From contig JARGPH010000002.1 in assembly GCA_029213065.1 (NCBI GenBank), forward strand, positions 74,551-138,550: 64,000 nt of DNA, read 5' to 3'. Shown here in pieces: positions 1 to 64,000 of this stretch. Below the pieces are notes generated by a model. That model ran no database searches, had not been told where the DNA came from, and saw nothing but the letters and a program-made list of their open reading frames with translations. A program made the translations under genes and the position numbers. The stretch is from Verrucomicrobiales bacterium. GTDB lineage: Bacteria > Verrucomicrobiota > Verrucomicrobiia > Verrucomicrobiales > DEV007. Every line of letters starts with the position of its first letter. Within the stretch, counting starts at the first letter, position 1.

Positions 1-1063
1 GGAGGCGGTATTCGGCGCGAAAGGTTTCCACGGCGGTGAGTCCGTAGGCGCCCTCAATGATCTTCCGGGTCACGGGGAACACCGCGTCGGGACTGGCTTC
101 GAGGAAGGGTTCGATCGCGGCGAGGCGCTCCGCGACCCAGGGGCCTTCGTAGAGGAGGCGGGCCGCTTCGAGAAAGGGTTCGAAATCGATTTCAATGACT
201 TCCCAGCCCAACTCGCGGGAGCGGGCAATCGATGTTTCGAAGAGCGCGGCGGCTTCGTCGTTGCCGAAAAATTTGAGCTGTTCCGGACGGGGCACGCCGA
301 TGCGGGCGCTGCGGGGATCGGCCGCCGGTTCGGGCGGAGTCACCATGGGGCGGCTGTAGGGATCTTCGGGATCGAAGGCGGCCATGACATCGAGGACGAG
401 GGCGCCTTCGGCGACAGTGCCGGCGAAAACGGTGACGCAGTCGAGTGAGCGGCAGGCGGGGACGACCCCGGTGCAGCTGACAAGGCCGCAGCTCGGTTTG
501 ACACCGACGAGGTTGTTCAGCGACGCGGGGACGCGGCCGGAGCCCGCGGTGTCGGTGCCGAGGGCGAAGGAAACGAGCCCTCTCGCGACGGCGACGGCGG
601 AGCCGGAACTGGAACCACCGGGGATGTAGTCTTTCTGAAAAGGGTTTTCGGGGATGCCTAGAGGGGAGCGCACCCCGACGAGTCCGGTCGCGAACTGATC
701 GAGATTGGTCTTCCCGACGGGGATGGCGCCGGCTTCGATGAGCCGGGCCACCGCGGGGGCGGATTCGGCAGGGGTGTAGGCGTATTCGGGACAGGCTGCG
801 GTCGTCGGGATTCCCGCGAGGTCAATGTTATCTTTGATCGCAAAGGGGATGCCGTAGAGAGGGAGTGTTGCGGGGTCTTTGCCTTCGAGCCCGTCGACCC
901 GGGCCATGACCGCTCCGGAGGAAAGGCGTTCGATCCAGATCTTCGGATCGGTTTCGTCGCAGGCTTTGAGGATTCCCGAAAGCACTTCACGAGGTGTTTT
1001 CGAGCCGTTGAGGTAGGCTTCCCGGAGGGTCGCAATGGGGAGGAGGTTGGAGGCAGGTATCAT
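1..1063 (-). CDS. atzF: Allophanate hydrolase, amidase domain (3' end outside window)
   Basis: Amidase-signature hydrolase that converts allophanate to ammonia and CO2, the last step of the pathway encoded by the genes just upstream. Reading from the ATG at 1063, 354 intact codons are visible before the window edge. The Ser-cisSer-Lys machinery can be read: the Lys in YGIPFAIKDNID, the Gly-Gly-Ser-Ser-Ser-Gly segment, and the nucleophile segment GTDTAGSGRVPA. The stretch TNLDQFATGLVGVRSPLG is typical of AtzF and of the allophanate-hydrolase half of urea amidolyase rather than of GatA. Only the amidase domain is covered, so the C-terminal domain should lie beyond base 1. The gene starts 35 nt after the carboxylase stop, consistent with one operon. 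No frameshift is seen. Confidence 0.93.
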   Translation of the reverse strand, partial: MIPASNLLPIATLREAYLNGSKTPREVLSGILKACDETDPKIWIERLSSGAVMARVDGLEGKDPATLPLYGIPFAIKDNIDLAGIPTTAACPEYAYTPAESAPAVARLIEAGAIPVGKTNLDQFATGLVGVRSPLGIPENPFQKDYIPGGSSSGSAVAVARGLVSFALGTDTAGSGRVPASLNNLVGVKPSCGLVSCTGVVPACRSLDCVTVFAGTVAEGALVLDVMAAFDPEDPYSRPMVTPPEPAADPRSARIGVPRPEQLKFFGNDEAAALFETSIARSRELGWEVIEIDFEPFLEAARLLYEGPWVAERLAAIEPFLEASPDAVFPVTRKIIEGAYGLTAVETFRAEYRL

Positions 1064-1098
1064 GTAGAAAAGGGAAAGGTAGAAAAGGGAAGGAGGGG

Positions 1099-4000
1099 TC
1101 AGGCGGGTTCGAGGTAGAGAAGCGGTTCGCCCGGCGCCACCGCGGAACCTTCGGTGACTGCCACTTTCCAGACGGTGCCGGCCCGGGGCGCGTTGACCTG
1201 GAATTCGGTTTTCATGGCTTCGAGGATCGCCACGGTCTCTCCCTCTTCAACGGTGTCGCCGTCCTCTTTGAGAAGTTTCCAGACGTTGGCGGCGACAAAG
1301 CTTTCGATCGCCTTCATTCCCTCGGGGATGGCTTCTGCGTCGCCGCCGGGGCTGCTCTCTTCCGGTTCCTCCGTCGTTTCCATGAGCCCGGCCGCGGCCC
1401 AGCGTTCGCGCTCCTCTTCGAAGGCGGTTTGCTGTCGCGCCTTGAACGAATCGATCGACGCGGCATTCGCTTCGAGGAAGCGGTTGTATTCGCCGATCGA
1501 GAGCCGGGTGGTTTCGATTTCCGGATTGAAACGTCCCTTAATGAAATCGTGGCGGAGTTCAGTGAGTTCTTCTGTGGTGACCGGATACCAGCGGATCTGA
1601 TCAAAGAAATTGAGCAGCCACGGTTTGCCTTCCTTGAAGGATTCGGTGATGCGGTAGCGATTCCATTGCTGAATGGTGCGGCCCACGAACTGGTAACCAC
1701 CGGGGCCCTCCATGCCGTAGACACAGAGGTAGGCGCCGCCGATCCCGACGGCATTTTCGGGGGTCCAGGTCCGGGCGGGGTTGTATTTCGTGGTCACGAG
1801 ACGGTGACGGGGATCGAGTGGCGTCGCGACGGGGGCACCGAGATAGACGTCGCCGAGCCCGAGAACGAGGTAGTTCGTTTCGTAGACGATTTTTTTCACG
1901 TCCTCGATCGAATCGAGTCCGTTGATCCGGCGAATGAACTCGATGTTGCTGGGACACCAGGGCGCATCGGGGCGCACCGACTGGGTATACTTTTCAATCG
2001 CTTTTCGGGTCGAAGGATCATCCCAGGAAAGGGGGAGATGGACGATGCGGGAGGGGACCTCCATCTCCTCGAGCGGTGGCAGACCCTGCAGAATTGTCTC
2101 GATGTGATCGATGAGATCCGCTTGAGAAAGAAGGCGGCTGTTGTAGTGCACCTGCAGTGAGCGGATTCCGGGAGTGAGGTCGATGATCGCGGGGAGCGCT
2201 TCGGCCTCGAGAGCCCGGTGGAGGACATGGGCCCGGAGGCGGAGGTTGAGATCGAGGAGGAGGGGACCGAACTCAATGAGGAGGTAGCGGTCGCCGGACT
2301 GACGGTAGACGATGCGTTCATCGCCTTCGCCGCGCTCGAGGAGGGTTGCGGAGTCGGGAACGGGGATGGTCTCGAAAGGGGGAGTTTCCCTGTCAACCGT
2401 CGCGTTCCAGTTCGTGATGCGTTCCTCCTGTTCGTCGTCGAGTCGGCGGGCATCGGCGAGGGTGATCATCTCGAAACGCAGCGAGTCACCGGCACGGAGC
2501 TGTCCCATCTTCCAGAGGTCAGCGTGAACGATCGTGGCCGGGCAGACAAAGCCGCCGAGGCTGGGGCCGTCGGGGCCGAGAATCACGGGCATGTCGCCGG
2601 TGAAGTCGACGGTTCCGATTCCGTAGGCGTTGTCGTGAATGTTGGAGGGGTGGAGCCCTGCCTCTCCGCCGTCGGAGCGCGCCCATTCCGGCTTCGGCCC
2701 TGTCAGGCGAATTCCGGTCCGGTCGGAGTTGTAGTGAATTTCCCAATCGGTTTCGAAGAAGGTCTCGATATCCGTCGGAGTGAAAAAGTCCGGAGCGCCG
2801 TGCGGGCCATACATGACGCGAACGGTCCAGGACTTTGAATAGAGAGGCGGTGACTCGAGGCGCGAGTCGGTGACAGGTCCCGAGTTGGAGGCTGTCACCG
2901 TGTCGGTGGTTGAGCCGAAGTGGACGACGTCACCGGTTCGAAGGGCGCGACCGGCGTGGCCGCCGAATTTTCCGAGAATGAAGGTGGATCGGCTCCCGAG
3001 GTATTCGGGGACGTCAAAGCCGCCCGCGACGGCGAGGTAGGCGCGCATCCCCCCGGAGGTGGCTTGTCCGATTGTCAGGGTCTGACCGCGTTTTACCGCA
3101 ACCGCCTCCCAGAAAGGAACCGCCTCGCCATCGAGAGTGGTCCCCATTGGTGCGCCTGTCAGGGCGATGGTGGTGTCGTGATTGAATTGCAGAGTGGGAC
3201 CGGTCAGGGTCATTTCAAGCCCGGCAGCCTCTTCGGGATTGCCGACGAGTTGATTCGCGAGACGAAAGGCGAGCGGATCCATCGGCCCGGAGGGCGGTAC
3301 GCCGACATCCCAGTAGCCGATCCGCGAGGGGTAATCCTGGACCGTGGTCTGGGTGCCCCCGGCGATGACGTCGATGCTGTGGGGCTGGTAGGCGAATTGG
3401 TCGAGCCACCGCGTCGTGAGCTCTGCCTTCTGGAATGCGGGCGCAGCGAGGACTTGAAGAAGATAGGCGAGGTTGGTTTCGATTCCGGCGACCTGACTTT
3501 CCCGCAGCGAGTCGATGAGACGGAGGATCATCTCTTCGCGCGTTGCCGCTTTTGCCATGATCTTGGCGAGAAGGGGGTCGTAGTAGCCGGTCACTTCGGT
3601 GCCGGATTCGATCCAGCTGTCAATCCGGTCGGCTTCGGCCCATTCGACATAGGTCAGGGTCCCGGGAGAGGGCTGAAAGTCTTTGTTTGGGTCTTCCGCG
3701 TAGAGACGCACTTCGATGGCGTGACCTTCGGGGCGGAGGGTTCCCGCAACGGGCAGTTCCCATTCACCGGCGGCGCACTGCACCATCCATTCGACGAGAT
3801 CGACCCCGAAGATCATTTCGGTGACGCCGTGTTCGACCTGCAGCCGTGTGTTCACTTCAAGAAAGTAGAAGGCTTCGGTGTCGACGTCGTAGAGAAACTC
3901 GACGGTTCCCGCGGAGCGGTAGTTGACGCTCGCGGTGAGATCGACCGCGGCCTTGTGGAGCGCCGCGCGGACTTCCTCCGAGATCCCCGGTGCGGGGGTT

Positions 4001-4719
4001 TCCTCGACGACCTTCTGGTTGCGTCGCTGCGTCGAGCAGTCACGTTCCCCGAGTGCGACGACCTGACCCTGACCGTCGCCGAATACCTGGACTTCGATGT
4101 GACGGGCCCGTGCGATGTATTTCTCTATAAAGACACCGGACTCGCCGAAGTTGGCGGAACTGAGTCGTTGCACCGATTCAAAGGCGTCGGTGAGGTCGCC
4201 GGGTTCGGGGCAGATCTGGATGCCGATGCCGCCACCGCCGGCGGAGCTTTTCAGCATGATTGGGTAGCCGACTTCGCGACCTTTTTCGACCGCCTCGTCC
4301 AGTGATGCGAGAAGACCGGTTCCGGAGAGAAGGGGGACGTCGCTTTTCACGGCGAGATCGCGGGCTTCGTGTTTGAGACCGAAGACGCGGAGCTGCTCCG
4401 GGGTCGGGCCGATGAAGGTGATTCCGGCGTTTTCACAGCGCTCCGCGAATGAGGCGCTTTCACTGAGGAGGCCGTATCCGGGATGAACTGCTTCGGCCCC
4501 GGTCTCTTTGAGGATCTCGAGAAGGCGTTCCTGATTGAGGTAGCTGTCTTTGACGGGGGCCGGTCCGAGAGAGAAGGCTTCGCCCGCCATCGCGACGTGG
4601 GGGGCGTCCCGGTCGGCTTCAGAATAGACCGCGACCGAGGCCACTCCGATTTCGTGGAGGGTCCGGAGAATGCGGCAGGCGATTTCGCCGCGGTTGGCGA
4701 CTAATACTTTGGTAAACAT
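1099..4719 (-). CDS. Biotin-dependent urea/guanidine carboxylase (1206 aa)
   Basis: Cytoplasmic ATP- and biotin-dependent carboxylase. Domains in order: biotin carboxylase/ATP-grasp (about 1-450; glycine-rich loop [25 protein letters not shown]), carboxyltransferase of the KipA/AHS2 type (about 455-770, [19 protein letters not shown]), KipI/AHS1 type (about 820-1040), and a C-terminal biotinyl domain with ILEAMKTE, biotinylated Lys about 1170. Length and order match stand-alone urea carboxylases. Family members next to two DUF1989 proteins and AtzF have been shown to act on guanidine, giving carboxyguanidine; both DUF1989 genes lie directly upstream here, so guanidine is the better guess. The start at 4719 is 12 nt after the upstream stop. 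Urea carboxylase remains the alternative; the carboxyltransferase residue that separates the two groups was not aligned. Confidence 0.93.
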
Positions 4720-4731
4720 GTCCTTTGAAAT

Positions 4732-5367
4732 TCAGTTCCAGATCAACACCTGAACGGGTGTCGGATTGTAGGCGTTGCAGGGATTGTTCAACTGCGGGCA
4801 GTTGCTGATGAGTGCGATGACATCTCTTTCCGCGCGCATTTCGACGTAGCGGCCCGGGGCCGAAATGCCGTCTTCAAAAGTGAGTTTGCCGTCGGGGGTG
4901 ACGGGAACATTCATGAAGAAATTGATGTTGCAGGTGACATCCCTTTTTCCGAGTCCGTGGCCCCATTCGGTGACGCCGTTAATGAAGCTGTCACGGCAGG
5001 CGTGCATCGGCTCCTTGTCGAGGGCGTAGCGCATCGTGTTGCTCTCGCGGGAACAGGCACCGCCGACGGTGTCGTGTCGCCCGCAGGTGTCGGCGACGAT
5101 GGTGAGGAGGGCGTCGCCGTTCGTCGAGATCAAGCGCGTCCCCGTGGTGAGGTAGAGGTTCCGCTGCGTTTGGATCGTATCGGACGCGCTGTAGCGGTTC
5201 GCGGGATCTTTTGCATCGTAGAAGAGCGTGTCGGCGGCCTGATTGCCTTCGAGGTCGAGGATTCGAAAGGTCTGCCCCGCGGAGATTTCGTGGATCCAGT
5301 GGTCTCCGGCGAGAATGGTGTGGTCGTAGACGGCGTCGGCGGGGTTCTTGTCGCTTTCAGTGAGCAT
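4732..5367 (-). CDS. DUF1989 protein, urea-amidolyase-associated protein 2 / carboxyguanidine deiminase subunit
   Basis: 211-aa DUF1989 protein of the UAAP2 type. DUF1989 pairs next to urea/guanidine carboxylases form a heteromeric carboxyguanidine deiminase (CgdAB), which turns carboxyguanidine into allophanate. Conserved features visible: [14 protein letters not shown] near the N-terminus, the metal-site-like segment [16 protein letters not shown] about residues 94-109, and a late Cys-Pro ([14 protein letters not shown]). Gap to the carboxylase is 12 nt and to the paralogous partner upstream 84 nt. The two DUF1989 proteins differ clearly, as expected for non-identical subunits. Which would be called A or B was not decided. 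Confidence 0.88.
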
Positions 5368-5451
5368 AATAAAAAGTGTTCGGTTAGGGGAAGTGGCAGT
5401 GTCGAAGAGGGATCGGTCAGGGGGATGAGTCGTTTCGCCTCGTGGTCGGGT

Positions 5452-6180
5452 TCAGTCGCGGAGGCGGTAGTAATCTTCGGTGTTGATGAAAGCGCGTTCG
5501 TTCTCGGGGCGGGAGAGGCGGCAGGGATCGTCCGGGCCCGCGGGGGCTCCGGCAAAGACCTCCAGCTTGACCGGCTTCGGTGCGTAGTCGGGGCCTTCGG
5601 CAAAGGGGTGAGGGCAGGTGTTGAGGACGACAAGGGTATTCATTTCGAAGCGCAGTTCGACGATGTCTCCGGGATTGGCGTCTTCGGTTACTAGTTCGAG
5701 GTTTCCCTCTTCGTCGGAAACGACGCGGCTGAACCAGTTCAGGTTGGGGACGAGGTCTTTCGGCCCGAGCCCCCACTTCGCCAGCTCGATGAGGAAGTTC
5801 TCTTTCCCGTTGCGGTGAAAAGCATTCCGGCAGGTCTGGTAGTTTCCTTCGTCGCCGTAGGTTTCGCGGATCAGGTCGGCATTGCTGCAGCCGGAGACGG
5901 TCTCATGCCAGCCGCGGGTGTCTTTCGTTACCGAGCAGAGAATGCGCCCCATGTCCGAATGGAGGCAGAGCTCCGAGGTGAGATAGAAGACATGCTGCCC
6001 CTTGAGGGTGTCGGGCATGTTGTAGCGTTCCGTGAGCTGGTCCGCATTGTAGAGGAGCATGGAGACGTTGGTCCCGCCTTCGAGATCGGTGAGGCGGAGG
6101 CGTTTGCCGCGGCCGATCACCTGGGACCACATCCCGCCGCCGATCACTGTTTTTTCGTAAAGAGGTTTTTTGGAATTCAT
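5452..6180 (-). CDS. DUF1989 protein, urea-amidolyase-associated protein 1 / carboxyguanidine deiminase subunit
   Basis: 242-aa DUF1989 protein of the longer UAAP1 type. Visible family features: [18 protein letters not shown], the segment [11 protein letters not shown] about residues 74-84, a His-Glu-Thr-Val-Ser-Gly-Cys-Ser motif about 92-99 parallel to HDTVGGACS in the partner, and a Cys-Pro-His near the C-terminus. Inferred role: second subunit of carboxyguanidine deiminase, or, if the substrate is urea, the uncharacterised UAAP1. The start at 6180 lies 22 nt after the NikR-like regulator gene, so it is the second gene of the operon. Confidence 0.88.
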
Positions 6181-6202
6181 GGAGTGGAAATTTGGCTAAA
6201 TG

Positions 6203-6655
6203 TCAGTCTTCTGTTTCAGGTCGCGGATGAAGCGGCGGCATGATCATGGACATGATGACGAGGCGGCCGGATTTGACGCCCTTACAGGTGATGAGTTTGT
6301 CGGAGATCATTTTGAGCCGTCGCGCCGGTCCCTGGACGAGGATGAGTTCCATGGTGTGATTGTCCTCGAGGAGAATGTGTTGAGAGCTGATCACTTCGTC
6401 GATGTATTCTCTCTCGATCTCGGCGAGCTGGGAAAGGAGCCCGGGGCGCTCCTCGTAGAAGAGGGTGATCGTTCCCGCCATGAGCTCGGTGCCGCGGAGT
6501 TTGTAGTGTTCGATGACACTGGAATTGATCATCTCGGAAATCGCCTGGGACCGGTTTTCGAACCCGCGAGCGGCTACGAGGTTGGACAGTTCATTGTAAA
6601 CATTCTGCGGAAGTGAGATGCTGATGCGTTTGACGCCTGTTCCGGATTCTTTCAT
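6203..6655 (-). CDS. NikR-family ribbon-helix-helix regulator lacking most nickel ligands
   Basis: 150-aa protein. The N-terminus (about 8-50; KRISISLPQNVYNEL, NRSQAISEMI) is a ribbon-helix-helix DNA-binding domain; about 58-140 is the ACT-like NikR C-terminal domain. Against E. coli NikR from memory, the ligands His76, His87, His89 and Cys95 correspond here to Arg82, His93, Leu95 and Thr101, so only one survives. Nickel sensing is therefore unlikely, and no urease or nickel transporter is in view. It is the first gene of the guanidine/urea operon, 44 nt downstream of an inverted repeat with NikR-operator spacing, so autoregulation and control of the operon are inferred. The effector may be the operon's substrate or an intermediate. 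Confidence 0.85.
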   Translation of the reverse strand: MKESGTGVKRISISLPQNVYNELSNLVAARGFENRSQAISEMINSSVIEHYKLRGTELMAGTITLFYEERPGLLSQLAEIEREYIDEVISSQHILLEDNHTMELILVQGPARRLKMISDKLITCKGVKSGRLVIMSMIMPPLHPRPETED

Positions 6656-6698
6656 TTCAGTGGGGTTACTTCCACTAGAGCATCTCCCGTGCCGCTGC

Positions 6699-6726
6699 GT
6701 AATACTTTATGAATGGTTCGTATTAC
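6699..6726 (-). promoter_or_regulatory. Putative operator, GTAATA-N16-TATTAC
   Basis: Perfect inverted repeat: GTAATAC at 6699-6705 and GTATTAC at 6720-6726, 14 nt between 7-base arms, i.e. 6-base half-sites 16 nt apart. The E. coli NikR operator (GTATGA-N16-TCATAC) has the same geometry and similar half-sites. It lies 44-71 nt upstream of the NikR-like start and 32 nt past the stop of the deacetylase gene, the place expected for a promoter-operator driving the operon towards base 1. Confidence 0.7.
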
Positions 6727-6757
6727 TTCTCTCTATCGATCGTGATACCCGGGGCTT

Positions 6758-7645
6758 TCAGCTGCCGGGATGATCGAAATCGATTTCGTTCCGGGCGTTG
6801 GGGTGGCGACTGACCCAATCGGCAATTTCCGATCCGGTCGCGACCCAGGCGTCGTTGCTTTCGAGGATGCCGGTGATGAGTCGTTCCAGCAGTTTGACCC
6901 GCGAGGGCCGGCCGCTGAGCCAGGGGTGCAGGGTGAGAACGAAACAGCAGCCATAGTCGCGCATCGCTTCGAATTCGTCCCACCAGAGGCGGAAGACTTT
7001 GTCGCAGTCTTCGGGGACAAAGCCCCAGGCCGGGTCGGCATTGAAAGCGAATTGCTCCCAGTCCTCCAGCATCCAGTTCCCGGGGATTTCGACGAGGCCG
7101 TTTTCGTGTTGAAAGGGCACGTCGTCGCCCATGAGGCTGGCGTTGTATTCGAAGCCGTGGTGGTGGAGGAGGTCGACGGTACCGGGATTGATTTCGAACC
7201 AGGGGGCCCGGTAACCGGTCGGGCGTATCCCGACCTCTTCGCGAAAGATTTTGAGGCTGCGCTCGAGGACCGCTTCCTCCTCCTCCGGCGAGAGGGTTGC
7301 GAGTTTTTCATGGAGGTGGCCATGGGCGCCGATTTCGTGACCGGCGTCCATGATCGCCCCGGTCATTTTGGGGTGCTGCTCCACGATCCAGGTGGGGATG
7401 AAAAAGGTCGACGGGACTTCAAGGTGATCGAGCAGCCCGAGAATCCGCGGAACACCGACACGGGGCCCGTAGGCACATTGCGACATCGTAGTGAGACGTC
7501 CCGCGAGAGCGGCCTCTTCGGAAAGGACTGTGGTTTCGCCGTCGACATCGAAGCAGAGCATCACGGCGCAGCGTTTCCCGACAGGCCACTGGAAGCGGGG
7601 CTCCGGTGTGAAAGGAGTTCCTGAAATGAATCGTCCGAAACTCAT
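6758..7645 (-). CDS. Polysaccharide deacetylase-family (NodB/PuuE-like) hydrolase
   Basis: 295-aa metal-dependent deacetylase-fold protein without signal peptide, so probably cytoplasmic. NodB motifs: FDVDGE (Asp33, Asp35) motif 1, HGHLHE (His108, His112) motif 2, RAPWFE about 146-151 motif 3. Cytoplasmic members of this kind include PuuE-type allantoinases and amide/imide hydrolases of nitrogen catabolism, and the neighbourhood (guanidine genes, Rieske oxygenase, ABC transporter) fits a small-molecule C-N hydrolase better than a cell-wall deacetylase. It is the last gene of the block starting at 12808 and ends before the operator of the next operon. Substrate unknown. Confidence 0.85.
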   Translation of the reverse strand: MSFGRFISGTPFTPEPRFQWPVGKRCAVMLCFDVDGETTVLSEEAALAGRLTTMSQCAYGPRVGVPRILGLLDHLEVPSTFFIPTWIVEQHPKMTGAIMDAGHEIGAHGHLHEKLATLSPEEEEAVLERSLKIFREEVGIRPTGYRAPWFEINPGTVDLLHHHGFEYNASLMGDDVPFQHENGLVEIPGNWMLEDWEQFAFNADPAWGFVPEDCDKVFRLWWDEFEAMRDYGCCFVLTLHPWLSGRPSRVKLLERLITGILESNDAWVATGSEIADWVSRHPNARNEIDFDHPGS

Positions 7646-7754
7646 CTTCAGGCACTTTCCTGTGGAGGGTTCATCTCGTCGTATTGTGAGGCGTCGGGCC
7701 TGACAGCGGTGGTTGCACTGTCAGGCTTCCGGGGCTTCCGGGGTCTCAGGGCGC

Positions 7755-9023
7755 TCAGGTTGCTTTGTATTGTTTGATGCGATCCGCGAGGTATTTCTGG
7801 AAGTGCCAGATCGGTTCCTCGAGGTGGCTGAGTCGTCCCGGTTTGGAGGCGGTGGAGCGCACTCCCTGCTGGGTCGCGTCGCAGACCTCCATGTCTTCGA
7901 GGTGAAAGGCGATTGCCGCGGCGACTTCGCTTTCGTAGGTTTCGTCGTATCCCTCTTCCTCTTTTGTTGCGGGATTGATCAGCATTGTGGTGGTGAGGCT
8001 GCAGGTCTCCGGTCCTGTCGGAAGAAGCCGGTACCAGTAGGTGCGGTCCGGTGCGTTGAAGATCAGAAAATTCGGAAAGCCGAGGTAGACCCACCATTCG
8101 GTGTAGTCCTCAACCGCGAGACCGGGGAAGGGCTTCATGGTTGTTCCGGCGTCACCGGACGCGAGAATCTCCTCTTTCATATTCTCTTTGAGAGGCAGGT
8201 GCATGACCGAGTAGTTTTCGTTGTAGGGCTCGGTCCAGCAGCCTTTCGCGGGGAGGAAGGGCTCGAGCGTTTTCCGGTGCGCGCCGAGGTGGTGGTAGGC
8301 CTCCATGAAGTTTTCGAGGAGGATCTTCCAGTTGAACTCGCAGTCCCAGTGCTGGTCCCAGACCAGTTCCGCTTCGGCGAGATTCCATTTTCCGATGAAC
8401 TGATCGCGAAGTCCGCTGTACTTTTCCGAGAGCGGGGCGATCTCTTTGGAGAGGGTTGCAAAGATGAAGCCTTCCCAGATTTCACTGCGATATTCGTGAA
8501 GGCAAACTTCAGTGCGGTCAAAGCCATCGGCTTCCTGCATCTCGGGTACGCCGACGAGCTTGCCGCCCATTTCGTAGCTCCAGAGGTGGTAGGGGCAGAG
8601 GATGACTCGTTCGTTGCCTTTGTCAGGGTAGTTGTATCCGTTGGGCATCAGGTCCATTCCCCGGTGCCTGCAGACTCGCGAGAGCACCTTGATCTGATTG
8701 TCTTTGCCTCGGGTCACGAGCATGGGTTCTCCGCAGACATCGACTTTGACGAAGTCGCCGGGATTCGGGAGTTGTGAGATGTGAGCCAGAGAGATCCATT
8801 CCTTGTGGAAGATCTCCGAGGTCTCAAAATCGAGGAAGGCGGGATTGACGTAGGCGCCGGGAGGCAACGATTGTGATTTCTCACGCGGCAACTCTGATGA
8901 TTCGATGATGCTTTCGAAAATACTTTCAGTGGGAGGGATGTTCTTCGAGGAGGGGAAGTTGTACTTCGCCGCTTCGGTTGTGCAGGATTCGGGTGGAGAG
9001 GGCAGGGTGTCGGTGGAGCTCAT
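7755..9023 (-). CDS. Rieske non-haem iron oxygenase, alpha subunit
   Basis: 422-aa ring-hydroxylating-type oxygenase. Rieske [2Fe-2S] site: Cys118-x-His120 and Cys143-x2-His146 (VCRHRG, LCPYHLW). Mononuclear iron site: ENFMEAYHHLGAH with His244 and His249, third ligand probably the Asp in EDMEVCDATQQG near the C-terminus. Members of this family in nitrogen clusters often N-demethylate quaternary or methylated amines (glycine betaine, stachydrine, carnitine), so oxidative N-dealkylation is a reasonable inference; no reductase component is in the window. The ATG at 9023 overlaps the upstream stop as ATGA. A longer in-frame start at 9083 would run back into the upstream gene and is disfavoured. 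Confidence 0.9.
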   Translation of the reverse strand: MSSTDTLPSPPESCTTEAAKYNFPSSKNIPPTESIFESIIESSELPREKSQSLPPGAYVNPAFLDFETSEIFHKEWISLAHISQLPNPGDFVKVDVCGEPMLVTRGKDNQIKVLSRVCRHRGMDLMPNGYNYPDKGNERVILCPYHLWSYEMGGKLVGVPEMQEADGFDRTEVCLHEYRSEIWEGFIFATLSKEIAPLSEKYSGLRDQFIGKWNLAEAELVWDQHWDCEFNWKILLENFMEAYHHLGAHRKTLEPFLPAKGCWTEPYNENYSVMHLPLKENMKEEILASGDAGTTMKPFPGLAVEDYTEWWVYLGFPNFLIFNAPDRTYWYRLLPTGPETCSLTTTMLINPATKEEEGYDETYESEVAAAIAFHLEDMEVCDATQQGVRSTASKPGRLSHLEEPIWHFQKYLADRIKQYKAT

Positions 9024-9886
9024 GATAGTGTTTTGGTTGAGTAGGTTTCTGAAAAGCGGTCGCGTTGACGGTGGGCGATCCATGCGTTGATCTCCCAGAG
9101 GTCACCGAGTGGTTCTTCGGTGAAGGGAAGAGTGTGGAGGTAGCCGTCGGGGCCGAACTCCGGAGTCATTGTCGAGACTTCAAAACCGCGTTCGGTCTGA
9201 GAGTTCCAAATCGTGTCCCACCAGCGCTCGTGTGCGAGGAGCGCTTCGAGAGATTCGGGTGCCCTCGGATCGGTCACCTGGGGGCCCTGGCTGTAGCCGA
9301 CGCGAGTGTGCATGTGGTAGGCGTGGCTGGCGCAAAGCGAAAGGATTTCCGGTTCCTCTTCGAGGACGAGGCGTTCTGTGACGACGCAGAAGTGACTGAA
9401 GTCGCAGGTGATCTTGAGATCAGGGATTTCCTTGAGGACATCACGAACCCGCCAGGGGCTGTTAAAGTATCGGCCCCGGTGTGTTTCCACGGAGACGGGG
9501 ATGTCGAACTCCGACTCGAGTGCGGGCACCGCGGCGTAAAACTCCATTGCTTCAGTGAAGGACCAGCCGTCGTATCCGGCCATGGTGTTGATGAATCGCG
9601 GGCAAGCGGGGAGTGCGTTTTCGATCTCCTCCTTGAGGGAGTCGAGATGCTCCTGAGGTGAGTGGTGAGGGAGGGGCACGTAGAGACCCGCCGGGGTGAG
9701 TGTGCTGATTTCGGCGATGAGACCGAGATTGTCCGCCTCGAGCGCTGCGGCGAACCCTTTTCGTTCCCCGGGATCCGGGGGGACGGGGGATTCGATTCCG
9801 GAAAAGCCGGCCTCGTGGCAGAGGGTGATGGCTTCTGTGAGGGTGCCTTCGTGGCCCCAGAGTGTTTTAAAGAGTTCCAGTTTCAT
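9020..9886 (-). CDS. Sugar-phosphate isomerase/epimerase-like TIM-barrel protein
   Basis: 288-aa xylose-isomerase-like TIM barrel. Visible barrel landmarks with likely metal ligands: the early Glu in GFSGIESPVP, VSVETHRGRY in the middle strand, TCDFSHFCVV, and the His-rich strand HAYHMHTRVG. Such proteins isomerise, epimerise or dehydrate sugars, inositols and hydroxy acids; the substrate cannot be read from sequence. Start at 9886 (MKLELFKTLWG) gives an ATGA overlap with the upstream gene, and its stop overlaps the Rieske start in the same way, so the three genes are translationally coupled. Confidence 0.82.
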   Translation of the reverse strand: MKLELFKTLWGHEGTLTEAITLCHEAGFSGIESPVPPDPGERKGFAAALEADNLGLIAEISTLTPAGLYVPLPHHSPQEHLDSLKEEIENALPACPRFINTMAGYDGWSFTEAMEFYAAVPALESEFDIPVSVETHRGRYFNSPWRVRDVLKEIPDLKITCDFSHFCVVTERLVLEEEPEILSLCASHAYHMHTRVGYSQGPQVTDPRAPESLEALLAHERWWDTIWNSQTERGFEVSTMTPEFGPDGYLHTLPFTEEPLGDLWEINAWIAHRQRDRFSETYSTKTLS

Positions 9887-10602
9887 GATTGCATGGTTTC
9901 CTTGATGAGGCGGAAGCCGAGGTTGTCGTAGCGGGCTTCGAGTGGAGCCCAGTCTCGCCAGGAGACGCGGAGGATGCGTGGGAGATGGTCCCAGGCGCCA
10001 CCGCGAATGACGCGGCGTGTCGGATCGAAACAGTTCGATGCGTGGCTTGCGGTCCAGGCGCTCGCGGTCCACTCGCAGACATTTCCGAGCATGTCGAAGA
10101 GTCCGAACCCGTTTGCGGGGTAGGTTCCCGCCGGGGTGCGACGTCCCGGGCCGACCGGTGTTCCCCGTTCATCGTATAGGTAGTTGGCATCGTTCACGCT
10201 GATCCCGCTTCCCCAGGGGAAGAGAGAGTCTGCTCCGCCGCGGCAGGCGTATTCCCATTCGCTTTCGGTGGGAAGGCGGTAGCGGGTGTCGGGATGGGAT
10301 TCCGAGAGCCAGAGGGTGTAGTTTTCAATCTCTTTGAGGCTCACGTTCACGACCGGTTTCAGTGAGTCGGTCCCGACGGCGCCGCTGCCGGATCTAAAGA
10401 GGGACCACTCGTGTTCGGTGACGGGGGCGGCCGAGATCGCAAAGCCTTTCGGAAAGGTGACGTCCTGTCGCGGCAGTTCGACCCCGCTGACATATTTGTC
10501 CGAGGATGACCCCCCCATTTTGAAACCGCCCGGAGGAACCTCGATGAACGAGTTCGCAAACGGGAGGGGGCCGCTCACAGGTTCAGGAGATTTCATCAAC
10601 AT
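9883..10602 (-). CDS. Formylglycine-generating-enzyme-fold (SUMF1-like) protein, catalytic cysteines absent
   Basis: About 239 aa with FGE-sulfatase fold hallmarks: FIEVPPGGFKMG at the start, PVTEHEW, YRLPTESEWEYACRGG, GLFDMLGNVCEWT, RVIRGGAWD, and GFRL at the end. Where true formylglycine-generating enzymes carry the Cys pair after EW in the GNVWEW region, this protein has EWTASAW, so it is unlikely to mature sulfatases. The fold is also used by oxidative C-S or C-N chemistry enzymes (EgtB-like) and by binding proteins. It sits between the ABC binding-protein gene and the TIM-barrel gene, with an ATGA overlap downstream. Start taken at the ATG 10602 (alternative 10596); a TTG at 10650 is further upstream. 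Confidence 0.8.
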   Translation of the reverse strand: MLMKSPEPVSGPLPFANSFIEVPPGGFKMGGSSSDKYVSGVELPRQDVTFPKGFAISAAPVTEHEWSLFRSGSGAVGTDSLKPVVNVSLKEIENYTLWLSESHPDTRYRLPTESEWEYACRGGADSLFPWGSGISVNDANYLYDERGTPVGPGRRTPAGTYPANGFGLFDMLGNVCEWTASAWTASHASNCFDPTRRVIRGGAWDHLPRILRVSWRDWAPLEARYDNLGFRLIKETMQS

Positions 10603-10678
10603 GGCGATTACGAAAATGGGGGGGATGGGGAGGAAGGCCGGTTGTGTCAATGTTAGTTCGTAAAGATCGTTCGGTGAA

Positions 10679-11911
10679 TCACTCGCCGTAGCCGGATTTT
10701 TTGAGTGTCTTCATCGGTGTGAGGTCAATCCCGGCCTCCATCGGGTAGGTCTCTTTGACGACGCCGAACTTGACCCACCACTCGTTGGTGAGTTTCCAAT
10801 GGTTTGAGATCTCACCCATTTTGCCGAAAGGAGGGTCGCCATCGGTGAGACCCATGAACTGGGAGGACTCGGTCCAGTTGAAAGGGTAGATCCCGCCGTC
10901 ATTGGATTCGCCGCTGGAGCCGATCACCAGCTCGACGTCGGCGACGGGGAACTTGAGTCCTTCCGCGATGATCTTGTTGCCTTCTTCGGGGTTCGCTTTC
11001 CAGTATTTGACCGCTTCAAAGTAGGCCTTGATTGCGAGGGCGGAGACTTCGCCTTTCTCGAGAAAGGAACCGCTCATATACATGCCGTCCGCGAGAAGAG
11101 CGGTCTTCTTGAAGTAGGGGTCTTTGGAGGTCGCAGCGACGGTGGCTTCGGGGAGGACCTTGAGGACGTTACTGCCGAAGGGTTCCCAGAATTCACCGGC
11201 CGCAACTTTGCCGCTCGCCATTGCCGCGACTGCGTCGTCCATGATCAGGTTGGTGTATTTCACTTCGTCGAAGCCGACGCCGTTTTCCTCGAGCCAGATC
11301 CCCATGAAGATCTGGGTGAGACCGCCTTCAAGCACGGCGACTTCTTTGCCGATGAGTTCTTTGGCCTCGGTGATCCCGGGGGCGAGAATGATTTTATCGG
11401 TTCCGTAGGACGGGTTGGTGTAGGCTACCATTTTCACGGGGACTTTCTCCTCGGCGGCGATGGGGCCGTATTCAACGGTCGAGGAGGTGACGTCGAGCTG
11501 GCCCGCTGCCATGAGGCCGAAGCTCTCGTAGGGATCCTCGATGATTTGAATGTTGAGATTGATCTCGGGGACGAGGTTTTTCTCCCTGGCGATAAACCAG
11601 AAGCCGTAGCCGGGCCAGGAGAAGAGCGACACGTTCACTGTGGGAACTTCCGCCGGTGCGGCCGGTGCCGGTGCTGCAGCGACGGGTTCGGCCTCCGGTG
11701 CCGGTGCCGGTGCCGGTGCCGGTGCCGGTGCCGGTTTCGCGGGTGCGTCGGGGGTGGCCACGGTTTCGGTGGGTGGCTCTGCGGGAGGATCGGTCGCGGC
11801 TTCCGGTTCCGGGGGTTGGGAGCAACTGCCGAGGAAGAGGGTGAGCGCGAGACCGGCGAGAAGGCCGGCAAGAGGCTTGCTAGGGAGGGTGGTATCGTTA
11901 TTGGATTTCAT
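10679..11911 (-). CDS. ABC transporter substrate-binding lipoprotein, NitT/TauT type
   Basis: 410-aa binding protein of the NMT1/TauA/SsuA type. Signal peptide with a lipobox ending at Cys30 (FLGSC) predicts a lipid anchor. A Pro/Ala/Glu-rich linker (about 32-92) precedes the binding domain, which opens with VSLFSWPGYGFWFIAREK and contains EFWEPFGSNV. Family substrates are small nitrogenous or sulfonated compounds, pyrimidine precursors or guanidine-like solutes. It lies 48 nt downstream of the permease gene; no ATPase gene is in this block. The linker contains a perfect hexanucleotide tandem repeat. Confidence 0.88.
   Translation of the reverse strand: MKSNNDTTLPSKPLAGLLAGLALTLFLGSCSQPPEPEAATDPPAEPPTETVATPDAPAKPAPAPAPAPAPAPEAEPVAAAPAPAAPAEVPTVNVSLFSWPGYGFWFIAREKNLVPEINLNIQIIEDPYESFGLMAAGQLDVTSSTVEYGPIAAEEKVPVKMVAYTNPSYGTDKIILAPGITEAKELIGKEVAVLEGGLTQIFMGIWLEENGVGFDEVKYTNLIMDDAVAAMASGKVAAGEFWEPFGSNVLKVLPEATVAATSKDPYFKKTALLADGMYMSGSFLEKGEVSALAIKAYFEAVKYWKANPEEGNKIIAEGLKFPVADVELVIGSSGESNDGGIYPFNWTESSQFMGLTDGDPPFGKMGEISNHWKLTNEWWVKFGVVKETYPMEAGIDLTPMKTLKKSGYGE
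11697..11732. repeat. Hexanucleotide tandem repeat, 6 x GGTGCC
   Basis: Six perfect copies of GGTGCC on the plus strand, coding for Ala-Pro repeats in the linker of the binding lipoprotein on the minus strand. The unit is a multiple of three, so slippage would change linker length without breaking the frame. Confidence 0.95.
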
Positions 11912-11959
11912 GATGTTTGAGGGGAGAGAGAGTTTGAGAGAGGAACGCGCGGGTGGTTT

Positions 11960-12808
11960 TCAGTAGAGGTAGCGAAACCAGAGGCGGTGAAGGAGTCGGA
12001 AAATGAGGTCGAAAAGGAGACCGAGGAGGCCGATCACGAGGATACCGGCGAGGATGTCCTCCACCCTGACAAAGCGCTTTGCCCGCATCATCATGGCGCC
12101 GATTCCGTCGGTCGCGGCAACGATCTCGGCGATGACGAGGTAGGTCCAACTCACCGCCATCATCTGCCGCGCGGTATCGACGTAACTGGGAAGGGACGCG
12201 GGGAGGATGACGTGCCAGAGGACGTTCTTTTTAGTGGCCCCGAGGGTTCGGGAACATTCTACGACCTCCTCGCGGACCGCTTTGGTGTTGTCCATGAGAA
12301 GGGTGACGAGAAACCAGACGACCCCTAGAATGAGAAGGGCTATTTTCTGGCCGTCCCCGGTTCCCAGCCACATGAGGAGCAGCGGGACGAAAGAGGGCGC
12401 GGGAAGGTAGCGGAAGGGCGAAATGAGAGGGTTGAGAAAGCTTTCGACTACCGGAAACGATCCCATGAGAATGCCGAGGGGCAGGGCGATCGCGAGAGCG
12501 ATCGCAAAGCTGATGAGGATGCGTTTCACGCTTTGCCAGATATCCACTCCGAAACCGCGCTCTGCGATGAGGTCGTAGAGTGCGGTGACGACGGTGCCCG
12601 GAGTCGGGAGGAGAGCGTCGGGCGTCAGTGAGGATTTCGCGAGGAGGTGCCAGCTGAGGATGAAGAGGGCCCAGGCGGAGATGCCGAGAGCGAACTTCAT
12701 TCCTCGATTGACCGGTTTGCGGAATTCAAAAAGGGAACGTTTCGCTGGAGACCGGGTACTCGCTTTCGATATCTCAGGGGAGAGAGGGGATAGAGCGTCA
12801 GTAGGCAT
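11960..12808 (-). CDS. ABC transporter permease, NitT/TauT (SsuC) type
   Basis: 282-aa inner-membrane permease with about six hydrophobic segments and the binding-protein-dependent transport loop about residues 165-215 (ECSRTLGATKKNVLWHVILP, the EAA-type ATPase-coupling motif). N-terminal Ser/Thr/Lys-rich cytoplasmic tail, first membrane segment about 45-65. It begins block B and precedes the binding lipoprotein. Start chosen at the ATG 12808; in-frame ATGs at 12865 and 12889 would make the coding region reach to or across the palindrome at 12871-12896, which looks like an operator. Confidence 0.88.
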   Translation of the reverse strand: MPTDALSPLSPEISKASTRSPAKRSLFEFRKPVNRGMKFALGISAWALFILSWHLLAKSSLTPDALLPTPGTVVTALYDLIAERGFGVDIWQSVKRILISFAIALAIALPLGILMGSFPVVESFLNPLISPFRYLPAPSFVPLLLMWLGTGDGQKIALLILGVVWFLVTLLMDNTKAVREEVVECSRTLGATKKNVLWHVILPASLPSYVDTARQMMAVSWTYLVIAEIVAATDGIGAMMMRAKRFVRVEDILAGILVIGLLGLLFDLIFRLLHRLWFRYLY

Positions 12809-12870
12809 AGCGTTGCGTCGTGGCTGGTTCGAATTGAGGTCTGAGAGGTGCAGAAGTCGTGCCATCCGGA

Positions 12871-12896
12871 AAAGTATTTGCGTGTGCAAATACTTT
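12871..12896. promoter_or_regulatory. Perfect palindrome between divergent permease and MarR genes
   Basis: AAAGTATTTGC at 12871-12881 and GCAAATACTTT at 12886-12896 are exact reverse complements separated by GTGT. Size and symmetry suit a MarR-dimer operator. It lies 62-88 nt upstream of the permease ATG and 104-130 nt upstream of the MarR ATG, so it could control both directions. Confidence 0.7.
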
Positions 12897-13000
12897 TTGT
12901 GTTAAGTCGTTAAGCTTGTCGGAGGTGCGGGGAATCATGGTGATTTACGGTAAGGCGGCAGTAGCTTTTCCCCTTCAGGGCTGCCATATTAGCGGGTTGT

Positions 13001-13501
13001 ATGTCCGACGAAAATTCCTTCCACCAGCACGTCGCCTGGCGCCTTTTTCTAATGAGCCATTCGGTTCTGACGAAAGCGGTGACCGCTGCTCTCGATGAGG
13101 CGGGGTGTATTTCTTTTGATACTTACGATGTGCTCGTGACCCTTTCCGAAGCGCCGGGTGGGCTCATGAAAATGGGCGATCTCGCCAACGCGACTTTTTT
13201 CAGTAACAGCGGCATTTCCCGCCGTGCCGCCCGTCTCGAGGAGGAGGGATTGATGAAGCGGGTTCGTTGCGGAGACGACGGTCGTGTTTTCTATGCGACC
13301 CTCACTCCTGCAGGACGAAAGGCCCTCCGTGATGCGTGGCCTGTTTACCGCAAGGTGATTGACAATGTGTTCGTTCGTTCGCTTTCGAAAGAGAAAGCTC
13401 AGGCGATGACGGCGATGTTCCGCACTGTTCTCCGGGAGGTCGATACGGGCCTCCTCGAACGCTGGATCGAGGAGGATCGCACCGACGAACCGATGTGCTG
13501 A
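13001..13501 (+). CDS. MarR-family transcriptional regulator
   Basis: 166-aa winged-helix regulator. After an N-terminal dimerisation helix (about 8-35) comes TYDVLVTLSEAPGGLMKMGD, the recognition helix region NSGISRRAARLEEEGLMKR (about 69-87) and the wing CGDDGRVFYATLTPAGRKAL (about 90-109), followed by C-terminal dimerisation helices. MarR proteins usually repress a divergent operon and their own gene and are relieved by a small ligand. The only divergent operon is the transporter/Rieske block, and a perfect palindrome lies between. The stop abuts the stop of the convergent GlnT-like gene, leaving no terminator space. Confidence 0.92.
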   Translation: MSDENSFHQHVAWRLFLMSHSVLTKAVTAALDEAGCISFDTYDVLVTLSEAPGGLMKMGDLANATFFSNSGISRRAARLEEEGLMKRVRCGDDGRVFYATLTPAGRKALRDAWPVYRKVIDNVFVRSLSKEKAQAMTAMFRTVLREVDTGLLERWIEEDRTDEPMC

Positions 13502-14863
13502 TCAGAAGAGGCGGGCGTAGTGATCGACTTCCCACTGGGAAACGGTCTGGTGATACTGGCGCCATTCCTCTGACTTGTAGGTGATGAATTCATCGCGGAG
13601 CTCCTGACCGAGAACCTTCGTGACAAAGGGATCGGCGGAAAAGACTTCCACCGCCTCCTGGAGGGTTTGAGGCAGTTCCCGGATCCCGGCCGCCTCAAGC
13701 TGTTCCGGAGAATACTCGTAGAGGTTGGCCTCCTGAGCGGGGCCCGGATCGATTTTTTCGCGGATCCCTTCGAGACCGGCAGCGACCATGAGAGTGGCGG
13801 CGAGGTAGGGGTTGCACGCCGCATCGGCGTTGCGGGATTCGATTCGGCCACCGCCCATGGGAACGCGGAGTGCGTTGGTGCGGTTGTTTTTTCCGAAGCT
13901 GTTGAAGACCGGTGCCCAGCTGTAATAGGCCATGAGCCCTTTTCGGACGAGTCGCTTGTAGCTGTTCACGGTCGGGGCAAAGGCTGCGCAAAGCGCGGGG
14001 CCGTGCTTGAGAACCCCGCCCACGAACTGGTAACCGAGTTCGGTGAGACCGAGGCCACGGGGATCCTCCGACGGATCGCACTTGAAAAGGTTCGCTCCTG
14101 TTTCGGGATCGAAGAGCGAGAGGTTGAAGTGGGCGCCCGATCCGGTTTTGTCGGCAAAAGGTTTCGGCATGAAGGTCGCGATGAGTCCTTCTTCGGAGGC
14201 ATACTGTTTTGCCATCATCCGGAAGAAAACGAAGCGGTCACACATGGTGAGAGCATCGGAATACTGGAAGTCGAACTCGAACTGGGAATTGGCGTCCTCG
14301 TGATCGAGTGAGTAGAGATCCCAGCCGAGGTCATTGATCGTCGTGGCCACTTTGTCGATCCACTCGTAGCGGTCCATGAAGCGTTTTACGTCGTAGCAGG
14401 CCTTGACCAGGTTGTCGTCGGGATTGGGGATTTCCAGTTTGCCTTCCTCGGTCTGTTTGACCACGTAGACTTCGCATTCGATCCCGAGGTTGACCCCGAA
14501 TCCCATCGAGGCGGCATCCGCGAGGACTTTCTTGAGCGCGACGCGGGTGTTCACCGGATAGGGATCGCCTTTGAAAGTGTTGTCGGCCGGATAGAACGCG
14601 ACCTCCTTGTTCCACGGGAGGATACAGCCGCGGTCGAGGTCGGGGACCGAGGCGATTTCATCGTCGTTGGGACGCTGCCCGAGCCCGTCGAGGGCGTAGC
14701 CGGTGTATAGTTCGGAGCCTTCGGCAAAGTGCACGAAATGATCAACGGGCACGAATTTTCCCTTGGGGACACCGTGGATGTCGACATAGGCGCCGACACA
14801 GTATTTGACGCCTTCAGCTTTGAGCTTTTCGCGGATCTGGATGAGTTCTTCTTCTGTTTTCAT
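13502..14863 (-). CDS. GlnT-type glutamine synthetase / gamma-glutamylmethylamide synthetase-like ligase (copy 1)
   Basis: 453-aa glutamine-synthetase-superfamily ligase of the GlnT/GMAS group. The N-terminus has [19 protein letters not shown] (beta-grasp), then VPDLDRG. The catalytic domain has [42 protein letters not shown] and [19 protein letters not shown], covering the usual metal-binding Glu/His positions. The His-x-His of classical enzymes reads His-Phe-Asn. Enzymes of this group ligate glutamate to ammonia, methylamine or other small amines, so a role in capturing amines released by the pathway, or in gamma-glutamylating the substrate, is inferred. It is the last gene of block C, 81 nt after a paralogue. 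Confidence 0.88.
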
Positions 14864-14944
14864 AGTGGGGAGGTGGTGTGGAATAAGAGAGTATGAATTT
14901 TGAGGTATTGTTAAGTCAGGGTGGTGCGGTGCTTGTCAGCGGTT

Positions 14945-16381
14945 TCAGAGAAAGGTCATCATCCGGTCGTGCTGGTCTTTGTGGATGGTGTAGAAGTCGC
15001 GTTCCCATTCCGTCGTTTTCTGAGAGATGAAGATGTCTTTCATCTCCCCGAAGACTTCACCGGCGAGCTCGTCCTCTTCGAAGTATTCGATGGCGTGGCA
15101 GAGGGTTGAGGGAAGGAAATCGATGCCCGACTGGCGGATCTCCCGTTTCGTTTTCTGGTAGAGGTCGGTGTTGATCGGTTCTCCGGGATCGAGTTCCTGT
15201 TCGATCCCTTCGAGTCCGGCGGCAAGATGGAAGGCGGCCGCGAGGTAGGGATTGACGCTCATGTCGGGAGCCCGGTTTTCGAGGCAGTATCGGTTCAGTG
15301 GCATCCGCATCATCGCGGAACGATTGTTGCGACCGTAGGCAGCGAGGACCGGGGCCCAGCTCACATCGAGCATTTCGCCCTGGGAAATAAATCCCTGGTA
15401 GCTGTTGTAGGTCGGGGATGTCACCGCGGTGATGGCGGCGGCGTGCTTGAGGACTCCGGCGGCGAAGTGGTAGGCATTCTTCGACATCGGAATACCGTAT
15501 TTCTCGATGAAGGCATTCCCCTCCGGCTCCGGAGCGAAGGCATTGGACTCCGTGGTGTTGTCCTGAAGCGACATGTTGAAGTGGCATCCCGAGCGGAAGT
15601 CATCCGCGAACGGTTTCGGCATGAAGGTGGCAATGCAGCCAGCCGATTCGGCGACTTTTTTTGCCATGAGCCTGAGAAAGACGAGCCGGTCTGACATTGT
15701 CAGGGCATCGGAATAGTCGAAGTCGAATTCATACTGGCTGTGGCCACCTTCCTGGTCGAAGGAGTAGAGACCCCAGCCGAGGTCCCGGATGTGGCGGCTG
15801 AAGGGTTCGAGGAAATCCATCGAACTGAAGGTCTGGGCAACGTCGTAAGCCGGGCAGAGGCCGCGGTAGCGATGAGGGGACAAGCCGGTGCGTTCTCCCG
15901 TTTCGGGGTCTTCGCGGAAGACGTAGAATTCGGGTTCGACCCCGAGATTGAAGGTGTAGCCGAGTGAGGCGGCGCGGTTCATCTGGCGTTTCAAAACCTG
16001 ACGGCTGTCGTTGGGATAGACGTCTCCGTGATGGTAGAGATCGCCGAAAAAGTAGGCGAAACGTCTGTCCCAGGGACAAATGATCATGGTATCGAGATCG
16101 GGTACGGCGGCGCATTCATCTTCATGCGGTCCGATCAGCCCCATGCCCTCCATTGCACCGACGGTGTAAAGTTCCGAGCCTCGCGCCATCTGGGCGAGGG
16201 CATCGGACGGAGTGACCTTTGCCTTGGGCGCGCCGTGGATATCGACGTAGGTGGAGAGGAGGTAGTCGATCCCTTCTTTCTCAATCTTCGCTTTCACTGC
16301 GGCGAGCTGAGTCTGGTCGACTTCAAAGTCTTCGGGGATAGCGAAGGTTGGTTTACTGGAATTTGAGGGCGCGGTGATCAT
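14945..16381 (-). CDS. GlnT-type glutamine synthetase-like ligase (copy 2)
   Basis: 478-aa paralogue of the adjacent ligase with the same order: [90 protein letters not shown]. The metal-binding Glu residues remain, but His before Glu in the [10 protein letters not shown] motif of copy 1 is Gln here, the loop before the second His motif differs (DDFRSG against DKTGSG), and the segment after NR is diverged. This points to a different amine or acyl substrate rather than redundancy. It lies 148 nt downstream of the creatininase-like gene. Confidence 0.87.
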   Translation of the reverse strand: MITAPSNSSKPTFAIPEDFEVDQTQLAAVKAKIEKEGIDYLLSTYVDIHGAPKAKVTPSDALAQMARGSELYTVGAMEGMGLIGPHEDECAAVPDLDTMIICPWDRRFAYFFGDLYHHGDVYPNDSRQVLKRQMNRAASLGYTFNLGVEPEFYVFREDPETGERTGLSPHRYRGLCPAYDVAQTFSSMDFLEPFSRHIRDLGWGLYSFDQEGGHSQYEFDFDYSDALTMSDRLVFLRLMAKKVAESAGCIATFMPKPFADDFRSGCHFNMSLQDNTTESNAFAPEPEGNAFIEKYGIPMSKNAYHFAAGVLKHAAAITAVTSPTYNSYQGFISQGEMLDVSWAPVLAAYGRNNRSAMMRMPLNRYCLENRAPDMSVNPYLAAAFHLAAGLEGIEQELDPGEPINTDLYQKTKREIRQSGIDFLPSTLCHAIEYFEEDELAGEVFGEMKDIFISQKTTEWERDFYTIHKDQHDRMMTFL

Positions 16382-16529
16382 GGTGTTGGAAGTGTGTTAG
16401 GACAGGTTGGGGATCGGTTTGCAAAGTGTGGTGTGGGGCGGGGTGATTGGGCGATTTTCTGATCGAATGGTATGGCGGTGCCGTTACCGGTGGCAGCACC
16501 GGCAGGGAAAGGGTTCGTTGTCTGGGGCT

Positions 16530-17327
16530 CTACCAGGAGGGGGAGCGCGATTTTTCAGCCCATTCTTCGGGAGGTAGAGGAGGTTTTTCGACGAGAGCCT
16601 TCGACGCCGTTTCGGCGAGGGCGTCGGCCATTTCCCGGAAGAGCCGTTCGCCCTGAAGGGCGGTTCCCTCGGAGGGCCGGCCGGTGAGTCCGTTCAGGCT
16701 CGTCTGGGAGACGGGGTAGGAAAGGACCGTTTCCCCGGTTCGGTCGGGGTCATCTTCGACGACGGACATGTCAACGGTTTCGGGGGCGAGATGGAGCATC
16801 AGATCGGTCTCGGCCCGGTTCGCGTGGAGATCTTCAGCGTCTTCGAAGAAGTAGTCCTTGATCGAAGGCGTCATCATGAAGGTGTTCACCATCCCGATTT
16901 GGAGCGAATTGAGATGTCTCAGTCTGAGCTTATCGATCGCGACGCGGAGGACTGCGTCATTGCCGAAGTGGGAATTCACGATGAGGAGTCGTTCCCAGCC
17001 GGTCGCGATCATCCAGTCGACGAGGTCGAGGACGGACTGGATAAAGGTTTCGTGTCGGAGTGAGAGGGTCCCGGGCCACTTCGCGGTGTGCCCCGCCGAG
17101 ACGGTGTAGGGCATCACGGGGAGGCAGGGAATTCCGGTGGCAGCGGAGGCCGCTTCAGTGAGCTGTGTTGCGATGACTGAATCGGTGTTGATGGGAAGGT
17201 GAGGGCCGTGCTGTTCGGTCGCCCCGGTGGGGAGCATCAGCATGCGCATGCCGCTCTCCTGGAGCGATTCGATCTGCGTCCATGAGAGGTCGTCGAGACG
17301 GAGTGGAGAAGGAGGGGAAGTTTTCAT
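16530..17327 (-). CDS. Creatininase-family amidohydrolase
   Basis: 265-aa creatinine-amidohydrolase-fold metal enzyme. Metal-binding segment ATEQHGPHLPINTD (Glu38, His40, Asp49), NSHFGN with His120 (family NGHGGN), and LHANRAETDLM with His168 and Glu173 (family HAGExET). Known members open cyclic amides (creatinine to creatine) or hydrolyse formamides in cofactor and riboflavin pathways. In a guanidine cluster a creatinine-like or N-acylated guanidino substrate is plausible. Gap to the ABC ATPase gene is 19 nt. The Ser and Phe replacing Gly in NGHGGN argue for a divergent substrate. Confidence 0.88.
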   Translation of the reverse strand: MKTSPPSPLRLDDLSWTQIESLQESGMRMLMLPTGATEQHGPHLPINTDSVIATQLTEAASAATGIPCLPVMPYTVSAGHTAKWPGTLSLRHETFIQSVLDLVDWMIATGWERLLIVNSHFGNDAVLRVAIDKLRLRHLNSLQIGMVNTFMMTPSIKDYFFEDAEDLHANRAETDLMLHLAPETVDMSVVEDDPDRTGETVLSYPVSQTSLNGLTGRPSEGTALQGERLFREMADALAETASKALVEKPPLPPEEWAEKSRSPSW

Positions 17328-17346
17328 GGGAGAAATGGAGAGCGGC

Positions 17347-18249
17347 TTATTCGACGTCGTCGCCCTCGACCGTCATGCGGCCGAAGGGGAGGGTGTCCTC
17401 TTCCGTCTCGCTCTCGGGATGGATCAGCTGATTAATGCGGTGCTTGGTGGCAACGAACTCGGGGGTGATCGCCTGATCAAGACGGCGGGGACGGGGCACG
17501 GACACTTCGATGATCTCATCGACTTCGCCCGGGTTCGCCTTGAGGACGAGGATGCGGTCGGCGAGAAAGACAGCTTCGTCGAGATCGTGGGTGATGAAGA
17601 GAATCGTGATATCGAGGTTCCGCCAGATCTGGAGGAGGTAGCTCTGCATCTGGGCGCGGGTCTGGGCATCGAGGGCGCCGAAGGGTTCATCCATGAGGAG
17701 AATGCGGGGGCGGTTCGCGAGAGCTCTTGCGATTGCGACGCGCTGTTTCATCCCGCCCGAAAGCTGGTGGGGGTAGCTGTTTTCAAAACGGGAGAGCCCC
17801 ACCATATCGATCCACTGACGGGCTTCGCCTTCAACGGCGCTCCCGGATTTTCCCTCCATTTTGGGTCCGAACATGACGTTCTCTTTCACGGTCAACCAGG
17901 GGAAGAGGGTGTAGGACTGGAAGACCATGCCACGGTCCGGCCCCGGCCCCGCGACGGGATTTCCATCGAGGAGGACCTGCCCGCTCGATTCAGTTTCGAG
18001 GCCGGCGAGGATGCGAATCAAGGTCGACTTACCGCAACCGGAGGGCCCGATCACGCACATGAATTCGCGGCGGTAGACTTCGAAATCAACGCCCTTGAGG
18101 GCTGCCACTTCGCCGGTGGGAGTGGGGAAGGTTTTGCCGAGATTTTCAACCGAAAGCACCACGGGGCGTTCTTTCATCCGGTCAAAGCGATCTTTGACGG
18201 CGGGGGATTGTTCACGGTAGTCGATGGTATCTATAAGGGGAGGGGTCAT
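17347..18249 (-). CDS. ABC transporter ATP-binding protein, NitT/TauT (SsuB) type
   Basis: 300-aa ATPase with all motifs: Walker [10 protein letters not shown] (68-76), Q-loop Gln111, signature LSGGMKQR (163-170), Walker B ILLMDEP (183-189), switch His221. An N-terminal extension of about 30 residues precedes the core. It follows the permease with only 2 nt between and is the only ABC ATPase in the window, although two permease/binding-protein sets exist; it may energise both. Confidence 0.95.
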
Positions 18250-18251
18250 AT

Positions 18252-19676
18252 CTAGTGGGAGGTGGAATTTGTAGTCGCCGGTTCAGGCGGAAGACGTTGT
18301 TCGACCGCATCCTTGAACCAGCGGGGAATGAAGAGCAGTGCCTTGATGAGTGGATTGGCGGAAGCGGCCGCTGCCTCCTCAGAGTAGGGAAAGATGACCC
18401 CGCGAAGAAGAGCGAGAATCTGATCGGTGAAGAAGCCGATCAACCCGATGAGGATGATCACGGGGTAGACCATGTCAAAATTCCGGAAGCGGCCCTGTGT
18501 TTCGATGAATTCGGTGAGGCCGCTTTTGACACCGATGAGTTCGGCGATGACGAGCCAGGTCCAGGCCCAGCCGAGGAGAATACGGAGGTCGTTGTAGAGG
18601 TTCGGAAGGATGCCCGGGATGACCACTTTGGTGACGAGTTGCCACTGGTTCGCACCGAGGGTCTGGGCGGCTTCGAGAAGGGGAAGGTCGAGGCGCCTCG
18701 TCGTGTTCGAGACGACGAGGACAAGTTGGAAGAATGTCCCCACGAACACGAGTGCGATCTTGGGGGCGTCATTGGCGAGAAAGATCGCGACAAGGAGGGT
18801 GCTGAATGTCGGTGCCGGCATGTAGCGGAAGAAATCGGTGAAGGGTTCGACCAGTTTCGAGAAGACGGAATAAGTCCCGCAGAGAACGCCGATCGGGATT
18901 CCGACCGCGGCGGCGAGGAGAAAGCCCCCGAAGACGATGCGTATCGAGTGGCCGGTTCGCTGAAGCATCGAGGGGCGGTCTCCCTCGGCGGGTTCGGTGA
19001 GGATTTTGATTCCCGCTGTGGCGACCTGATCAGGCGAGGGAAGGTAATCCGGGTTCGCCGACCGCCCCTGGGGAATCAAACTGATCAGGGGCACGGAAAT
19101 AAAATTGTCTGAATCATAGGTTTTTGAAACCGCAGACATCGCGGCCCAGTTTCGCTGAACGATGGCGAGGTTTTCGTCACTCAATGCCGGTGATTCAGGG
19201 AGCCACGTGCCCTCGGCAATGTCACGCCAGACTTCGTAAATGAGTGCGTCCTCCTTCTTTTGGTCGTCTTTAATACGGCCGTTTGATACGAGAACCGGCG
19301 CGAGGTGACGGAGAATATTTTTGTTGCTTCGTCGCACCGACCTTTCGGAGACCCCTGCGAGAGGATCAGCTGATTTCAGTTGGGCTTCGATCGCGGCGTT
19401 CTGCTTTCGCACCGCATCGGTGAAGGTGGGGAAGTAACCTTTACTGACCCGGTCGCCGGCGATGTAAACTGTCGTGACATCACCCCGGTCAGCGGAAAGT
19501 TGGAGCCGGACGTCAGGGTGCCAGAGGAAGGGCAGGTAGCTGACTCCTGCCCAGATCGCGAGAGGAAGCGCGAACGAGATCACACTGAGAATTGAGGCCC
19601 GCTTAGCGGAGAGGTCTCTTCTAACCGCAAACCAGGGTTCCTTGTTGGTGGCTTTTTGATGACGGAGGATGCTCAT
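18252..19676 (-). CDS. ABC transporter permease with large N-terminal extracytoplasmic insert
   Basis: 474-aa permease. After one membrane segment (about 30-50) comes a hydrophilic stretch of roughly 170-190 residues, then the standard NitT/TauT permease core with five or so membrane segments and the coupling loop [20 protein letters not shown]. The core ends about 430, leaving a cytoplasmic tail. The insert, placed between membrane segments, is probably periplasmic and could dock the binding protein. Partner genes are the ATPase (2 nt downstream) and the binding protein (114 nt upstream). Confidence 0.88.
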
Positions 19677-19790
19677 GTGGGGAGGAAGGAGTGGCGGAAC
19701 GGGGGAGAGGCTGCGGAACGGGGCGTTGCAGGGCCTCCGGGGTGGGGAACACGCCGGAGGCTAAAACAAAAAGGGGGGGGGAACCCGGGC

Positions 19791-20798
19791 TCACTCGCCC
19801 AGTTCGGCAAGCACTTCGAGCGTCAGGCTGGGATCGAGATACTTGTCGGTATCGAGAGATTTCTCGTAAACTTTGTAGTTCACGTTGAACTCATCAGAGA
19901 TCACGGATGAGCCGTAGATGGAACTGAGTCCTTCGGCCTTTTCCCAGACGGGCTTCACTTCTTCAGCGCTCAGGATGTAAGTCCCTTCGAGAAAGGGTTC
20001 GTATTCTTCGGGGCTGATCGAGACCCGTGAGGCGAGGATTTCGAGTGCTTCGTCGATGTTGTTTTCGTCTTTGAGAAACTCGACGATCTTGTACCAGACC
20101 TTGATCACCTTCTTCCAGTCATCCCGCTTCGCTTCGAGCGACTCAGGGTCTACGAAGAGCATGTCGTAGATGAGACCCGGTGCGTCCGCCGAGGTAAAGA
20201 CGGGGGTGGACCCGGACACCAGCTTGAGCGCTTCGCCGGAATTGGGTTGCCAGGCGGCGATAGCATCGACCGCACCCGAAGCGAGCACCTGAGGGGTCTC
20301 GTTCGTAGGGGTGTTGATGATCGTGATGGTGTCGCCGTCGACGTCGTTCATTTCGACTCCTTTGAGAAAGAGCAAGTGGGTCACGAAGCCCTCTTCAAGG
20401 CCGATCTTCTTGCCTTCGAGGTCCTTCAGCGATTTGATGCCGTCTTTGGCGACAACCATGTCATTTCCATTCGAAAAGTCATTGATGAGGATGCCGACAG
20501 ACGGCTTCCCTGTGGCTCCGGTGACGAGGGCATCCCCGTTTGTCATGCTCACTCCGTCGATTTGGCCGGCGGCGTAGGCATCCATCGAGGCGACGTAGTC
20601 ATACCAAGCAAACTCCACTTCGACGCCTTCTTCTTTGAACCAGTTTTTCTTGATTCCGATTTCCCAGGCGACCCAACCGGGCCAGTCACTGTAGGCGATT
20701 TTGAGGGGTTCAGCCCGGGCTCCCGTGGCGAGGACGGCGAGTGCACCGATAAGAGCGGCGGCAAAAGGACGGCGAATTTTAGATAGCTGAGTTTTCAT
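19791..20798 (-). CDS. Periplasmic substrate-binding protein, urea/guanidine-carboxylase-associated type
   Basis: 335-aa binding protein. Signal peptide about 1-28 (cleavage after GARA, mature start [17 protein letters not shown]), then a NitT/TauT-like two-lobe fold with [48 protein letters not shown]. The wording closely follows the binding-protein family described for urea carboxylase regions, now best read as guanidine-pathway transporters, and links block C to block A 13 kb away. Start set at the ATG 20798, which gives a proper signal peptide; an in-frame ATG at 20897 would add 33 unrelated residues. Confidence 0.9.
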
Positions 20799-21301
20799 AG
20801 AGGTCGTTTTCTGTTTGATGGATTGCAGGGTGCTCAAATTGAGGTGCAACACTTGGCAATCGGAAGTAGCAGCCCCTGTGCCAAAGCCTTTTGGCAAAGG
20901 TTTGCGGTAGCGGTGAAACGGGCCCGACGACCCTGTTGTCCATCGTTCTACTCGTTTAGAGGCAGCTGGTTGTGCCTGGTGTCACGATGCGCGATGGAAC
21001 GTAATACGGGGAAAGGATATTTTCGAAATCGCTCTTCGGGGAGGCGAGTGTGCAGGCGCGAATCGCCTTTTGACCTGATGAGGCAGGGCGCTTCCGACGC
21101 GGGTGCGGGAGCAGATTTTCGCGACGGCGCCGTTCCCTCGCAGGGGCGTGAGACGGTCAGGAAAGCTGCGCGGGAACGGAAAATTAGCACCGGAACGGAA
21201 CCGGCCCCGGGAGCGGAAAAGTAAGAAAGTGAGATCGAGGTGTCGAGCTCAGCGAGAGGTCGTTCACTGCGGGTGTCCCGTGGTTTCGCGGTGGCCGTCT
21301 T
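20799..21301. other. 503-nt gap upstream of transporter operon
   Basis: Promoter region of block C plus the end of the convergent FecR-type gene side. No convincing gene: open frames on the plus strand here have basic, low-information translations. A 7-base-arm palindrome is at 20879-20896. No recognisable guanidine-I, -II or -III riboswitch core was found by eye on the minus strand. Confidence 0.6.
20879..20896. promoter_or_regulatory. Palindrome TGCCAAA-N4-TTTGGCA upstream of transporter operon
   Basis: Exact 7-base inverted repeat, 81-98 nt upstream of the binding-protein ATG. Size fits a dimeric repressor site or a short hairpin in the leader; it differs from the other two palindromes in the island. 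Confidence 0.4.
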
Positions 21302-22924
21302 CTATTTCAAAGCGAGGCGGCGGATCTCGTCCGGCTGCAGGGCAACTTTGAAAATCATGAGCTCGGCGATGGCGCCGTTGAGGCTCCGAACCGTTTCGGG
21401 GGTCTCGATCGGGTTGCTCCAGTTTCCGATCGATGCGTTTCCGAGATTCCAGATGCCCCGGCCCTTGACGGTTTGGCTCGTGAAAAGTTCCCCGTCGAGG
21501 TAGTGGTTAACCGTTTGTGTTCTCTGATCGATCACGGTGGCGAGATGAAACCACCGTCCGAGCCGGCTCAAATCCATGAAGCCGGCTTTGGCAACGTGGG
21601 TTTTGCCGGATTCGCTGAAGTTCAGTCCCGCCCTGAGAGTGCCGTCCTGTCGGAACTGCCAGTGAATTTCGCCGGGCTCGTAGCCATCGGTGAGAAGGAT
21701 CGAACTGAAGCTTCGATCAAGTCCGTCCACGCGAATCCAGGTCGCGAGAGTGATGTTCGTGCAGTCGGTGTCGAGATTGACTCTCACGCGGGAGCCGGGG
21801 TGTTTGAAATCGAGTGATCGTTTTCCCGGCCAGGGCCCGGGCCTCCAGCTCGCACCGATGACAGCTCCGTCGTGGGCTTCACCGGTCGGGGCGCGGTTCA
21901 CGAGGGTTCGGCGGTTCTGAGGGTCCACTTCAAAATCGTAATAGGCGATCAAGCGGCTGTCGTTCAGAGCTGCGGTGTGAACCTTTCTCCATGCCTCCAT
22001 TTTTTCCGCATCGGCAGCGACGGAGAGATTCTCGATGCTGACGAGATCGCTGAAACGTTCAGGGTTTGCCGCGATTGATTCGGGCTCCTCATCGCCGCTC
22101 ATTTTGATGGCGTTGCCGGCGGTGAGGCGCTGCATCGATTCGGGATCCCGCTTCGCGTTGTAGGCTTCGACTTCGCCGTCGAAAACGTGCACTTCGGTGA
22201 GGCCGCCCGGTCCGACATTCATCGCAAACTCGGTTCCCAGATCGACGATTTCCGATTCGGAGGTTGCGACGGTGAATCCTCTCGCGAGTGGAGGAACGGT
22301 TGCCCTGATTTTTCCGGATTGGCAGATGACCCGTTGCGGATCAATTAACTCAAGCCGGGCGGGACCGGCCACATTGATGCGGGCGCCTTTGTAAAATTCG
22401 AGGGCGACGTAACCATCGACCTCGAGAATGCCGCGGGGGAGGGAATCCCCTTCATTTCTCGGGATCCCGTCGATCGTCACTTCCCCGACGAGCGTTTCAA
22501 TGATCGCGAGCGACGGCTCGATCTTCCTCTCGATCGAGTTCCGTTGCCCTGACAAAATCACCAGCCCGAGAATCAGTGAGGCAGCGAGGGATAATCCTGC
22601 GACGAGCCACGGCGCCCTGCCCGGAACGGGACTTTGCCCGGATCCGGCAATATCGATGACCTTGTCGACGAATTGGTTTTCATCCGACTGCGCATCGAGA
22701 GCCGCTTCGACCTTTTCGGAAAAATGGGCCGCTTCGCGAAACTCGTTTTCGTAGCAGGCGAGACGATCATCCATGAGGAGGTGATTCCGAAGCTCCCGTG
22801 AACAGGCAGGGTGCTCCTTGACGATCCCGGTCAGTTCCCGCATTCCGTCTTCATTTATCTCATCGTCGATGAGCTGGCTGAGAAGGTTCTGAAATCTTTC
22901 GTAGGTGGCTTTATCAGATTTCAT
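21302..22924 (-). CDS. FecR-type anti-sigma protein with C-terminal LamG domain
   Basis: 540-aa membrane protein. The cytoplasmic N-terminus (about 1-100) likely binds the partner sigma factor; one membrane segment spans about 105-126; a FecR domain covers about 135-290 (LVGEVTIDGIPRNEGDSLPR, SEIVDLGTEFAMNV, VHVFDGEVEAYN); a LamG/concanavalin-type jellyroll covers about 365-535 (ATWIRVDGLDRSFSSILLTD, ATVIDQRTQTVNHYLDG). FecR domains relay outside signals to ECF sigma factors; the jellyroll may bind carbohydrate. The start overlaps the sigma factor gene by 11 nt. Confidence 0.9.
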   Translation of the reverse strand: MKSDKATYERFQNLLSQLIDDEINEDGMRELTGIVKEHPACSRELRNHLLMDDRLACYENEFREAAHFSEKVEAALDAQSDENQFVDKVIDIAGSGQSPVPGRAPWLVAGLSLAASLILGLVILSGQRNSIERKIEPSLAIIETLVGEVTIDGIPRNEGDSLPRGILEVDGYVALEFYKGARINVAGPARLELIDPQRVICQSGKIRATVPPLARGFTVATSESEIVDLGTEFAMNVGPGGLTEVHVFDGEVEAYNAKRDPESMQRLTAGNAIKMSGDEEPESIAANPERFSDLVSIENLSVAADAEKMEAWRKVHTAALNDSRLIAYYDFEVDPQNRRTLVNRAPTGEAHDGAVIGASWRPGPWPGKRSLDFKHPGSRVRVNLDTDCTNITLATWIRVDGLDRSFSSILLTDGYEPGEIHWQFRQDGTLRAGLNFSESGKTHVAKAGFMDLSRLGRWFHLATVIDQRTQTVNHYLDGELFTSQTVKGRGIWNLGNASIGNWSNPIETPETVRSLNGAIAELMIFKVALQPDEIRRLALK

Positions 22925-23444
22925 GGGCGAGGCGTTTTTCGATACAGGTTTTCAACTGGCCGCGGATGCGCATGAGGGCGAGACGAACCGCGGTGGCGGA
23001 CATTTCAAACTGATCAGCGAGGAAGGGGGCTTTCCATTCATCGGCATAGCGACGGGAGATCAGGGTCCTGCTTTTTTCGGGGAGTTGTTCGAGACAATCC
23101 CGGAGCGCGCAGAAATCGAACTCCTCGTAACCGGAGGCGTTCTCGTCGGCTTCCGCTTCGGCGAGAAGATGGTCGGTGAGTGCTTCGTCGAGGATGCGTC
23201 CGCGGCGGGCATGCTTGCGGAGTTCGTTGCGGGTCAGGTTGCGTGCGATTCCGCGAAGCCATTTTCCAAAATCCCTCTCGTCATCGAAACGATCCAGCTC
23301 CTTAAACGCCACGAGAAAGGTTTCCTGGGCGATATCATCAACCGAGTCCGGATGGACACCGAGCATGCGGACAAAGCTCCGCAACGATCCCTGATGGTCG
23401 CGGACGAATCGGGCAAAGGCTTTTCGTTTCCGGTTGGATGTCAT
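22914..23444 (-). CDS. ECF-type RNA polymerase sigma factor
   Basis: 176-aa sigma-70-family factor of the extracytoplasmic-function class. Region 2 is visible at about 12-80 (DSVDDIAQETFLVAFKELDR, FGKWLRGIARNLTRNE) and region 4 at about 115-170 (CLEQLPEKSRTLISRRYAD, helix-turn-helix TAVRLALMRIRGQL). No region 1 or 3. The 11-nt overlap with the FecR-LamG gene implies coupled translation. It points away from the divergent sulfatase locus, which begins 188 nt away and is a candidate target. Confidence 0.93.
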   Translation of the reverse strand: MTSNRKRKAFARFVRDHQGSLRSFVRMLGVHPDSVDDIAQETFLVAFKELDRFDDERDFGKWLRGIARNLTRNELRKHARRGRILDEALTDHLLAEAEADENASGYEEFDFCALRDCLEQLPEKSRTLISRRYADEWKAPFLADQFEMSATAVRLALMRIRGQLKTCIEKRLAHEI

Positions 23445-23632
23445 TTTCGAGGGGGCTTCTACAGATACCTTGTCGGCAGCGGGGAAATCGTTTCACAAAA
23501 ATCATTTTTTCGGAAACGCTTTCGATCGTCGCGACAAAGTAAGCTTATAACCCCGTAAACTTCGTTTCGATAGAACTCCCTTTTCCAGGTGTTTTATGGT
23601 CTCCTCACGGGGTGTTCTAATTCGAAATTTAG

Positions 23633-25132
23633 ATGAGAAACCCGAAAATCATAGGGAGCCTTTTGGCTTCATGGATCCTGTCGCTGGCCTCGTGCGGGGG
23701 CGTCAGCGCTGGTGATCAGCCAAATATTCTCTTTATTTTGACGGATGATCAGGGATACGGGGACCTGGGGCGACATGGGCATCCTCTCCTGCGAACGCCC
23801 AATCTCGACAAGCTCGCGGATGAAAGTGTGCGTTTCGATAACTTTTACGTGAGCGCCTCCTGCTCGCCGACCCGCGCGGCTCTCATGACGGGAATGCACG
23901 AGTTCAGGAACGGCGTTACCCACACGATACAGCCTCGCGAGCACCTTCAGGAATCCGCGACGATTTTGCCTCAGTTACTGAATGCGGCGGGCTACCGGAG
24001 CGGTTTTATCGGGAAATGGCATCTTGGCAACGGAAAGGGATACAGTCCGGCTCATCGCGGATTTGATTGGGTTTCGACGAACGCACAGGGAGGTCGCCAG
24101 CATTTTGATCCGGTCATGATCCGGAATGGCAAACGCGAGCAGCGCAAAGGCTTTCGTGAGGACATCTTTTTCGACGAAGCGATGACCTTTATCGACGAAA
24201 CGACGGCGCGGGAGGAGCCGTTCTTCTGCTACCTTGCGACCTACTCACCTCATACTCCACTCGCCGCGCCCGAAGAATTTCTCGCACCCTACAAGGATGC
24301 CGTTTCCGAAAAACATGCCGCTTATCTGGGGATGATAGAGAACATCGACTACAACGTCGGGCGCATCCTGAGTTTCCTGAAAGAGCGCGAGTTGGAGGAC
24401 GACACGATCATTGTTTTCATGAACGACAACGGCGTCACCGAAGGCCTAGATCTCTACAACGCGGGAATGCGTGGCTGTAAATGCACGACCTGGGAAGGCG
24501 GGACTCGAGCGATGTCTTTCTGGAAATGGCCAAAGCAGTGGGCGCCTCATCAGGTCGAGCATCTCACGGCTCATCTTGATGTCCTCCCGACCCTGTGCGA
24601 CTACGCCGGCGTCGAAATTCCGGCGGAGTTACAGGAGAAACTTGAGGGCTTCAGTTTACGTCCCCTCCTGGAAACGACTGAACCGGTTTCGTGGCACGAA
24701 GATCGTCTCCTTTTTCAACACGTCGCCCGATGGCCAAGTGGGCTCGCGGCGATGCACAAGTATGCGATGGCGGGAGTTCGCCAGGGAAATTACCTGCTCC
24801 TGCAAAGTCACTCCTGCGGGAACGCCGCGTGCGAACCCTACGCGAGTCAGTGCACGACTTTGAACCTCGTCGCGAAGGGGCTGGATACGATCACCTATAC
24901 CGACGGGAATGCGCAGTTTCACTGGGGCGTCAGTCCGCCGGATCGATGGGTCCTCTTTGACAGCAAGAAAGATCCCGCCTGCGAAAATGATCTCGCATCC
25001 GAAAGGCCGGAACTCGTCAAAACGCTATCGGACGCCTACGAAAAATGGTGGGACTCCACTTATCCGGAAATGATCGCCGCCGGCGGCGACAAAGGGGAAC
25101 CACTGAAGCGGGGAGCCCGGGCCGCGCATTAA
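23633..25132 (+). CDS. Secreted type I sulfatase (possible lipoprotein)
   Basis: 499-aa arylsulfatase-family enzyme for sulfate-ester hydrolysis. N-terminal export signal with LAS-Cys21, a possible lipobox, or a normal cleavage after VSA. Metal site [12 protein letters not shown]; formylglycine motif CSPTR with Cys77; substrate-pocket motif GKWHLG; second Asp-Asn pair NDNG. Formylglycine requires a maturase, and no competent one is in the window. It is the first gene of a plus-strand run; the next sulfatase follows after 33 nt. Substrate presumed to be a sulfated polysaccharide. Confidence 0.95.
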   Translation: MRNPKIIGSLLASWILSLASCGGVSAGDQPNILFILTDDQGYGDLGRHGHPLLRTPNLDKLADESVRFDNFYVSASCSPTRAALMTGMHEFRNGVTHTIQPREHLQESATILPQLLNAAGYRSGFIGKWHLGNGKGYSPAHRGFDWVSTNAQGGRQHFDPVMIRNGKREQRKGFREDIFFDEAMTFIDETTAREEPFFCYLATYSPHTPLAAPEEFLAPYKDAVSEKHAAYLGMIENIDYNVGRILSFLKERELEDDTIIVFMNDNGVTEGLDLYNAGMRGCKCTTWEGGTRAMSFWKWPKQWAPHQVEHLTAHLDVLPTLCDYAGVEIPAELQEKLEGFSLRPLLETTEPVSWHEDRLLFQHVARWPSGLAAMHKYAMAGVRQGNYLLLQSHSCGNAACEPYASQCTTLNLVAKGLDTITYTDGNAQFHWGVSPPDRWVLFDSKKDPACENDLASERPELVKTLSDAYEKWWDSTYPEMIAAGGDKGEPLKRGARAAH

Positions 25133-25165
25133 AGCGGTGAATCAAAATCACGACTGACACTATCA

Positions 25166-26530
25166 ATGAAGCTTATTACTTACACCGCACTTCTCCTGTT
25201 GTTTACCGCGATCGGTTCGATTCGTGGGGCTGAAAAAGAAACGCCCAACTTCGTGATCTTTGTTGCGGATGACATGGGGTGGGGGGATTCCGGAACCTAC
25301 GGGCATCCTCTCATTAAGACGCCGAACCTCGATAAGCTGGCTTCTGAGGGCGTCAAGTTCACGCAATGCTATTCAGCTTGCGGGGTGTGTTCGCCGTCCC
25401 GCGCCGCGATTCTGACAGGACGCACGCCGTATCGCAATGGCGTCTGGCGTCACCTATCGGGCGTTCACGAAGCGCACCTGCGAGCTAGTGAAATCACTTA
25501 TCCGGAATTGCTCAAGGGAATCGGCTACGAAACCTGTCATGTCGGGAAATGGCATCTCAATTCGAAGCAGCAGTTCAACACCCCCGAGTTCCCGCAACCG
25601 GGTGATCATGGATTCGACTACTGGATGTATTCACACAATAATGCCGAACCAAGCCACAAAAATCCGGTTAATTTCGTTCGCAACGGCGAGCCTGTCGGAG
25701 AAATGAAAGGCTACTCGGCTCAGTTGGTCGCCGCCGAAGCGGCTCACTGGCTCGAGGATATTCGCGATCCGGAGAAGCCCTTTGCGCTGTCGGTCTGGGT
25801 TCACGAACCGCACTCGCCGATTGCGACGGATCCTCAGTTTTCCGATCTCTACAAGGGACACGAGAACCGCAAATACATGGGCAACATCACTCAGTTGGAT
25901 CACGCGCTCGGTCAGGTCATGGATGCGCTCGATGAAGCGGGTGTGAGCGACGACACGCTTCTGTTTTTCACCTCCGACAATGGACCTGTCCCTGCGTATG
26001 GCGGGACCGCCGGTGGATTGCGAGGTGTTAAGCGAAGCAGTCACGAGGGAGGGATTCGTGTCCCCGGAGTGGCGCGCTGGCCCGGTCACATCGAGGCGGG
26101 AAGCGTCAGTAATGTGCCCGTGATCGGTTCCGACATCTTCGCGACGATTCTCGACATCGTCGGGATCCCGCTTCCGGATGATCGCACCATTGACGGAACG
26201 AGCATGCGGCCCGCCTTTGCAGGGGAAGCCGTGACCCGGACCATTCCGCTCTATTGGAGGACACACGTTTCACAGGCCGATGATCGATCCGCACTCCGCA
26301 TCGGTGACTGGAAAATTGTGAGCAACGACGAGATGAATCAGTTCATGCTTTTTGATATCGAGAAGGACTGGAAGGAAGAGCATGATCTCGCGGCGGATAT
26401 GCCTGAGAAGACTGAAGAGATGCGAAAGGCTCTCTTCAAGGTCTGGGATGGAATTGTCGCCGAAGGCCCCTCCGAATGGTGGCTCGGTGAGCGAACCAAG
26501 CCGAAGAAAGGCGCCAAACTGAGTTACTGA
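25166..26530 (+). CDS. Secreted type I sulfatase
   Basis: 454-aa sulfatase with a cleavable signal peptide (about 1-21, GSIRGAE). Metal motif VADDMGWGDSG, formylglycine motif CSPSR with Cys75, GKWHLN and the second metal pair TSDNGP. It is shorter than the neighbours and ends in a short Lys-rich tail. Close spacing (33 nt before, 28 nt after) supports cotranscription with the flanking sulfatases. Confidence 0.95.
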   Translation: MKLITYTALLLLFTAIGSIRGAEKETPNFVIFVADDMGWGDSGTYGHPLIKTPNLDKLASEGVKFTQCYSACGVCSPSRAAILTGRTPYRNGVWRHLSGVHEAHLRASEITYPELLKGIGYETCHVGKWHLNSKQQFNTPEFPQPGDHGFDYWMYSHNNAEPSHKNPVNFVRNGEPVGEMKGYSAQLVAAEAAHWLEDIRDPEKPFALSVWVHEPHSPIATDPQFSDLYKGHENRKYMGNITQLDHALGQVMDALDEAGVSDDTLLFFTSDNGPVPAYGGTAGGLRGVKRSSHEGGIRVPGVARWPGHIEAGSVSNVPVIGSDIFATILDIVGIPLPDDRTIDGTSMRPAFAGEAVTRTIPLYWRTHVSQADDRSALRIGDWKIVSNDEMNQFMLFDIEKDWKEEHDLAADMPEKTEEMRKALFKVWDGIVAEGPSEWWLGERTKPKKGAKLSY

Positions 26531-26558
26531 TTCGAGACCCCAAACCCCTTTTAGAAAT

Positions 26559-28010
26559 ATGAAAGCGAATACCTTACTGACTATCCTCACGCTGATGCTC
26601 GTGCACACCTTCGGGCACGCGCAGAAACAGCCTAACATTATCTTTTTTATGACCGATGATCAGGGATACGGCGACCTGTCCTGTCACGGACATCCTTTTC
26701 TGAAAACGCCGAATATAGATAAGCTCTATGCTCAGAGCACGCGTTTCACGGACTACCACGTCAGCCCGACCTGTGCACCGACGCGCTCGGCATTGATGTC
26801 GGGGCGCAACCCGTTCGAGGCTGGAGTGACGCATACGATTCTGGAGCGTGAGCGGATGGCGCTCGGCTTGCCGACAGTCGCGGAAGTGCTGCAAATGTCA
26901 GGCTACGCGACCGGCATTTTCGGGAAATGGCATCTCGGGGAAGAGGATGAATATCAGCCGGGAAATCGTGGTTTCGATGAGGTCTTCATTCACGGTGCCG
27001 GTGGCATCGGTCAGAATTTTGCGGGAAGTCAGGGCGATGTTCCGGGGAATGACTATTTTGACCCGACGATTCGGCACAACGGAAAGTTTGTAAAAACGAG
27101 CGGTTACTGCACCGACGTCTTTGTTCAGGAGGCACTTGGCTGGATCCATGAGCAGAAGGAGAAGCCATTCTTCGCTTACATTCCCACCAATGCGCCGCAC
27201 GGACCTTTCATTGTCGCTGAAAAATACAAGGCGCCCTTCCGGGACAAGGTCGACGACGAGGATACCGCGTCCTTCTTCGGGATGATTGCCAACATTGACG
27301 AAAACATCGGATTGATCATGGATAAGCTCGATGAGTGGGACCTCACGAACGACACTCTCCTGATATTTACGACCGACAATGGCAGCTCGAAGGGCTCGCG
27401 GGTTTACAATGCGGGAATGAAGGGCGGTAAAGCTTCGTTGAATCAAGGCGGATCACGTGTCCCTCTGTTTTTCCGACTTCCGGGAACAACGAAAGCGGGG
27501 GAAGATCTCGATCAGCTTGCACGTCATATCGACATCTTCCCGACATTCGCCGATCTCGCGGGAGCGGACATTTCCAAGCTCGCACTCGAAGGGCGCAGTC
27601 TCATGCCTCTGATCAAAGATCCCGAATCGGCCTGGCCGGACCGGAATCTCTTTTTTCACGGAGGTCGTTGGCCGAAGGCCGGACTGGAAGGGAAGTTCGG
27701 AAAGGGTGATCCCAATCCTGACAGTTACAAATATAAGAAGTTCGCGGTGCGCAGCGAAAGGTGGCGGCTCGTGGGGCCGGATTCACTCTACGACATTGAG
27801 AACGATCCGGGTGAGACCACGAATGTGTTCGACGAACATCCTGAGGTCGTGAAAGAGATGTTGACTGCCTACGACGGTTTCTGGGAAAAGGCACGACCTC
27901 TCATGGTGAATGAGGATGCTTCGCTCGATGTCGAGAAACCCTTCGAAGCGAACTACCTGAAGCAGAAAGCGGCCGGAGGAATTCCGAATTGGGTCGCACC
28001 GGAACTCTAG
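26559..28010 (+). CDS. Secreted type I sulfatase
   Basis: 483-aa sulfatase. Signal peptide ends near Gly-His-Ala21. Motifs: [16 protein letters not shown] with Cys72, [15 protein letters not shown]. It resembles the sulfatase domain of the 2223-aa protein downstream (both have an HGxGG or HRCGGVGQ-type loop, FDPT or FDDTYE and SGYCTDVF or DGYCTDVW), suggesting duplication within the locus. The next gene starts 32 nt later. Confidence 0.95.
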
Positions 28011-28042
28011 TTTTCTTAAGGCATTCGCTCCTCAAATTTTCC

Positions 28043-29002
28043 ATGAAAACATCACTCATTACGATTCTCGTCTTCGTTAGCTGCCTTGCTCCGGCACTGG
28101 CAGAACAACGAAAAAAGCCACGCGTGCCACTCGAAACCGGCTACGAAAGAAAACTCGACGTCGTCTACAAGACTGTTGGAAAACGGAAGCTGGAGTTTGA
28201 TCTGTATTATCCTCCGGCGGATGCGGCAAAGCCCTGTCCGGTGATCATCTACACGCACGGCGGTGGTTGGGCGGCGGGGAGTCGTTACGGTGCCGCCAGT
28301 GGCGGATTCGCTCCGCTCATTAAGGATTTGATAGACAAGGGATTCTGTATCGTCTCGGTCGACTACCGGCTCTACAGCAAGGGCGGAACGGTTCGGATGC
28401 GGGATTGTGTAATCGACTCCAAAGACGCGCTTCGCTACGTCGTGAAGCACAGCAAAGAGCTCGGAATCGATCCTGACAAGGTCTTCGTTTTCGGGGATTC
28501 GGCAGGGGGGCAGATTGCGCAGATGCTTCTACTCTCTCCGCCGGAATCTCTGCCCGGCGATCCGGAGCTCGCGGAGGTTGATTATGAAGTCGTGGCGGGA
28601 CTTTCCTGGTATGGGCCGTGCGATTTCGAAAAGGTGAGCCTTTTCAATCACGACGACCGCGCCGGATTCAGAGATCGTTTCGGCGGCCGCATTGTTGACA
28701 GCGGGACTTCGGAAGAGGAGAGGCTCCGGCTCTATCGCGAGATGAGTCCTGTCACATATCTCAAAAAGGACAGCCCTCCTCTCTTCATGATTCAGGGGGA
28801 CAGCGACACGACCATTCCGGTGAAGCACGCTTATCACATGGAGGAAAAGGCGAAGGCGCTGGGGGCGGATGTAGAGATTTTGATTGTTAAAAATGCCGGC
28901 CACAACTGGCGGAAGGTGGAAGCCGATATCGAACCGACGCGGAATGAGATCGTCGCCGCGAGCGCTCAGTTTTTTGTCGATCAGTTGAAGGAGAGGAACT
29001 GA
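28043..29002 (+). CDS. Secreted alpha/beta hydrolase (carbohydrate-esterase/lipase-like)
   Basis: 319-aa esterase with signal peptide (about 1-20, cleavage after PALA). Oxyanion-hole motif HGGGW (72-76), nucleophile elbow GDSAGG with Ser153, acid Asp255 in GDSDTTIP, His287 in AGHNW. The layout matches alpha/beta hydrolases of the BD-FAE/esterase type that remove acetyl or feruloyl groups from polysaccharides. Its place between sulfatases suggests removal of ester substituents. Start at 28043 gives the signal peptide; an in-frame ATG at 27989 lies inside the upstream sulfatase gene. Confidence 0.88.
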
Positions 29003-29036
29003 GGTGAGCTTCAATCTGGTGAGAGACATATTTACG

Positions 29037-30572
29037 ATGAGACTGGCGAATACTCAATTAGCGGCGGCATTCGTGTTCCTGGCTTTCGTGGCAACGGAAT
29101 CCTCCTTCCGGGCAATCGCGGATGAGCAGAGGCCGAATCTTATCTTTGTCTTTTCCGACGATCATCGATTCGATTCGCTGGGGATGACGGGTGATCCCGT
29201 CACGGAAACACCTCATCTCGATGAGCTCGCTCGCGACGGTGTCTTTTTCAGGAACGCCTACATCACGAGCCCTATCTGCGGCCCGAGCCGGGCGAACATT
29301 TTTACGGCGCAGTGGGAACGGAAAAATCGCATCGGGTTCTCTCACCTTTCAAAAAACATGGTAAGCGCGGAGGCCTTCGAAAACAGTTTTCCCGCGCGGT
29401 TGAAAAAGGCGGGCTATTCGACGGCCTTTCTCGGTAAACACCACACCAAGATCGTCGATCGCGGGAACACCCCGCTGAAGGAGACAGTCGATTTTTGTTA
29501 CTACGGCGAAGGCCATCTCGGATTTTATCCTGCGAAAAAGCACAAAGCGTTTACGAACCTGAAACACAAGACGCAGGTGGAAGGTTTGTTCGAGGCAACT
29601 GAGGCCTATCTGTCGCCGGGGGATGACTTCGACTATTTCTACGAGAACGCAGACAAATCCCTCGAGGGTCGTCTCGACCGACGCGATCCTGAGAAACCCT
29701 TTTGTGCGTGGATCAATTTTAATCTTCCGCATCAGGCCAGTTTGGGAGGGATGGGTTCCCGTCCTGATGATCCTGACTTTTACTCAAAGCGCTACAAGGA
29801 TCAAGTCGATCGCTTGCCTCTGCCCGCAGGGTATCCCGTCGAAGCGACGCTTCCCGAAAAGGTTCTCAAGGTCTCGGAGATGGAGCCATACTATCGACTT
29901 CCCGAGAAGGCGCTGCTCGACACCAAGCTGAAAACGGCCCGTGCTGTTTTTGCAATAGATCAGTTCATGGGGAACCTTCGACTTTTGTTGGAGCGCCTCG
30001 ATGAAGACGAAAACACCATCATCATTTTCGCCTCAGACAATGGGCTCCTTTACGGCGAACACGGCATCGGAGGAAAGACGATGCTCTACGAAGAGTCGGC
30101 GCATGTCCCGTTGATCATTCACTCGCCGTTTTTGCCGGAGAAGAAGCGCGGTGCTGAGATCGAGGCGCTCGCGGTGGGGCAGGATATTCCCGCGACGATT
30201 CTCGATATGTGCGGCCTTCCGGTTCCCGAAACGTATCAGGGAGCGAGCCTCCTGCCGCTCATGGAGGGGCGCGAGACGGACTGGCGCGAGGACGTTTTTC
30301 TCGAAAATCTCTTCACTGATCAGGGCTACCCGCGACAGGACGCAGTGCGGAGCGGACAATACAAATACATCCGCTACTTCAGCCGTGAGAATGACCGGGG
30401 GCAATACCTGCCCGATGGAATCGCAGGGGAGAAACCGATTTACGAGGAGCTTTTCGATCTGAGAAGCGATCCGACGGAGCAGATCAATCTCGCCGAAAAC
30501 CCCGGGTTTCAAATGATTCTGAACGCTCATCGTGAGCGATGCCGCGAACTGGCAGACGAACTTTCGAAGTAG
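29037..30572 (+). CDS. Secreted type I sulfatase (heparan/choline-sulfatase-like subgroup)
   Basis: 511-aa sulfatase. Signal peptide about 1-28. Metal motif VFSDDHRFDSLG, formylglycine motif CGPSR with Cys81, GKHHTK in place of GKWHLG, and ASDNGLLYGEHG. The His after Asp-Asp and the EHG ending resemble the group holding iduronate-, heparan- and choline-type sulfatases rather than the other sulfatases here. An upstream start at 29004 is possible, but 29037 begins the signal peptide. Confidence 0.93.
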   Translation: MRLANTQLAAAFVFLAFVATESSFRAIADEQRPNLIFVFSDDHRFDSLGMTGDPVTETPHLDELARDGVFFRNAYITSPICGPSRANIFTAQWERKNRIGFSHLSKNMVSAEAFENSFPARLKKAGYSTAFLGKHHTKIVDRGNTPLKETVDFCYYGEGHLGFYPAKKHKAFTNLKHKTQVEGLFEATEAYLSPGDDFDYFYENADKSLEGRLDRRDPEKPFCAWINFNLPHQASLGGMGSRPDDPDFYSKRYKDQVDRLPLPAGYPVEATLPEKVLKVSEMEPYYRLPEKALLDTKLKTARAVFAIDQFMGNLRLLLERLDEDENTIIIFASDNGLLYGEHGIGGKTMLYEESAHVPLIIHSPFLPEKKRGAEIEALAVGQDIPATILDMCGLPVPETYQGASLLPLMEGRETDWREDVFLENLFTDQGYPRQDAVRSGQYKYIRYFSRENDRGQYLPDGIAGEKPIYEELFDLRSDPTEQINLAENPGFQMILNAHRERCRELADELSK

Positions 30573-30601
30573 GCGATTTCCCCACCCAATTTACCTTTTT
30601 T

Positions 30602-33600
30602 ATGACTAACCCCACCAGAACTCTATTTTTGATCGCGGTGACTTTTCTCGCGAGTTCACTTCATGCGAAAGACTGGATCCATCTCTCACCGCCCGAAGGA
30701 TCGGCGAACGGCAGGACGATTGTCTTTGTGACCGGCGACGACGAATACAAGTCGGAGGAATCGATGCCGATGATGGCTCACATTCTCGCTGAACGTCATG
30801 GATTTGACTGCAAGGTGCTTTTCGCGATCAACCGCAAGACCGGCGTGATCGACACGAATCAGCGCGATCACATTCCCGGTTTGGAGGCCCTCGAGGATGC
30901 CGACTTGATGGTGATCTTCACGCGCTTTCGTGCGCTCGAAGAGGCGCAAATGCAGATGATCGAAGATTATCTGGCGACGGGAAAGCCGGTCATCGGGATT
31001 CGGACGTCGACGCATGCCTTTGATTTCAGCAAAGCTCCGGAGAGTGCTTTTTCCCATTATTCCTACAGTCACGAAAGCGGTGGGTTCGGTCGAAAAGTTC
31101 TCGGACAAAACTGGATCAGACACTGGGGACGACACGGGACCGAGAGCAGTCGCGGTCGCTTTGCTCCCGGCATGGAGAAACACCCCATTCTTACCGGAAT
31201 CGAAGACGGCGAGATCTGGGGACCGACCGATGTTTACGAGGCGACATTGCCTCAACCCGATGGATGCGAGGCGATTCTTCTCGGAGAAGTCTGTGAATCG
31301 ATGGAATCCGATTCGGGGCCGACACCGGCTCCACCGGCGAACGCGAAGGGTCGCGCCGCAATCAACAAGAACGATCCCATGATGCCGATTGCCTGGACTT
31401 ATCTGCGTGATGTCGGAGCGAAGGGACGCGTCTTCACGAGCACGATTGGAGGCGCGATGAAAGGCAGGGATGACTGGGCCAACGAAGGGATGCGGCGGAT
31501 GTTCGTGAACGCCTGCTACTGGGTGCTCGGGATGGAGGATCAGATTCCGGAGAAGGCGGACGTTACTCCGGTGCTGGAACCGAATCCCTTCAAGCGGGGC
31601 GTGAAACCGGAGGAGGCTCTCAAAGAAGGGCTCGCGAAACTCGCCGAGGGCAAAGACACGATACTGTTTTACGGCAACTCGATGGTGGAGAGACTCCTCG
31701 AAGACGGGGAGCTCGAGGCGCGTTTGCAGCTCGCTCAGCCGGATGCGGGCTTGAAGATTCGCAGTCTCGCCTGGACGGGGGATGAGGTGGGAAATCGTCT
31801 TCGTCTCGAGGGCTACGCCAAGCACATGAAGAACCTGCTCAGCGAGTGGCCCGCGAAGACGATCGTTCTCGGCTACGGCTTGAATGAATCCTTCGCGGGC
31901 GAAGCGGGGCTCGCTGATTTTCGACAACACTACAGGGATCATTTAACGCAACTGACGCGACTTCACCCGGGAGCGGCCTTTGTTCTCCTTTCACCCATCG
32001 CGATCGAAGGCGCTTCCGAAGAGCGGGACCGCGACGTGAAAATGTATCGCGACGCCATCGCCCAACTCGCGGCGGCGGAGGGCGCGGGTTTTGTCGATTT
32101 GTATGAACTCACGCGTCAGGCCTACACCGATACTGAAGCTCCGCTGACGAACAACGGGATTCACCTGAACGCGGAGGGCAACCGCTTCGTCGCGAAGACG
32201 CTCGCGGAGGAAATCGGATTGGTTCGTGGTCTCAGCGCGGCAACACTGACAGAGCCGGAATCGGATCGGCTTCATGAAGTCGCGCTCGCGGCTGCGGCGA
32301 AACATCGCCGCGTCGCCGAAGTGGTTCGTCCGAAGAATGCGGTGGTCTATTTCGGAGTGCGGGCGCGACCCGCTGAATACGCCGACGAGATGCCGCGCTA
32401 CCACGAAATGATCCGGCTCACCGAAGCGGTCGTTCATGAGCTGGCGCGTGATCCAAAGCTCACTTTTGCTGAGGTGCCCGAGCCGGGGCTTCCTCCGATG
32501 CCTGAGGGAAGAGGTCGCGACGATGGAGATCGCACCGGGATCATTAAGACGGTCGCCGAGTCGATGGCCGAGTTCACCACCGCGCCCGGATATGAAGTGA
32601 GCCTCTTCGCCTCAGAGGAGGAGTTTCCTGAACTCCGCAATCCCGTCCAGATCGCTTTCGATGCCCGCGGCAGGCTGTGGGTCGTGACGATGCCGTCCTT
32701 TCCTCATACCGTTCCCGGCCTGACCCCGCCGGATAAAATTCTGATCTTTGAAGACACGGATCGCGATGGGAAGGCCGACAAAGTGACGACTTTTGCGGAA
32801 GGGCTCGATGCCCTCGACGGTGTCGCATTTCATCACGACGGCGTCATCATTTCGGAGCAACCGCGTCTCTGGATGATGAATGACACCGATGGCGACGACC
32901 GCGCCGACACTCAGCGTGAGTTGCTTCGCGGGATCGACGTGACCGATTCCCATCACGGGGGGATGATTGCGAGCGATCCTCTTGGCGCGGTCATTTTCAG
33001 CGACGGCGTCTTTCATCGCTCCCAGTTGGAAACGCCCTTTGGTGTCCATCGGGGAATGGATGCGACGACTTACCGGCTCGACATGCGCACCGGGAGTATT
33101 GTCACTGAGTGGCAGCACACGACGCCGAATCCCTGGAACGTGACTTTCGACCGATGGGGGAACATTTTTCAGATGTACGGCGATGGCGATGTCTACGACG
33201 GAAGCGCTCTCACCTGGACGCCCCTTGGCGCGTATCAACCCTATGCCTATGGTCGGATTACGAGTTACGGAAAAGGATCGGGCAATGCGATGATCACGGG
33301 GGATAACTTCCCTGACGAGTTTGAAAACGGTTTTGCATCCGCTTCGCTTTTGGGTCGATATGCGGTAACGCTTTCCAAACTGAATCGGGACGCAGGCATG
33401 GTGAAGCTCGCGGATTCACTCACGATTCTGGAATCTCCAAATGCAGCCTTTCGTCCAGCGGACGTGGAGTTCGCGATGGATGGTTCCCTTTATGTTTCCG
33501 ATTTTTGCAGCCCCATCATCGGGCACGCGCAGCATCCGATGCGTGATCCTCACTGGGATCATGATTACGGTCGCATCTGGCGAATCGTTCATACAGAGAA

Positions 33601-36600
33601 GCCGCTCAGTGAGGAACGGCCGAAGATTGAAGGGACGGCACCGAAAGCACTTTGCGAACTCCTGACACATTCACATGATCTGGTTCGTCATCATACGCGG
33701 ATCGAACTTCGCAAGCACGGCGCTGAAGGTTTGAAGGCGGTGGATCAGTGGATCGCTGCGTTCGACCGCGACGACGCTGCGTTTGATCAAGCTGCCCTCG
33801 AGGCGATCTTCGTTTGCGAAGGGCTGGGCGAAACCCGTCCCGCCTTGATTGATCATCTTTTACAATCGGATTCAGCAATGTTCCGCGGCGCTGCCGTTCA
33901 CGTGATTCGGATTCAAGCGGATCGATTTCCCGATGTGGCTGAGCTTCTCACTTCGGTGGTGAACGACCCTCACCCCCGGGTTCAGGTTGAGGTCGTTGAT
34001 GCGGTCGCTCATTTGCGGCCGACGTTTCCTGAAATAGAGTCGGTTCTCGCGACGCTGACGAGTGAAGATGCCACGGTCAACAAATCGCTCGCTTACCTTG
34101 ACTACGGTGTCGAGCCTGTCAAAGGACGAAGCGTTCCGGTTCTCGAAGTCGCTCCGGAATCTCAATTGACGCAATGGCTCTGGCTCGGTGAAGAGGGCGA
34201 GAATGCCCCGGCTGAGTATCAGGTCGGGAAGGGAAACATCCCAAGTTCGGGTTTGTTTCGAAGCTTTGTCTATTCGGATGACCCGCAACCGGCCATCCTC
34301 GCGATTAATCACAAGAATCTCGAGGTTCGACTCAACGATACCATGGTGTTCAGTCAGGATTCCTACTGGAGCGGCGATCAGCAAGTGAACGTTGAGCTCG
34401 CTGCGGGACTCAATGTCGTTGAGATCTTCCTGAAAAAGGCAAGACGTCCCGCGAAGACGATGCCGCCGGTGTTTCTTTACGATCCCGTCGGGCAGGCGCT
34501 CGATGGTGCGAGGTACCTGAGCGATTCCAAAAGTTTGCAGGCTGCGACAGCGGAGTATGACCAGTTCATCGCTGAGAGAGGCAATGTCATTCATGTCCAG
34601 GCCGCTGCCGGTCTTCAATTTGCGCCGACTCAATTGAGCGTGACTCCGGGCAGCAAGGTCAGGCTCGTTTTTGAGAATCCTGACATCATGATGCATAACT
34701 GGGTTTTACTGAAGCCGGGCAGTGTTAATGAAGTCGGTGCCCTCGCCGATGAGATGGCGGCTCAGGAGGATGCGATGGAGAGAGGTTATCTTCCCGAGTC
34801 GGATAAGATTCTGCATGCCACGAAATTGCTGGGACCGAAAGCGCGTGAGGAACTCGTTTTTGATGCGCCGGCTGAGCTGGGCGAGTATCCCTACATTTGC
34901 ACCTTCCCGGGGCATTGGCGGATCATGCAGGGGGTCCTCACTGTCGCCGAGCGCAAGAGGTCCAAGGTGGCGCCTGCGGCTGAACCCAAATCCGGTATAG
35001 TGATTACGAAGAAGATCGGTGAGGGTGTTGTTTTTGAAACCGCCTCTCATGCCGCGAGTTTCAAAAAGCTCGTTCCGCCTGAGAAGCCGGCTGGGAAAGT
35101 GACGGCTAACAAGAAGACAAACAATGATCCACTCGTCAGTCTGACCGATGGGAAGCTCGCGAAAGGATTCGGCCCCATTTTTGGAAACGGGATCAAAGAC
35201 GGCGCCTACAAAATGGATCTCGGAAGTTCCCAGTCCGTGAGCGCGATCACAAGTTGGTCCTACAACCAGAATGGGAAACGCGGATCTCAATCCGTCTCGA
35301 TTTACGGAAGTAATGATCCAGCGGATCCCGGTTGGAATCTTACCGACGCGAAGCGTTTCACGTCGCTGGGAAAGATCAGCACCGAAGGGCAGAAAGTGGA
35401 TGCCTTCACCGCGCTATCTCTTCGTGCGAAAAAGGCAAAGTTGCTCGGGGACTTTCGCTGGATCGTGTGGCAGACAGCACCTGTGACCTCAATCGACGAG
35501 AATACGGCGTTTCAGGAACTCTCGGTGGAAACGGTCGCTCCCCCGGCTGAAAAGCCTGCGCCGGCGAAGAAGGAGGCATCAGCGCGGGCGGGCGGTAAGC
35601 CCAAGGCGGCCCCACCCAACGTTGTCCTCATCATGACCGATGACCAGGGCTACGGCGATCTCGCCTGCCATGGGAATCCGATCGTGAAAACGCCTAACAT
35701 TGATCAACTTTACGCCGAGTCGATTCGTTTCACCGACTTTCACGTGAGCTCGTTTTGCACACCGAGTCGAGCCGCGCTCATGACGGGTCGTCATCCCGGA
35801 CGGACCGGAGCCTACCGCACGAGTTCGGGGCGGACGATGTTGCACACGGATGAGAAGACCATTGCTGACGTCTTTTCCCAAGGCGGCTATGGCACCGGCA
35901 TGGTCGGCAAATGGCATCTCGGTGACAACGCGCCTCATCGACCGCAGGATCGCGGGTTTCAGGATGTCGTGTGGCACCGCTGCGGCGGGGTGGGGCAGGC
36001 GTCCGATTTCTGGGGCAACGACTACTTTGACGACACCTACGAACGCAACGGGTCCTTTGAAAAGTTCGATGGCTACTGCACTGACGTCTGGTTCGCTGAG
36101 TCGATGCGTTTTGTGGAAGAGAACAAGGAGAGGCCGTTTTTTCTCTACCTTGCCCCGAACGCACCGCATGGGCCTTATCGGGTTGATCGGAAATGGAGTG
36201 ATCCCTACCGGAAGGACGTCCCGTGGGGAGGCGGTCCCGAGTTTTACGGGATGGTCGAGAACATCGACCACAATGTCGGACTGCTGCGTGCGAAGCTCGA
36301 AGAACTCGGGCTCACTGAAAACACGATTTTTATCTACATGACCGATAACGGAACCGCGAACGGCGCCAAGTTTGAAGGTCTCACCAGCGAAGCAAAACAG
36401 GGATACAACGCGGGGATGCGCGGGAAGAAGTCGTCGATTTATGAGGGTGGACACCGCGTTCCTTTTTTCATTCACTGGCCCAAAGGAAAGCTCACGGGTG
36501 GTCGGGATGTTGAATCCACTGCCGCTCATATCGACGTCCTGCCGACACTTGCCGAGCTGTGCGGGATTCCGGTGCCGAAATCGCATCATCCCGATGGCGT

Positions 36601-37273
36601 TTCGTTTGCCTCACTCTTGAAGGACCCGAAAGCCGCGCCGCATCGGGATCATCACATCATTCAATACCAGGGTGGACCTCACTTTAAAGGTGCTCCGGCG
36701 ATGTGGGAATACAGCTGCGTTTTAAAGGGGGACTGGCGTCTCATCGACGGGAAAGAACTGTATGATCTCGGGAATGATCCGGGCCAGAAGGACGACGTGG
36801 CAGCAGACCATCCTGCGGTGGTTGCGGAATTGCGGGCGCTTTACCCGCCTTTCTGGGAATCGGTTTCGCCACGCATGACCCCGGTCGCGATTGATCTTGG
36901 AAACCCTTCTGATAATCCCACGGTCCTCTGTTCTCAGGACTGGTATATGGAAACCGGCAATCCTCCGTGGAACTTCGGATCGATCAAAAAGCTTCCGAAA
37001 GTGACAGGGCCGTGGCATGTCGATGTGAAGACGTCAGGGCGCTATCAAATCACGCTGCGTCAGTTTCCGGTCGAGGCGGATAAACCCGTCGTCGCGGAAC
37101 GGGCGAAGATCGAAATCGCCGGCCAGACGGCGGAAGCTCCGGTTGAAGCGGGGAGCAAAGGCGTCGTTTTCGAATTGGATCTTCCTGCCGGTCTCTCCGA
37201 GCTGCATACCTGGCTCTACGACAAGAATGGCAACGCGGGCGGCGCTTACTTCACCGAGGTCGAAGCCCTGTGA
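30602..37273 (+). CDS. 2223-aa multidomain exported protein: ThuA, SGNH hydrolase, PVC dehydrogenase propeller, azurin, discoidin-like, sulfatase
   Basis: One uninterrupted frame. Signal peptide about 1-22 (after SLHA). ThuA-like amidotransferase fold about 30-310; SGNH hydrolase about 350-537 (FYGNSMVERL, GYGLNES, NGIHLN); PVC membrane-bound-dehydrogenase beta-propeller about 650-1000; HEAT-like helices about 1013-1165; azurin/plastocyanin-like copper domain about 1335-1450 with likely ligands His1365, Cys1433, His1438, Met1442; discoidin-like segment about 1535-1640; Pro/Ala/Lys linker about 1647-1670; sulfatase about 1672-2110 with CTPSR (Cys1719), GKWHLG and MTDNGT; C-terminal beta-sandwich. 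ThuA/propeller/azurin combinations are common in this phylum; adding a complete sulfatase is unusual. Start at 30602 chosen for the signal peptide. A role in sugar oxidation coupled to desulfation is inferred. Confidence 0.9.
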   Translation: MTNPTRTLFLIAVTFLASSLHAKDWIHLSPPEGSANGRTIVFVTGDDEYKSEESMPMMAHILAERHGFDCKVLFAINRKTGVIDTNQRDHIPGLEALEDADLMVIFTRFRALEEAQMQMIEDYLATGKPVIGIRTSTHAFDFSKAPESAFSHYSYSHESGGFGRKVLGQNWIRHWGRHGTESSRGRFAPGMEKHPILTGIEDGEIWGPTDVYEATLPQPDGCEAILLGEVCESMESDSGPTPAPPANAKGRAAINKNDPMMPIAWTYLRDVGAKGRVFTSTIGGAMKGRDDWANEGMRRMFVNACYWVLGMEDQIPEKADVTPVLEPNPFKRGVKPEEALKEGLAKLAEGKDTILFYGNSMVERLLEDGELEARLQLAQPDAGLKIRSLAWTGDEVGNRLRLEGYAKHMKNLLSEWPAKTIVLGYGLNESFAGEAGLADFRQHYRDHLTQLTRLHPGAAFVLLSPIAIEGASEERDRDVKMYRDAIAQLAAAEGAGFVDLYELTRQAYTDTEAPLTNNGIHLNAEGNRFVAKTLAEEIGLVRGLSAATLTEPESDRLHEVALAAAAKHRRVAEVVRPKNAVVYFGVRARPAEYADEMPRYHEMIRLTEAVVHELARDPKLTFAEVPEPGLPPMPEGRGRDDGDRTGIIKTVAESMAEFTTAPGYEVSLFASEEEFPELRNPVQIAFDARGRLWVVTMPSFPHTVPGLTPPDKILIFEDTDRDGKADKVTTFAEGLDALDGVAFHHDGVIISEQPRLWMMNDTDGDDRADTQRELLRGIDVTDSHHGGMIASDPLGAVIFSDGVFHRSQLETPFGVHRGMDATTYRLDMRTGSIVTEWQHTTPNPWNVTFDRWGNIFQMYGDGDVYDGSALTWTPLGAYQPYAYGRITSYGKGSGNAMITGDNFPDEFENGFASASLLGRYAVTLSKLNRDAGMVKLADSLTILESPNAAFRPADVEFAMDGSLYVSDFCSPIIGHAQHPMRDPHWDHDYGRIWRIVHTEKPLSEERPKIEGTAPKALCELLTHSHDLVRHHTRIELRKHGAEGLKAVDQWIAAFDRDDAAFDQAALEAIFVCEGLGETRPALIDHLLQSDSAMFRGAAVHVIRIQADRFPDVAELLTSVVNDPHPRVQVEVVDAVAHLRPTFPEIESVLATLTSEDATVNKSLAYLDYGVEPVKGRSVPVLEVAPESQLTQWLWLGEEGENAPAEYQVGKGNIPSSGLFRSFVYSDDPQPAILAINHKNLEVRLNDTMVFSQDSYWSGDQQVNVELAAGLNVVEIFLKKARRPAKTMPPVFLYDPVGQALDGARYLSDSKSLQAATAEYDQFIAERGNVIHVQAAAGLQFAPTQLSVTPGSKVRLVFENPDIMMHNWVLLKPGSVNEVGALADEMAAQEDAMERGYLPESDKILHATKLLGPKAREELVFDAPAELGEYPYICTFPGHWRIMQGVLTVAERKRSKVAPAAEPKSGIVITKKIGEGVVFETASHAASFKKLVPPEKPAGKVTANKKTNNDPLVSLTDGKLAKGFGPIFGNGIKDGAYKMDLGSSQSVSAITSWSYNQNGKRGSQSVSIYGSNDPADPGWNLTDAKRFTSLGKISTEGQKVDAFTALSLRAKKAKLLGDFRWIVWQTAPVTSIDENTAFQELSVETVAPPAEKPAPAKKEASARAGGKPKAAPPNVVLIMTDDQGYGDLACHGNPIVKTPNIDQLYAESIRFTDFHVSSFCTPSRAALMTGRHPGRTGAYRTSSGRTMLHTDEKTIADVFSQGGYGTGMVGKWHLGDNAPHRPQDRGFQDVVWHRCGGVGQASDFWGNDYFDDTYERNGSFEKFDGYCTDVWFAESMRFVEENKERPFFLYLAPNAPHGPYRVDRKWSDPYRKDVPWGGGPEFYGMVENIDHNVGLLRAKLEELGLTENTIFIYMTDNGTANGAKFEGLTSEAKQGYNAGMRGKKSSIYEGGHRVPFFIHWPKGKLTGGRDVESTAAHIDVLPTLAELCGIPVPKSHHPDGVSFASLLKDPKAAPHRDHHIIQYQGGPHFKGAPAMWEYSCVLKGDWRLIDGKELYDLGNDPGQKDDVAADHPAVVAELRALYPPFWESVSPRMTPVAIDLGNPSDNPTVLCSQDWYMETGNPPWNFGSIKKLPKVTGPWHVDVKTSGRYQITLRQFPVEADKPVVAERAKIEIAGQTAEAPVEAGSKGVVFELDLPAGLSELHTWLYDKNGNAGGAYFTEVEAL

Positions 37274-37338
37274 ACCAGGGGGCGGAACTCGCCGCTTGCT
37301 AATCCAACCAAAACTCTTTGAAATCCTTTAATCATCTC

Positions 37339-38865
37339 ATGAAAATAAAACACCTCACTACCTTCACGCTTTCCGCGTTTCTGGGAGCATCCGTTATCCA
37401 TGCCGGGGAGACGGCGTGGACCATCGACAGTCAGGATGACTGGAAAGCGACGATCGAATCTTCTGAAGGCACCGTCGTTGAAAGCGGTGCTGTTTCTCCT
37501 GAAGGCAGGAACGCGACCGTCCTCACCAAGCTCCAATCGTTCGACGCAAAGCGATCCGCCAAATCACTGACGGTGACACAATCCGCGATCTGGCAGAACT
37601 GGAACCCGATTGAAAACCTCGGGCCTGCGAATCTTCAAGACGCGCCGGTTCTGTTGACGAAAGGGCCGGACGATTACTGGATCTTCGGGCGCTATGGAAG
37701 CGGGCAGCCACGTCCCAAGAAGGGTGAGAAAGCAACGCCGCAGGCAAAATTCGTTGCCGAAGAGGCGACTCTTGAGGGCTTCGATATCCCCCTTAAAACA
37801 ACCCGCTTTCCCAATGTCTATGACGCTCCCGGCGGGCTCAAGCCGAACCAGGGTGGTTACAACGCCTGGCAGAGTCGCGACATGAAAAACTGGGTCCATC
37901 ATGGCCCTGTCACGGAGCGCTTTTCCAAATGGGTCACCAGCGCCGAATACGTCGATGGAAAAACGTTGATCTATTATGACTTCCCGAACGATCAGGATCC
38001 GCATGTCTATGTCGACGAAGATCTCACCGACGGGGAGCCCGGAGAGAATATGGGAATGGCAGTGAAAGATCCTTCACACGGTTCCGATGCCGGGTTCATC
38101 CGTGACCTCGATGGCAATGTGCATGTCATCATCGAAGACTGGAGCCCGATTTCAGCGAACAAGCGGTCGTGGGATTCCCCGCTCGCGGGGCACGCGGTCA
38201 GTCCGAATGGAATTGACGGGTTTGTTTTTAAAGATCCCGCAGTCGACAACCGAACCGAACCCACCGGGAAAATCGCGACATACAAGCACCCGCACTGGGC
38301 GAAGGAGGATCCGAAGAACTATCCTACCGATATCGCTGAGTATGAGATTCACGAGCCGGAGCAGGAAGCCTACGGAGATTGGGCCGCGATTGCGATTGGC
38401 GGACAGTATTATCTTTTCGGGGATTACGATCCGGCGGGCGGACATGAGATGAGTGTAGGCTGGTTCACCTCGTCATCGATTGATGAGCCGTTTGCGTGGT
38501 GCGATCACATTGGACGCGGTCACCCCGACCCTGATATTGCATTTGCAGAAGGGCAGTTCTACCTCGCGACTCAGATGAAGACGGATTACACCAGCCCCGG
38601 CCCGTGGGTCGAGACGGTATCCGCACGTGTCGGCGTTGATACGGACAATGACAAAACGATCGACCAGTGGACCGACTGGACTGAGGTCAAAGAGTCCTAC
38701 GATTACATCCCGGGTTTTTCCAAACAGATCAAAAAGATCCCTGCTGAATTGGATCTTTCCGGTCTGCCCGAGGGCTTTGGATTTCAGATCGAATTGAAAA
38801 TCGAAGATGCCACTGAGAACAAATCCAAGCCCATCATCGAAGCGTTGAGCCTCTCATTTGACTGA
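37339..38865 (+). CDS. Secreted beta-propeller glycoside-hydrolase-like protein
   Basis: 508-aa exported protein (signal peptide about 1-22, IHAGE). Repeated blade-like segments (GPDDYWIFGRYGSG, YNAWQSRDMKNWVHHG, IGGQYYLFGDYD, HPDPDIAFAEGQFYLATQ) resemble the five-bladed propeller of GH43/GH117-type enzymes, where Asp and Glu residues in such loops are catalytic. The C-terminal 60 residues look like a jellyroll edge (LPEGFGFQIELKIEDA). No family was firmly recognised. Context suggests cleavage of a sulfated oligosaccharide after desulfation. Start at 37339 favoured; 37318 is in frame. Confidence 0.7.
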   Translation: MKIKHLTTFTLSAFLGASVIHAGETAWTIDSQDDWKATIESSEGTVVESGAVSPEGRNATVLTKLQSFDAKRSAKSLTVTQSAIWQNWNPIENLGPANLQDAPVLLTKGPDDYWIFGRYGSGQPRPKKGEKATPQAKFVAEEATLEGFDIPLKTTRFPNVYDAPGGLKPNQGGYNAWQSRDMKNWVHHGPVTERFSKWVTSAEYVDGKTLIYYDFPNDQDPHVYVDEDLTDGEPGENMGMAVKDPSHGSDAGFIRDLDGNVHVIIEDWSPISANKRSWDSPLAGHAVSPNGIDGFVFKDPAVDNRTEPTGKIATYKHPHWAKEDPKNYPTDIAEYEIHEPEQEAYGDWAAIAIGGQYYLFGDYDPAGGHEMSVGWFTSSSIDEPFAWCDHIGRGHPDPDIAFAEGQFYLATQMKTDYTSPGPWVETVSARVGVDTDNDKTIDQWTDWTEVKESYDYIPGFSKQIKKIPAELDLSGLPEGFGFQIELKIEDATENKSKPIIEALSLSFD

Positions 38866-38954
38866 GGTGCATGTTGTTGCTCCTAGACTATTACGAGCAG
38901 ACAAGGGGGGGGGCGATCGGCCTTAGTTGAGTAACTTTTTTAAGGAATGATTCA

Positions 38955-39026
38955 ATGAAAAAGGGGGTAATCATTTTCAACTTTGGAGTTTCAGTCTGTA
39001 GTTTTGTCGGCGTGCTGAGCGCTTAG
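38955..39026 (+). pseudogene. Signal-peptide-only mini-ORF, likely remnant of a secreted-protein gene
   Basis: A 23-codon frame (ATG 38955, TAG 39024) encodes MKKGVIIFNFGVSVCSFVGV plus LSA: Lys-Lys, a hydrophobic core and a signal-peptidase-like end, then stops. AAGGA lies about 10 nt upstream. Nothing in the next frames continues a protein, so it looks like the 5' stump of a gene whose body was lost. A free short peptide or leader is the alternative. Confidence 0.45.
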
Positions 39027-39122
39027 GGGGAACCCCGTATTTCTCGTTCTTAGCTCTCTTTGTCTAAGCTGTTGGAAAAATAAAAATGTGGAAAAGTGTC
39101 GGTCGCCCGGCACAGCAAAACA

Positions 39123-39758
39123 ATGGACATGATCACAATTACAGATCTTAAAACTCCGTTCCCCTTTGCGTTTTTGTCATCTATTCGCGAAATTGAGGAT
39201 CTCTATCAGCTTTGTGGGCAATTGGGAGAGGGAACATTCAACCAATGTCTCATATTGGGTGATTTTAAATCGCACTCTACGAAGCTAGAGGCTGGCCGTT
39301 GCCTGGGAAAGACAAATGGAGGAGACCATTTGATTTGGATCGATCAAAAATGGTATCTTGAAAATGAACATGATTATTCTCTCACTCTGATCGGTGATTC
39401 AATTGCCTCTGTATTGACTTATATTTCATCGCCAGTATTTATGAATTCTCAAAAAGTGTTCTTTATAAGTGCTGTTTGTTCCGGGTTCGAAGCATATTAT
39501 CCGAATTCAGTCTCTTTGAAAATCGCCGCATATTTGAATAGAAAAATGGAGGGATCGTTTCTCCAAGGTGGGTCTACTTGCTTTTATTCTAAGTCCTTGT
39601 GTTTGTTTTTGACTGTAGAAAGGCTGGACGTTCTTAACGATGGGCGCGAATATGGGCGGATCTTTTTCTCTTATCCAAGAGGAACCGATCTTGAATCTTG
39701 GGGCGATTTTAAATCACAATTAATATCTTTGGGATTGGTGGAACAGCCTTCAAGATGA
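39123..39758 (+). CDS. Hypothetical protein, AT-rich orphan gene
   Basis: 211-aa soluble-looking protein without signal peptide, membrane segment or motif I recognise. Content is mixed with several Cys (LYQLCGQLGEG, VCSGFEAYYPNS, STCFYSKSLCLF). Base composition is clearly more AT-rich than all neighbours, and codons such as TTT, ATT and AAA dominate, which suggests recent acquisition. It interrupts the run of exported polysaccharide genes and could be a toxin/immunity-type or immunity-like protein, but no evidence allows a function. GTG at 39096 is an alternative start. The sulfatase downstream begins 19 nt later. Confidence 0.7.
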   Translation: MDMITITDLKTPFPFAFLSSIREIEDLYQLCGQLGEGTFNQCLILGDFKSHSTKLEAGRCLGKTNGGDHLIWIDQKWYLENEHDYSLTLIGDSIASVLTYISSPVFMNSQKVFFISAVCSGFEAYYPNSVSLKIAAYLNRKMEGSFLQGGSTCFYSKSLCLFLTVERLDVLNDGREYGRIFFSYPRGTDLESWGDFKSQLISLGLVEQPSR

Positions 39759-39777
39759 AGATTCAACAGAGTCACAA

Positions 39778-41844
39778 ATGAAGGGAACTATTCTTAATCT
39801 CGCAATTCTCCTAACTTGTTTTTCGATACTTGGTGCCGATGACGGCCGTCCCGAAAAGCCGAATGTCGTTCTCATTCTGACGGATGATCTCGGTTGGCAG
39901 GATGTGAAATGTTACGACCTCGATGAACCGTCTCCCTACGAGACGCCGAATATCGATGCCCTCGCGAAAAAGGGGGTGTTGTTCTGGCAGGCTTATTCTC
40001 CGGCTCCGACTTGTGCGCCGTCACGGTGTGCGATCATGAGCGGGAATCATCCTGCGCGGGCCCAGAAGACGCACGTCGTGGGCGGGGCTCCGCCTGCACC
40101 GCTCGGCAAGCATTCCCGCATGATGGATCCATGGTATAGCGGACGGATCCCGGCGGATGAGTTCACCCTCGCGAAAGCACTGAAGCAAAACGGTTACACG
40201 ACGGGGCATTCCGGGAAGTGGCACATGGCGATTGACCACAACGCCTATCCGCAGCCCATGGACGTGGGATTCGACTGGACCCGTGCAGATCGTGGCTCCC
40301 GGAATTCAATGAAAGATAGACTTACTGGATTTGCGACGGATGCCGGGGATGATCCGTTTCGTCTCGATGAAAACGGGTTTCCTTTTCATCAGACCAATGA
40401 GGATGCGCTCACTTTCATGAAGGAGAACAAGGAGAAGCCGTTTTTTCTCTACTACGCGACCTGGCTCGTCCACGCTCCGATTCACACTCGATCGGAAGCG
40501 CATTTGAAGAAATACGCAGAACGGCTCGGGATTGATCCGGCTGATACGCCGACAAAAGATGAGCCCGGGCAACAGAATCCGTTCTACGCTGCGATGGTTG
40601 AGGAACTCGATTACTACATGGGAATCGTTTTTGACTACCTTGATAAGACTGAGGACCCGCGCTGGCCGGGGCATACATTGAGCGAGAATACCTATCTGAT
40701 TTTCACCTCGGACAACGGGGGGATGGAAGGCAGTCCCAAGGAGCGCTACACTGACAACAACCCGCTCGATAGAGGGAAGATTTCGGCAAAAGAGGGAGGC
40801 ACCCGTGTTCCGCTCATCATCACCGGTCCGCAGATTCCCGCAGGTGTTCAGACAGATGTGATCGCGAACGGGCTCGATTTTTATCCGACGATTCTGTCGA
40901 TGGTCGGGGCCGAAAGACCGGAAGGAAAGAATCTCGACGGTTGCGATTTGCTGCCGCTTTTGCACGGTGATGTCACAGATCCGACGCTCGTTAAACATGA
41001 AGACGGCTCTCCTCGCGAAACGATGGTCTGGCATTTTCCTCATGGCAGTGCGCTCGAAAGCACGATCCGCACGGGGGACTACAAATTGATTCGCAATTAC
41101 GATCACCTTAACAATCCGGCGAACCCCGAGTTGGAACTCTTCCGTCTCTACGAGACAAAAGGGAAAGAGCAAGTCCGCGTCGACATCGAAGAGGCGAACA
41201 ATCTCGCTGCGGAGATGCCGGAGAAAACGGAGGCGATGAACCGGGAGCTTACGGAGATTCTTGAAGGGATGGAAGCGAGCTATCCTTACTACAATCCAAA
41301 CACGAGTGCCGATCTTCCGAACAAGGAGAAGGCGCCCGACGTTGTTGCCAGCAAAGCGGACGGGGCTGCCGTCGAGTTCACTTATGAGGAGAACGGGGCC
41401 AAAGCCGATCACGCCGATTTGATCTACACCCTCAATGGCGGTGATCGTTACGAAGAGTGGTTTCGGATGCCGGCAACGCTGAGCGAGCCGGGGCGTGTCA
41501 CGGTCCAGCTTCCGGAAGGCACGACGCATTACTATCTGAATTTGATCGATGAAAATCGCTTTCTCCGCAGTTATCCGGAAGTGGTGAAAAAAGGGAAATC
41601 GTTTATTGGATCCGCCTTGAGTGTGGATGGCGGAAAAGCGCCGGAGGCAGCGAAGAAGGTGGCAAAAGGAGACCGAAACGTTCCCTTCGATCGCTGGGAC
41701 ACGAACAAAGATGACATCCTCACACTCGAAGAATATCTCACCGGTCAGTCGGGAGAGAATCTTGAGCAGCGCTTCAATAGGTTCGACAAGAACGGCGACG
41801 GCAAGGTGACCCGCGAAGAATACGTGGTCCTTTCCGCTAAGTAG
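39778..41844 (+). CDS. Secreted type I sulfatase with C-terminal EF-hand pair
   Basis: 688-aa protein. Signal peptide about 1-20 (SILGADD). Sulfatase domain about 27-500 with ILTDDLGWQDVK, formylglycine motif CAPSR (Cys79), SGKWHMA and TSDNGGM. About 515-615 is a beta-sandwich-like spacer (ADLIYTLNGGDRYEEWFRMP). The C-terminal 60 residues hold two EF-hand loops, DTNKDDILTLEEY and DKNGDGKVTREEY, likely calcium-binding and possibly used for attachment or protein contacts. Confidence 0.93.
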   Translation: MKGTILNLAILLTCFSILGADDGRPEKPNVVLILTDDLGWQDVKCYDLDEPSPYETPNIDALAKKGVLFWQAYSPAPTCAPSRCAIMSGNHPARAQKTHVVGGAPPAPLGKHSRMMDPWYSGRIPADEFTLAKALKQNGYTTGHSGKWHMAIDHNAYPQPMDVGFDWTRADRGSRNSMKDRLTGFATDAGDDPFRLDENGFPFHQTNEDALTFMKENKEKPFFLYYATWLVHAPIHTRSEAHLKKYAERLGIDPADTPTKDEPGQQNPFYAAMVEELDYYMGIVFDYLDKTEDPRWPGHTLSENTYLIFTSDNGGMEGSPKERYTDNNPLDRGKISAKEGGTRVPLIITGPQIPAGVQTDVIANGLDFYPTILSMVGAERPEGKNLDGCDLLPLLHGDVTDPTLVKHEDGSPRETMVWHFPHGSALESTIRTGDYKLIRNYDHLNNPANPELELFRLYETKGKEQVRVDIEEANNLAAEMPEKTEAMNRELTEILEGMEASYPYYNPNTSADLPNKEKAPDVVASKADGAAVEFTYEENGAKADHADLIYTLNGGDRYEEWFRMPATLSEPGRVTVQLPEGTTHYYLNLIDENRFLRSYPEVVKKGKSFIGSALSVDGGKAPEAAKKVAKGDRNVPFDRWDTNKDDILTLEEYLTGQSGENLEQRFNRFDKNGDGKVTREEYVVLSAK

Positions 41845-41852
41845 ATCGTGTC

Positions 41853-41914
41853 CGGAAGATTTCGCATCTTCCGCTACAGGGCGAGCAGGTAGCGGAATTT
41901 GCAAAAAATTCCGC
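41853..41914. other. Two consecutive hairpins after the EF-hand sulfatase gene
   Basis: Hairpin 1: CGGAAGAT (41853-41860), 5-nt loop, ATCTTCCG (41866-41873). Hairpin 2: GCGGAATTT (41892-41900), 5-nt loop, AAATTCCGC (41906-41914). Both stems are perfect. No long T run follows, so they may be non-canonical terminators, RNA-processing sites or a repeat element. Confidence 0.5.
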
Positions 41915-42011
41915 CGAATGGACGAAACACTTATTTGCGAGCCACAATCATGCCGGTTTCGCTTTCTGGGGATTCGGTCATTCTGTCTCCTCGTTTCGAC
42001 GTCGTCTTACC

Positions 42012-44135
42012 CTGAAATTTCCCATACTTTGCATTCTATCCCTCGCTACCTTGTTTCAGTCAGCGAAGGCTGAGGATTCCGTTATCGAGGCGGACATCGT
42101 CGTCTACGGCGGAACCTCGGGCGGCGTTGCTGCTGCGGTGCAGGCCGCGCGAATGGGGAAGCGTGTCGTTTTGGTAGAACCGGGGAAGCATCTCGGGGGA
42201 ATGACTTCGGGAGGGCTCAGCGCCGTTGATATCGGTGATCCCAGAAGCGTCGGTGGCATCGCCCGTGAGTATTTTACGCGACTCGTCGCAAACTACGGGA
42301 AGGAACTGAACTGGGGCGAAGCGTTTTCCCATGGAGGTAAAGGAGGACCGGCGACGGGTGGCGCCTACTCGATCGAACCTCATGTTGCTGAGAAGGTTTT
42401 TGATGAGATGGCGGCGGAGGCCGGTGTTGTCGTCTTGCGCGAGGCGCGGCTGAAATCGGCGGTCAAGAACGGTGCCCGAATCACCGAATTGAGAATGGAG
42501 GATGGGCGAGTCGTTCGGGGAAAGATGTTCATCGACACGACCTACGAAGGCGATCTCATGGCCGCCGCCGGGGTGAGCTATACCGTGACGCGGGAGGGAA
42601 ATGCCAAATACGGGGAAAGCTATAACGGGATTTTTTACACGCCGCAATACAAGCCACGGACCGGGCACCTCCAACCCGGGACGAATGGTCGAGTCAAAGG
42701 CGGTCAGGGCGTCTGGGACCGGGATTTTCCGCTCGATCCCTATGTGGTCAAAGGCGATCCGTCGAGTGGCCTCCTGCCGCTTATCAGCGAGGGCGATCCG
42801 GGAACTCCCGGGGAACCGGCTCCGGGTATTCAGGCGTATTGCTACCGGCTCTGCCTGACGACAGAGAAGTCTAACATGATTCCTATTGCCGCTCCGGCGG
42901 ACTACGATCCGAAGCGCTACGAGCTCGTCGGGCGATTTGTCGAAGCCTGTATCGCGAATGGTGATGAAATGGATCTGCGCTGGTTTTCGAAGCACGATGA
43001 ACTGCCGAATCATAAGTGGGATTTCAACACCGCGACCTTCGGAGGAAATCTCCCCGGCCTGAGCTGGGCGTGGCCTGAGGCTTCCTATGCCGAGCGCGAT
43101 GAACTTGCGAAGGAACTGGAGAACTACCATCGCGGCTTGTTCCACTTTCTCCGCACCGATCCGCGCGTCCCTGAAAAGGTGAAGGCGGACGTTGCCCGTT
43201 TCGGTCTGCCGAAGGACGAGTTCCTCGACACCGGCGGTTGGCCGCATCAGGTTTATGTTCGTGAGGGGCGTCGCATGGTCAGTGATCTCGTCCTGACCGA
43301 GAACCATACCTTCGGCCGTGAGATCGCTCCGAAATCGGTCAGTCTCGGCAGCTATGGAACCGATGCGCATGAGATTCGACGTATTGTCAAAGACGGCGTC
43401 GTCGCCCGCGAAGGGAAAATCGCAGGCGGGCGCGGCGGATTCGGACCCTATCAAATCGGTTACGACGCGATTGTTCCGAAGCCGGATGAGTGCGGGAACC
43501 TGCTCGTGACCTTCGCGCTTTCCGCGAGTCATTCCGCCTTTGCGAGTATCCGAATGGAGCCGCCTTTCATGGTCACAAGCCAGAGTGCCGCCACCGCCGC
43601 CAGCATTGCGATCGATGCTGAAAGTTCGGTTCAGGCGGTTGACTATGATTTGCTGAAGAAACAGCTCCTCAAGGACGGGCAAATTCTGGAATCCGTCGAG
43701 AAATCAGAACGACGCGTCAAACTCGGCGGAATCGTAATCGATGATACCGAAGCGGCGTATACTGGAGAGTGGGTAACGAGCAACGCAGCCGGATCGATGT
43801 CCGGAAACAGTTATCATCATGACAGTGGCAAGGAGCGTGGTGAAAAGTCGGCAACTTTCGCTTATCCGATTCCATCAGCGGGGCGTTACGAGATCCGACT
43901 TCTCTATTCCTCTCACGAAAACCGGGCAAGCAATGCGAAGGTGGTTCTGAGGTTCGGGAATGAGAGACACGACGTGACACAAAACCAACGTCTCCCGAGT
44001 TTGGTAGACGGAAAACCGCGGTCTCTCGGTGATTTTGAAATCCAACAGGGTAAGGTCCTCCACCTGACCCTGTTCAATGAGGGCGCTGACGGCATCGTCT
44101 CGGTTGATGGACTGCAGCTGGTTCCCGTGAAGTGA
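42012..44135 (+). CDS. Exported FAD-dependent oxidoreductase with C-terminal golvesin-like domain (CTG start likely)
   Basis: About 707 aa. FAD-binding Rossmann motif VVYGGTSGGVAAAVQAARMG near the N-terminus, then the FAD_oxidored core to about 560; the last 135 residues form a beta-sandwich of the golvesin/xanthan-lyase C-terminal type (YTGEWVTSNAAGSMSGNSYH). Such proteins oxidise or modify sugars in polysaccharide loci of this phylum. Start: the frame has no ATG upstream. CTG at 42012 opens a textbook signal peptide (KFPILCILSLATLFQSAKA, cut before EDS); a TTG at 42051 would cut that signal in half. So CTG is inferred, or the true ATG has been mutated. Confidence 0.8.
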   Translation: MKFPILCILSLATLFQSAKAEDSVIEADIVVYGGTSGGVAAAVQAARMGKRVVLVEPGKHLGGMTSGGLSAVDIGDPRSVGGIAREYFTRLVANYGKELNWGEAFSHGGKGGPATGGAYSIEPHVAEKVFDEMAAEAGVVVLREARLKSAVKNGARITELRMEDGRVVRGKMFIDTTYEGDLMAAAGVSYTVTREGNAKYGESYNGIFYTPQYKPRTGHLQPGTNGRVKGGQGVWDRDFPLDPYVVKGDPSSGLLPLISEGDPGTPGEPAPGIQAYCYRLCLTTEKSNMIPIAAPADYDPKRYELVGRFVEACIANGDEMDLRWFSKHDELPNHKWDFNTATFGGNLPGLSWAWPEASYAERDELAKELENYHRGLFHFLRTDPRVPEKVKADVARFGLPKDEFLDTGGWPHQVYVREGRRMVSDLVLTENHTFGREIAPKSVSLGSYGTDAHEIRRIVKDGVVAREGKIAGGRGGFGPYQIGYDAIVPKPDECGNLLVTFALSASHSAFASIRMEPPFMVTSQSAATAASIAIDAESSVQAVDYDLLKKQLLKDGQILESVEKSERRVKLGGIVIDDTEAAYTGEWVTSNAAGSMSGNSYHHDSGKERGEKSATFAYPIPSAGRYEIRLLYSSHENRASNAKVVLRFGNERHDVTQNQRLPSLVDGKPRSLGDFEIQQGKVLHLTLFNEGADGIVSVDGLQLVPVK

Positions 44136-44218
44136 TTTCGATCCTCTTTAAACGAGATCTTCAGAATTATCACCGAGCTGCTCATGGTCCGTGGAGGAGA
44201 GCAGAAGGGGGATGAATT

Positions 44219-45520
44219 CTACCTCGGCAGCTCGACATTGGAGACGCCGTCTTTGCCCGGAGGAAAAAGATTGCCGGAGAAATGCAATTCGGTCGGCGAC
44301 TTTGGTCCGCCCGGAATGATCACAGCATAGCGGTAGCGAGCTTCCCCGGCTTGATGAATCAGGTTTCCCTGAATGAGGACGTCGCTTAGAGGTGGATCAT
44401 CGGGTTGTTGCCCGGTATCGAACTTGATGGGGGATCGTTCGTCTCCCCAGATCCAGTTGGCGTCTCCGTAGCCAAACTCCGAAATGATATTGTTGGCAAC
44501 AATAGAACCCCCGTCCCGATTTTCGTCGTCGGCAGCGGCCCCCGGCATCAAGCCGATTGCCCAGAGACTGTTCCTCACAAATTGATTCCCATTGATGAGG
44601 ACGTTGCTGGAACCGTGCATTGCCTTCATTCCAATGAAGGAGTTCACAACGACATTGTTCGCTACAATGACATGGTCACAATGCAGGTCAATTCCCTGAC
44701 CGGCGTTCTCAATATGATTTCCGAGAATGCGTGTCAGATCGCTTTCCTTTGGTGAGGTCACAATGATTCCGGAGCCCTGTTGCCAGGCGTCCATATACTC
44801 AGCGTCCCACATTTGCTGATTCACGATGTTTCCCTTCACATCGTTTTTCTTCACAAAGTCTCCCAGCTTGTGTTGCCTTTTGATTTCGAGGGTAGGGAGG
44901 AAGTTTTCTTCGATGACCGTATTATTCTCGATGAGGGTGCCCCGGCTCGTGCGAACACTGATGCCTGTGCCATCGGTGCAGTTGAAAGCAAAACCGTAAC
45001 CGTCGCTTCCGGTGCGATCATCAATAGAGATGCGCATGTAGTTCCGCACGAGACACCGGCTGATGCGGCTGTTTTCGGTATCGCGGAGAGTGATCGCCCC
45101 CGACTGAGTCCGGTTGTTGATTACCTTTACGCTCTCAATCACAAGATCCCTGCAGTTGAGAGCAAGAACGCCTTCTTTGTCTGTGACCTGCTTACCTTCG
45201 GGCCGTAACAAGGTGAGGCCGCGGATCTCGATGCCGGCGCCGTTCTCGATTTCAATGACAGGTTGCTCTGGATTTTCCTGAATGATGCGCCCGGGACCAA
45301 ACAAGCCGCTGCGATCGCTGCGAAGACGGATCTTTTCGGTAACGGTGTAATCTCCTGCCGGTACGAAAATTTCGCGATTTGGATTGGCATCGAGAGCGGC
45401 CTGTATCGAAGGGTAGTCTGTTGCTTTGGGGGCGTCTTCCGGTTCGTCTGCACTGCCGGGAAGGGTTGAAACTACCAAAGCCAGAATAGCAATGGTGAGT
45501 TGGCTCGAGAAAAGTTTCAT
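44219..45520 (-). CDS. Exported right-handed parallel beta-helix protein
   Basis: 433-aa protein, signal peptide about 1-24 (cleavage near GSA), pectate-lyase-superfamily opening (YPSIQAALDANPNREIFVP), then repeated NosD/PbH1-like turns (IENNTVIEE, ILGNHIENAGQGIDLH, VIVANNVVVNSFIG, VLINGNQFVRNSLWA, IVANNIISEFG). Family members bind or cleave polysaccharides, often uronate-rich; no catalytic residues were identified. It is the last gene of the sigma/FecR/PSCyt1/DUF1501 operon, 34 nt after the DUF1501 stop. The ATG at 45520 yields the signal peptide; a longer in-frame start at 45610 would overlap the upstream gene. Confidence 0.82.
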   Translation of the reverse strand: MKLFSSQLTIAILALVVSTLPGSADEPEDAPKATDYPSIQAALDANPNREIFVPAGDYTVTEKIRLRSDRSGLFGPGRIIQENPEQPVIEIENGAGIEIRGLTLLRPEGKQVTDKEGVLALNCRDLVIESVKVINNRTQSGAITLRDTENSRISRCLVRNYMRISIDDRTGSDGYGFAFNCTDGTGISVRTSRGTLIENNTVIEENFLPTLEIKRQHKLGDFVKKNDVKGNIVNQQMWDAEYMDAWQQGSGIIVTSPKESDLTRILGNHIENAGQGIDLHCDHVIVANNVVVNSFIGMKAMHGSSNVLINGNQFVRNSLWAIGLMPGAAADDENRDGGSIVANNIISEFGYGDANWIWGDERSPIKFDTGQQPDDPPLSDVLIQGNLIHQAGEARYRYAVIIPGGPKSPTELHFSGNLFPPGKDGVSNVELPR

Positions 45521-45554
45521 CCGGGATGAAATCTGGATCCAGAATAGAGAGTTT

Positions 45555-46967
45555 TCAGCTCGCAATGCCGCTGACGATTCCCTCGTGGACGTGCCCTTCG
45601 TTGAGGTCAACCCGTTCGGGGCGGCCTTTGTGAGGGTAAACGACCTTGGTGTGGTCGAGCCCCATCAGGGCCATGATGGTGGCGTGGAGATCGTGGACGT
45701 GCAGTTTATCCTCGGTGGCGTAAAGACCGAGCTCGTCGGTGGCTCCGATGGTTTGTCCACCTTTGACACCGCCGCCCGCCATCCACATCGTGAAGCCGGT
45801 GGAATTGTGGTCGCGACCGTTGCCTTTTTCGCTCATGGGAGTGCGCCCGAATTCGCCGCCCCAGATCACCAGCGTTTCGTCGAGAAGGCCGCGTTGTTTG
45901 AGATCGGTTAGGAGGCCGACAATGGGTTGGTCGACGCTGTCGCACATTTTGGAATGCTTTGCCTCAATCCCGCTGTGACTGTCCCACTTGCTTCCCGCTC
46001 CGCTGTAGAGCTGGATGAAACGCACCCCGCGCTCGACGAGGCGTCTCGCAAGAAGGCACTGACGCCCGTAGGCTTTGGTTTCGTCGCGGTCGAGTCCGTA
46101 GAGGGATTTGGTGGACTCGGATTCCTGATCGAGATCGACTGCCTCCGGCGCCGTCGCCTGCATTCGGAAGGCGAGCTCGTAGCTCTTGATGCGCGCCTCG
46201 AGGTCGCTGTGTGAAGATCGGCTCTCGAGATGCTTGCGATTCATTTCCCCGAGAAAGTCGAGCTTTTGTTGCTGCACGGATGTGGAAACGCCTTTGGGAT
46301 TGTTGAGATTTGAGATCGGCGCATCTTTCGATTCGAGGAGGACCCCCTGATGCGTCGAGGGGATGAACCCCGAACCCCAGGCGCGAACGCCGTTGACGAC
46401 CATGGAATTGCTGTCTTTCAAAACAACAAAATCAGGGAGGTCGCGGTTTTCCGAGCCGAGCCCGTAGGAGACCCAGGACCCGAGTGAAGGCCGTCCGCCG
46501 AAAACGGTGCCGGTGTTCATCTGGCAGACGCCGCCGGCGTGGTTGATTCCGTCGGTGACGCAGGAGCGGATCACACAGAGGTCGTCAGCGATGCGGGAAT
46601 GGTTCGGGAGCCAGTCGGAAATCCACAGTCCGCTCTCGCCGTGCTGAGCCCATTTTCGCTGGTCCGGTAGAAGCGGGGAACTCACTTCACCCGCTGCGGT
46701 GACCGGTGTTTCGAAGCTGTCGGGAAGCTTCTGTCCTGCCAGTTTCCGGAGGAGTGGTTTGGGATCGAACAAATCGAGATGGCTCGGACCACCTTCCATG
46801 AAAAGGAAGATGACGCTCTTCGCTTTTCCAAAATGATGAGGGATTTTTCCTGCAGCGGCGGTGTCGGCAGGGGAACCTGCGATGAGGTTTTTTCCGGTGA
46901 GCGCGGACAAGGCCACGGCCCCGAAACCACCGCCTGCATTGGATAGAAACTTTCTTCGTGATGGCAT
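45555..46967 (-). CDS. DUF1501 sulfatase-fold protein with Tat-like signal
   Basis: 470-aa DUF1501 protein. The N-terminus SRRKFLSNAGGGFGAVAL is a Tat-type signal. Alkaline-phosphatase-superfamily elements: FLFMEGGPSHLDLFDPKP, GINHAGGVCQMNTG, RGVRFIQLYSGAGSKWDSH, IWGGEFGRTPMSEKGNGRDH, HDLHATIMALMGLDHTK. DUF1501 proteins nearly always accompany PSCyt1/DUF1549/DUF1553 proteins in Planctomycetota and Verrucomicrobiota; the activity is unproven. It lies 9 nt downstream of the PSCyt1 gene. Confidence 0.93.
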   Translation of the reverse strand: MPSRRKFLSNAGGGFGAVALSALTGKNLIAGSPADTAAAGKIPHHFGKAKSVIFLFMEGGPSHLDLFDPKPLLRKLAGQKLPDSFETPVTAAGEVSSPLLPDQRKWAQHGESGLWISDWLPNHSRIADDLCVIRSCVTDGINHAGGVCQMNTGTVFGGRPSLGSWVSYGLGSENRDLPDFVVLKDSNSMVVNGVRAWGSGFIPSTHQGVLLESKDAPISNLNNPKGVSTSVQQQKLDFLGEMNRKHLESRSSHSDLEARIKSYELAFRMQATAPEAVDLDQESESTKSLYGLDRDETKAYGRQCLLARRLVERGVRFIQLYSGAGSKWDSHSGIEAKHSKMCDSVDQPIVGLLTDLKQRGLLDETLVIWGGEFGRTPMSEKGNGRDHNSTGFTMWMAGGGVKGGQTIGATDELGLYATEDKLHVHDLHATIMALMGLDHTKVVYPHKGRPERVDLNEGHVHEGIVSGIAS

Positions 46968-46976
46968 CTTTTCAAG

Positions 46977-49900
46977 TCAGTAAAGGTAGAGAAACTCATT
47001 GGAGTTAAAGAGGAGGTGACAGAAGTCGGCCGCGGAATCGAGAAGAGGGTTCGCGTGGTTCTGCCCATACCAGTTTGCATTCGGAGGCAGTGTTCCGGAG
47101 AATTTCCAGTCAGCGATTCGCTCAGGTCCTGCCGCTTCCGGATTGAGAAGCAATTGTTTTCTTGTTAGTGCCGAATGAGAGAGGGTAAGGCGCGAGACTT
47201 GCCCGTCCCAGAAGTGACCCACTTGCCTACGCCCTCCAAGGACGACCGGAAACGGGGAGTCGTTGAGTTTCCCGACCACGGAATGTATAATCGTCACTGA
47301 TTCCAGTTTCGATTTTGGATCGGAGAGATCTTTGAGGAAGAAAGTGACTTCGCCGAACCCACTGCCTTTGGAAACAGGACTGGCCGTGACTGCCGCCGCA
47401 ATGTAAACGGGTTTGCCGACGGGGACACGAAGGTCGGAGACAGCGACTTCATACCTGGGAGCCCCTTTTTGATCGACGCCATTCATGACAAAGAGAAGGT
47501 TTCGTGGCTGGTAGCGAGATTTGGTGCTCGTGACGCAGAGAAACCAACCGGGATTGCTTCGGTTTTCGTCCCACCTCGACACGAGGGTGTTCACGGTGCC
47601 GTCAGGATAGATGCTGTCGAGCTCGGTGACCGCTTCAATCGTAAACTCGTCAGTTCCACGGTCCAATGGAAGATCGATCTCGAGCTGTTGATTGGATGAA
47701 CCCCGCTTGAGCCGGAGCGCCTCTTCGCCGAGGTCAATTTCCTTAACCGCAGCGAATTTTTCTGAGTTGGGGGCTAAGGTTTTTTGATCGATCTCAGGGC
47801 TCTTCTTCACGTCGTCCCGGGTTGTCCTCAGCGAATCGATCAAAGCGATGGCATTGTTGATTTCCTTCTCATTGGGCGGACGGGAAAGGGCACGTTGGTA
47901 GGCCGAGATGATTTTCTCCTCACGATCGCCGTCCTCATTAAAACGCAGCGATTTGGCAAAGGCTTTGGCGCGGTCCATTGGCCAGGTGTTGTTGATGAGC
48001 ATGAGAGACTGCGTCGGTGTGGTCGTCTCAGGGCGACTCGCAGTGGATTGAAACCCGAGCGGAGAGTCAAAGCTGTTGAGCAGTGCATCGGGCTTGTTGC
48101 GCAGCTTCTTTACGTAGATGCTCCGGTCCGGCGCGCTGCCTGAGACGGACTCAGGATGGGCACTCTTAGAATACCGAATCTCTCCGGAGGTGACGAGCAT
48201 GGCGTCCCTTACTTCCTCAGATGAAAGTCTCCGCGGCGGGAAACGCCAGAGCAAACGGTTCGACGGATCGGTTTGGCTCTCCGTGGAGGTTGGTTCTTTC
48301 CGTGCTGTCATCCGGTAAGTGGCGCTCGTGAGAATGAGGCGATGAAGGTCCTTCATTTTCCAGCCGCCTTCGACGAATTGTATCGTCAACCAGTCGAGCA
48401 GTTCCGGGTGGCTCGGAGCTTCGCCGAGATTGCCAAAGTCATTGGGAGTCGCTACGAGGCCGGTGCCGAAATGGCCCTGCCAGATCCGGTTGGTGATGAC
48501 GCGGGTTGAAAGGGGATTCTCCGGCGATGCGATCCAGTCAGCGAGGGCGAGACGGCGGCCGGTGGTGGTCTTTGTCGGCTTGAACTCCGGAGCCGGTTGT
48601 CCGAGAAGAGTCAAAAAAGCAGGTTCCACCGGGATTTCCTTATCCCGCTTTTTGATCACGGGAGTGACCGGCCTGGAGCTAACGTCGGTTGCCACGAATC
48701 CTATCGGGAGCGGTTTCGGTTTGAGGTGAGCGAAGGTCTCGAGCTTCTTATTGAGCGCCTCCCATTGCTTCAGTTTCTCCGGCTTGTCTTTAAACGATTT
48801 GGCAAAATCAATCCGGCTGCTGTTTTCGTCGATTTGGCGCTGAACCAGCTGCACCATTTGTTCTTCGAACGGCTCTCTCGCGTCCGGGCTTTTATGAACC
48901 ATCGCCTGGATATCCTCCGGGAACATCGCGACCTCCTTCTTCCGTTGCGATTCGAGTCGGTCGAATTTCAGTGCTTCCAATTCCTCCCGGATTTCACCGG
49001 TCGCTTCCTCCCAGATCTTTTCTTGTTTCGCAAACTCGGCCTTCTGCGCTGCCGTCGCCAGAGGCATGTCAGTGGGCCATGAGGTTGTCGAGAGAAATGC
49101 CTGGAGTGCGAAGTAGTCTTTCTGAAGGATGGGGTCGAACTTGTGATCGTGACACTGAGCGCAACCGACGCTGAGCCCGAGAAAAGCTTCGCCGGTCACG
49201 TTGGTCATATCGGTCATGATGATATCCCATTGCATCCTCGCATTGTTCAAATTGTATTCGTAAATTCCCTGGCGCAGAAACGAGGTGCCGATGAGGACAT
49301 CGGGATTGTCAGGATCGATGATATCACCGGCGAGCTGCTCGCGGACAAATTGCGTGTAGGGTTTGTCTTCGTTGAACGATTGAATGACGTAGTTGCGGTA
49401 GTTCTTTGCGCCGGGGCGATAGGCGTCCTGATTGTATCCGTCGCTTTCGGCGTAGCGGACCACGTCGAGCCAGGACTGTCCCCAACGTTCGCCGTAACGC
49501 GGACTGGCGAGTAGCTCATCGATCAGGTTTTTCAGCGCCTCATCGGGATTCAGTTGGCAGGCTTCAACAAAGGCATCGACCTGCGCCGGTAAAGGCGGCA
49601 GCCCATGGAGATCGAAATAGATGCGACGCACCAGCTCCAGCGGTGTTGCTTCCGGTGCCGGCTGAAGACGGTTTTCGGTGAGTTTGCGGGCGACAAAGTG
49701 ATCAATGGGATTGCGAGCCCATTCGCTACCGGAGTCGGCAGGGACCTCCGGATCAGTCACGGGCTGAACGGCCCACCAGTTGCGGTCTTCGGCGGAGAAT
49801 CCATTCTCGTCACGCTCGACCTCAGTGAAGTTTTTGGACTCAGGCCAGGGTGCTCCCATCGTGATCCACTTTTTCAGGTCGGTAATCCGGGCTTCCGTCA

Positions 49901-50201
49901 AAGCATCAGAATCTTTCGGCGGCATTGAAAAATCGGGATCGGACCGGAGAATCGCTTCAATGAGGAGCGAGTTTTCCGGATCACCTTTTACGAGCGCAGG
50001 GCCGGACTCTCCGCCTTTCAAGATCGCGTCGATGTGATCGAGGCGGAGGCCCCCTTTGGCTTTTTCCTCGCCGTGGCAGCTGAAGCATTTTTCCGCGAGG
50101 AGCGGTCGCACTCTCGTTTCAAAAAACGCGTCCGGCGTCTCCGCTCCGTGAGCAGATGCGGAGAACAGTAACAGTGTCAGTAAATAGAAAAACGGTTTCA
50201 T
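46977..50201 (-). CDS. PSCyt1-DUF1549-DUF1553 protein with nested LamG domain
   Basis: 1074-aa exported protein. Signal peptide about 1-20. Cytochrome-c-like PSCyt1 motif CFSCH (Cys39, Cys42, His43) for haem attachment. DUF1549 about 160-370 with a second haem-like CAQCHDHKFDP about 345. DUF1553 from about 547 (RLALADWIASPENPLSTRVI). A LamG-type jellyroll sits about 825-1030, and the family's usual C-terminal signature (FCHLLFNSNEFLY) follows it, so the LamG is inserted inside DUF1553. Start ATG overlaps the FecR stop as ATGA. Confidence 0.92.
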   Translation of the reverse strand: MKPFFYLLTLLLFSASAHGAETPDAFFETRVRPLLAEKCFSCHGEEKAKGGLRLDHIDAILKGGESGPALVKGDPENSLLIEAILRSDPDFSMPPKDSDALTEARITDLKKWITMGAPWPESKNFTEVERDENGFSAEDRNWWAVQPVTDPEVPADSGSEWARNPIDHFVARKLTENRLQPAPEATPLELVRRIYFDLHGLPPLPAQVDAFVEACQLNPDEALKNLIDELLASPRYGERWGQSWLDVVRYAESDGYNQDAYRPGAKNYRNYVIQSFNEDKPYTQFVREQLAGDIIDPDNPDVLIGTSFLRQGIYEYNLNNARMQWDIIMTDMTNVTGEAFLGLSVGCAQCHDHKFDPILQKDYFALQAFLSTTSWPTDMPLATAAQKAEFAKQEKIWEEATGEIREELEALKFDRLESQRKKEVAMFPEDIQAMVHKSPDAREPFEEQMVQLVQRQIDENSSRIDFAKSFKDKPEKLKQWEALNKKLETFAHLKPKPLPIGFVATDVSSRPVTPVIKKRDKEIPVEPAFLTLLGQPAPEFKPTKTTTGRRLALADWIASPENPLSTRVITNRIWQGHFGTGLVATPNDFGNLGEAPSHPELLDWLTIQFVEGGWKMKDLHRLILTSATYRMTARKEPTSTESQTDPSNRLLWRFPPRRLSSEEVRDAMLVTSGEIRYSKSAHPESVSGSAPDRSIYVKKLRNKPDALLNSFDSPLGFQSTASRPETTTPTQSLMLINNTWPMDRAKAFAKSLRFNEDGDREEKIISAYQRALSRPPNEKEINNAIALIDSLRTTRDDVKKSPEIDQKTLAPNSEKFAAVKEIDLGEEALRLKRGSSNQQLEIDLPLDRGTDEFTIEAVTELDSIYPDGTVNTLVSRWDENRSNPGWFLCVTSTKSRYQPRNLLFVMNGVDQKGAPRYEVAVSDLRVPVGKPVYIAAAVTASPVSKGSGFGEVTFFLKDLSDPKSKLESVTIIHSVVGKLNDSPFPVVLGGRRQVGHFWDGQVSRLTLSHSALTRKQLLLNPEAAGPERIADWKFSGTLPPNANWYGQNHANPLLDSAADFCHLLFNSNEFLYLY

Positions 50202-51709
50202 TCCTTGGGCAGCCCGCGAATAATGATGGGATCGATGTGGTTGCCATCATCGTTGGCGTCTTGAAAAAAGAGTCCGCTCACTTCGGCACCTTCCCGGTAA
50301 CCGAGGTCGGAAAGATCGATTCCCACGGCCAGTGCCTTGGAGTTGAGAGGCGACTTCTTGGAAGTGAAGGTGGTTGATTCGAGGTCCGCTCCTGAGGTGA
50401 TTGTTTCATCTGCGTAAAAGATCGAATAGGTCGAAACGAGGAGCGCCTCAGAAGAGGGCATCATAAGGTCATACCGCCGGATCGTGTGGGAGCGCAGGCC
50501 TTCACTCCAGACGAGCGGACTGACATGAAACGGGTCGCCCCCGGGCGGATGCATCGGATTTTGCACTTCAAAGAAAACCACATCAGGTCCGGGGCCATTC
50601 AGCACGGGACGACGGAAACGAACACCGAAGCCGGGTGTTTTTTCATAATCGAAAGCCGACGCGAGAGGCAGGGTGCTTCCTCCCGGGTTGATGATTCCAC
50701 CGTTCAGTGCGAGGTCCTCGATTAGAGCCGCCCGCCGTTCCGGAAGTGTTGGATCACCGAAAACATGGAGGGCGTTGAGGTTGTTGCCCGGGGTGAACGA
50801 GACCAGTTCAATCGAAATCATGTCGGCCGCCTTGTAGCGTCGAAGGATTCCTCCGCGTTGCACCGAAAGATTCGTGAGCGTTTTTGCCCGCCCCTCAGTG
50901 TCGAAGTCTGCTTCATAGGAAACGACGCGGTCGGGCACTTGATGGCGGTAGGAGTCAGCTGAGAACGCGACAGGGACCATCCCCTTATTCCCAATGCGCT
51001 GAGCCGAGCCGTCGGTAAGGTGAACTTTTCCCTCATCGGAATCATCGGGATAAACATCGGCGGCTCCCTCGACGACTTGCACCTCGGTTTCATTGAGTTC
51101 GGAGACGTTTACGAAAAAGCGAGTTCCACGGTCAATGACCCGGCTCGTGGGAGTATCGACGCGAAAGCCTTCGGCTCCTTCCGGCGCGTGGACCGAACAG
51201 TGCCCTGTGTCGAGCGCGAGTCTGTCATCCGAAACGACGCGGAACACGGCAGGACCTTCGATGATGGCAGTTGCTCCGTCGGGAAAGGCCAACTCGACCG
51301 AGCCGGAAACGAGCGAGTAGTTTCGATTCAGGTCAGGATTCGAATTCACCGGCGGGGCCAGCTCCCCGAAGAAATTGACCTGCGCCAATCCGGTGAACTG
51401 CGCCCGGCTTCGCGGAAGGGAACCGTCATCGGATTGCCAGCCCCCGAGAACCGCGAACATTAATAGTGCTGCAACCGCCCAGCCACCATAACGCAGCAAC
51501 CATCCCGATACGCCGGTGTTGGAACGAGCCGGGCGTCGTGAGACATTCTCTGCGTTGCCCAGCGTTTCGTCGAGCGCTGCCACGAGCAACCAGTGCTCCG
51601 TGAACTCGCGCCGGAAATCAGGATCGGTTTTGATACGCTTGCTGATTTCCGAGTCGTCCCCGCCTAAATCAAAATCGATTGCTTCGTGTTCGGTTTCTTC
51701 CTTCATCAA
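50198..51709 (-). CDS. FecR-domain anti-sigma/sensor membrane protein
   Basis: 503-aa protein: cytoplasmic N-terminus about 1-68, membrane segment about 70-90, FecR domain about 105-260 (SGSVELAFPDGATAIIEGPA, SRVIDRGTRFFVNVSELNET, VQVVEGAADVYPDDSD), then a C-terminal domain of about 230 residues without obvious jellyroll motifs. Coupled on both sides: the start overlaps the sigma stop and the stop overlaps the PSCyt1 start. Inferred to control the sigma factor in response to an extracytoplasmic ligand. Confidence 0.88.
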   Translation of the reverse strand: MMKEETEHEAIDFDLGGDDSEISKRIKTDPDFRREFTEHWLLVAALDETLGNAENVSRRPARSNTGVSGWLLRYGGWAVAALLMFAVLGGWQSDDGSLPRSRAQFTGLAQVNFFGELAPPVNSNPDLNRNYSLVSGSVELAFPDGATAIIEGPAVFRVVSDDRLALDTGHCSVHAPEGAEGFRVDTPTSRVIDRGTRFFVNVSELNETEVQVVEGAADVYPDDSDEGKVHLTDGSAQRIGNKGMVPVAFSADSYRHQVPDRVVSYEADFDTEGRAKTLTNLSVQRGGILRRYKAADMISIELVSFTPGNNLNALHVFGDPTLPERRAALIEDLALNGGIINPGGSTLPLASAFDYEKTPGFGVRFRRPVLNGPGPDVVFFEVQNPMHPPGGDPFHVSPLVWSEGLRSHTIRRYDLMMPSSEALLVSTYSIFYADETITSGADLESTTFTSKKSPLNSKALAVGIDLSDLGYREGAEVSGLFFQDANDDGNHIDPIIIRGLPKE

Positions 51710-52275
51710 GACGATTGCCTTTCCTTTCGAATTTGTTCCTGAATACAGAGGCGCAGCGACTCATGTGCCTTCTTGAGAAGCTGATGCATTGCCACCCGCG
51801 ATCGGTTCCAGCGTTCCGCGATCCCGACCACGGTGTTCTTCTCCACATAGCGTTCGTCGATGACCTGACGCTGTTTGGCAGGAAGTCGCTCCAAACAGGA
51901 CTCGAGAGCGGCGAGTCGATTATCCTGATGGCCGCTCAGTTTTTCTGCTTCGTCGGTGAGAAGTTCGAGGGCTTCCTCGTCGAGATTGATGGGGAGCTTC
52001 GACTGAGCGCGCCGCCATTCCATGACTTTGAATCGCGCGATCTTCAGGGCCCAGGCTCCGAAATTCGTCCCCGGAACGAAGTCATCAAATTTCCGCCAGA
52101 GGAGGACCCCGACCTCCTGCGATACATCCATCGCCGCCTGCCGGTCATGGGTCAGTGAGAGGACAAACCCGAACAAGCGCGGCTGAACCTCGAGTAACAA
52201 ACGCGCAAAGCGGTCCCCTCGATCGAAATCGATGGGCGCTCCGGGCGCAGGGGTTGTCGGGGAATCTTCGGGCAT
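51706..52275 (-). CDS. ECF-type sigma factor (Rhodopirellula/Verrucomicrobium-type)
   Basis: 189-aa factor. Region 2 about 30-95 (FGFVLSLTHDRQAAMDVSQE, FGAWALKIARFKVMEWRR), region 4 about 128-180 (CLERLPAKQRQVIDERYVEK, SRVAMHQLLKKAHESLRL). The replacement of the usual DxVQE by DVSQE and the GAWALKIAR wording are typical of the sigma subfamily found in these phyla. It is the first gene of the five-gene operon and probably autoregulated. Confidence 0.93.
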   Translation of the reverse strand: MPEDSPTTPAPGAPIDFDRGDRFARLLLEVQPRLFGFVLSLTHDRQAAMDVSQEVGVLLWRKFDDFVPGTNFGAWALKIARFKVMEWRRAQSKLPINLDEEALELLTDEAEKLSGHQDNRLAALESCLERLPAKQRQVIDERYVEKNTVVGIAERWNRSRVAMHQLLKKAHESLRLCIQEQIRKERQSS

Positions 52276-52385
52276 TCACTGAGTAAATGATGCCGAGAGG
52301 AAAAGTGTTAAGTATTTTCTGAATCTTTATCGCGGAGAAAAGCACCCTTGCTCCGCGCAGGGCGACCTCGCTACGACATGAAATT

Positions 52386-52505
52386 GGCGGCGAGTGCCAA
52401 CGAGTGGGTGGGGAGCGGTATGACTAGCGGGCTTATCGCCGATCTGAGGGGGCTGGTGTGATCGGCTGGTGGGCAGTGCAGTCCACTCGCTGGGCGCTCG
52501 CCGCC
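52386..52505. repeat. Imperfect inverted repeat element, copy A
   Basis: Arms at 52386-52407 (starts GGCGGCGAGTGCC, ends CGAGTGG) and 52483-52505 (starts CCACTCGCTGGG, ends CTCGCCGCC) pair over about 22 bases with few mismatches, with 75 nt between. Similar sequence recurs at 59281-59371. Confidence 0.65.
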
Positions 52506-52637
52506 ACAAGGGGGCTCTCGTGACCAGTTCTTAGTAGCTGGTAGCGACACTTTGTCCGCGAGACGGCGTGGCTTCCGGCGGGATGCTCTGCTGGCAGCAG
52601 GATGCAGCCACTCCTTGGGACGGGAAGATTTCCAGCT

Positions 52638-52708
52638 TCAAAAAGTTATTAATAAATTTTAATAACAATATAAAAATAATTTAAAAATTTAATACATTTA
52701 TTAATTTT
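52638..52708. other. AT-rich tract
   Basis: About 70 nt almost entirely A and T, with runs such as AAAATAATTTAAAAATTTAA, inside a GC-rich genome. No gene in it. Could be an easily melted or bent region or the edge of acquired DNA. Confidence 0.6.
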
Positions 52709-52893
52709 TGGTTGGAGCGGGACAGTGGTTGGTGGTTGCCGTCGATTTCCGGAGGATTGGAAAGAGATAGAGAGCAGGGAAAAAGACAGGGAGAGGGACG
52801 CGCTGTGTCGCCGGCGCCTCGTGGGGGGGAAGCGCTCATGCGACCTTTGCTTATCCTGCCGATTTCCCGGCGAGGGATTTCCTGCTGATTCGC

Positions 52894-53802
52894 TTAGGCG
52901 AGGTGCTTTTTGAAGAAAGCGATGGTGCGGTCCCAGGCGAGTTCGGCCTGTTTGGGATCGTAGCGGGGAGTGGAGTCGTTGTGGAAGCCGTGATTCGCTT
53001 CCGGATACATGTGCATCGTGTAGTCGACCTCGTTGGCTTTGAGGCTCTCCTCGTATTCCGGCCAGCTCGCGTTGACCCGTTCGTCGAGCTCGCCCAGCTG
53101 AATGAGGAGCGGTGCTTTGATGTTTTTCCGGATCTCTTCGGCTGCAGGGGTCCCGTAGAAAGGAACCCCGGCGTCGAGGGTGTCAGGAATCGCGGCGGCG
53201 AGCATGTTGACGACGTAGCCGCCGAAGCAAAAGCCGACCGCGCCGAGTTTTCCGTTACCGGCCTCGTCTCCTTTGATGAATTTGGCGGCGGCGATGAAGT
53301 CCTGCTCGAGTTTGGCTTTGTCCATCGAGCCCTGCATGGCGCGTCCGTCGTCGTCGTTCCCGGGATAGCCTCCGAGGGGGTGAAGGGCGTCGGGTGCGAA
53401 GGCGATGAAGCCCGCTTTGGCGACGCGGCGGGCGACGTCTTTGACGTAGGGATTGAGTCCGCGGTTTTCGTGAACGACGAGAACGGTGGGCGCTTTGCCT
53501 TCCACGGTGGTCGGTCTGACAAGGTAGCCGCTGCATTCGCCGTGTCCCTGCGGGGAATCAAAGGTCGCGTAGGTCGCTTTGATGTCAGGATCGGTGAAGA
53601 GGACCTGCTCGGCGTTCGCATACTCAGGGAGGAGCGCGGCGAGAAGTCCGGCGGTGGTGAACCCTGCTGCGCTGAGGGTGGAAAGCCGTGTTACGAAGGT
53701 TCGGCGGTCGATGAGACCATGAGCGTATTCGTCGTACCAGTCGAAGGCTTCTTTCGGAATCGGATGGGTGGTCTTTTCAAGAGGTTGGGCGGGTGTTTCC
53801 AT
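52894..53802 (-). CDS. Dienelactone hydrolase-family protein with Tat-like signal
   Basis: 302-aa alpha/beta hydrolase. Nucleophile Cys192 in GFCFGGY, Asp240 in GELDER, His271 in ANHGFH: the Cys-His-Asp triad of dienelactone hydrolases. An N-terminal segment about 28-64 contains DRRTFVTRL then a hydrophobic stretch ending YANAE, a Tat-type signal, so the enzyme is likely exported. Homologues are widespread and often of unknown substrate. Start at 53802 is preferred; an in-frame start at 53934 would add 44 residues overlapping the divergent promoter region. Monocistronic. Confidence 0.9.
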   Translation of the reverse strand: METPAQPLEKTTHPIPKEAFDWYDEYAHGLIDRRTFVTRLSTLSAAGFTTAGLLAALLPEYANAEQVLFTDPDIKATYATFDSPQGHGECSGYLVRPTTVEGKAPTVLVVHENRGLNPYVKDVARRVAKAGFIAFAPDALHPLGGYPGNDDDGRAMQGSMDKAKLEQDFIAAAKFIKGDEAGNGKLGAVGFCFGGYVVNMLAAAIPDTLDAGVPFYGTPAAEEIRKNIKAPLLIQLGELDERVNASWPEYEESLKANEVDYTMHMYPEANHGFHNDSTPRYDPKQAELAWDRTIAFFKKHLA

Positions 53803-54013
53803 GGAGGGGATTGTGGTTACTTTTTCGCGAGGGTGCAAGCTTAAGCGGAATGATAGGTATATGGTTTTGACGGTGAATTGCGCTATCTCTATCGGGAAGG
53901 GGGAATGTTGAGTTCGCTTCAAATACCGATTCAAGGAGGCTCTCTGCTGGCGTGATCGCGAAGGGGTAGATGTTGCTTATTATCAGTATAAAAGGAGATA
54001 TTCTCCCGAGACG

Positions 54014-57000
54014 ATGATTCCGCGAAAATTGATTCTACAACGGGCGAATTGCGGCCTGATCGCTGTCAGTTTTTTTGCGTTCGCGCCGTTTGCCCGCTCC
54101 GGGGATTATCTGAAGGATATCAAACCGGTCTTGAAGGAACGCTGCTACTCGTGTCACGGGGCGCTTAAGCAGAAGGGGGACCTCCGGGTCGATACGGCCG
54201 CAGGGATGCTTGCGGCGAAGGCAGTGATTCCGGGAGACCTCAAGAAGAGTGAGTTGTTTTTACGCATTTCGAGTGAGGATGATGATGAGCGGATGCCGCC
54301 GGAGGGGCATGCCTTGAAAGAGGAACAGATTTTAGCGATTCGTCAGTGGATTGAATCGGGGGCTCCGCAACCCGAACATGAGAGCGCTGAGGACGATCCG
54401 CGTTCCCACTGGTCTTTTCAGACCATTGAGAAGCCGGCGGTCCCCGTGATAGAGGGTGTGAGCCATCCGGTGGATGCGTTTTTAGCTTCGAAGCAGAAGG
54501 AGGCCGGGGTCGCTCTTCAACCTGCGGCGGATCGATCCCTCTTACTTCGTCGTTTGTATCTCGATCTTACGGGGCTGCCGCCGGTGGGGGAGCAGCTCGA
54601 AGATGCGAGACCATGGGAGGTGATCGTGGATGAGTTGTTAGTCAGTCCGCAGCACGGCGAGCGCTGGGGGCGCCATTGGATGGATGTCTGGCGGTATTCG
54701 GACTGGTATGGGCTCGGGACACAGCTTCGGTATTCGCAAAAGCACTTGTGGCACTGGCGGGATTGGATCGTCGAATCGCTTAACGAGGACAAGGGATACG
54801 ACGAGATGATTCGCGAGATGCTCGCGGGGGATGAGATAGCGCCGGAAGATCCCGATACCCTGAGGGCGACGGGATTTCTTGCGCGGAATTACTTTCTATT
54901 TAACCGCACGACCTGGCTCGACAGTACGGTGGAGCATACCGGGAAGGCCTTTCTCGGTCTTACCTTCAACTGCGCGAAATGCCACGACCATAAGTATGAT
55001 CCGATCGATTTTGAAGACTACTATCGATTCCGCGCCATCTTCGAGCCTCATCAGGTGAGACTCGATCCGATTCCGGGAGAGACGGATTTTGAAAAGAACG
55101 GGCTGCCTCGCGTTTTTGACGAACATCTCGAGGCACCGACTTACCTGCATCTCAAAGGAAATCCCGCGAATGAAGACAAGGAAACTGAGATAGCTGCCGC
55201 GGTTCCGGCGTTTCTTTCTGAGTTTGCCAGTGAGCCAAAACCGGTGGCGCTTCCTGTAGCTGCCTTCGCTCCGGGGACGCGTGAGTTTGCTCAGGCTGAC
55301 CGGCTTGCTGAGGCTGGCGAAAAGGTTCGCAAGGCACGGGAAGCTGAGGCGAAAGCGCGCAAGGCTTTGATGGATGCAGAATCGGCGCCGAAGGCCGGTA
55401 AAGAAAAGCCGGTGACGGCGGGTGCCGACTTTCTCATCGAAGACGATTTCTCCGCTCTGAAGCCGGAATTGTGGAAACTGGAAGGAAGCGGGTTGGCCTA
55501 TCGTGATGGCGGATTGGAGCAGGCGGAGCCGAGCAGGGAACCGGGACGGCTCGTTTCCAAGTCCCCTTTGCCCCGGGACTTCGAGATGACTTGTCGCTAC
55601 ACCACCACGGGGGGAGCGACTTTTAAATCTGTCACTTTCCGCTTCGATTCCAAAGACGGTGGAGACCATGCCAATTTCGTCTACACGAGCGAGTACGGGC
55701 CCGGACCGAAAGTACAGGCTGCCTTCACGCGGAGGGGGAAGAATTCGTATCCGGGCGACGGTCGCTACCAAAAAAAGGAGGCGGTGGGCCGCGAGCAGGA
55801 GTTGCGCATTGCGGTGCGGGATCGCCTTGTCAACGTCTGGCTCGATGGCAGGTTTGTCCTCGCCTATCAGTTTCCCAATCGTGTCGAAAACGGACACTTT
55901 GAGCTCTCTGCTTTTGATGCGACGGCCCGTTTTCACTCGATTCGGATTAAAGGTCTGCCGGCGGACCTGAAACTAACCGAGGCAAAAAACAAGTCTCCGG
56001 AGGAAGCGGTTGGAGAGGATTCGACGGAGAGGGGCCTTCTGCTCGCGGAACTGGCTCTTGCGACGGCGATTGCCGAGGAGGCTTCGGTGAAGGCGACGAT
56101 TGCGGCGGACAAGGCTCGCTATCTCGAGAAGAAGCCCGATGAAAAACTGGAGGAGGCGGCGCTCGCACAGCAGATTGCGGTTTTGAAAGCTCAAGCGGCT
56201 CACGATCTCGCGCTTTACGAAGGGGGCGATGCGAAGAAGCTCAAGGCGGCGGAAGCACTCGATAAGGCAGCCGGGAAAAAGGAAGCTGAATTTAAGAAAG
56301 GGAAAGGTGAATACGCTTCACTCAAAGCGAGTAAAAAGTCGTTGGAAACACCGGCCCACAAGGAAAAGGACTACCCCGCGGTCTATCCGAATGAGTCAAC
56401 GGGGCGACGCACCATGTTGGCGAACTGGATCGTTTCTCCGCAGAATCCGCTCACGGCACGAGTCGCGGTGAATCATGTCTGGTTGAGGCACTTCGGGGAA
56501 CCTCTCGTCCCGACAGTGTCGGATTTCGGCCGTCAGGCGCCGGAACCGCTGCATGTGGCGTTGTTGGATTTTCTTGCGATGGAGTTCATTGAGTCCGGTT
56601 GGAGTTTTCGTCATCTTCATCGACTTCTCGTGACGTCGGAGACCTACCGTCGCTCATCCTCCAATGCGGGCGCGGCCGGGGTTTCACTGGAGAAAGATCC
56701 GAACAACCTGCTCTACTGGCGGATGAATCCGAAAAGAATGGAGTCGCAGCTGGTGCATGACAGTTTGCTTCAGCTTTCGGGGACGCTTGACCTGACCATG
56801 GGCGGTCCCTCACTGAAATATGAAAAGGCCGGGACGCGGCGGAGTCTTTATTTTACTCATTCACCGGACGCAATCGATCCGTTCTTAAAGACCTTCGATG
56901 ATGCGGATTTGCAGCAATGTTATCGTCGCAGTGAAAGTGTTGTTCCGCAGCAGGCGCTTGCGCTTTCGAACAGCAAACTCGCCCTCGATAATTCCCGTGC

Positions 57001-57229
57001 CATCGCTGCCTCTATCGGGATTGAATCAAAAGAGGAGGTTTTCATCGAACAGGCCTTTCGCGCGGTGCTGGCAAGGGATCCGGAGGAGATTGAGGTGTCG
57101 GAATGTCGTCAGTTTTTCAGCGAACTGAGAGCTTTGTCAGGACAGTCGGAGAAGGGGGATGAACTCCGTTATCGCGGTCAGTTGGTTCACGCCCTGATTA
57201 ACCACAATGATTTTGTCACGATCCGGTAG
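54014..57229 (+). CDS. PSCyt1-DUF1549-DUF1553 protein with inserted DUF1080-like jellyroll
   Basis: 1071-aa exported protein. Signal peptide about 1-29. PSCyt1 motif CYSCH (Cys44, Cys47, His48); DUF1549 about 155-360 with a second haem-type site CAKCHDHKYDP about 318; an Ala/Glu/Lys-rich coiled region about 425-460; a jellyroll of DUF1080/LamG type about 473-652 (DDFSALKPELWKLEGSG, VNVWLDGRFVLAYQFP); a second helical Ala/Lys-rich stretch about 660-780; DUF1553 about 795-1070 ending HALINHNDFVTIR. Partner of the DUF1501 gene 6 nt downstream. Confidence 0.92.
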   Translation: MIPRKLILQRANCGLIAVSFFAFAPFARSGDYLKDIKPVLKERCYSCHGALKQKGDLRVDTAAGMLAAKAVIPGDLKKSELFLRISSEDDDERMPPEGHALKEEQILAIRQWIESGAPQPEHESAEDDPRSHWSFQTIEKPAVPVIEGVSHPVDAFLASKQKEAGVALQPAADRSLLLRRLYLDLTGLPPVGEQLEDARPWEVIVDELLVSPQHGERWGRHWMDVWRYSDWYGLGTQLRYSQKHLWHWRDWIVESLNEDKGYDEMIREMLAGDEIAPEDPDTLRATGFLARNYFLFNRTTWLDSTVEHTGKAFLGLTFNCAKCHDHKYDPIDFEDYYRFRAIFEPHQVRLDPIPGETDFEKNGLPRVFDEHLEAPTYLHLKGNPANEDKETEIAAAVPAFLSEFASEPKPVALPVAAFAPGTREFAQADRLAEAGEKVRKAREAEAKARKALMDAESAPKAGKEKPVTAGADFLIEDDFSALKPELWKLEGSGLAYRDGGLEQAEPSREPGRLVSKSPLPRDFEMTCRYTTTGGATFKSVTFRFDSKDGGDHANFVYTSEYGPGPKVQAAFTRRGKNSYPGDGRYQKKEAVGREQELRIAVRDRLVNVWLDGRFVLAYQFPNRVENGHFELSAFDATARFHSIRIKGLPADLKLTEAKNKSPEEAVGEDSTERGLLLAELALATAIAEEASVKATIAADKARYLEKKPDEKLEEAALAQQIAVLKAQAAHDLALYEGGDAKKLKAAEALDKAAGKKEAEFKKGKGEYASLKASKKSLETPAHKEKDYPAVYPNESTGRRTMLANWIVSPQNPLTARVAVNHVWLRHFGEPLVPTVSDFGRQAPEPLHVALLDFLAMEFIESGWSFRHLHRLLVTSETYRRSSSNAGAAGVSLEKDPNNLLYWRMNPKRMESQLVHDSLLQLSGTLDLTMGGPSLKYEKAGTRRSLYFTHSPDAIDPFLKTFDDADLQQCYRRSESVVPQQALALSNSKLALDNSRAIAASIGIESKEEVFIEQAFRAVLARDPEEIEVSECRQFFSELRALSGQSEKGDELRYRGQLVHALINHNDFVTIR

Positions 57230-57235
57230 AGATAT

Positions 57236-58705
57236 ATGAGTGCTTCCTTTCCTTCCTTTTCGAATGCGGCGATGCGTCGTCGGCATTTTCTTCATCAGGC
57301 CGGACTCGGTTTCGGCGGGATTGCGTTGCAGTCGATGCTTCAGCGTGACGGCTTCGGAGCTGAGGGCGGAAATGCGGTCGGTTCACGATTCGATGGAAAG
57401 CCCCAGTTTGCACCAAAGGCGAAAAATGTGATCTGGCTTTTCATGCGTGGCGGGGTCAGTCACATGGAGAGTTTTGATCCCAAGCCGATGCTGACGAAGT
57501 ACGGGGGGAAAACGATTGCTGAAACGCCGTATGCTTCTGTGCAGGATCCTTCAAAATTAAAAAATGTGCGTGTCGTCGTCGTGAACGATGCGAACGGGCA
57601 GCAGCGGAATGTGATTTATCCGCTGCAGACCGGTTTCAAAAAATACGGGCAGAGCGGGATTGAGGTGAGTGATTGGTTTCCGCATATCGGATCCTGTGTC
57701 GATGATATCTCTTTCATTCGCTCGATGTGGACAACGGATGACAACCACGGCGCTCAGGTTCAGTTTCATTCCGGGAAGCACCGCCTCGATCCGCCTGCGC
57801 CCACGATCGGAGCATGGGTCAATTACGGACTGGGATCGATGAATGATAATTTGCCTCAGTTCGTGACGATGGGGCCTCGCTTCTTCGACAAGAAGGACGG
57901 GCACTATCTCGGGCCGGCCTATGATGCGGTGGAGATGAAGATTGATCTCAAGAACCCGCTCGAGTTTGCGAAGCCGGAGGGCGATCTCACCCGCGAGGAG
58001 CAAAAGCTCGGATTTGGTCTCGTGAATCGTCTCAACCATCTCGCGATGAATCAGTATCCGAACGACCCCGCCCTTGATGCCCGGATCAAGGCCTACGAGC
58101 TGGGTTACCGGATGCAGACGGCGGTGCCCGAGGTGATTAATTTCGACAACGAATCCGAAGAGACCAAAAAACTCTACGGGCTCGATCACAAGGAGACGAA
58201 GCCGTTCGGAGAGCAGTTGCTCGCAGCACGTCGTCTCACCGAGCGCGGGGTTCGGTTTGTGCAGATCATGCATGGCGATGGCGCGGCCGGTGCGTGGGAT
58301 CAGCATTCGGGGCTGAAAAAAATGCACTCCAAGTTGGCGGGTCAGGTTGATAAACCGGTCGCGGGATTGTTGAAGGATTTAAAGCAGCGCGGTCAGCTCG
58401 ACGATACCATCGTTGTCTTCGCGACGGAGTTCGGCCGGACGCCCGGGACTCAGGGGAGCGATGGCCGGGACCATCATCCCTTCGGCTTCAGCGTCTGGAT
58501 GGCCGGCGGGGGAATCAAAGGTGGCGTCGTTCACGGCGCGACCGATGAGCTCGGTTTTCACGCGGTCGAGAATCCGCATTACGTGACCGATGTCCATGCC
58601 ACGATTTTACATCAGTTAGGGCTTCATTCGCATCATCTCGAGGTCCCGGGCCACAAGCGGCTGGACATGGATTTTGGAAGTGTCATTAAGGAGATCATTG
58701 CGTGA
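57236..58705 (+). CDS. DUF1501 sulfatase-fold protein with Tat signal
   Basis: 489-aa DUF1501 protein. Tat-type signal [19 protein letters not shown] near the N-terminus (the Met at codon 13, 57272, is the likely true start). Core features: [91 protein letters not shown]. Pairs with the upstream PSCyt1 protein as in the other operon; this pair has no sigma factor of its own nearby. Confidence 0.93.
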
Positions 58706-58838
58706 GTGAAAAGGGGACGGTCCGGAGGCCTCATTTCGTATGAACCGCGCCCACGGGGCGCAGCTACAGCGCTTGCGCGTAGCCTGTAGATGAGGGCCGT
58801 GACCTCGTTCTATGGAGGGGGCGACGTTCGCGTTTCCG

Positions 58839-58973
58839 GGTGGGGCGAGGCGTCCCTGCCGAGCCGCGTTGTCCTATGGCATGTTGAGATTTATCGCCCG
58901 CTTCCGTATCGAGGTGATTTGGTTGGGTCATCATTACAGCGGACCACGCGGCTCAGCGGGACGCTTCGCCCCA
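58839..58973. repeat. Long imperfect inverted repeat
   Basis: Arms at 58839-58868 (GGTGGGGCGAGGCGTCCC, then TGCC, then GAGCCGCG) and 58945-58973 (CGCGGCTC, AGC, GGGACGCTTCGCCCCACC) pair over nearly 29 bases with one mismatch and a short offset. The 76 nt between are not coding as far as seen. Could be a non-autonomous mobile element or a structured RNA. Confidence 0.65.
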
Positions 58974-59061
58974 CCTTCCGCAGTGCTCGTGGACTTTGCC
59001 TCTGGTGCGGGGAGCTTGGCGGTGGGCGCTCATGTACGTTGAGGTAAGGGGCTCTCTGAAT

Positions 59062-59261
59062 GGGCTGAAAGCCCTGTCGAACAAAGCCTGGGACTTCAGT
59101 CCCAGGTCCAGAATCGTAAACAGGTGCGACCTGAAGGGCCACCCGAAAATTCTCCCTGCTCCCTGTATTTGCGAGCGCCCTTTCAGGCCGCATCGATGGA
59201 AGATTCCACACCCCGGGCTGAAGCCCGGGGCTGTGTTCGGTCAGGCTTTCAGCCTGAAAGC
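59062..59261. repeat. Four palindromes with related CTGAA/TTCAG cores
   Basis: 59062-59074 GGGCT-GAA-AGCCC; 59087-59106 CCTGGGACT-TC-AGTCCCAGG; 59211-59230 CCCCGGGCT-GA-AGCCCGGGG; 59242-59261 with CAGGCT-TTC-AGCCTG and an overlapping GCTTTC..GAAAGC. All have AGCC/GGCT-type stems and a GAA or TTC centre, suggesting degenerate members of one palindromic repeat family. Confidence 0.65.
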
Positions 59262-59280
59262 TACGATCTCTCAACTTAGG

Positions 59281-59371
59281 GTGCCAACGAGTGGAATATG
59301 TAGCCACCAGTCGTCCGGTCCGTCATGTGCAACACGTGGTTACGCACTCCACTCGCTAGGCGCTCGTCGCC
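59281..59371. repeat. Imperfect inverted repeat element, copy B
   Basis: Begins GTGCCAACGAGTGG (59281-59294), identical to bases 52394-52407, and ends at 59349-59371 (CCACTCGCTAGG .. CTCGTCGCC), nearly identical to 52483-52505. Sits 11 nt beyond the stop of the sulfatase-sialidase gene and may serve as its terminator. Confidence 0.65.
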
Positions 59372-59381
59372 ACACCGTGCT

Positions 59382-61808
59382 TCACCGAAGCTCCGCGACA
59401 TCCAGCACCACATGGCGAATTGTTTCGCGTTTCCAGGTGTAGGTGATGTGGATTTTGCCGTCGCTGGTTTGAATGATGGCAGGGTAGGAAAACTCGCCTT
59501 CTCCGTCTTCGAGGGTCATGATGGGTTTCCAGCTTTCTCCGTGTTCCGAGATCGCAAGATGGAGTTTTGCGCGGCTTTCTTTGAAGCCCGATTTCTTCAC
59601 GGTGTGGTTGTAGATCACGAGATGGCGCCCGTCCTTCAGGGTCACGGCGTCGGTGCCTGAGTTCGGGTTCGGCAGGTTCGTGGCGCTCATTTCACCCCAG
59701 CTTGCGCCTCCGTCTTCGGACCAGGCTTGAACGATAACGCCCTCCCTGCTGCGGCAGAGGATTTGCATGCGGTTGTCGGGGTGAATGAGAAGGCTGGGCT
59801 GAATAGCGTTGTAGTGCGACGCGTCGTTGATCGGGCCGATCACTTCCCAAGTTTTGCCAAAATCACGAGTCAGCTCGAAGTGAACCCGCCAGCCGTCGTG
59901 TTCGGTGCTGCCTGGGCAGAGGATAGAACCATCGGCGAGTTGGATCGGTTTGTTCTTTACCGGGCCGAGCAAGTTGGGATTTTCGTCGCCGAGCTTTTGG
60001 TCCTGACCGAGACGCCATGGTTCCGCCCAGGTTTGTCCTCCGTTCGCTGAAGTGGTGAGCATGCCCCACCAATGGCTGGCGCGGCCGACCTCGGGATCGA
60101 CGACTTTGTAGAAAAGCATGAGAGGGCCGCCTTCGGGTTGAAATAGAACAGGGTTTCCGGTGCGGTGATCCGCGCTTTCGCCTTCGCTCCCGTCGACGAC
60201 TTCCTGTGGCTTCGTCCATGCGCCGTCGACCTGACGTGATACCCAGATCGAGTTGTCGATGTGGGGTTCGTTGGTGCCTCCGAACCAGGCGGCGACGAGG
60301 CCGTTTTCGGTTTCGACGAGAGTCGAAGAGTGGCATGAGGCGGTGGGGCCTTCGCCGGGAGGGTAGATGAATTCGGATTCAAGAATGGCGGGATCGTCTG
60401 CTTTCGCGAGAGGAGGAAGGGGAACCATGCCGTCTTTCTTCCGTGTCCAGATGGGACCCCCTTTATAGATCTCTCCAACAGGGTAGAGTTTGCTCGGGGT
60501 GGTCGCGGAATTCATCATCGTGGCGAGTTTTGCGACGATGTCAGGATGGCTCGCGGCGAGGTCTTCGTCTTCGTGGATGTCGGTATCGAGGTTGTAGAGT
60601 TCGATGCGCCCTTCGTTTTTGCCTGAACGAATCGCTTTCCATTTCTTCCAGCGCACTGCCTGATCATAGAAGCGGCGGCAGTGGCCGTAGTCCCAATAGA
60701 GGTAGTCGCGTTCCACTTCGATCTTTTCCCCTTTGAGCGCGCTGAGGATGGAGAGTCCGTCGGTTTCTTCGGGGGCGGTTCCACCGGCGAGGGCGGCGAA
60801 GGTGGGCATCATGTCCTGAAAGGCGATGACCTCGTCCGAGGTTTTGCCTGCGGGGATCGTTTCCGGCCAGCGGGCGATGAAAGGGACGCGGATTCCGCCT
60901 TCGGTGAGGTCGCGTTTGAAGCCGCGAAGCGGACCGCTTGTGTTGAAGCGTTCCGCGACGGTTGAATGGCCGCCGTTGTCGCTTGTGAAAATGATGAGGG
61001 TGTTTTCTTTCAGTCCGAGTTCGTCAATCTGAGCGGTGATTCGCCCCACGTCGCGATCGAGGCGGTGAACCATCGCGGCGTATTTCTTTGCTTTCTCTTC
61101 CCAGTCTTGATCCGTGTAGGGGGCCGTTGAAGGGATTGCGAGTCCGTCTTTGTCTTCCTCTTTTGACGAAAAATGAGGGAGGGTGTAGGCCGCGTAAAAG
61201 AAGAAGGGTTTGTCCTTCGATTCTCGAATGAAATCGAGAGCTTTTTCCGTCATGATGTCGTGGCTGTAGTGGGAGCGGAGCGCGGTGTTGTCAGGAAACT
61301 CAAGACGGTCTTCGTCGTCATCGAGGTACTCGGGCCAGTAGTAGTGAGCGTGATCCTGATTGAGGTAGCCGAACCAGCTCTCGAACCCCTGGTTGGTGGC
61401 ACGTCCGGCGGTGTTGGCATCCCCGAGTGACCATTTCCCGAGGCCGCCGCAGCGATAGCCGGCCTCGCTTAATACTTCGGCGACGGTGACATCGGAATCT
61501 TCGAGGTAGGTGGGATAATGCGGCACGTTGTCGCGGGCAACGGTGTGACCGGCGTGCAATCCTGTCATGAGAACGCTGCGCGAAGGGGTGCAGACCGAGC
61601 CTCCGGCGTAAGCCTGGGTGAAGCGAATCCCCTCGGCGGCGAGGCGGTCGATGTTCGGGGTTTTGATCAGTTTCTGGCCGTAGGAGCCGAGATCGCCGTA
61701 GCCCATGTCGTCGGCCATGATGAAGAGGATGTTCGGCGGACGCTCTTCAGAGTGGGCCGCGCTGAGAAGCGCGAGGTTGAGAGTCAGGAAAAGTGCGAGG
61801 TGTTTCAT
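59382..61808 (-). CDS. Secreted sulfatase fused to sialidase-like (BNR) domain
   Basis: 808-aa protein. Signal peptide about 1-20 (SAAHSEE). Sulfatase domain about 24-455: IMADDMGYGDLG, CTPSR with Cys73, LGKWSLG (Ser for His), TSDNGGHS. Sialidase-type beta-propeller about 478-808: CHSSTLVETENGLVAAWFGG, Asp-box-like TSANGGQTW and SEDGGASW, SLLIHPDNRMQILCRS, LHLAISEHGESWKP. The two folds usually occur in separate genes. Combined desulfation and exo-hydrolysis of a sulfated glycan is inferred. Gap to the sulfatase upstream is 6 nt. Confidence 0.93.
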   Translation of the reverse strand: MKHLALFLTLNLALLSAAHSEERPPNILFIMADDMGYGDLGSYGQKLIKTPNIDRLAAEGIRFTQAYAGGSVCTPSRSVLMTGLHAGHTVARDNVPHYPTYLEDSDVTVAEVLSEAGYRCGGLGKWSLGDANTAGRATNQGFESWFGYLNQDHAHYYWPEYLDDDEDRLEFPDNTALRSHYSHDIMTEKALDFIRESKDKPFFFYAAYTLPHFSSKEEDKDGLAIPSTAPYTDQDWEEKAKKYAAMVHRLDRDVGRITAQIDELGLKENTLIIFTSDNGGHSTVAERFNTSGPLRGFKRDLTEGGIRVPFIARWPETIPAGKTSDEVIAFQDMMPTFAALAGGTAPEETDGLSILSALKGEKIEVERDYLYWDYGHCRRFYDQAVRWKKWKAIRSGKNEGRIELYNLDTDIHEDEDLAASHPDIVAKLATMMNSATTPSKLYPVGEIYKGGPIWTRKKDGMVPLPPLAKADDPAILESEFIYPPGEGPTASCHSSTLVETENGLVAAWFGGTNEPHIDNSIWVSRQVDGAWTKPQEVVDGSEGESADHRTGNPVLFQPEGGPLMLFYKVVDPEVGRASHWWGMLTTSANGGQTWAEPWRLGQDQKLGDENPNLLGPVKNKPIQLADGSILCPGSTEHDGWRVHFELTRDFGKTWEVIGPINDASHYNAIQPSLLIHPDNRMQILCRSREGVIVQAWSEDGGASWGEMSATNLPNPNSGTDAVTLKDGRHLVIYNHTVKKSGFKESRAKLHLAISEHGESWKPIMTLEDGEGEFSYPAIIQTSDGKIHITYTWKRETIRHVVLDVAELR

Positions 61809-61814
61809 AGAAAA

Positions 61815-63179
61815 TCAGTTTTCGAAGGTGCGGGCGGTGCGATCAACGTCGGCTTCCCATTTTGCCAATTCACCGAGGAGCCTTCCGACAAGTTCGGGTT
61901 CGCTGGCGGCGAGGTTGGTGGTTTCTCCAATATCGTTGCCTAGGTGATAGAGTTCGACGGGGCGTTTGCCTCGCTGGACGAGCTTCCACTGGCCTTCCCT
62001 TACCGCCTTGTCGGCTCGCATTCGCCAGAAAAATCTGCGGGGAGCGAGGGGCTCTTCCTCAAAGATCAATCCAGTCAGATTGGTCCCGTCGAAAGGCTTT
62101 TCGGAATCCACCGGAATCCCCGCGAGTTCGATGAAAGTGGGGAAAAGATCGAAAGTCATGACGAGCTCGTCACTGACTGCCGGTGCGATTGTCCCCGGCC
62201 AGGAAAAGATCGCGGGGACGCGGTGACCGCCTTCGTAGAGGGTGGCTTTTTGGCCGCGCAACGGGCCCATCTCCGAAATGTTTTCAAAGCCGCCCGCGTA
62301 GTCGCGATAGCCGCCGTTGTCGGAGGTGAAAATGACGAGGGTGTTCCTGGTGAGGTCATTCTTCTCCAGCGCCGCGATGATCTCACCGACGCTCCTGTCG
62401 AGACTTTCCACCATCGCGGTCACGTGCGGACTGACATTGCTGCGGTCGGGAATGATGCCCCATTTGTCTTTTTGGTAGTCTTTTCCGACTTCGCGGTGCG
62501 GGGGATCTTCCGGCCCCTGCCAGGGGAAGTGAATCGCAAGATGGGGGACGTAGAGAAAGAACGGCTCGTCGCGGTGGTTTTCGATAAAGGTTACGCTGTC
62601 TTTCGTAATCAGATCGGTGGTGTAGCCCCCGGGTTCCTCTGAAAGGGTTTTGTTTCTCCACCAGTCGGGATTGCCGGAGCGATCGACGCGGGTGTGAAAA
62701 TCGCCGTCGCCGGAAACGAGGCCGCGAAATTCATCAAAGCCCTGGTCGGTGGGGAGATAGGGGGATTCGTAGCCGAGATGCCATTTTCCGAACATCCCCG
62801 TGGCGTATCCTTTTGCCCGGAGGACTTCGGCGATGGTGACGGCTGCGGGTGGGAGGCCCGGGTCGTGATTGGCGCCACTGAGGGCCGCTTCGAAGCGGCG
62901 ACCGAAGCGGCTTTGATACTGTCCTGTCAGCATCGCGGCACGGGTTGGCGAACACATCGGACCATTGGTGTGGAAATCAGTGAGACGCAATCCGCCAGCA
63001 GCGAGCTGGTCGATGTGCGGGGTGCGGTTCACGGTCGAGCCGTAGCAGCCCACGTCGCCATAGCCGAGATCGTCGGCCATGATGAGGACGATGTTAGGGC
63101 GCTTTTCCTCAGCTGCTGCGGCGAAGACGCTGGCTGTGAGCGCAAGCGCTGCCAGTGAGGTTGCGAGGTGTAATTTCAT
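61815..63179 (-). CDS. Secreted type I sulfatase
   Basis: 454-aa sulfatase. Signal peptide about 1-23 (VFAAAAEE). Motifs [17 protein letters not shown] with Cys76, FGKWHLG and TSDNGGY. Resembles N-acetylgalactosamine-6-sulfatase/arylsulfatase A-type enzymes in length and in the loop [11 protein letters not shown]. Its start overlaps the stop of the upstream sulfatase (ATGA). Confidence 0.95.
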
Positions 63180-64000
63180 TCGGCGGTGTCGGTTGCATCG
63201 AGGACGGATTGCAATTGTACGGCGAGAATTTTGATCTCATCGGATTGCGCGGGATCGTTGGCGAGGTTGACGTTCTCCCCGGTATCGGTGCGATGATCGT
63301 AGAGTTCGCGGTCGAGCACCTTGCCGCTTTTGAAATCGCGCCACTCGGTGTAGCGGTGATTTTCTGCCCGGATCGTATAGCCCATTACCTGCGGCATTTT
63401 CCCGCGCAGGTAATTGGGGCGCGGGGTTTGTGTCATCGCGACGGGCTTCACGCTGGTTGCGGGGGCGTCGAGGACGGGGCGGAGGGAGACCCCCTCGAGG
63501 TCTTCCGATGATGCGAGGCCACAGAGATCGGTGAGAGTGGGATAAATGTCGATCAACTCGACGAGGGCCTGAGTGCGCTGTGCCTTCCGGTGCTCCGGAG
63601 TGCTGATAATCATCGGTACCCGCGCGTCGAGGTCGAAGGCGGTCGTCTTCCTCATGAGTCCGTGCTCGCCGATGTGAAGCCCGTGATCGGACAAGAACAC
63701 GATGATAGTGTTGTTGAGGAGCTTGAGGGATTTGAGCTCGTCGAGGACTTTGCCTACCTGCGCATCGAGATAGCTGATCGCGGCGAGGTGTCCGTGATGC
63801 AATTCGCGCAGCTCCGCTTCGTTTCCTCTGAAGCGATCCGAAGTCAGGGCGATCTCAGTGACATTCTGCGGGGGCGTGAGATTTTCGGGAAGTGGAATAT
63901 TGTCCGGATCGTAGAGATCCCAGTATTTCTTCGGCGGGTTGAAAGGGGTGTGTGGTTTCCAGAAACCGACTGCGAGGAAGAAGGGTTTCTTTTGCGCCTT
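63176..64000 (-). CDS. Iduronate-2-sulfatase-like sulfatase, C-terminal part (5' end outside window)
   Basis: 275 codons are open from the window edge to the stop at 63176. Features: [57 protein letters not shown], all typical of the iduronate-2-sulfatase-like sulfatase group (DHG instead of DNG). The formylglycine motif and signal peptide lie beyond base 64000. Ends [26 protein letters not shown]. An internal TTG at 63802 is not the true start. Confidence 0.92.

Follow-up and report, generated by a model that had tools for sequence, protein, structure and literature searches.

A NikR-fold protein that represses its own gene together with the genes for guanidine breakdown is the likely reading of a conserved dyad in the window, that is, the whole 64,000-nt stretch of Verrucomicrobiales DNA analysed here. 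The protein would act through the dyad, which lies beside or over sigma-54 promoters, and the repression would be relieved by guanidine or a near derivative. This reading is inferred from sequence alone; the features involved are collected in Table 1.

Table 1. Coordinates of the features located in the window.
Feature	Start	End	Strand	Basis
Guanidine carboxylase, urea carboxylase family, D705 and D957	1099	4719	-	profile match, alignment to 5i8i
cgdB-type DUF1989 protein (UAAP2)	4732	5367	-	profile matches
cgdA-type DUF1989 protein (UAAP1), carboxyguanidine deiminase subunit	5452	6180	-	profile matches
NikR-like ribbon-helix-helix regulator P0001, ligands R/H/L/T instead of H/H/H/C	6203	6655	-	domains, fold, alignment
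Sigma-54-like promoter CGGCACGGGAGATGCT (GG-N10-GC), 4 bp after operator	6679	6694	-	score 12 of 16
Putative operator, half-sites GTAATAC and GTATTAC of 7 bp each, centres 21 bp apart (N14)	6699	6726	.	exact dyad, conserved in relatives
Third half-site GTATCAC, 15 bp upstream of operator	6742	6748	-	clade offset conservation
Sigma-54-like promoter TGGCACGACTTCTGCA near second transporter block start; no operator there	12849	12864	-	window promoter scoring
ABC transporter substrate-binding protein	19791	20897	-	orthologue comparison in 13 genus genomes
Sigma-54-like promoter TGGCACAGGGGCTGCT before ABC transporter substrate-binding gene	20868	20883	-	similar elements before orthologues in relatives
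Weak second operator candidate GTATTAC-N15-GTGACAC, 2 mismatches	20979	21007	-	similar element, similar distance in relatives

The first-pass annotation had described an exact GTAATA-N16-TATTAC repeat at 6699-6726, with the spacing of the NikR operator, directly upstream of a NikR-like gene heading a guanidine operon. The exact repeat (GTAATACTTTATGAATGGTTCGTATTAC) was confirmed. Its symmetric arms are 7 bp long, one base longer than first described, and GTAATAC-N14-GTATTAC is therefore the natural description; each arm is, in addition, nearly symmetric within itself (GTA-W-TAC). The claimed spacing also held, being equal to that of the E. coli NikR site GTATGA-N16-TCATAC (PMC7055735), as did the position, with 43 bp between the dyad and the ATG at 6655 of the minus-strand NikR-like gene. 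The assignment of the operon to guanidine is supported by the Asp residues found at both diagnostic positions of the carboxylase (see below). The dyad is the sole match in the window at up to 2 mismatches, against 0.10 expected in 64 kb, and the only zero-mismatch copy in its own genome (5.91 Mb).

One further N14 dyad with 1 mismatch is present in the same genome (G000:C80:126165-126192), as are three dyads of the form GAAATAC-N14-GTATTTC (G000:C37:86847, C67:11659 and C68:2346), which are possibly the sites of another regulator, or hairpins. Upstream of the operator, a third half-site was recognized by its offset. GTNNNAC occurs exactly 15 bp upstream of the operator in 8 of 11 members of the window's clade and at none of the other offsets between -60 and -7 (0/11), and the flanks around it are otherwise unconserved (mean column conservation 0.45 vs 0.81). 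This half-site could possibly seat a second protein.

Homologues of the NikR-like protein were retrieved (E <= 1e-20) from 68 of 288 genomes of the order and 55 of 387 genomes of the phylum, and from 8 proteobacterial contigs. The sets of 92 and 94 loci used below comprise the better-scoring homologues and not every homologue listed by the searches; 27 weaker rows (23 of the 55 in the phylum list and 4 of the order list, with G122 in both lists) were scored apart. Before counting, L031, L032 and L020 were dropped as the same loci as L102, L103 and L116, and L080 and L108 for having too little upstream sequence. In the 92 upstream regions the dyad was found in 28 at 0 mismatches, in 61 at up to 1 and in 71 at up to 2. 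The corresponding frequencies were 0, 0.16 and 1.8 percent in 1840 shuffles (3/1840 within 1 mismatch), and 0.33, 0.49 and 2.1 percent in 1220 stretches taken from elsewhere in these loci (6/1220 within 1 mismatch), a control that still contains real transporter sites. It should be noted that the half-site models were derived from the same loci that were afterwards scored.

No dyad within 1 mismatch was present in 31 of the 92 upstream regions. L033, L034, L037, L039 and L063 lack an upstream site and have one far upstream, ahead of the transporter gene block; in L093-L098 the operator lies between the regulator and cgdA rather than upstream of the regulator; and in L026, L030, L038, L040 and L091 no dyad was detected anywhere in the locus (N14 only, up to 1 mismatch). 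Of the 11 weaker full-length rows with guanidine genes, only 3 (L148, L157 and L166) have an upstream site within 1 mismatch. The dyad is thus a conserved operator-like element, as established on sequence grounds and without binding data. Lack of conservation upstream of orthologues had been named in the first-pass annotation as a result that would refute it; this test was run, and the motif is conserved (61/92 within 1 mismatch). The first-pass interpretation is thus supported, with one limit: nickel-type NikRs of the phylum include some with the same half-site.

The placement of the sites was then read in ten genus genomes, the window's own included. The N14 pattern (up to 1 mismatch) occurs at 18 places, and its backward control at 1. 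Ten of these places are in front of the NikR-like gene (one per genome), 1 is in front of the transporter gene and 7 are elsewhere, and every one of the six exact copies lies ahead of the NikR-like gene. The N15 pattern (up to 1 mismatch) occurs at 15 places (backward control, 2): 5 at the NikR-like promoter, where they involve the third half-site, 7 before the transporter gene and 3 elsewhere, with the exact copies (4/4) all before the transporter gene. This concentration at two promoters is a direct observation. It indicates that the regulon consists of two promoters, those of the NikR-like operon and of the linked transporter, an inference from sequence that we consider likely.

The sigma-54 consensus is TGGCACG-N4-TTGCW. 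The element just downstream of the operator is a GG-N10-GC near this consensus and rpoN is present in the genome, which satisfies the sequence criterion for a sigma-54 promoter; none of 50 shuffles scored as well, and a scan of 6600-6900 gave no sigma-70 promoter-like site. Scores of at least 10 were reached in 41 of the 92 upstream regions, compared with 2.4% of shuffles and 8/92 reverse strands, and in 35 of the 61 loci with an operator. In 24 of those 35 loci the promoter begins 0, 1, 3 or 4 bp past the end of the operator; in 3 it lies under the operator (offset -30), and in 8 it is elsewhere. Lowering the threshold to 8 gives seven promoters under the operator. The phasing of operator and sigma-54-like element is therefore shown, with the reservation that the score under an operator is not fully independent, because the promoter GG is partly made of the operator's own bases. 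Outside the order, many loci have only a weak sigma-54 element or none. Besides rpoN, the window's own genome encodes six activator domains with E below 1e-40; little weight attaches to six further, weaker matches to the activator family, since this family also matches in all 14 control genomes.

Five sites in the window reach 12 points, and three of them are near the starts of the three minus-strand gene blocks of the cluster (6694, 12864 and 20883). A promoter-like element scoring at least 10 precedes the transporter gene in 21/21 loci. Just downstream of this promoter an operator-like dyad is present in L125-L134 (10/10, 0 to 2 mismatches) and in L139-L141 (0 to 3 mismatches), and none was seen at that position in the remaining 8 of the 21. 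In the genus, the transporter orthologue carries an operator immediately after its sigma-54 promoter in 10 of 13 genomes (own counted among the 13). For the transporter gene of the window itself the only candidate is the weak site of Table 1; a similar element was seen by eye at a similar distance upstream of the transporter promoter in L123, L124 and L135-L138. L122-L124 and L135-L138 share a conserved TATTAC, N15 and a GT(G/A)-rich 7-mer about 120 bp upstream of the transporter sigma-54-like promoter, an enhancer-like distance.

P0001 contains RHH_1 (PF01402, 22.8 bits) and NikR_C (PF08753, 74.1 bits), both above the Pfam cut-off, and matches five NCBIfam NikR models, each below its cut-off. 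Among solved structures Pyrococcus NikR is the closest, and the best matches of the fold search are NikR; the AlphaFold model, built from 11 sequences and mediocre (pLDDT 75.7), was used solely to confirm the NikR fold. No paralogue was found in the own genome at E <= 0.001, P0001 being the sole homologue. The high-affinity nickel ligands of NikR, His76, His87, His89 and Cys95, are replaced in P0001 at three of the four positions. The Cys is absent from 92 of the 94 distinct loci of the first set; the full ligand set survives in L099 and L100 alone. P0001 is thus a NikR-fold protein without an intact nickel site, and nickel is unlikely to be its signal.

The weaker homologues bear on the same point. 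H/H/H/C is intact in 14 of the 27, and none of these 14 has cgd or carboxylase on its piece; by contrast, cgdA/B and carboxylase follow the regulator in each of the 11 full-length rows whose nickel site is broken, their ligand sets being R/Q/M/N, H/L/H/S, R/Q/L/V and H/Q/F/G. The partial L151 (H/H/H/Y) has neither cgd nor carboxylase on its piece, and L169 was too short for its ligands to be read. Of the 16 loci read that keep an intact nickel site, none lies beside the guanidine genes. Loss of the nickel site therefore goes along with the presence of guanidine genes. Two residues are conserved specifically in the family, Gln108 (89/89 rows; Lys or Arg in E. coli NikR, L099 and L100) and Glu87 (80/89), as counted without L028, L029 and L080. 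Among the weaker rows, Gln108 is present in 11/12 with a broken nickel site (L166 has a gap there) and in 0/14 with an intact one. The sister clade L093-L098, in which the operators lie between regulator and cgdA, has Tyr in place of the nickel-binding Cys while most of its histidine ligands are intact, and its members are possible intermediates between metal and non-metal sensing.

The half-site type was compared with strand residue 5 in NikR numbering, which is Ser in P0001. Sites were scored without using the residue, and 26 of the 92 loci were excluded as unclear or tied. The remaining 66 gave 35 Ser/GTAWTAC, 28 Thr/GTATGA, 3 Ser/GTATGA-type and 0 Thr/GTAWTAC pairs. The 35 include L099, whose nickel site is intact, and the half-site types were defined after inspecting the sites. 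The Ser proteins L053, L072 and L078 have one half-site of each kind; among weaker rows with Thr, L157 and L166 have GTATGA and L148 has a mixed site. The phylogenetic test yielded 2 independent pairs on supported branches and 3 on all branches, too few for significance. In the 14 weaker rows with an intact nickel site, a GTAWTAC pair lies upstream within 1 mismatch in 4 (3 exact), and GTGTTAC-N14-GTAACAC within 1 mismatch in 6. L153, L154, L156 and L165 keep all four nickel ligands, and ahead of their own gene stands a GTATTAC-N14-GTAATAC-type site (3 exact); they look like true nickel regulators sharing the half-site. Given this sharing with some nickel-type NikRs of the phylum, the motif is not enough by itself to identify the guanidine regulon.

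Behind the operator the gene order is NikR-like gene, cgdA, cgdB and carboxylase, and in 78 of 94 distinct loci the gene immediately after the regulator is of the cgdA/B (DUF1989) type. Asp at K. lactis positions 1330 and 1584 is the mark of guanidine carboxylases (PMC11410670). In the alignment of the window's carboxylase, P0004, to 5i8i, D705 falls on the position of K. lactis N1330 and D957 on 1584, the latter counted by hand. Because Asp occupies both diagnostic positions, the enzyme is assigned as a guanidine carboxylase. The same residue was found at the 705 position in 72/72 readable loci and at 957 in 71/71, counts that include the window's own locus and possibly two doubled loci (L031/L102 and L032/L103).

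The surrounding cluster (7755-20897) encodes a Rieske oxygenase related to glycine-betaine monooxygenase, an isomerase-like protein, an allantoinase-like deacetylase, a SUMF1-like protein, two GS-like proteins, a creatininase and two ABC transporters; several of these names come from a reading of the translations. A role in handling methylated guanidines or creatinine is possible. In L082, L086, L088 and L089 the same operator is found and an ABC transporter and creatininase adjoin, without cgd or carboxylase on the piece; these loci may possibly represent a sister regulon.

A riboswitch in front of the operon was considered and rejected. The guanidine-I riboswitch controls guanidine carboxylase operons in other bacteria (PMC12186494; PMC12508155). 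No guanidine riboswitch reached the gathering score in the window and there were no Rfam matches in 13 related loci. The guanidine-I class (RF00442) was found in 0/60 carrier genomes (stricter filters, at most 52 candidates scored per genome, classes II to IV outside the genome-wide search). The inferred transcription start near 6668 gives a leader of about 13 nt, which leaves no room for a guanidine-I riboswitch. The only RNA matches in the window are two Acido-Lenti-1 elements, at 59061-59106 (-) and 59211-59256 (+), in opposite orientation and about 100 bp apart.

The mechanism that we propose is as follows. A tetramer of the NikR-like protein would set its two ribbon-helix-helix heads on the two GTAWTAC half-sites, which at 21 bp, or two helical turns, would present one face of the DNA, as with NikR. 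The bound protein would repress its own gene along with those for guanidine breakdown; in many relatives, repression would extend to the linked ABC transporter (uptake). Repression is favoured because operators occur upstream of, over and downstream of promoters. Given that the nickel site is gone, the likely inducer would be guanidine or a close derivative, held in the domain that formerly bound metal; the genes controlled make guanidine the natural candidate signal. A sigma-54 activator may add a second input, for instance nitrogen shortage. DNA binding, repression, ligand and activator are all inferred, there being no binding, expression or ligand data. A bolder reading, for which the case is as good as the case against it, is that a widespread NikR-fold clade has exchanged nickel for guanidine or a direct guanidine metabolite. 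This clade, which would act at sigma-54 promoters in many Verrucomicrobiota and has relatives in Proteobacteria, would then take the place of the guanidine riboswitch as the first guanidine sensor made of protein.

The same operator and repressor could respond to something other than free guanidine, namely methylguanidine, carboxyguanidine, urea, creatinine or a general nitrogen signal. The Rieske oxygenase, creatininase-like, glutamine-synthetase-like and deacetylase genes of the cluster speak for this alternative, as do the four homologues that adjoin creatininase and transporter genes and whose pieces contain neither cgd nor carboxylase. Against it, cgdA/B directly downstream in 78/94 loci and Asp705 in all 72 loci read indicate guanidine chemistry. 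We judge this alternative a serious one, but clearly less probable than not.

It is unlikely that the protein is an activator, which from a position upstream of the -24 element would help the sigma-54 polymerase or its activator. Activation is suggested by the operator of the window's clade, which ends 4 bp upstream of the -24 element, and by the third half-site, further upstream still; however, the operator covers a promoter-like element in L109, L110 and L112-L115, and lies downstream of the transporter promoter in L125-L134. An ordinary nickel-responsive NikR acting on these genes through nickel is more doubtful still. In its favour are the Pfam NikR_C domain, the closeness to Pyrococcus NikR, the operator geometry and the half-site shared with some rows having an intact nickel site. 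Against these stand the three replaced ligands of P0001, the Cys lost in 92/92 closer homologues, the absence of intact sites beside guanidine genes (0/16) and the scores of P0001 below every NCBIfam NikR cut-off. A chance palindrome is all but excluded, and was rejected, by the window expectation of 0.10 at 2 mismatches, the placement in the genus genomes and the conservation relative to shuffles, with the dyad kept in place while its flanks diverged and no point found for chance.

The operator and its protein make protein-based guanidine sensing directly testable. The family is also a natural experiment on ribbon-helix-helix specificity, setting Ser or Thr at one strand residue against the half-site type, and it bears on how a ligand may change in the domain of a metal sensor. 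It further pairs a NikR-type site with a sigma-54-like promoter in a NikR-like family.

To our knowledge, guanidine sensing has so far been credited to RNA switches alone. A review states that protein guanidine sensors are not known so far (PMC12186494), and no NikR-like regulator of guanidine or urea carboxylase genes is described in the open-access literature searched. The guanidine-I riboswitch is likewise tied to guanidine carboxylase operons, but it is an RNA sensor and is absent from the 60 carrier genomes searched. The deltaproteobacterial NikR signal, GTGTTAC-N13/14-GTAACAC with half-sites reversed in some cases (PMC545781), differs in having been predicted for nickel transport and hydrogenase genes; it resembles the present operator in its 7-bp half-sites and N13/14 spacing, and nickel-type NikRs of this phylum use GTGTTAC or GTAWTAC sites. 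Compared with E. coli NikR and its nikABCDE operator, the window has a GTAWTAC half-site, guanidine genes and a sigma-54-like promoter, and a protein without an intact nickel site and with Ser for Thr5. The two systems have in common the RHH plus NikR_C architecture, the equal half-site spacing and the conserved strand Arg3, and family members with Thr at position 5 share the GTATGA half-sites of E. coli NikR.
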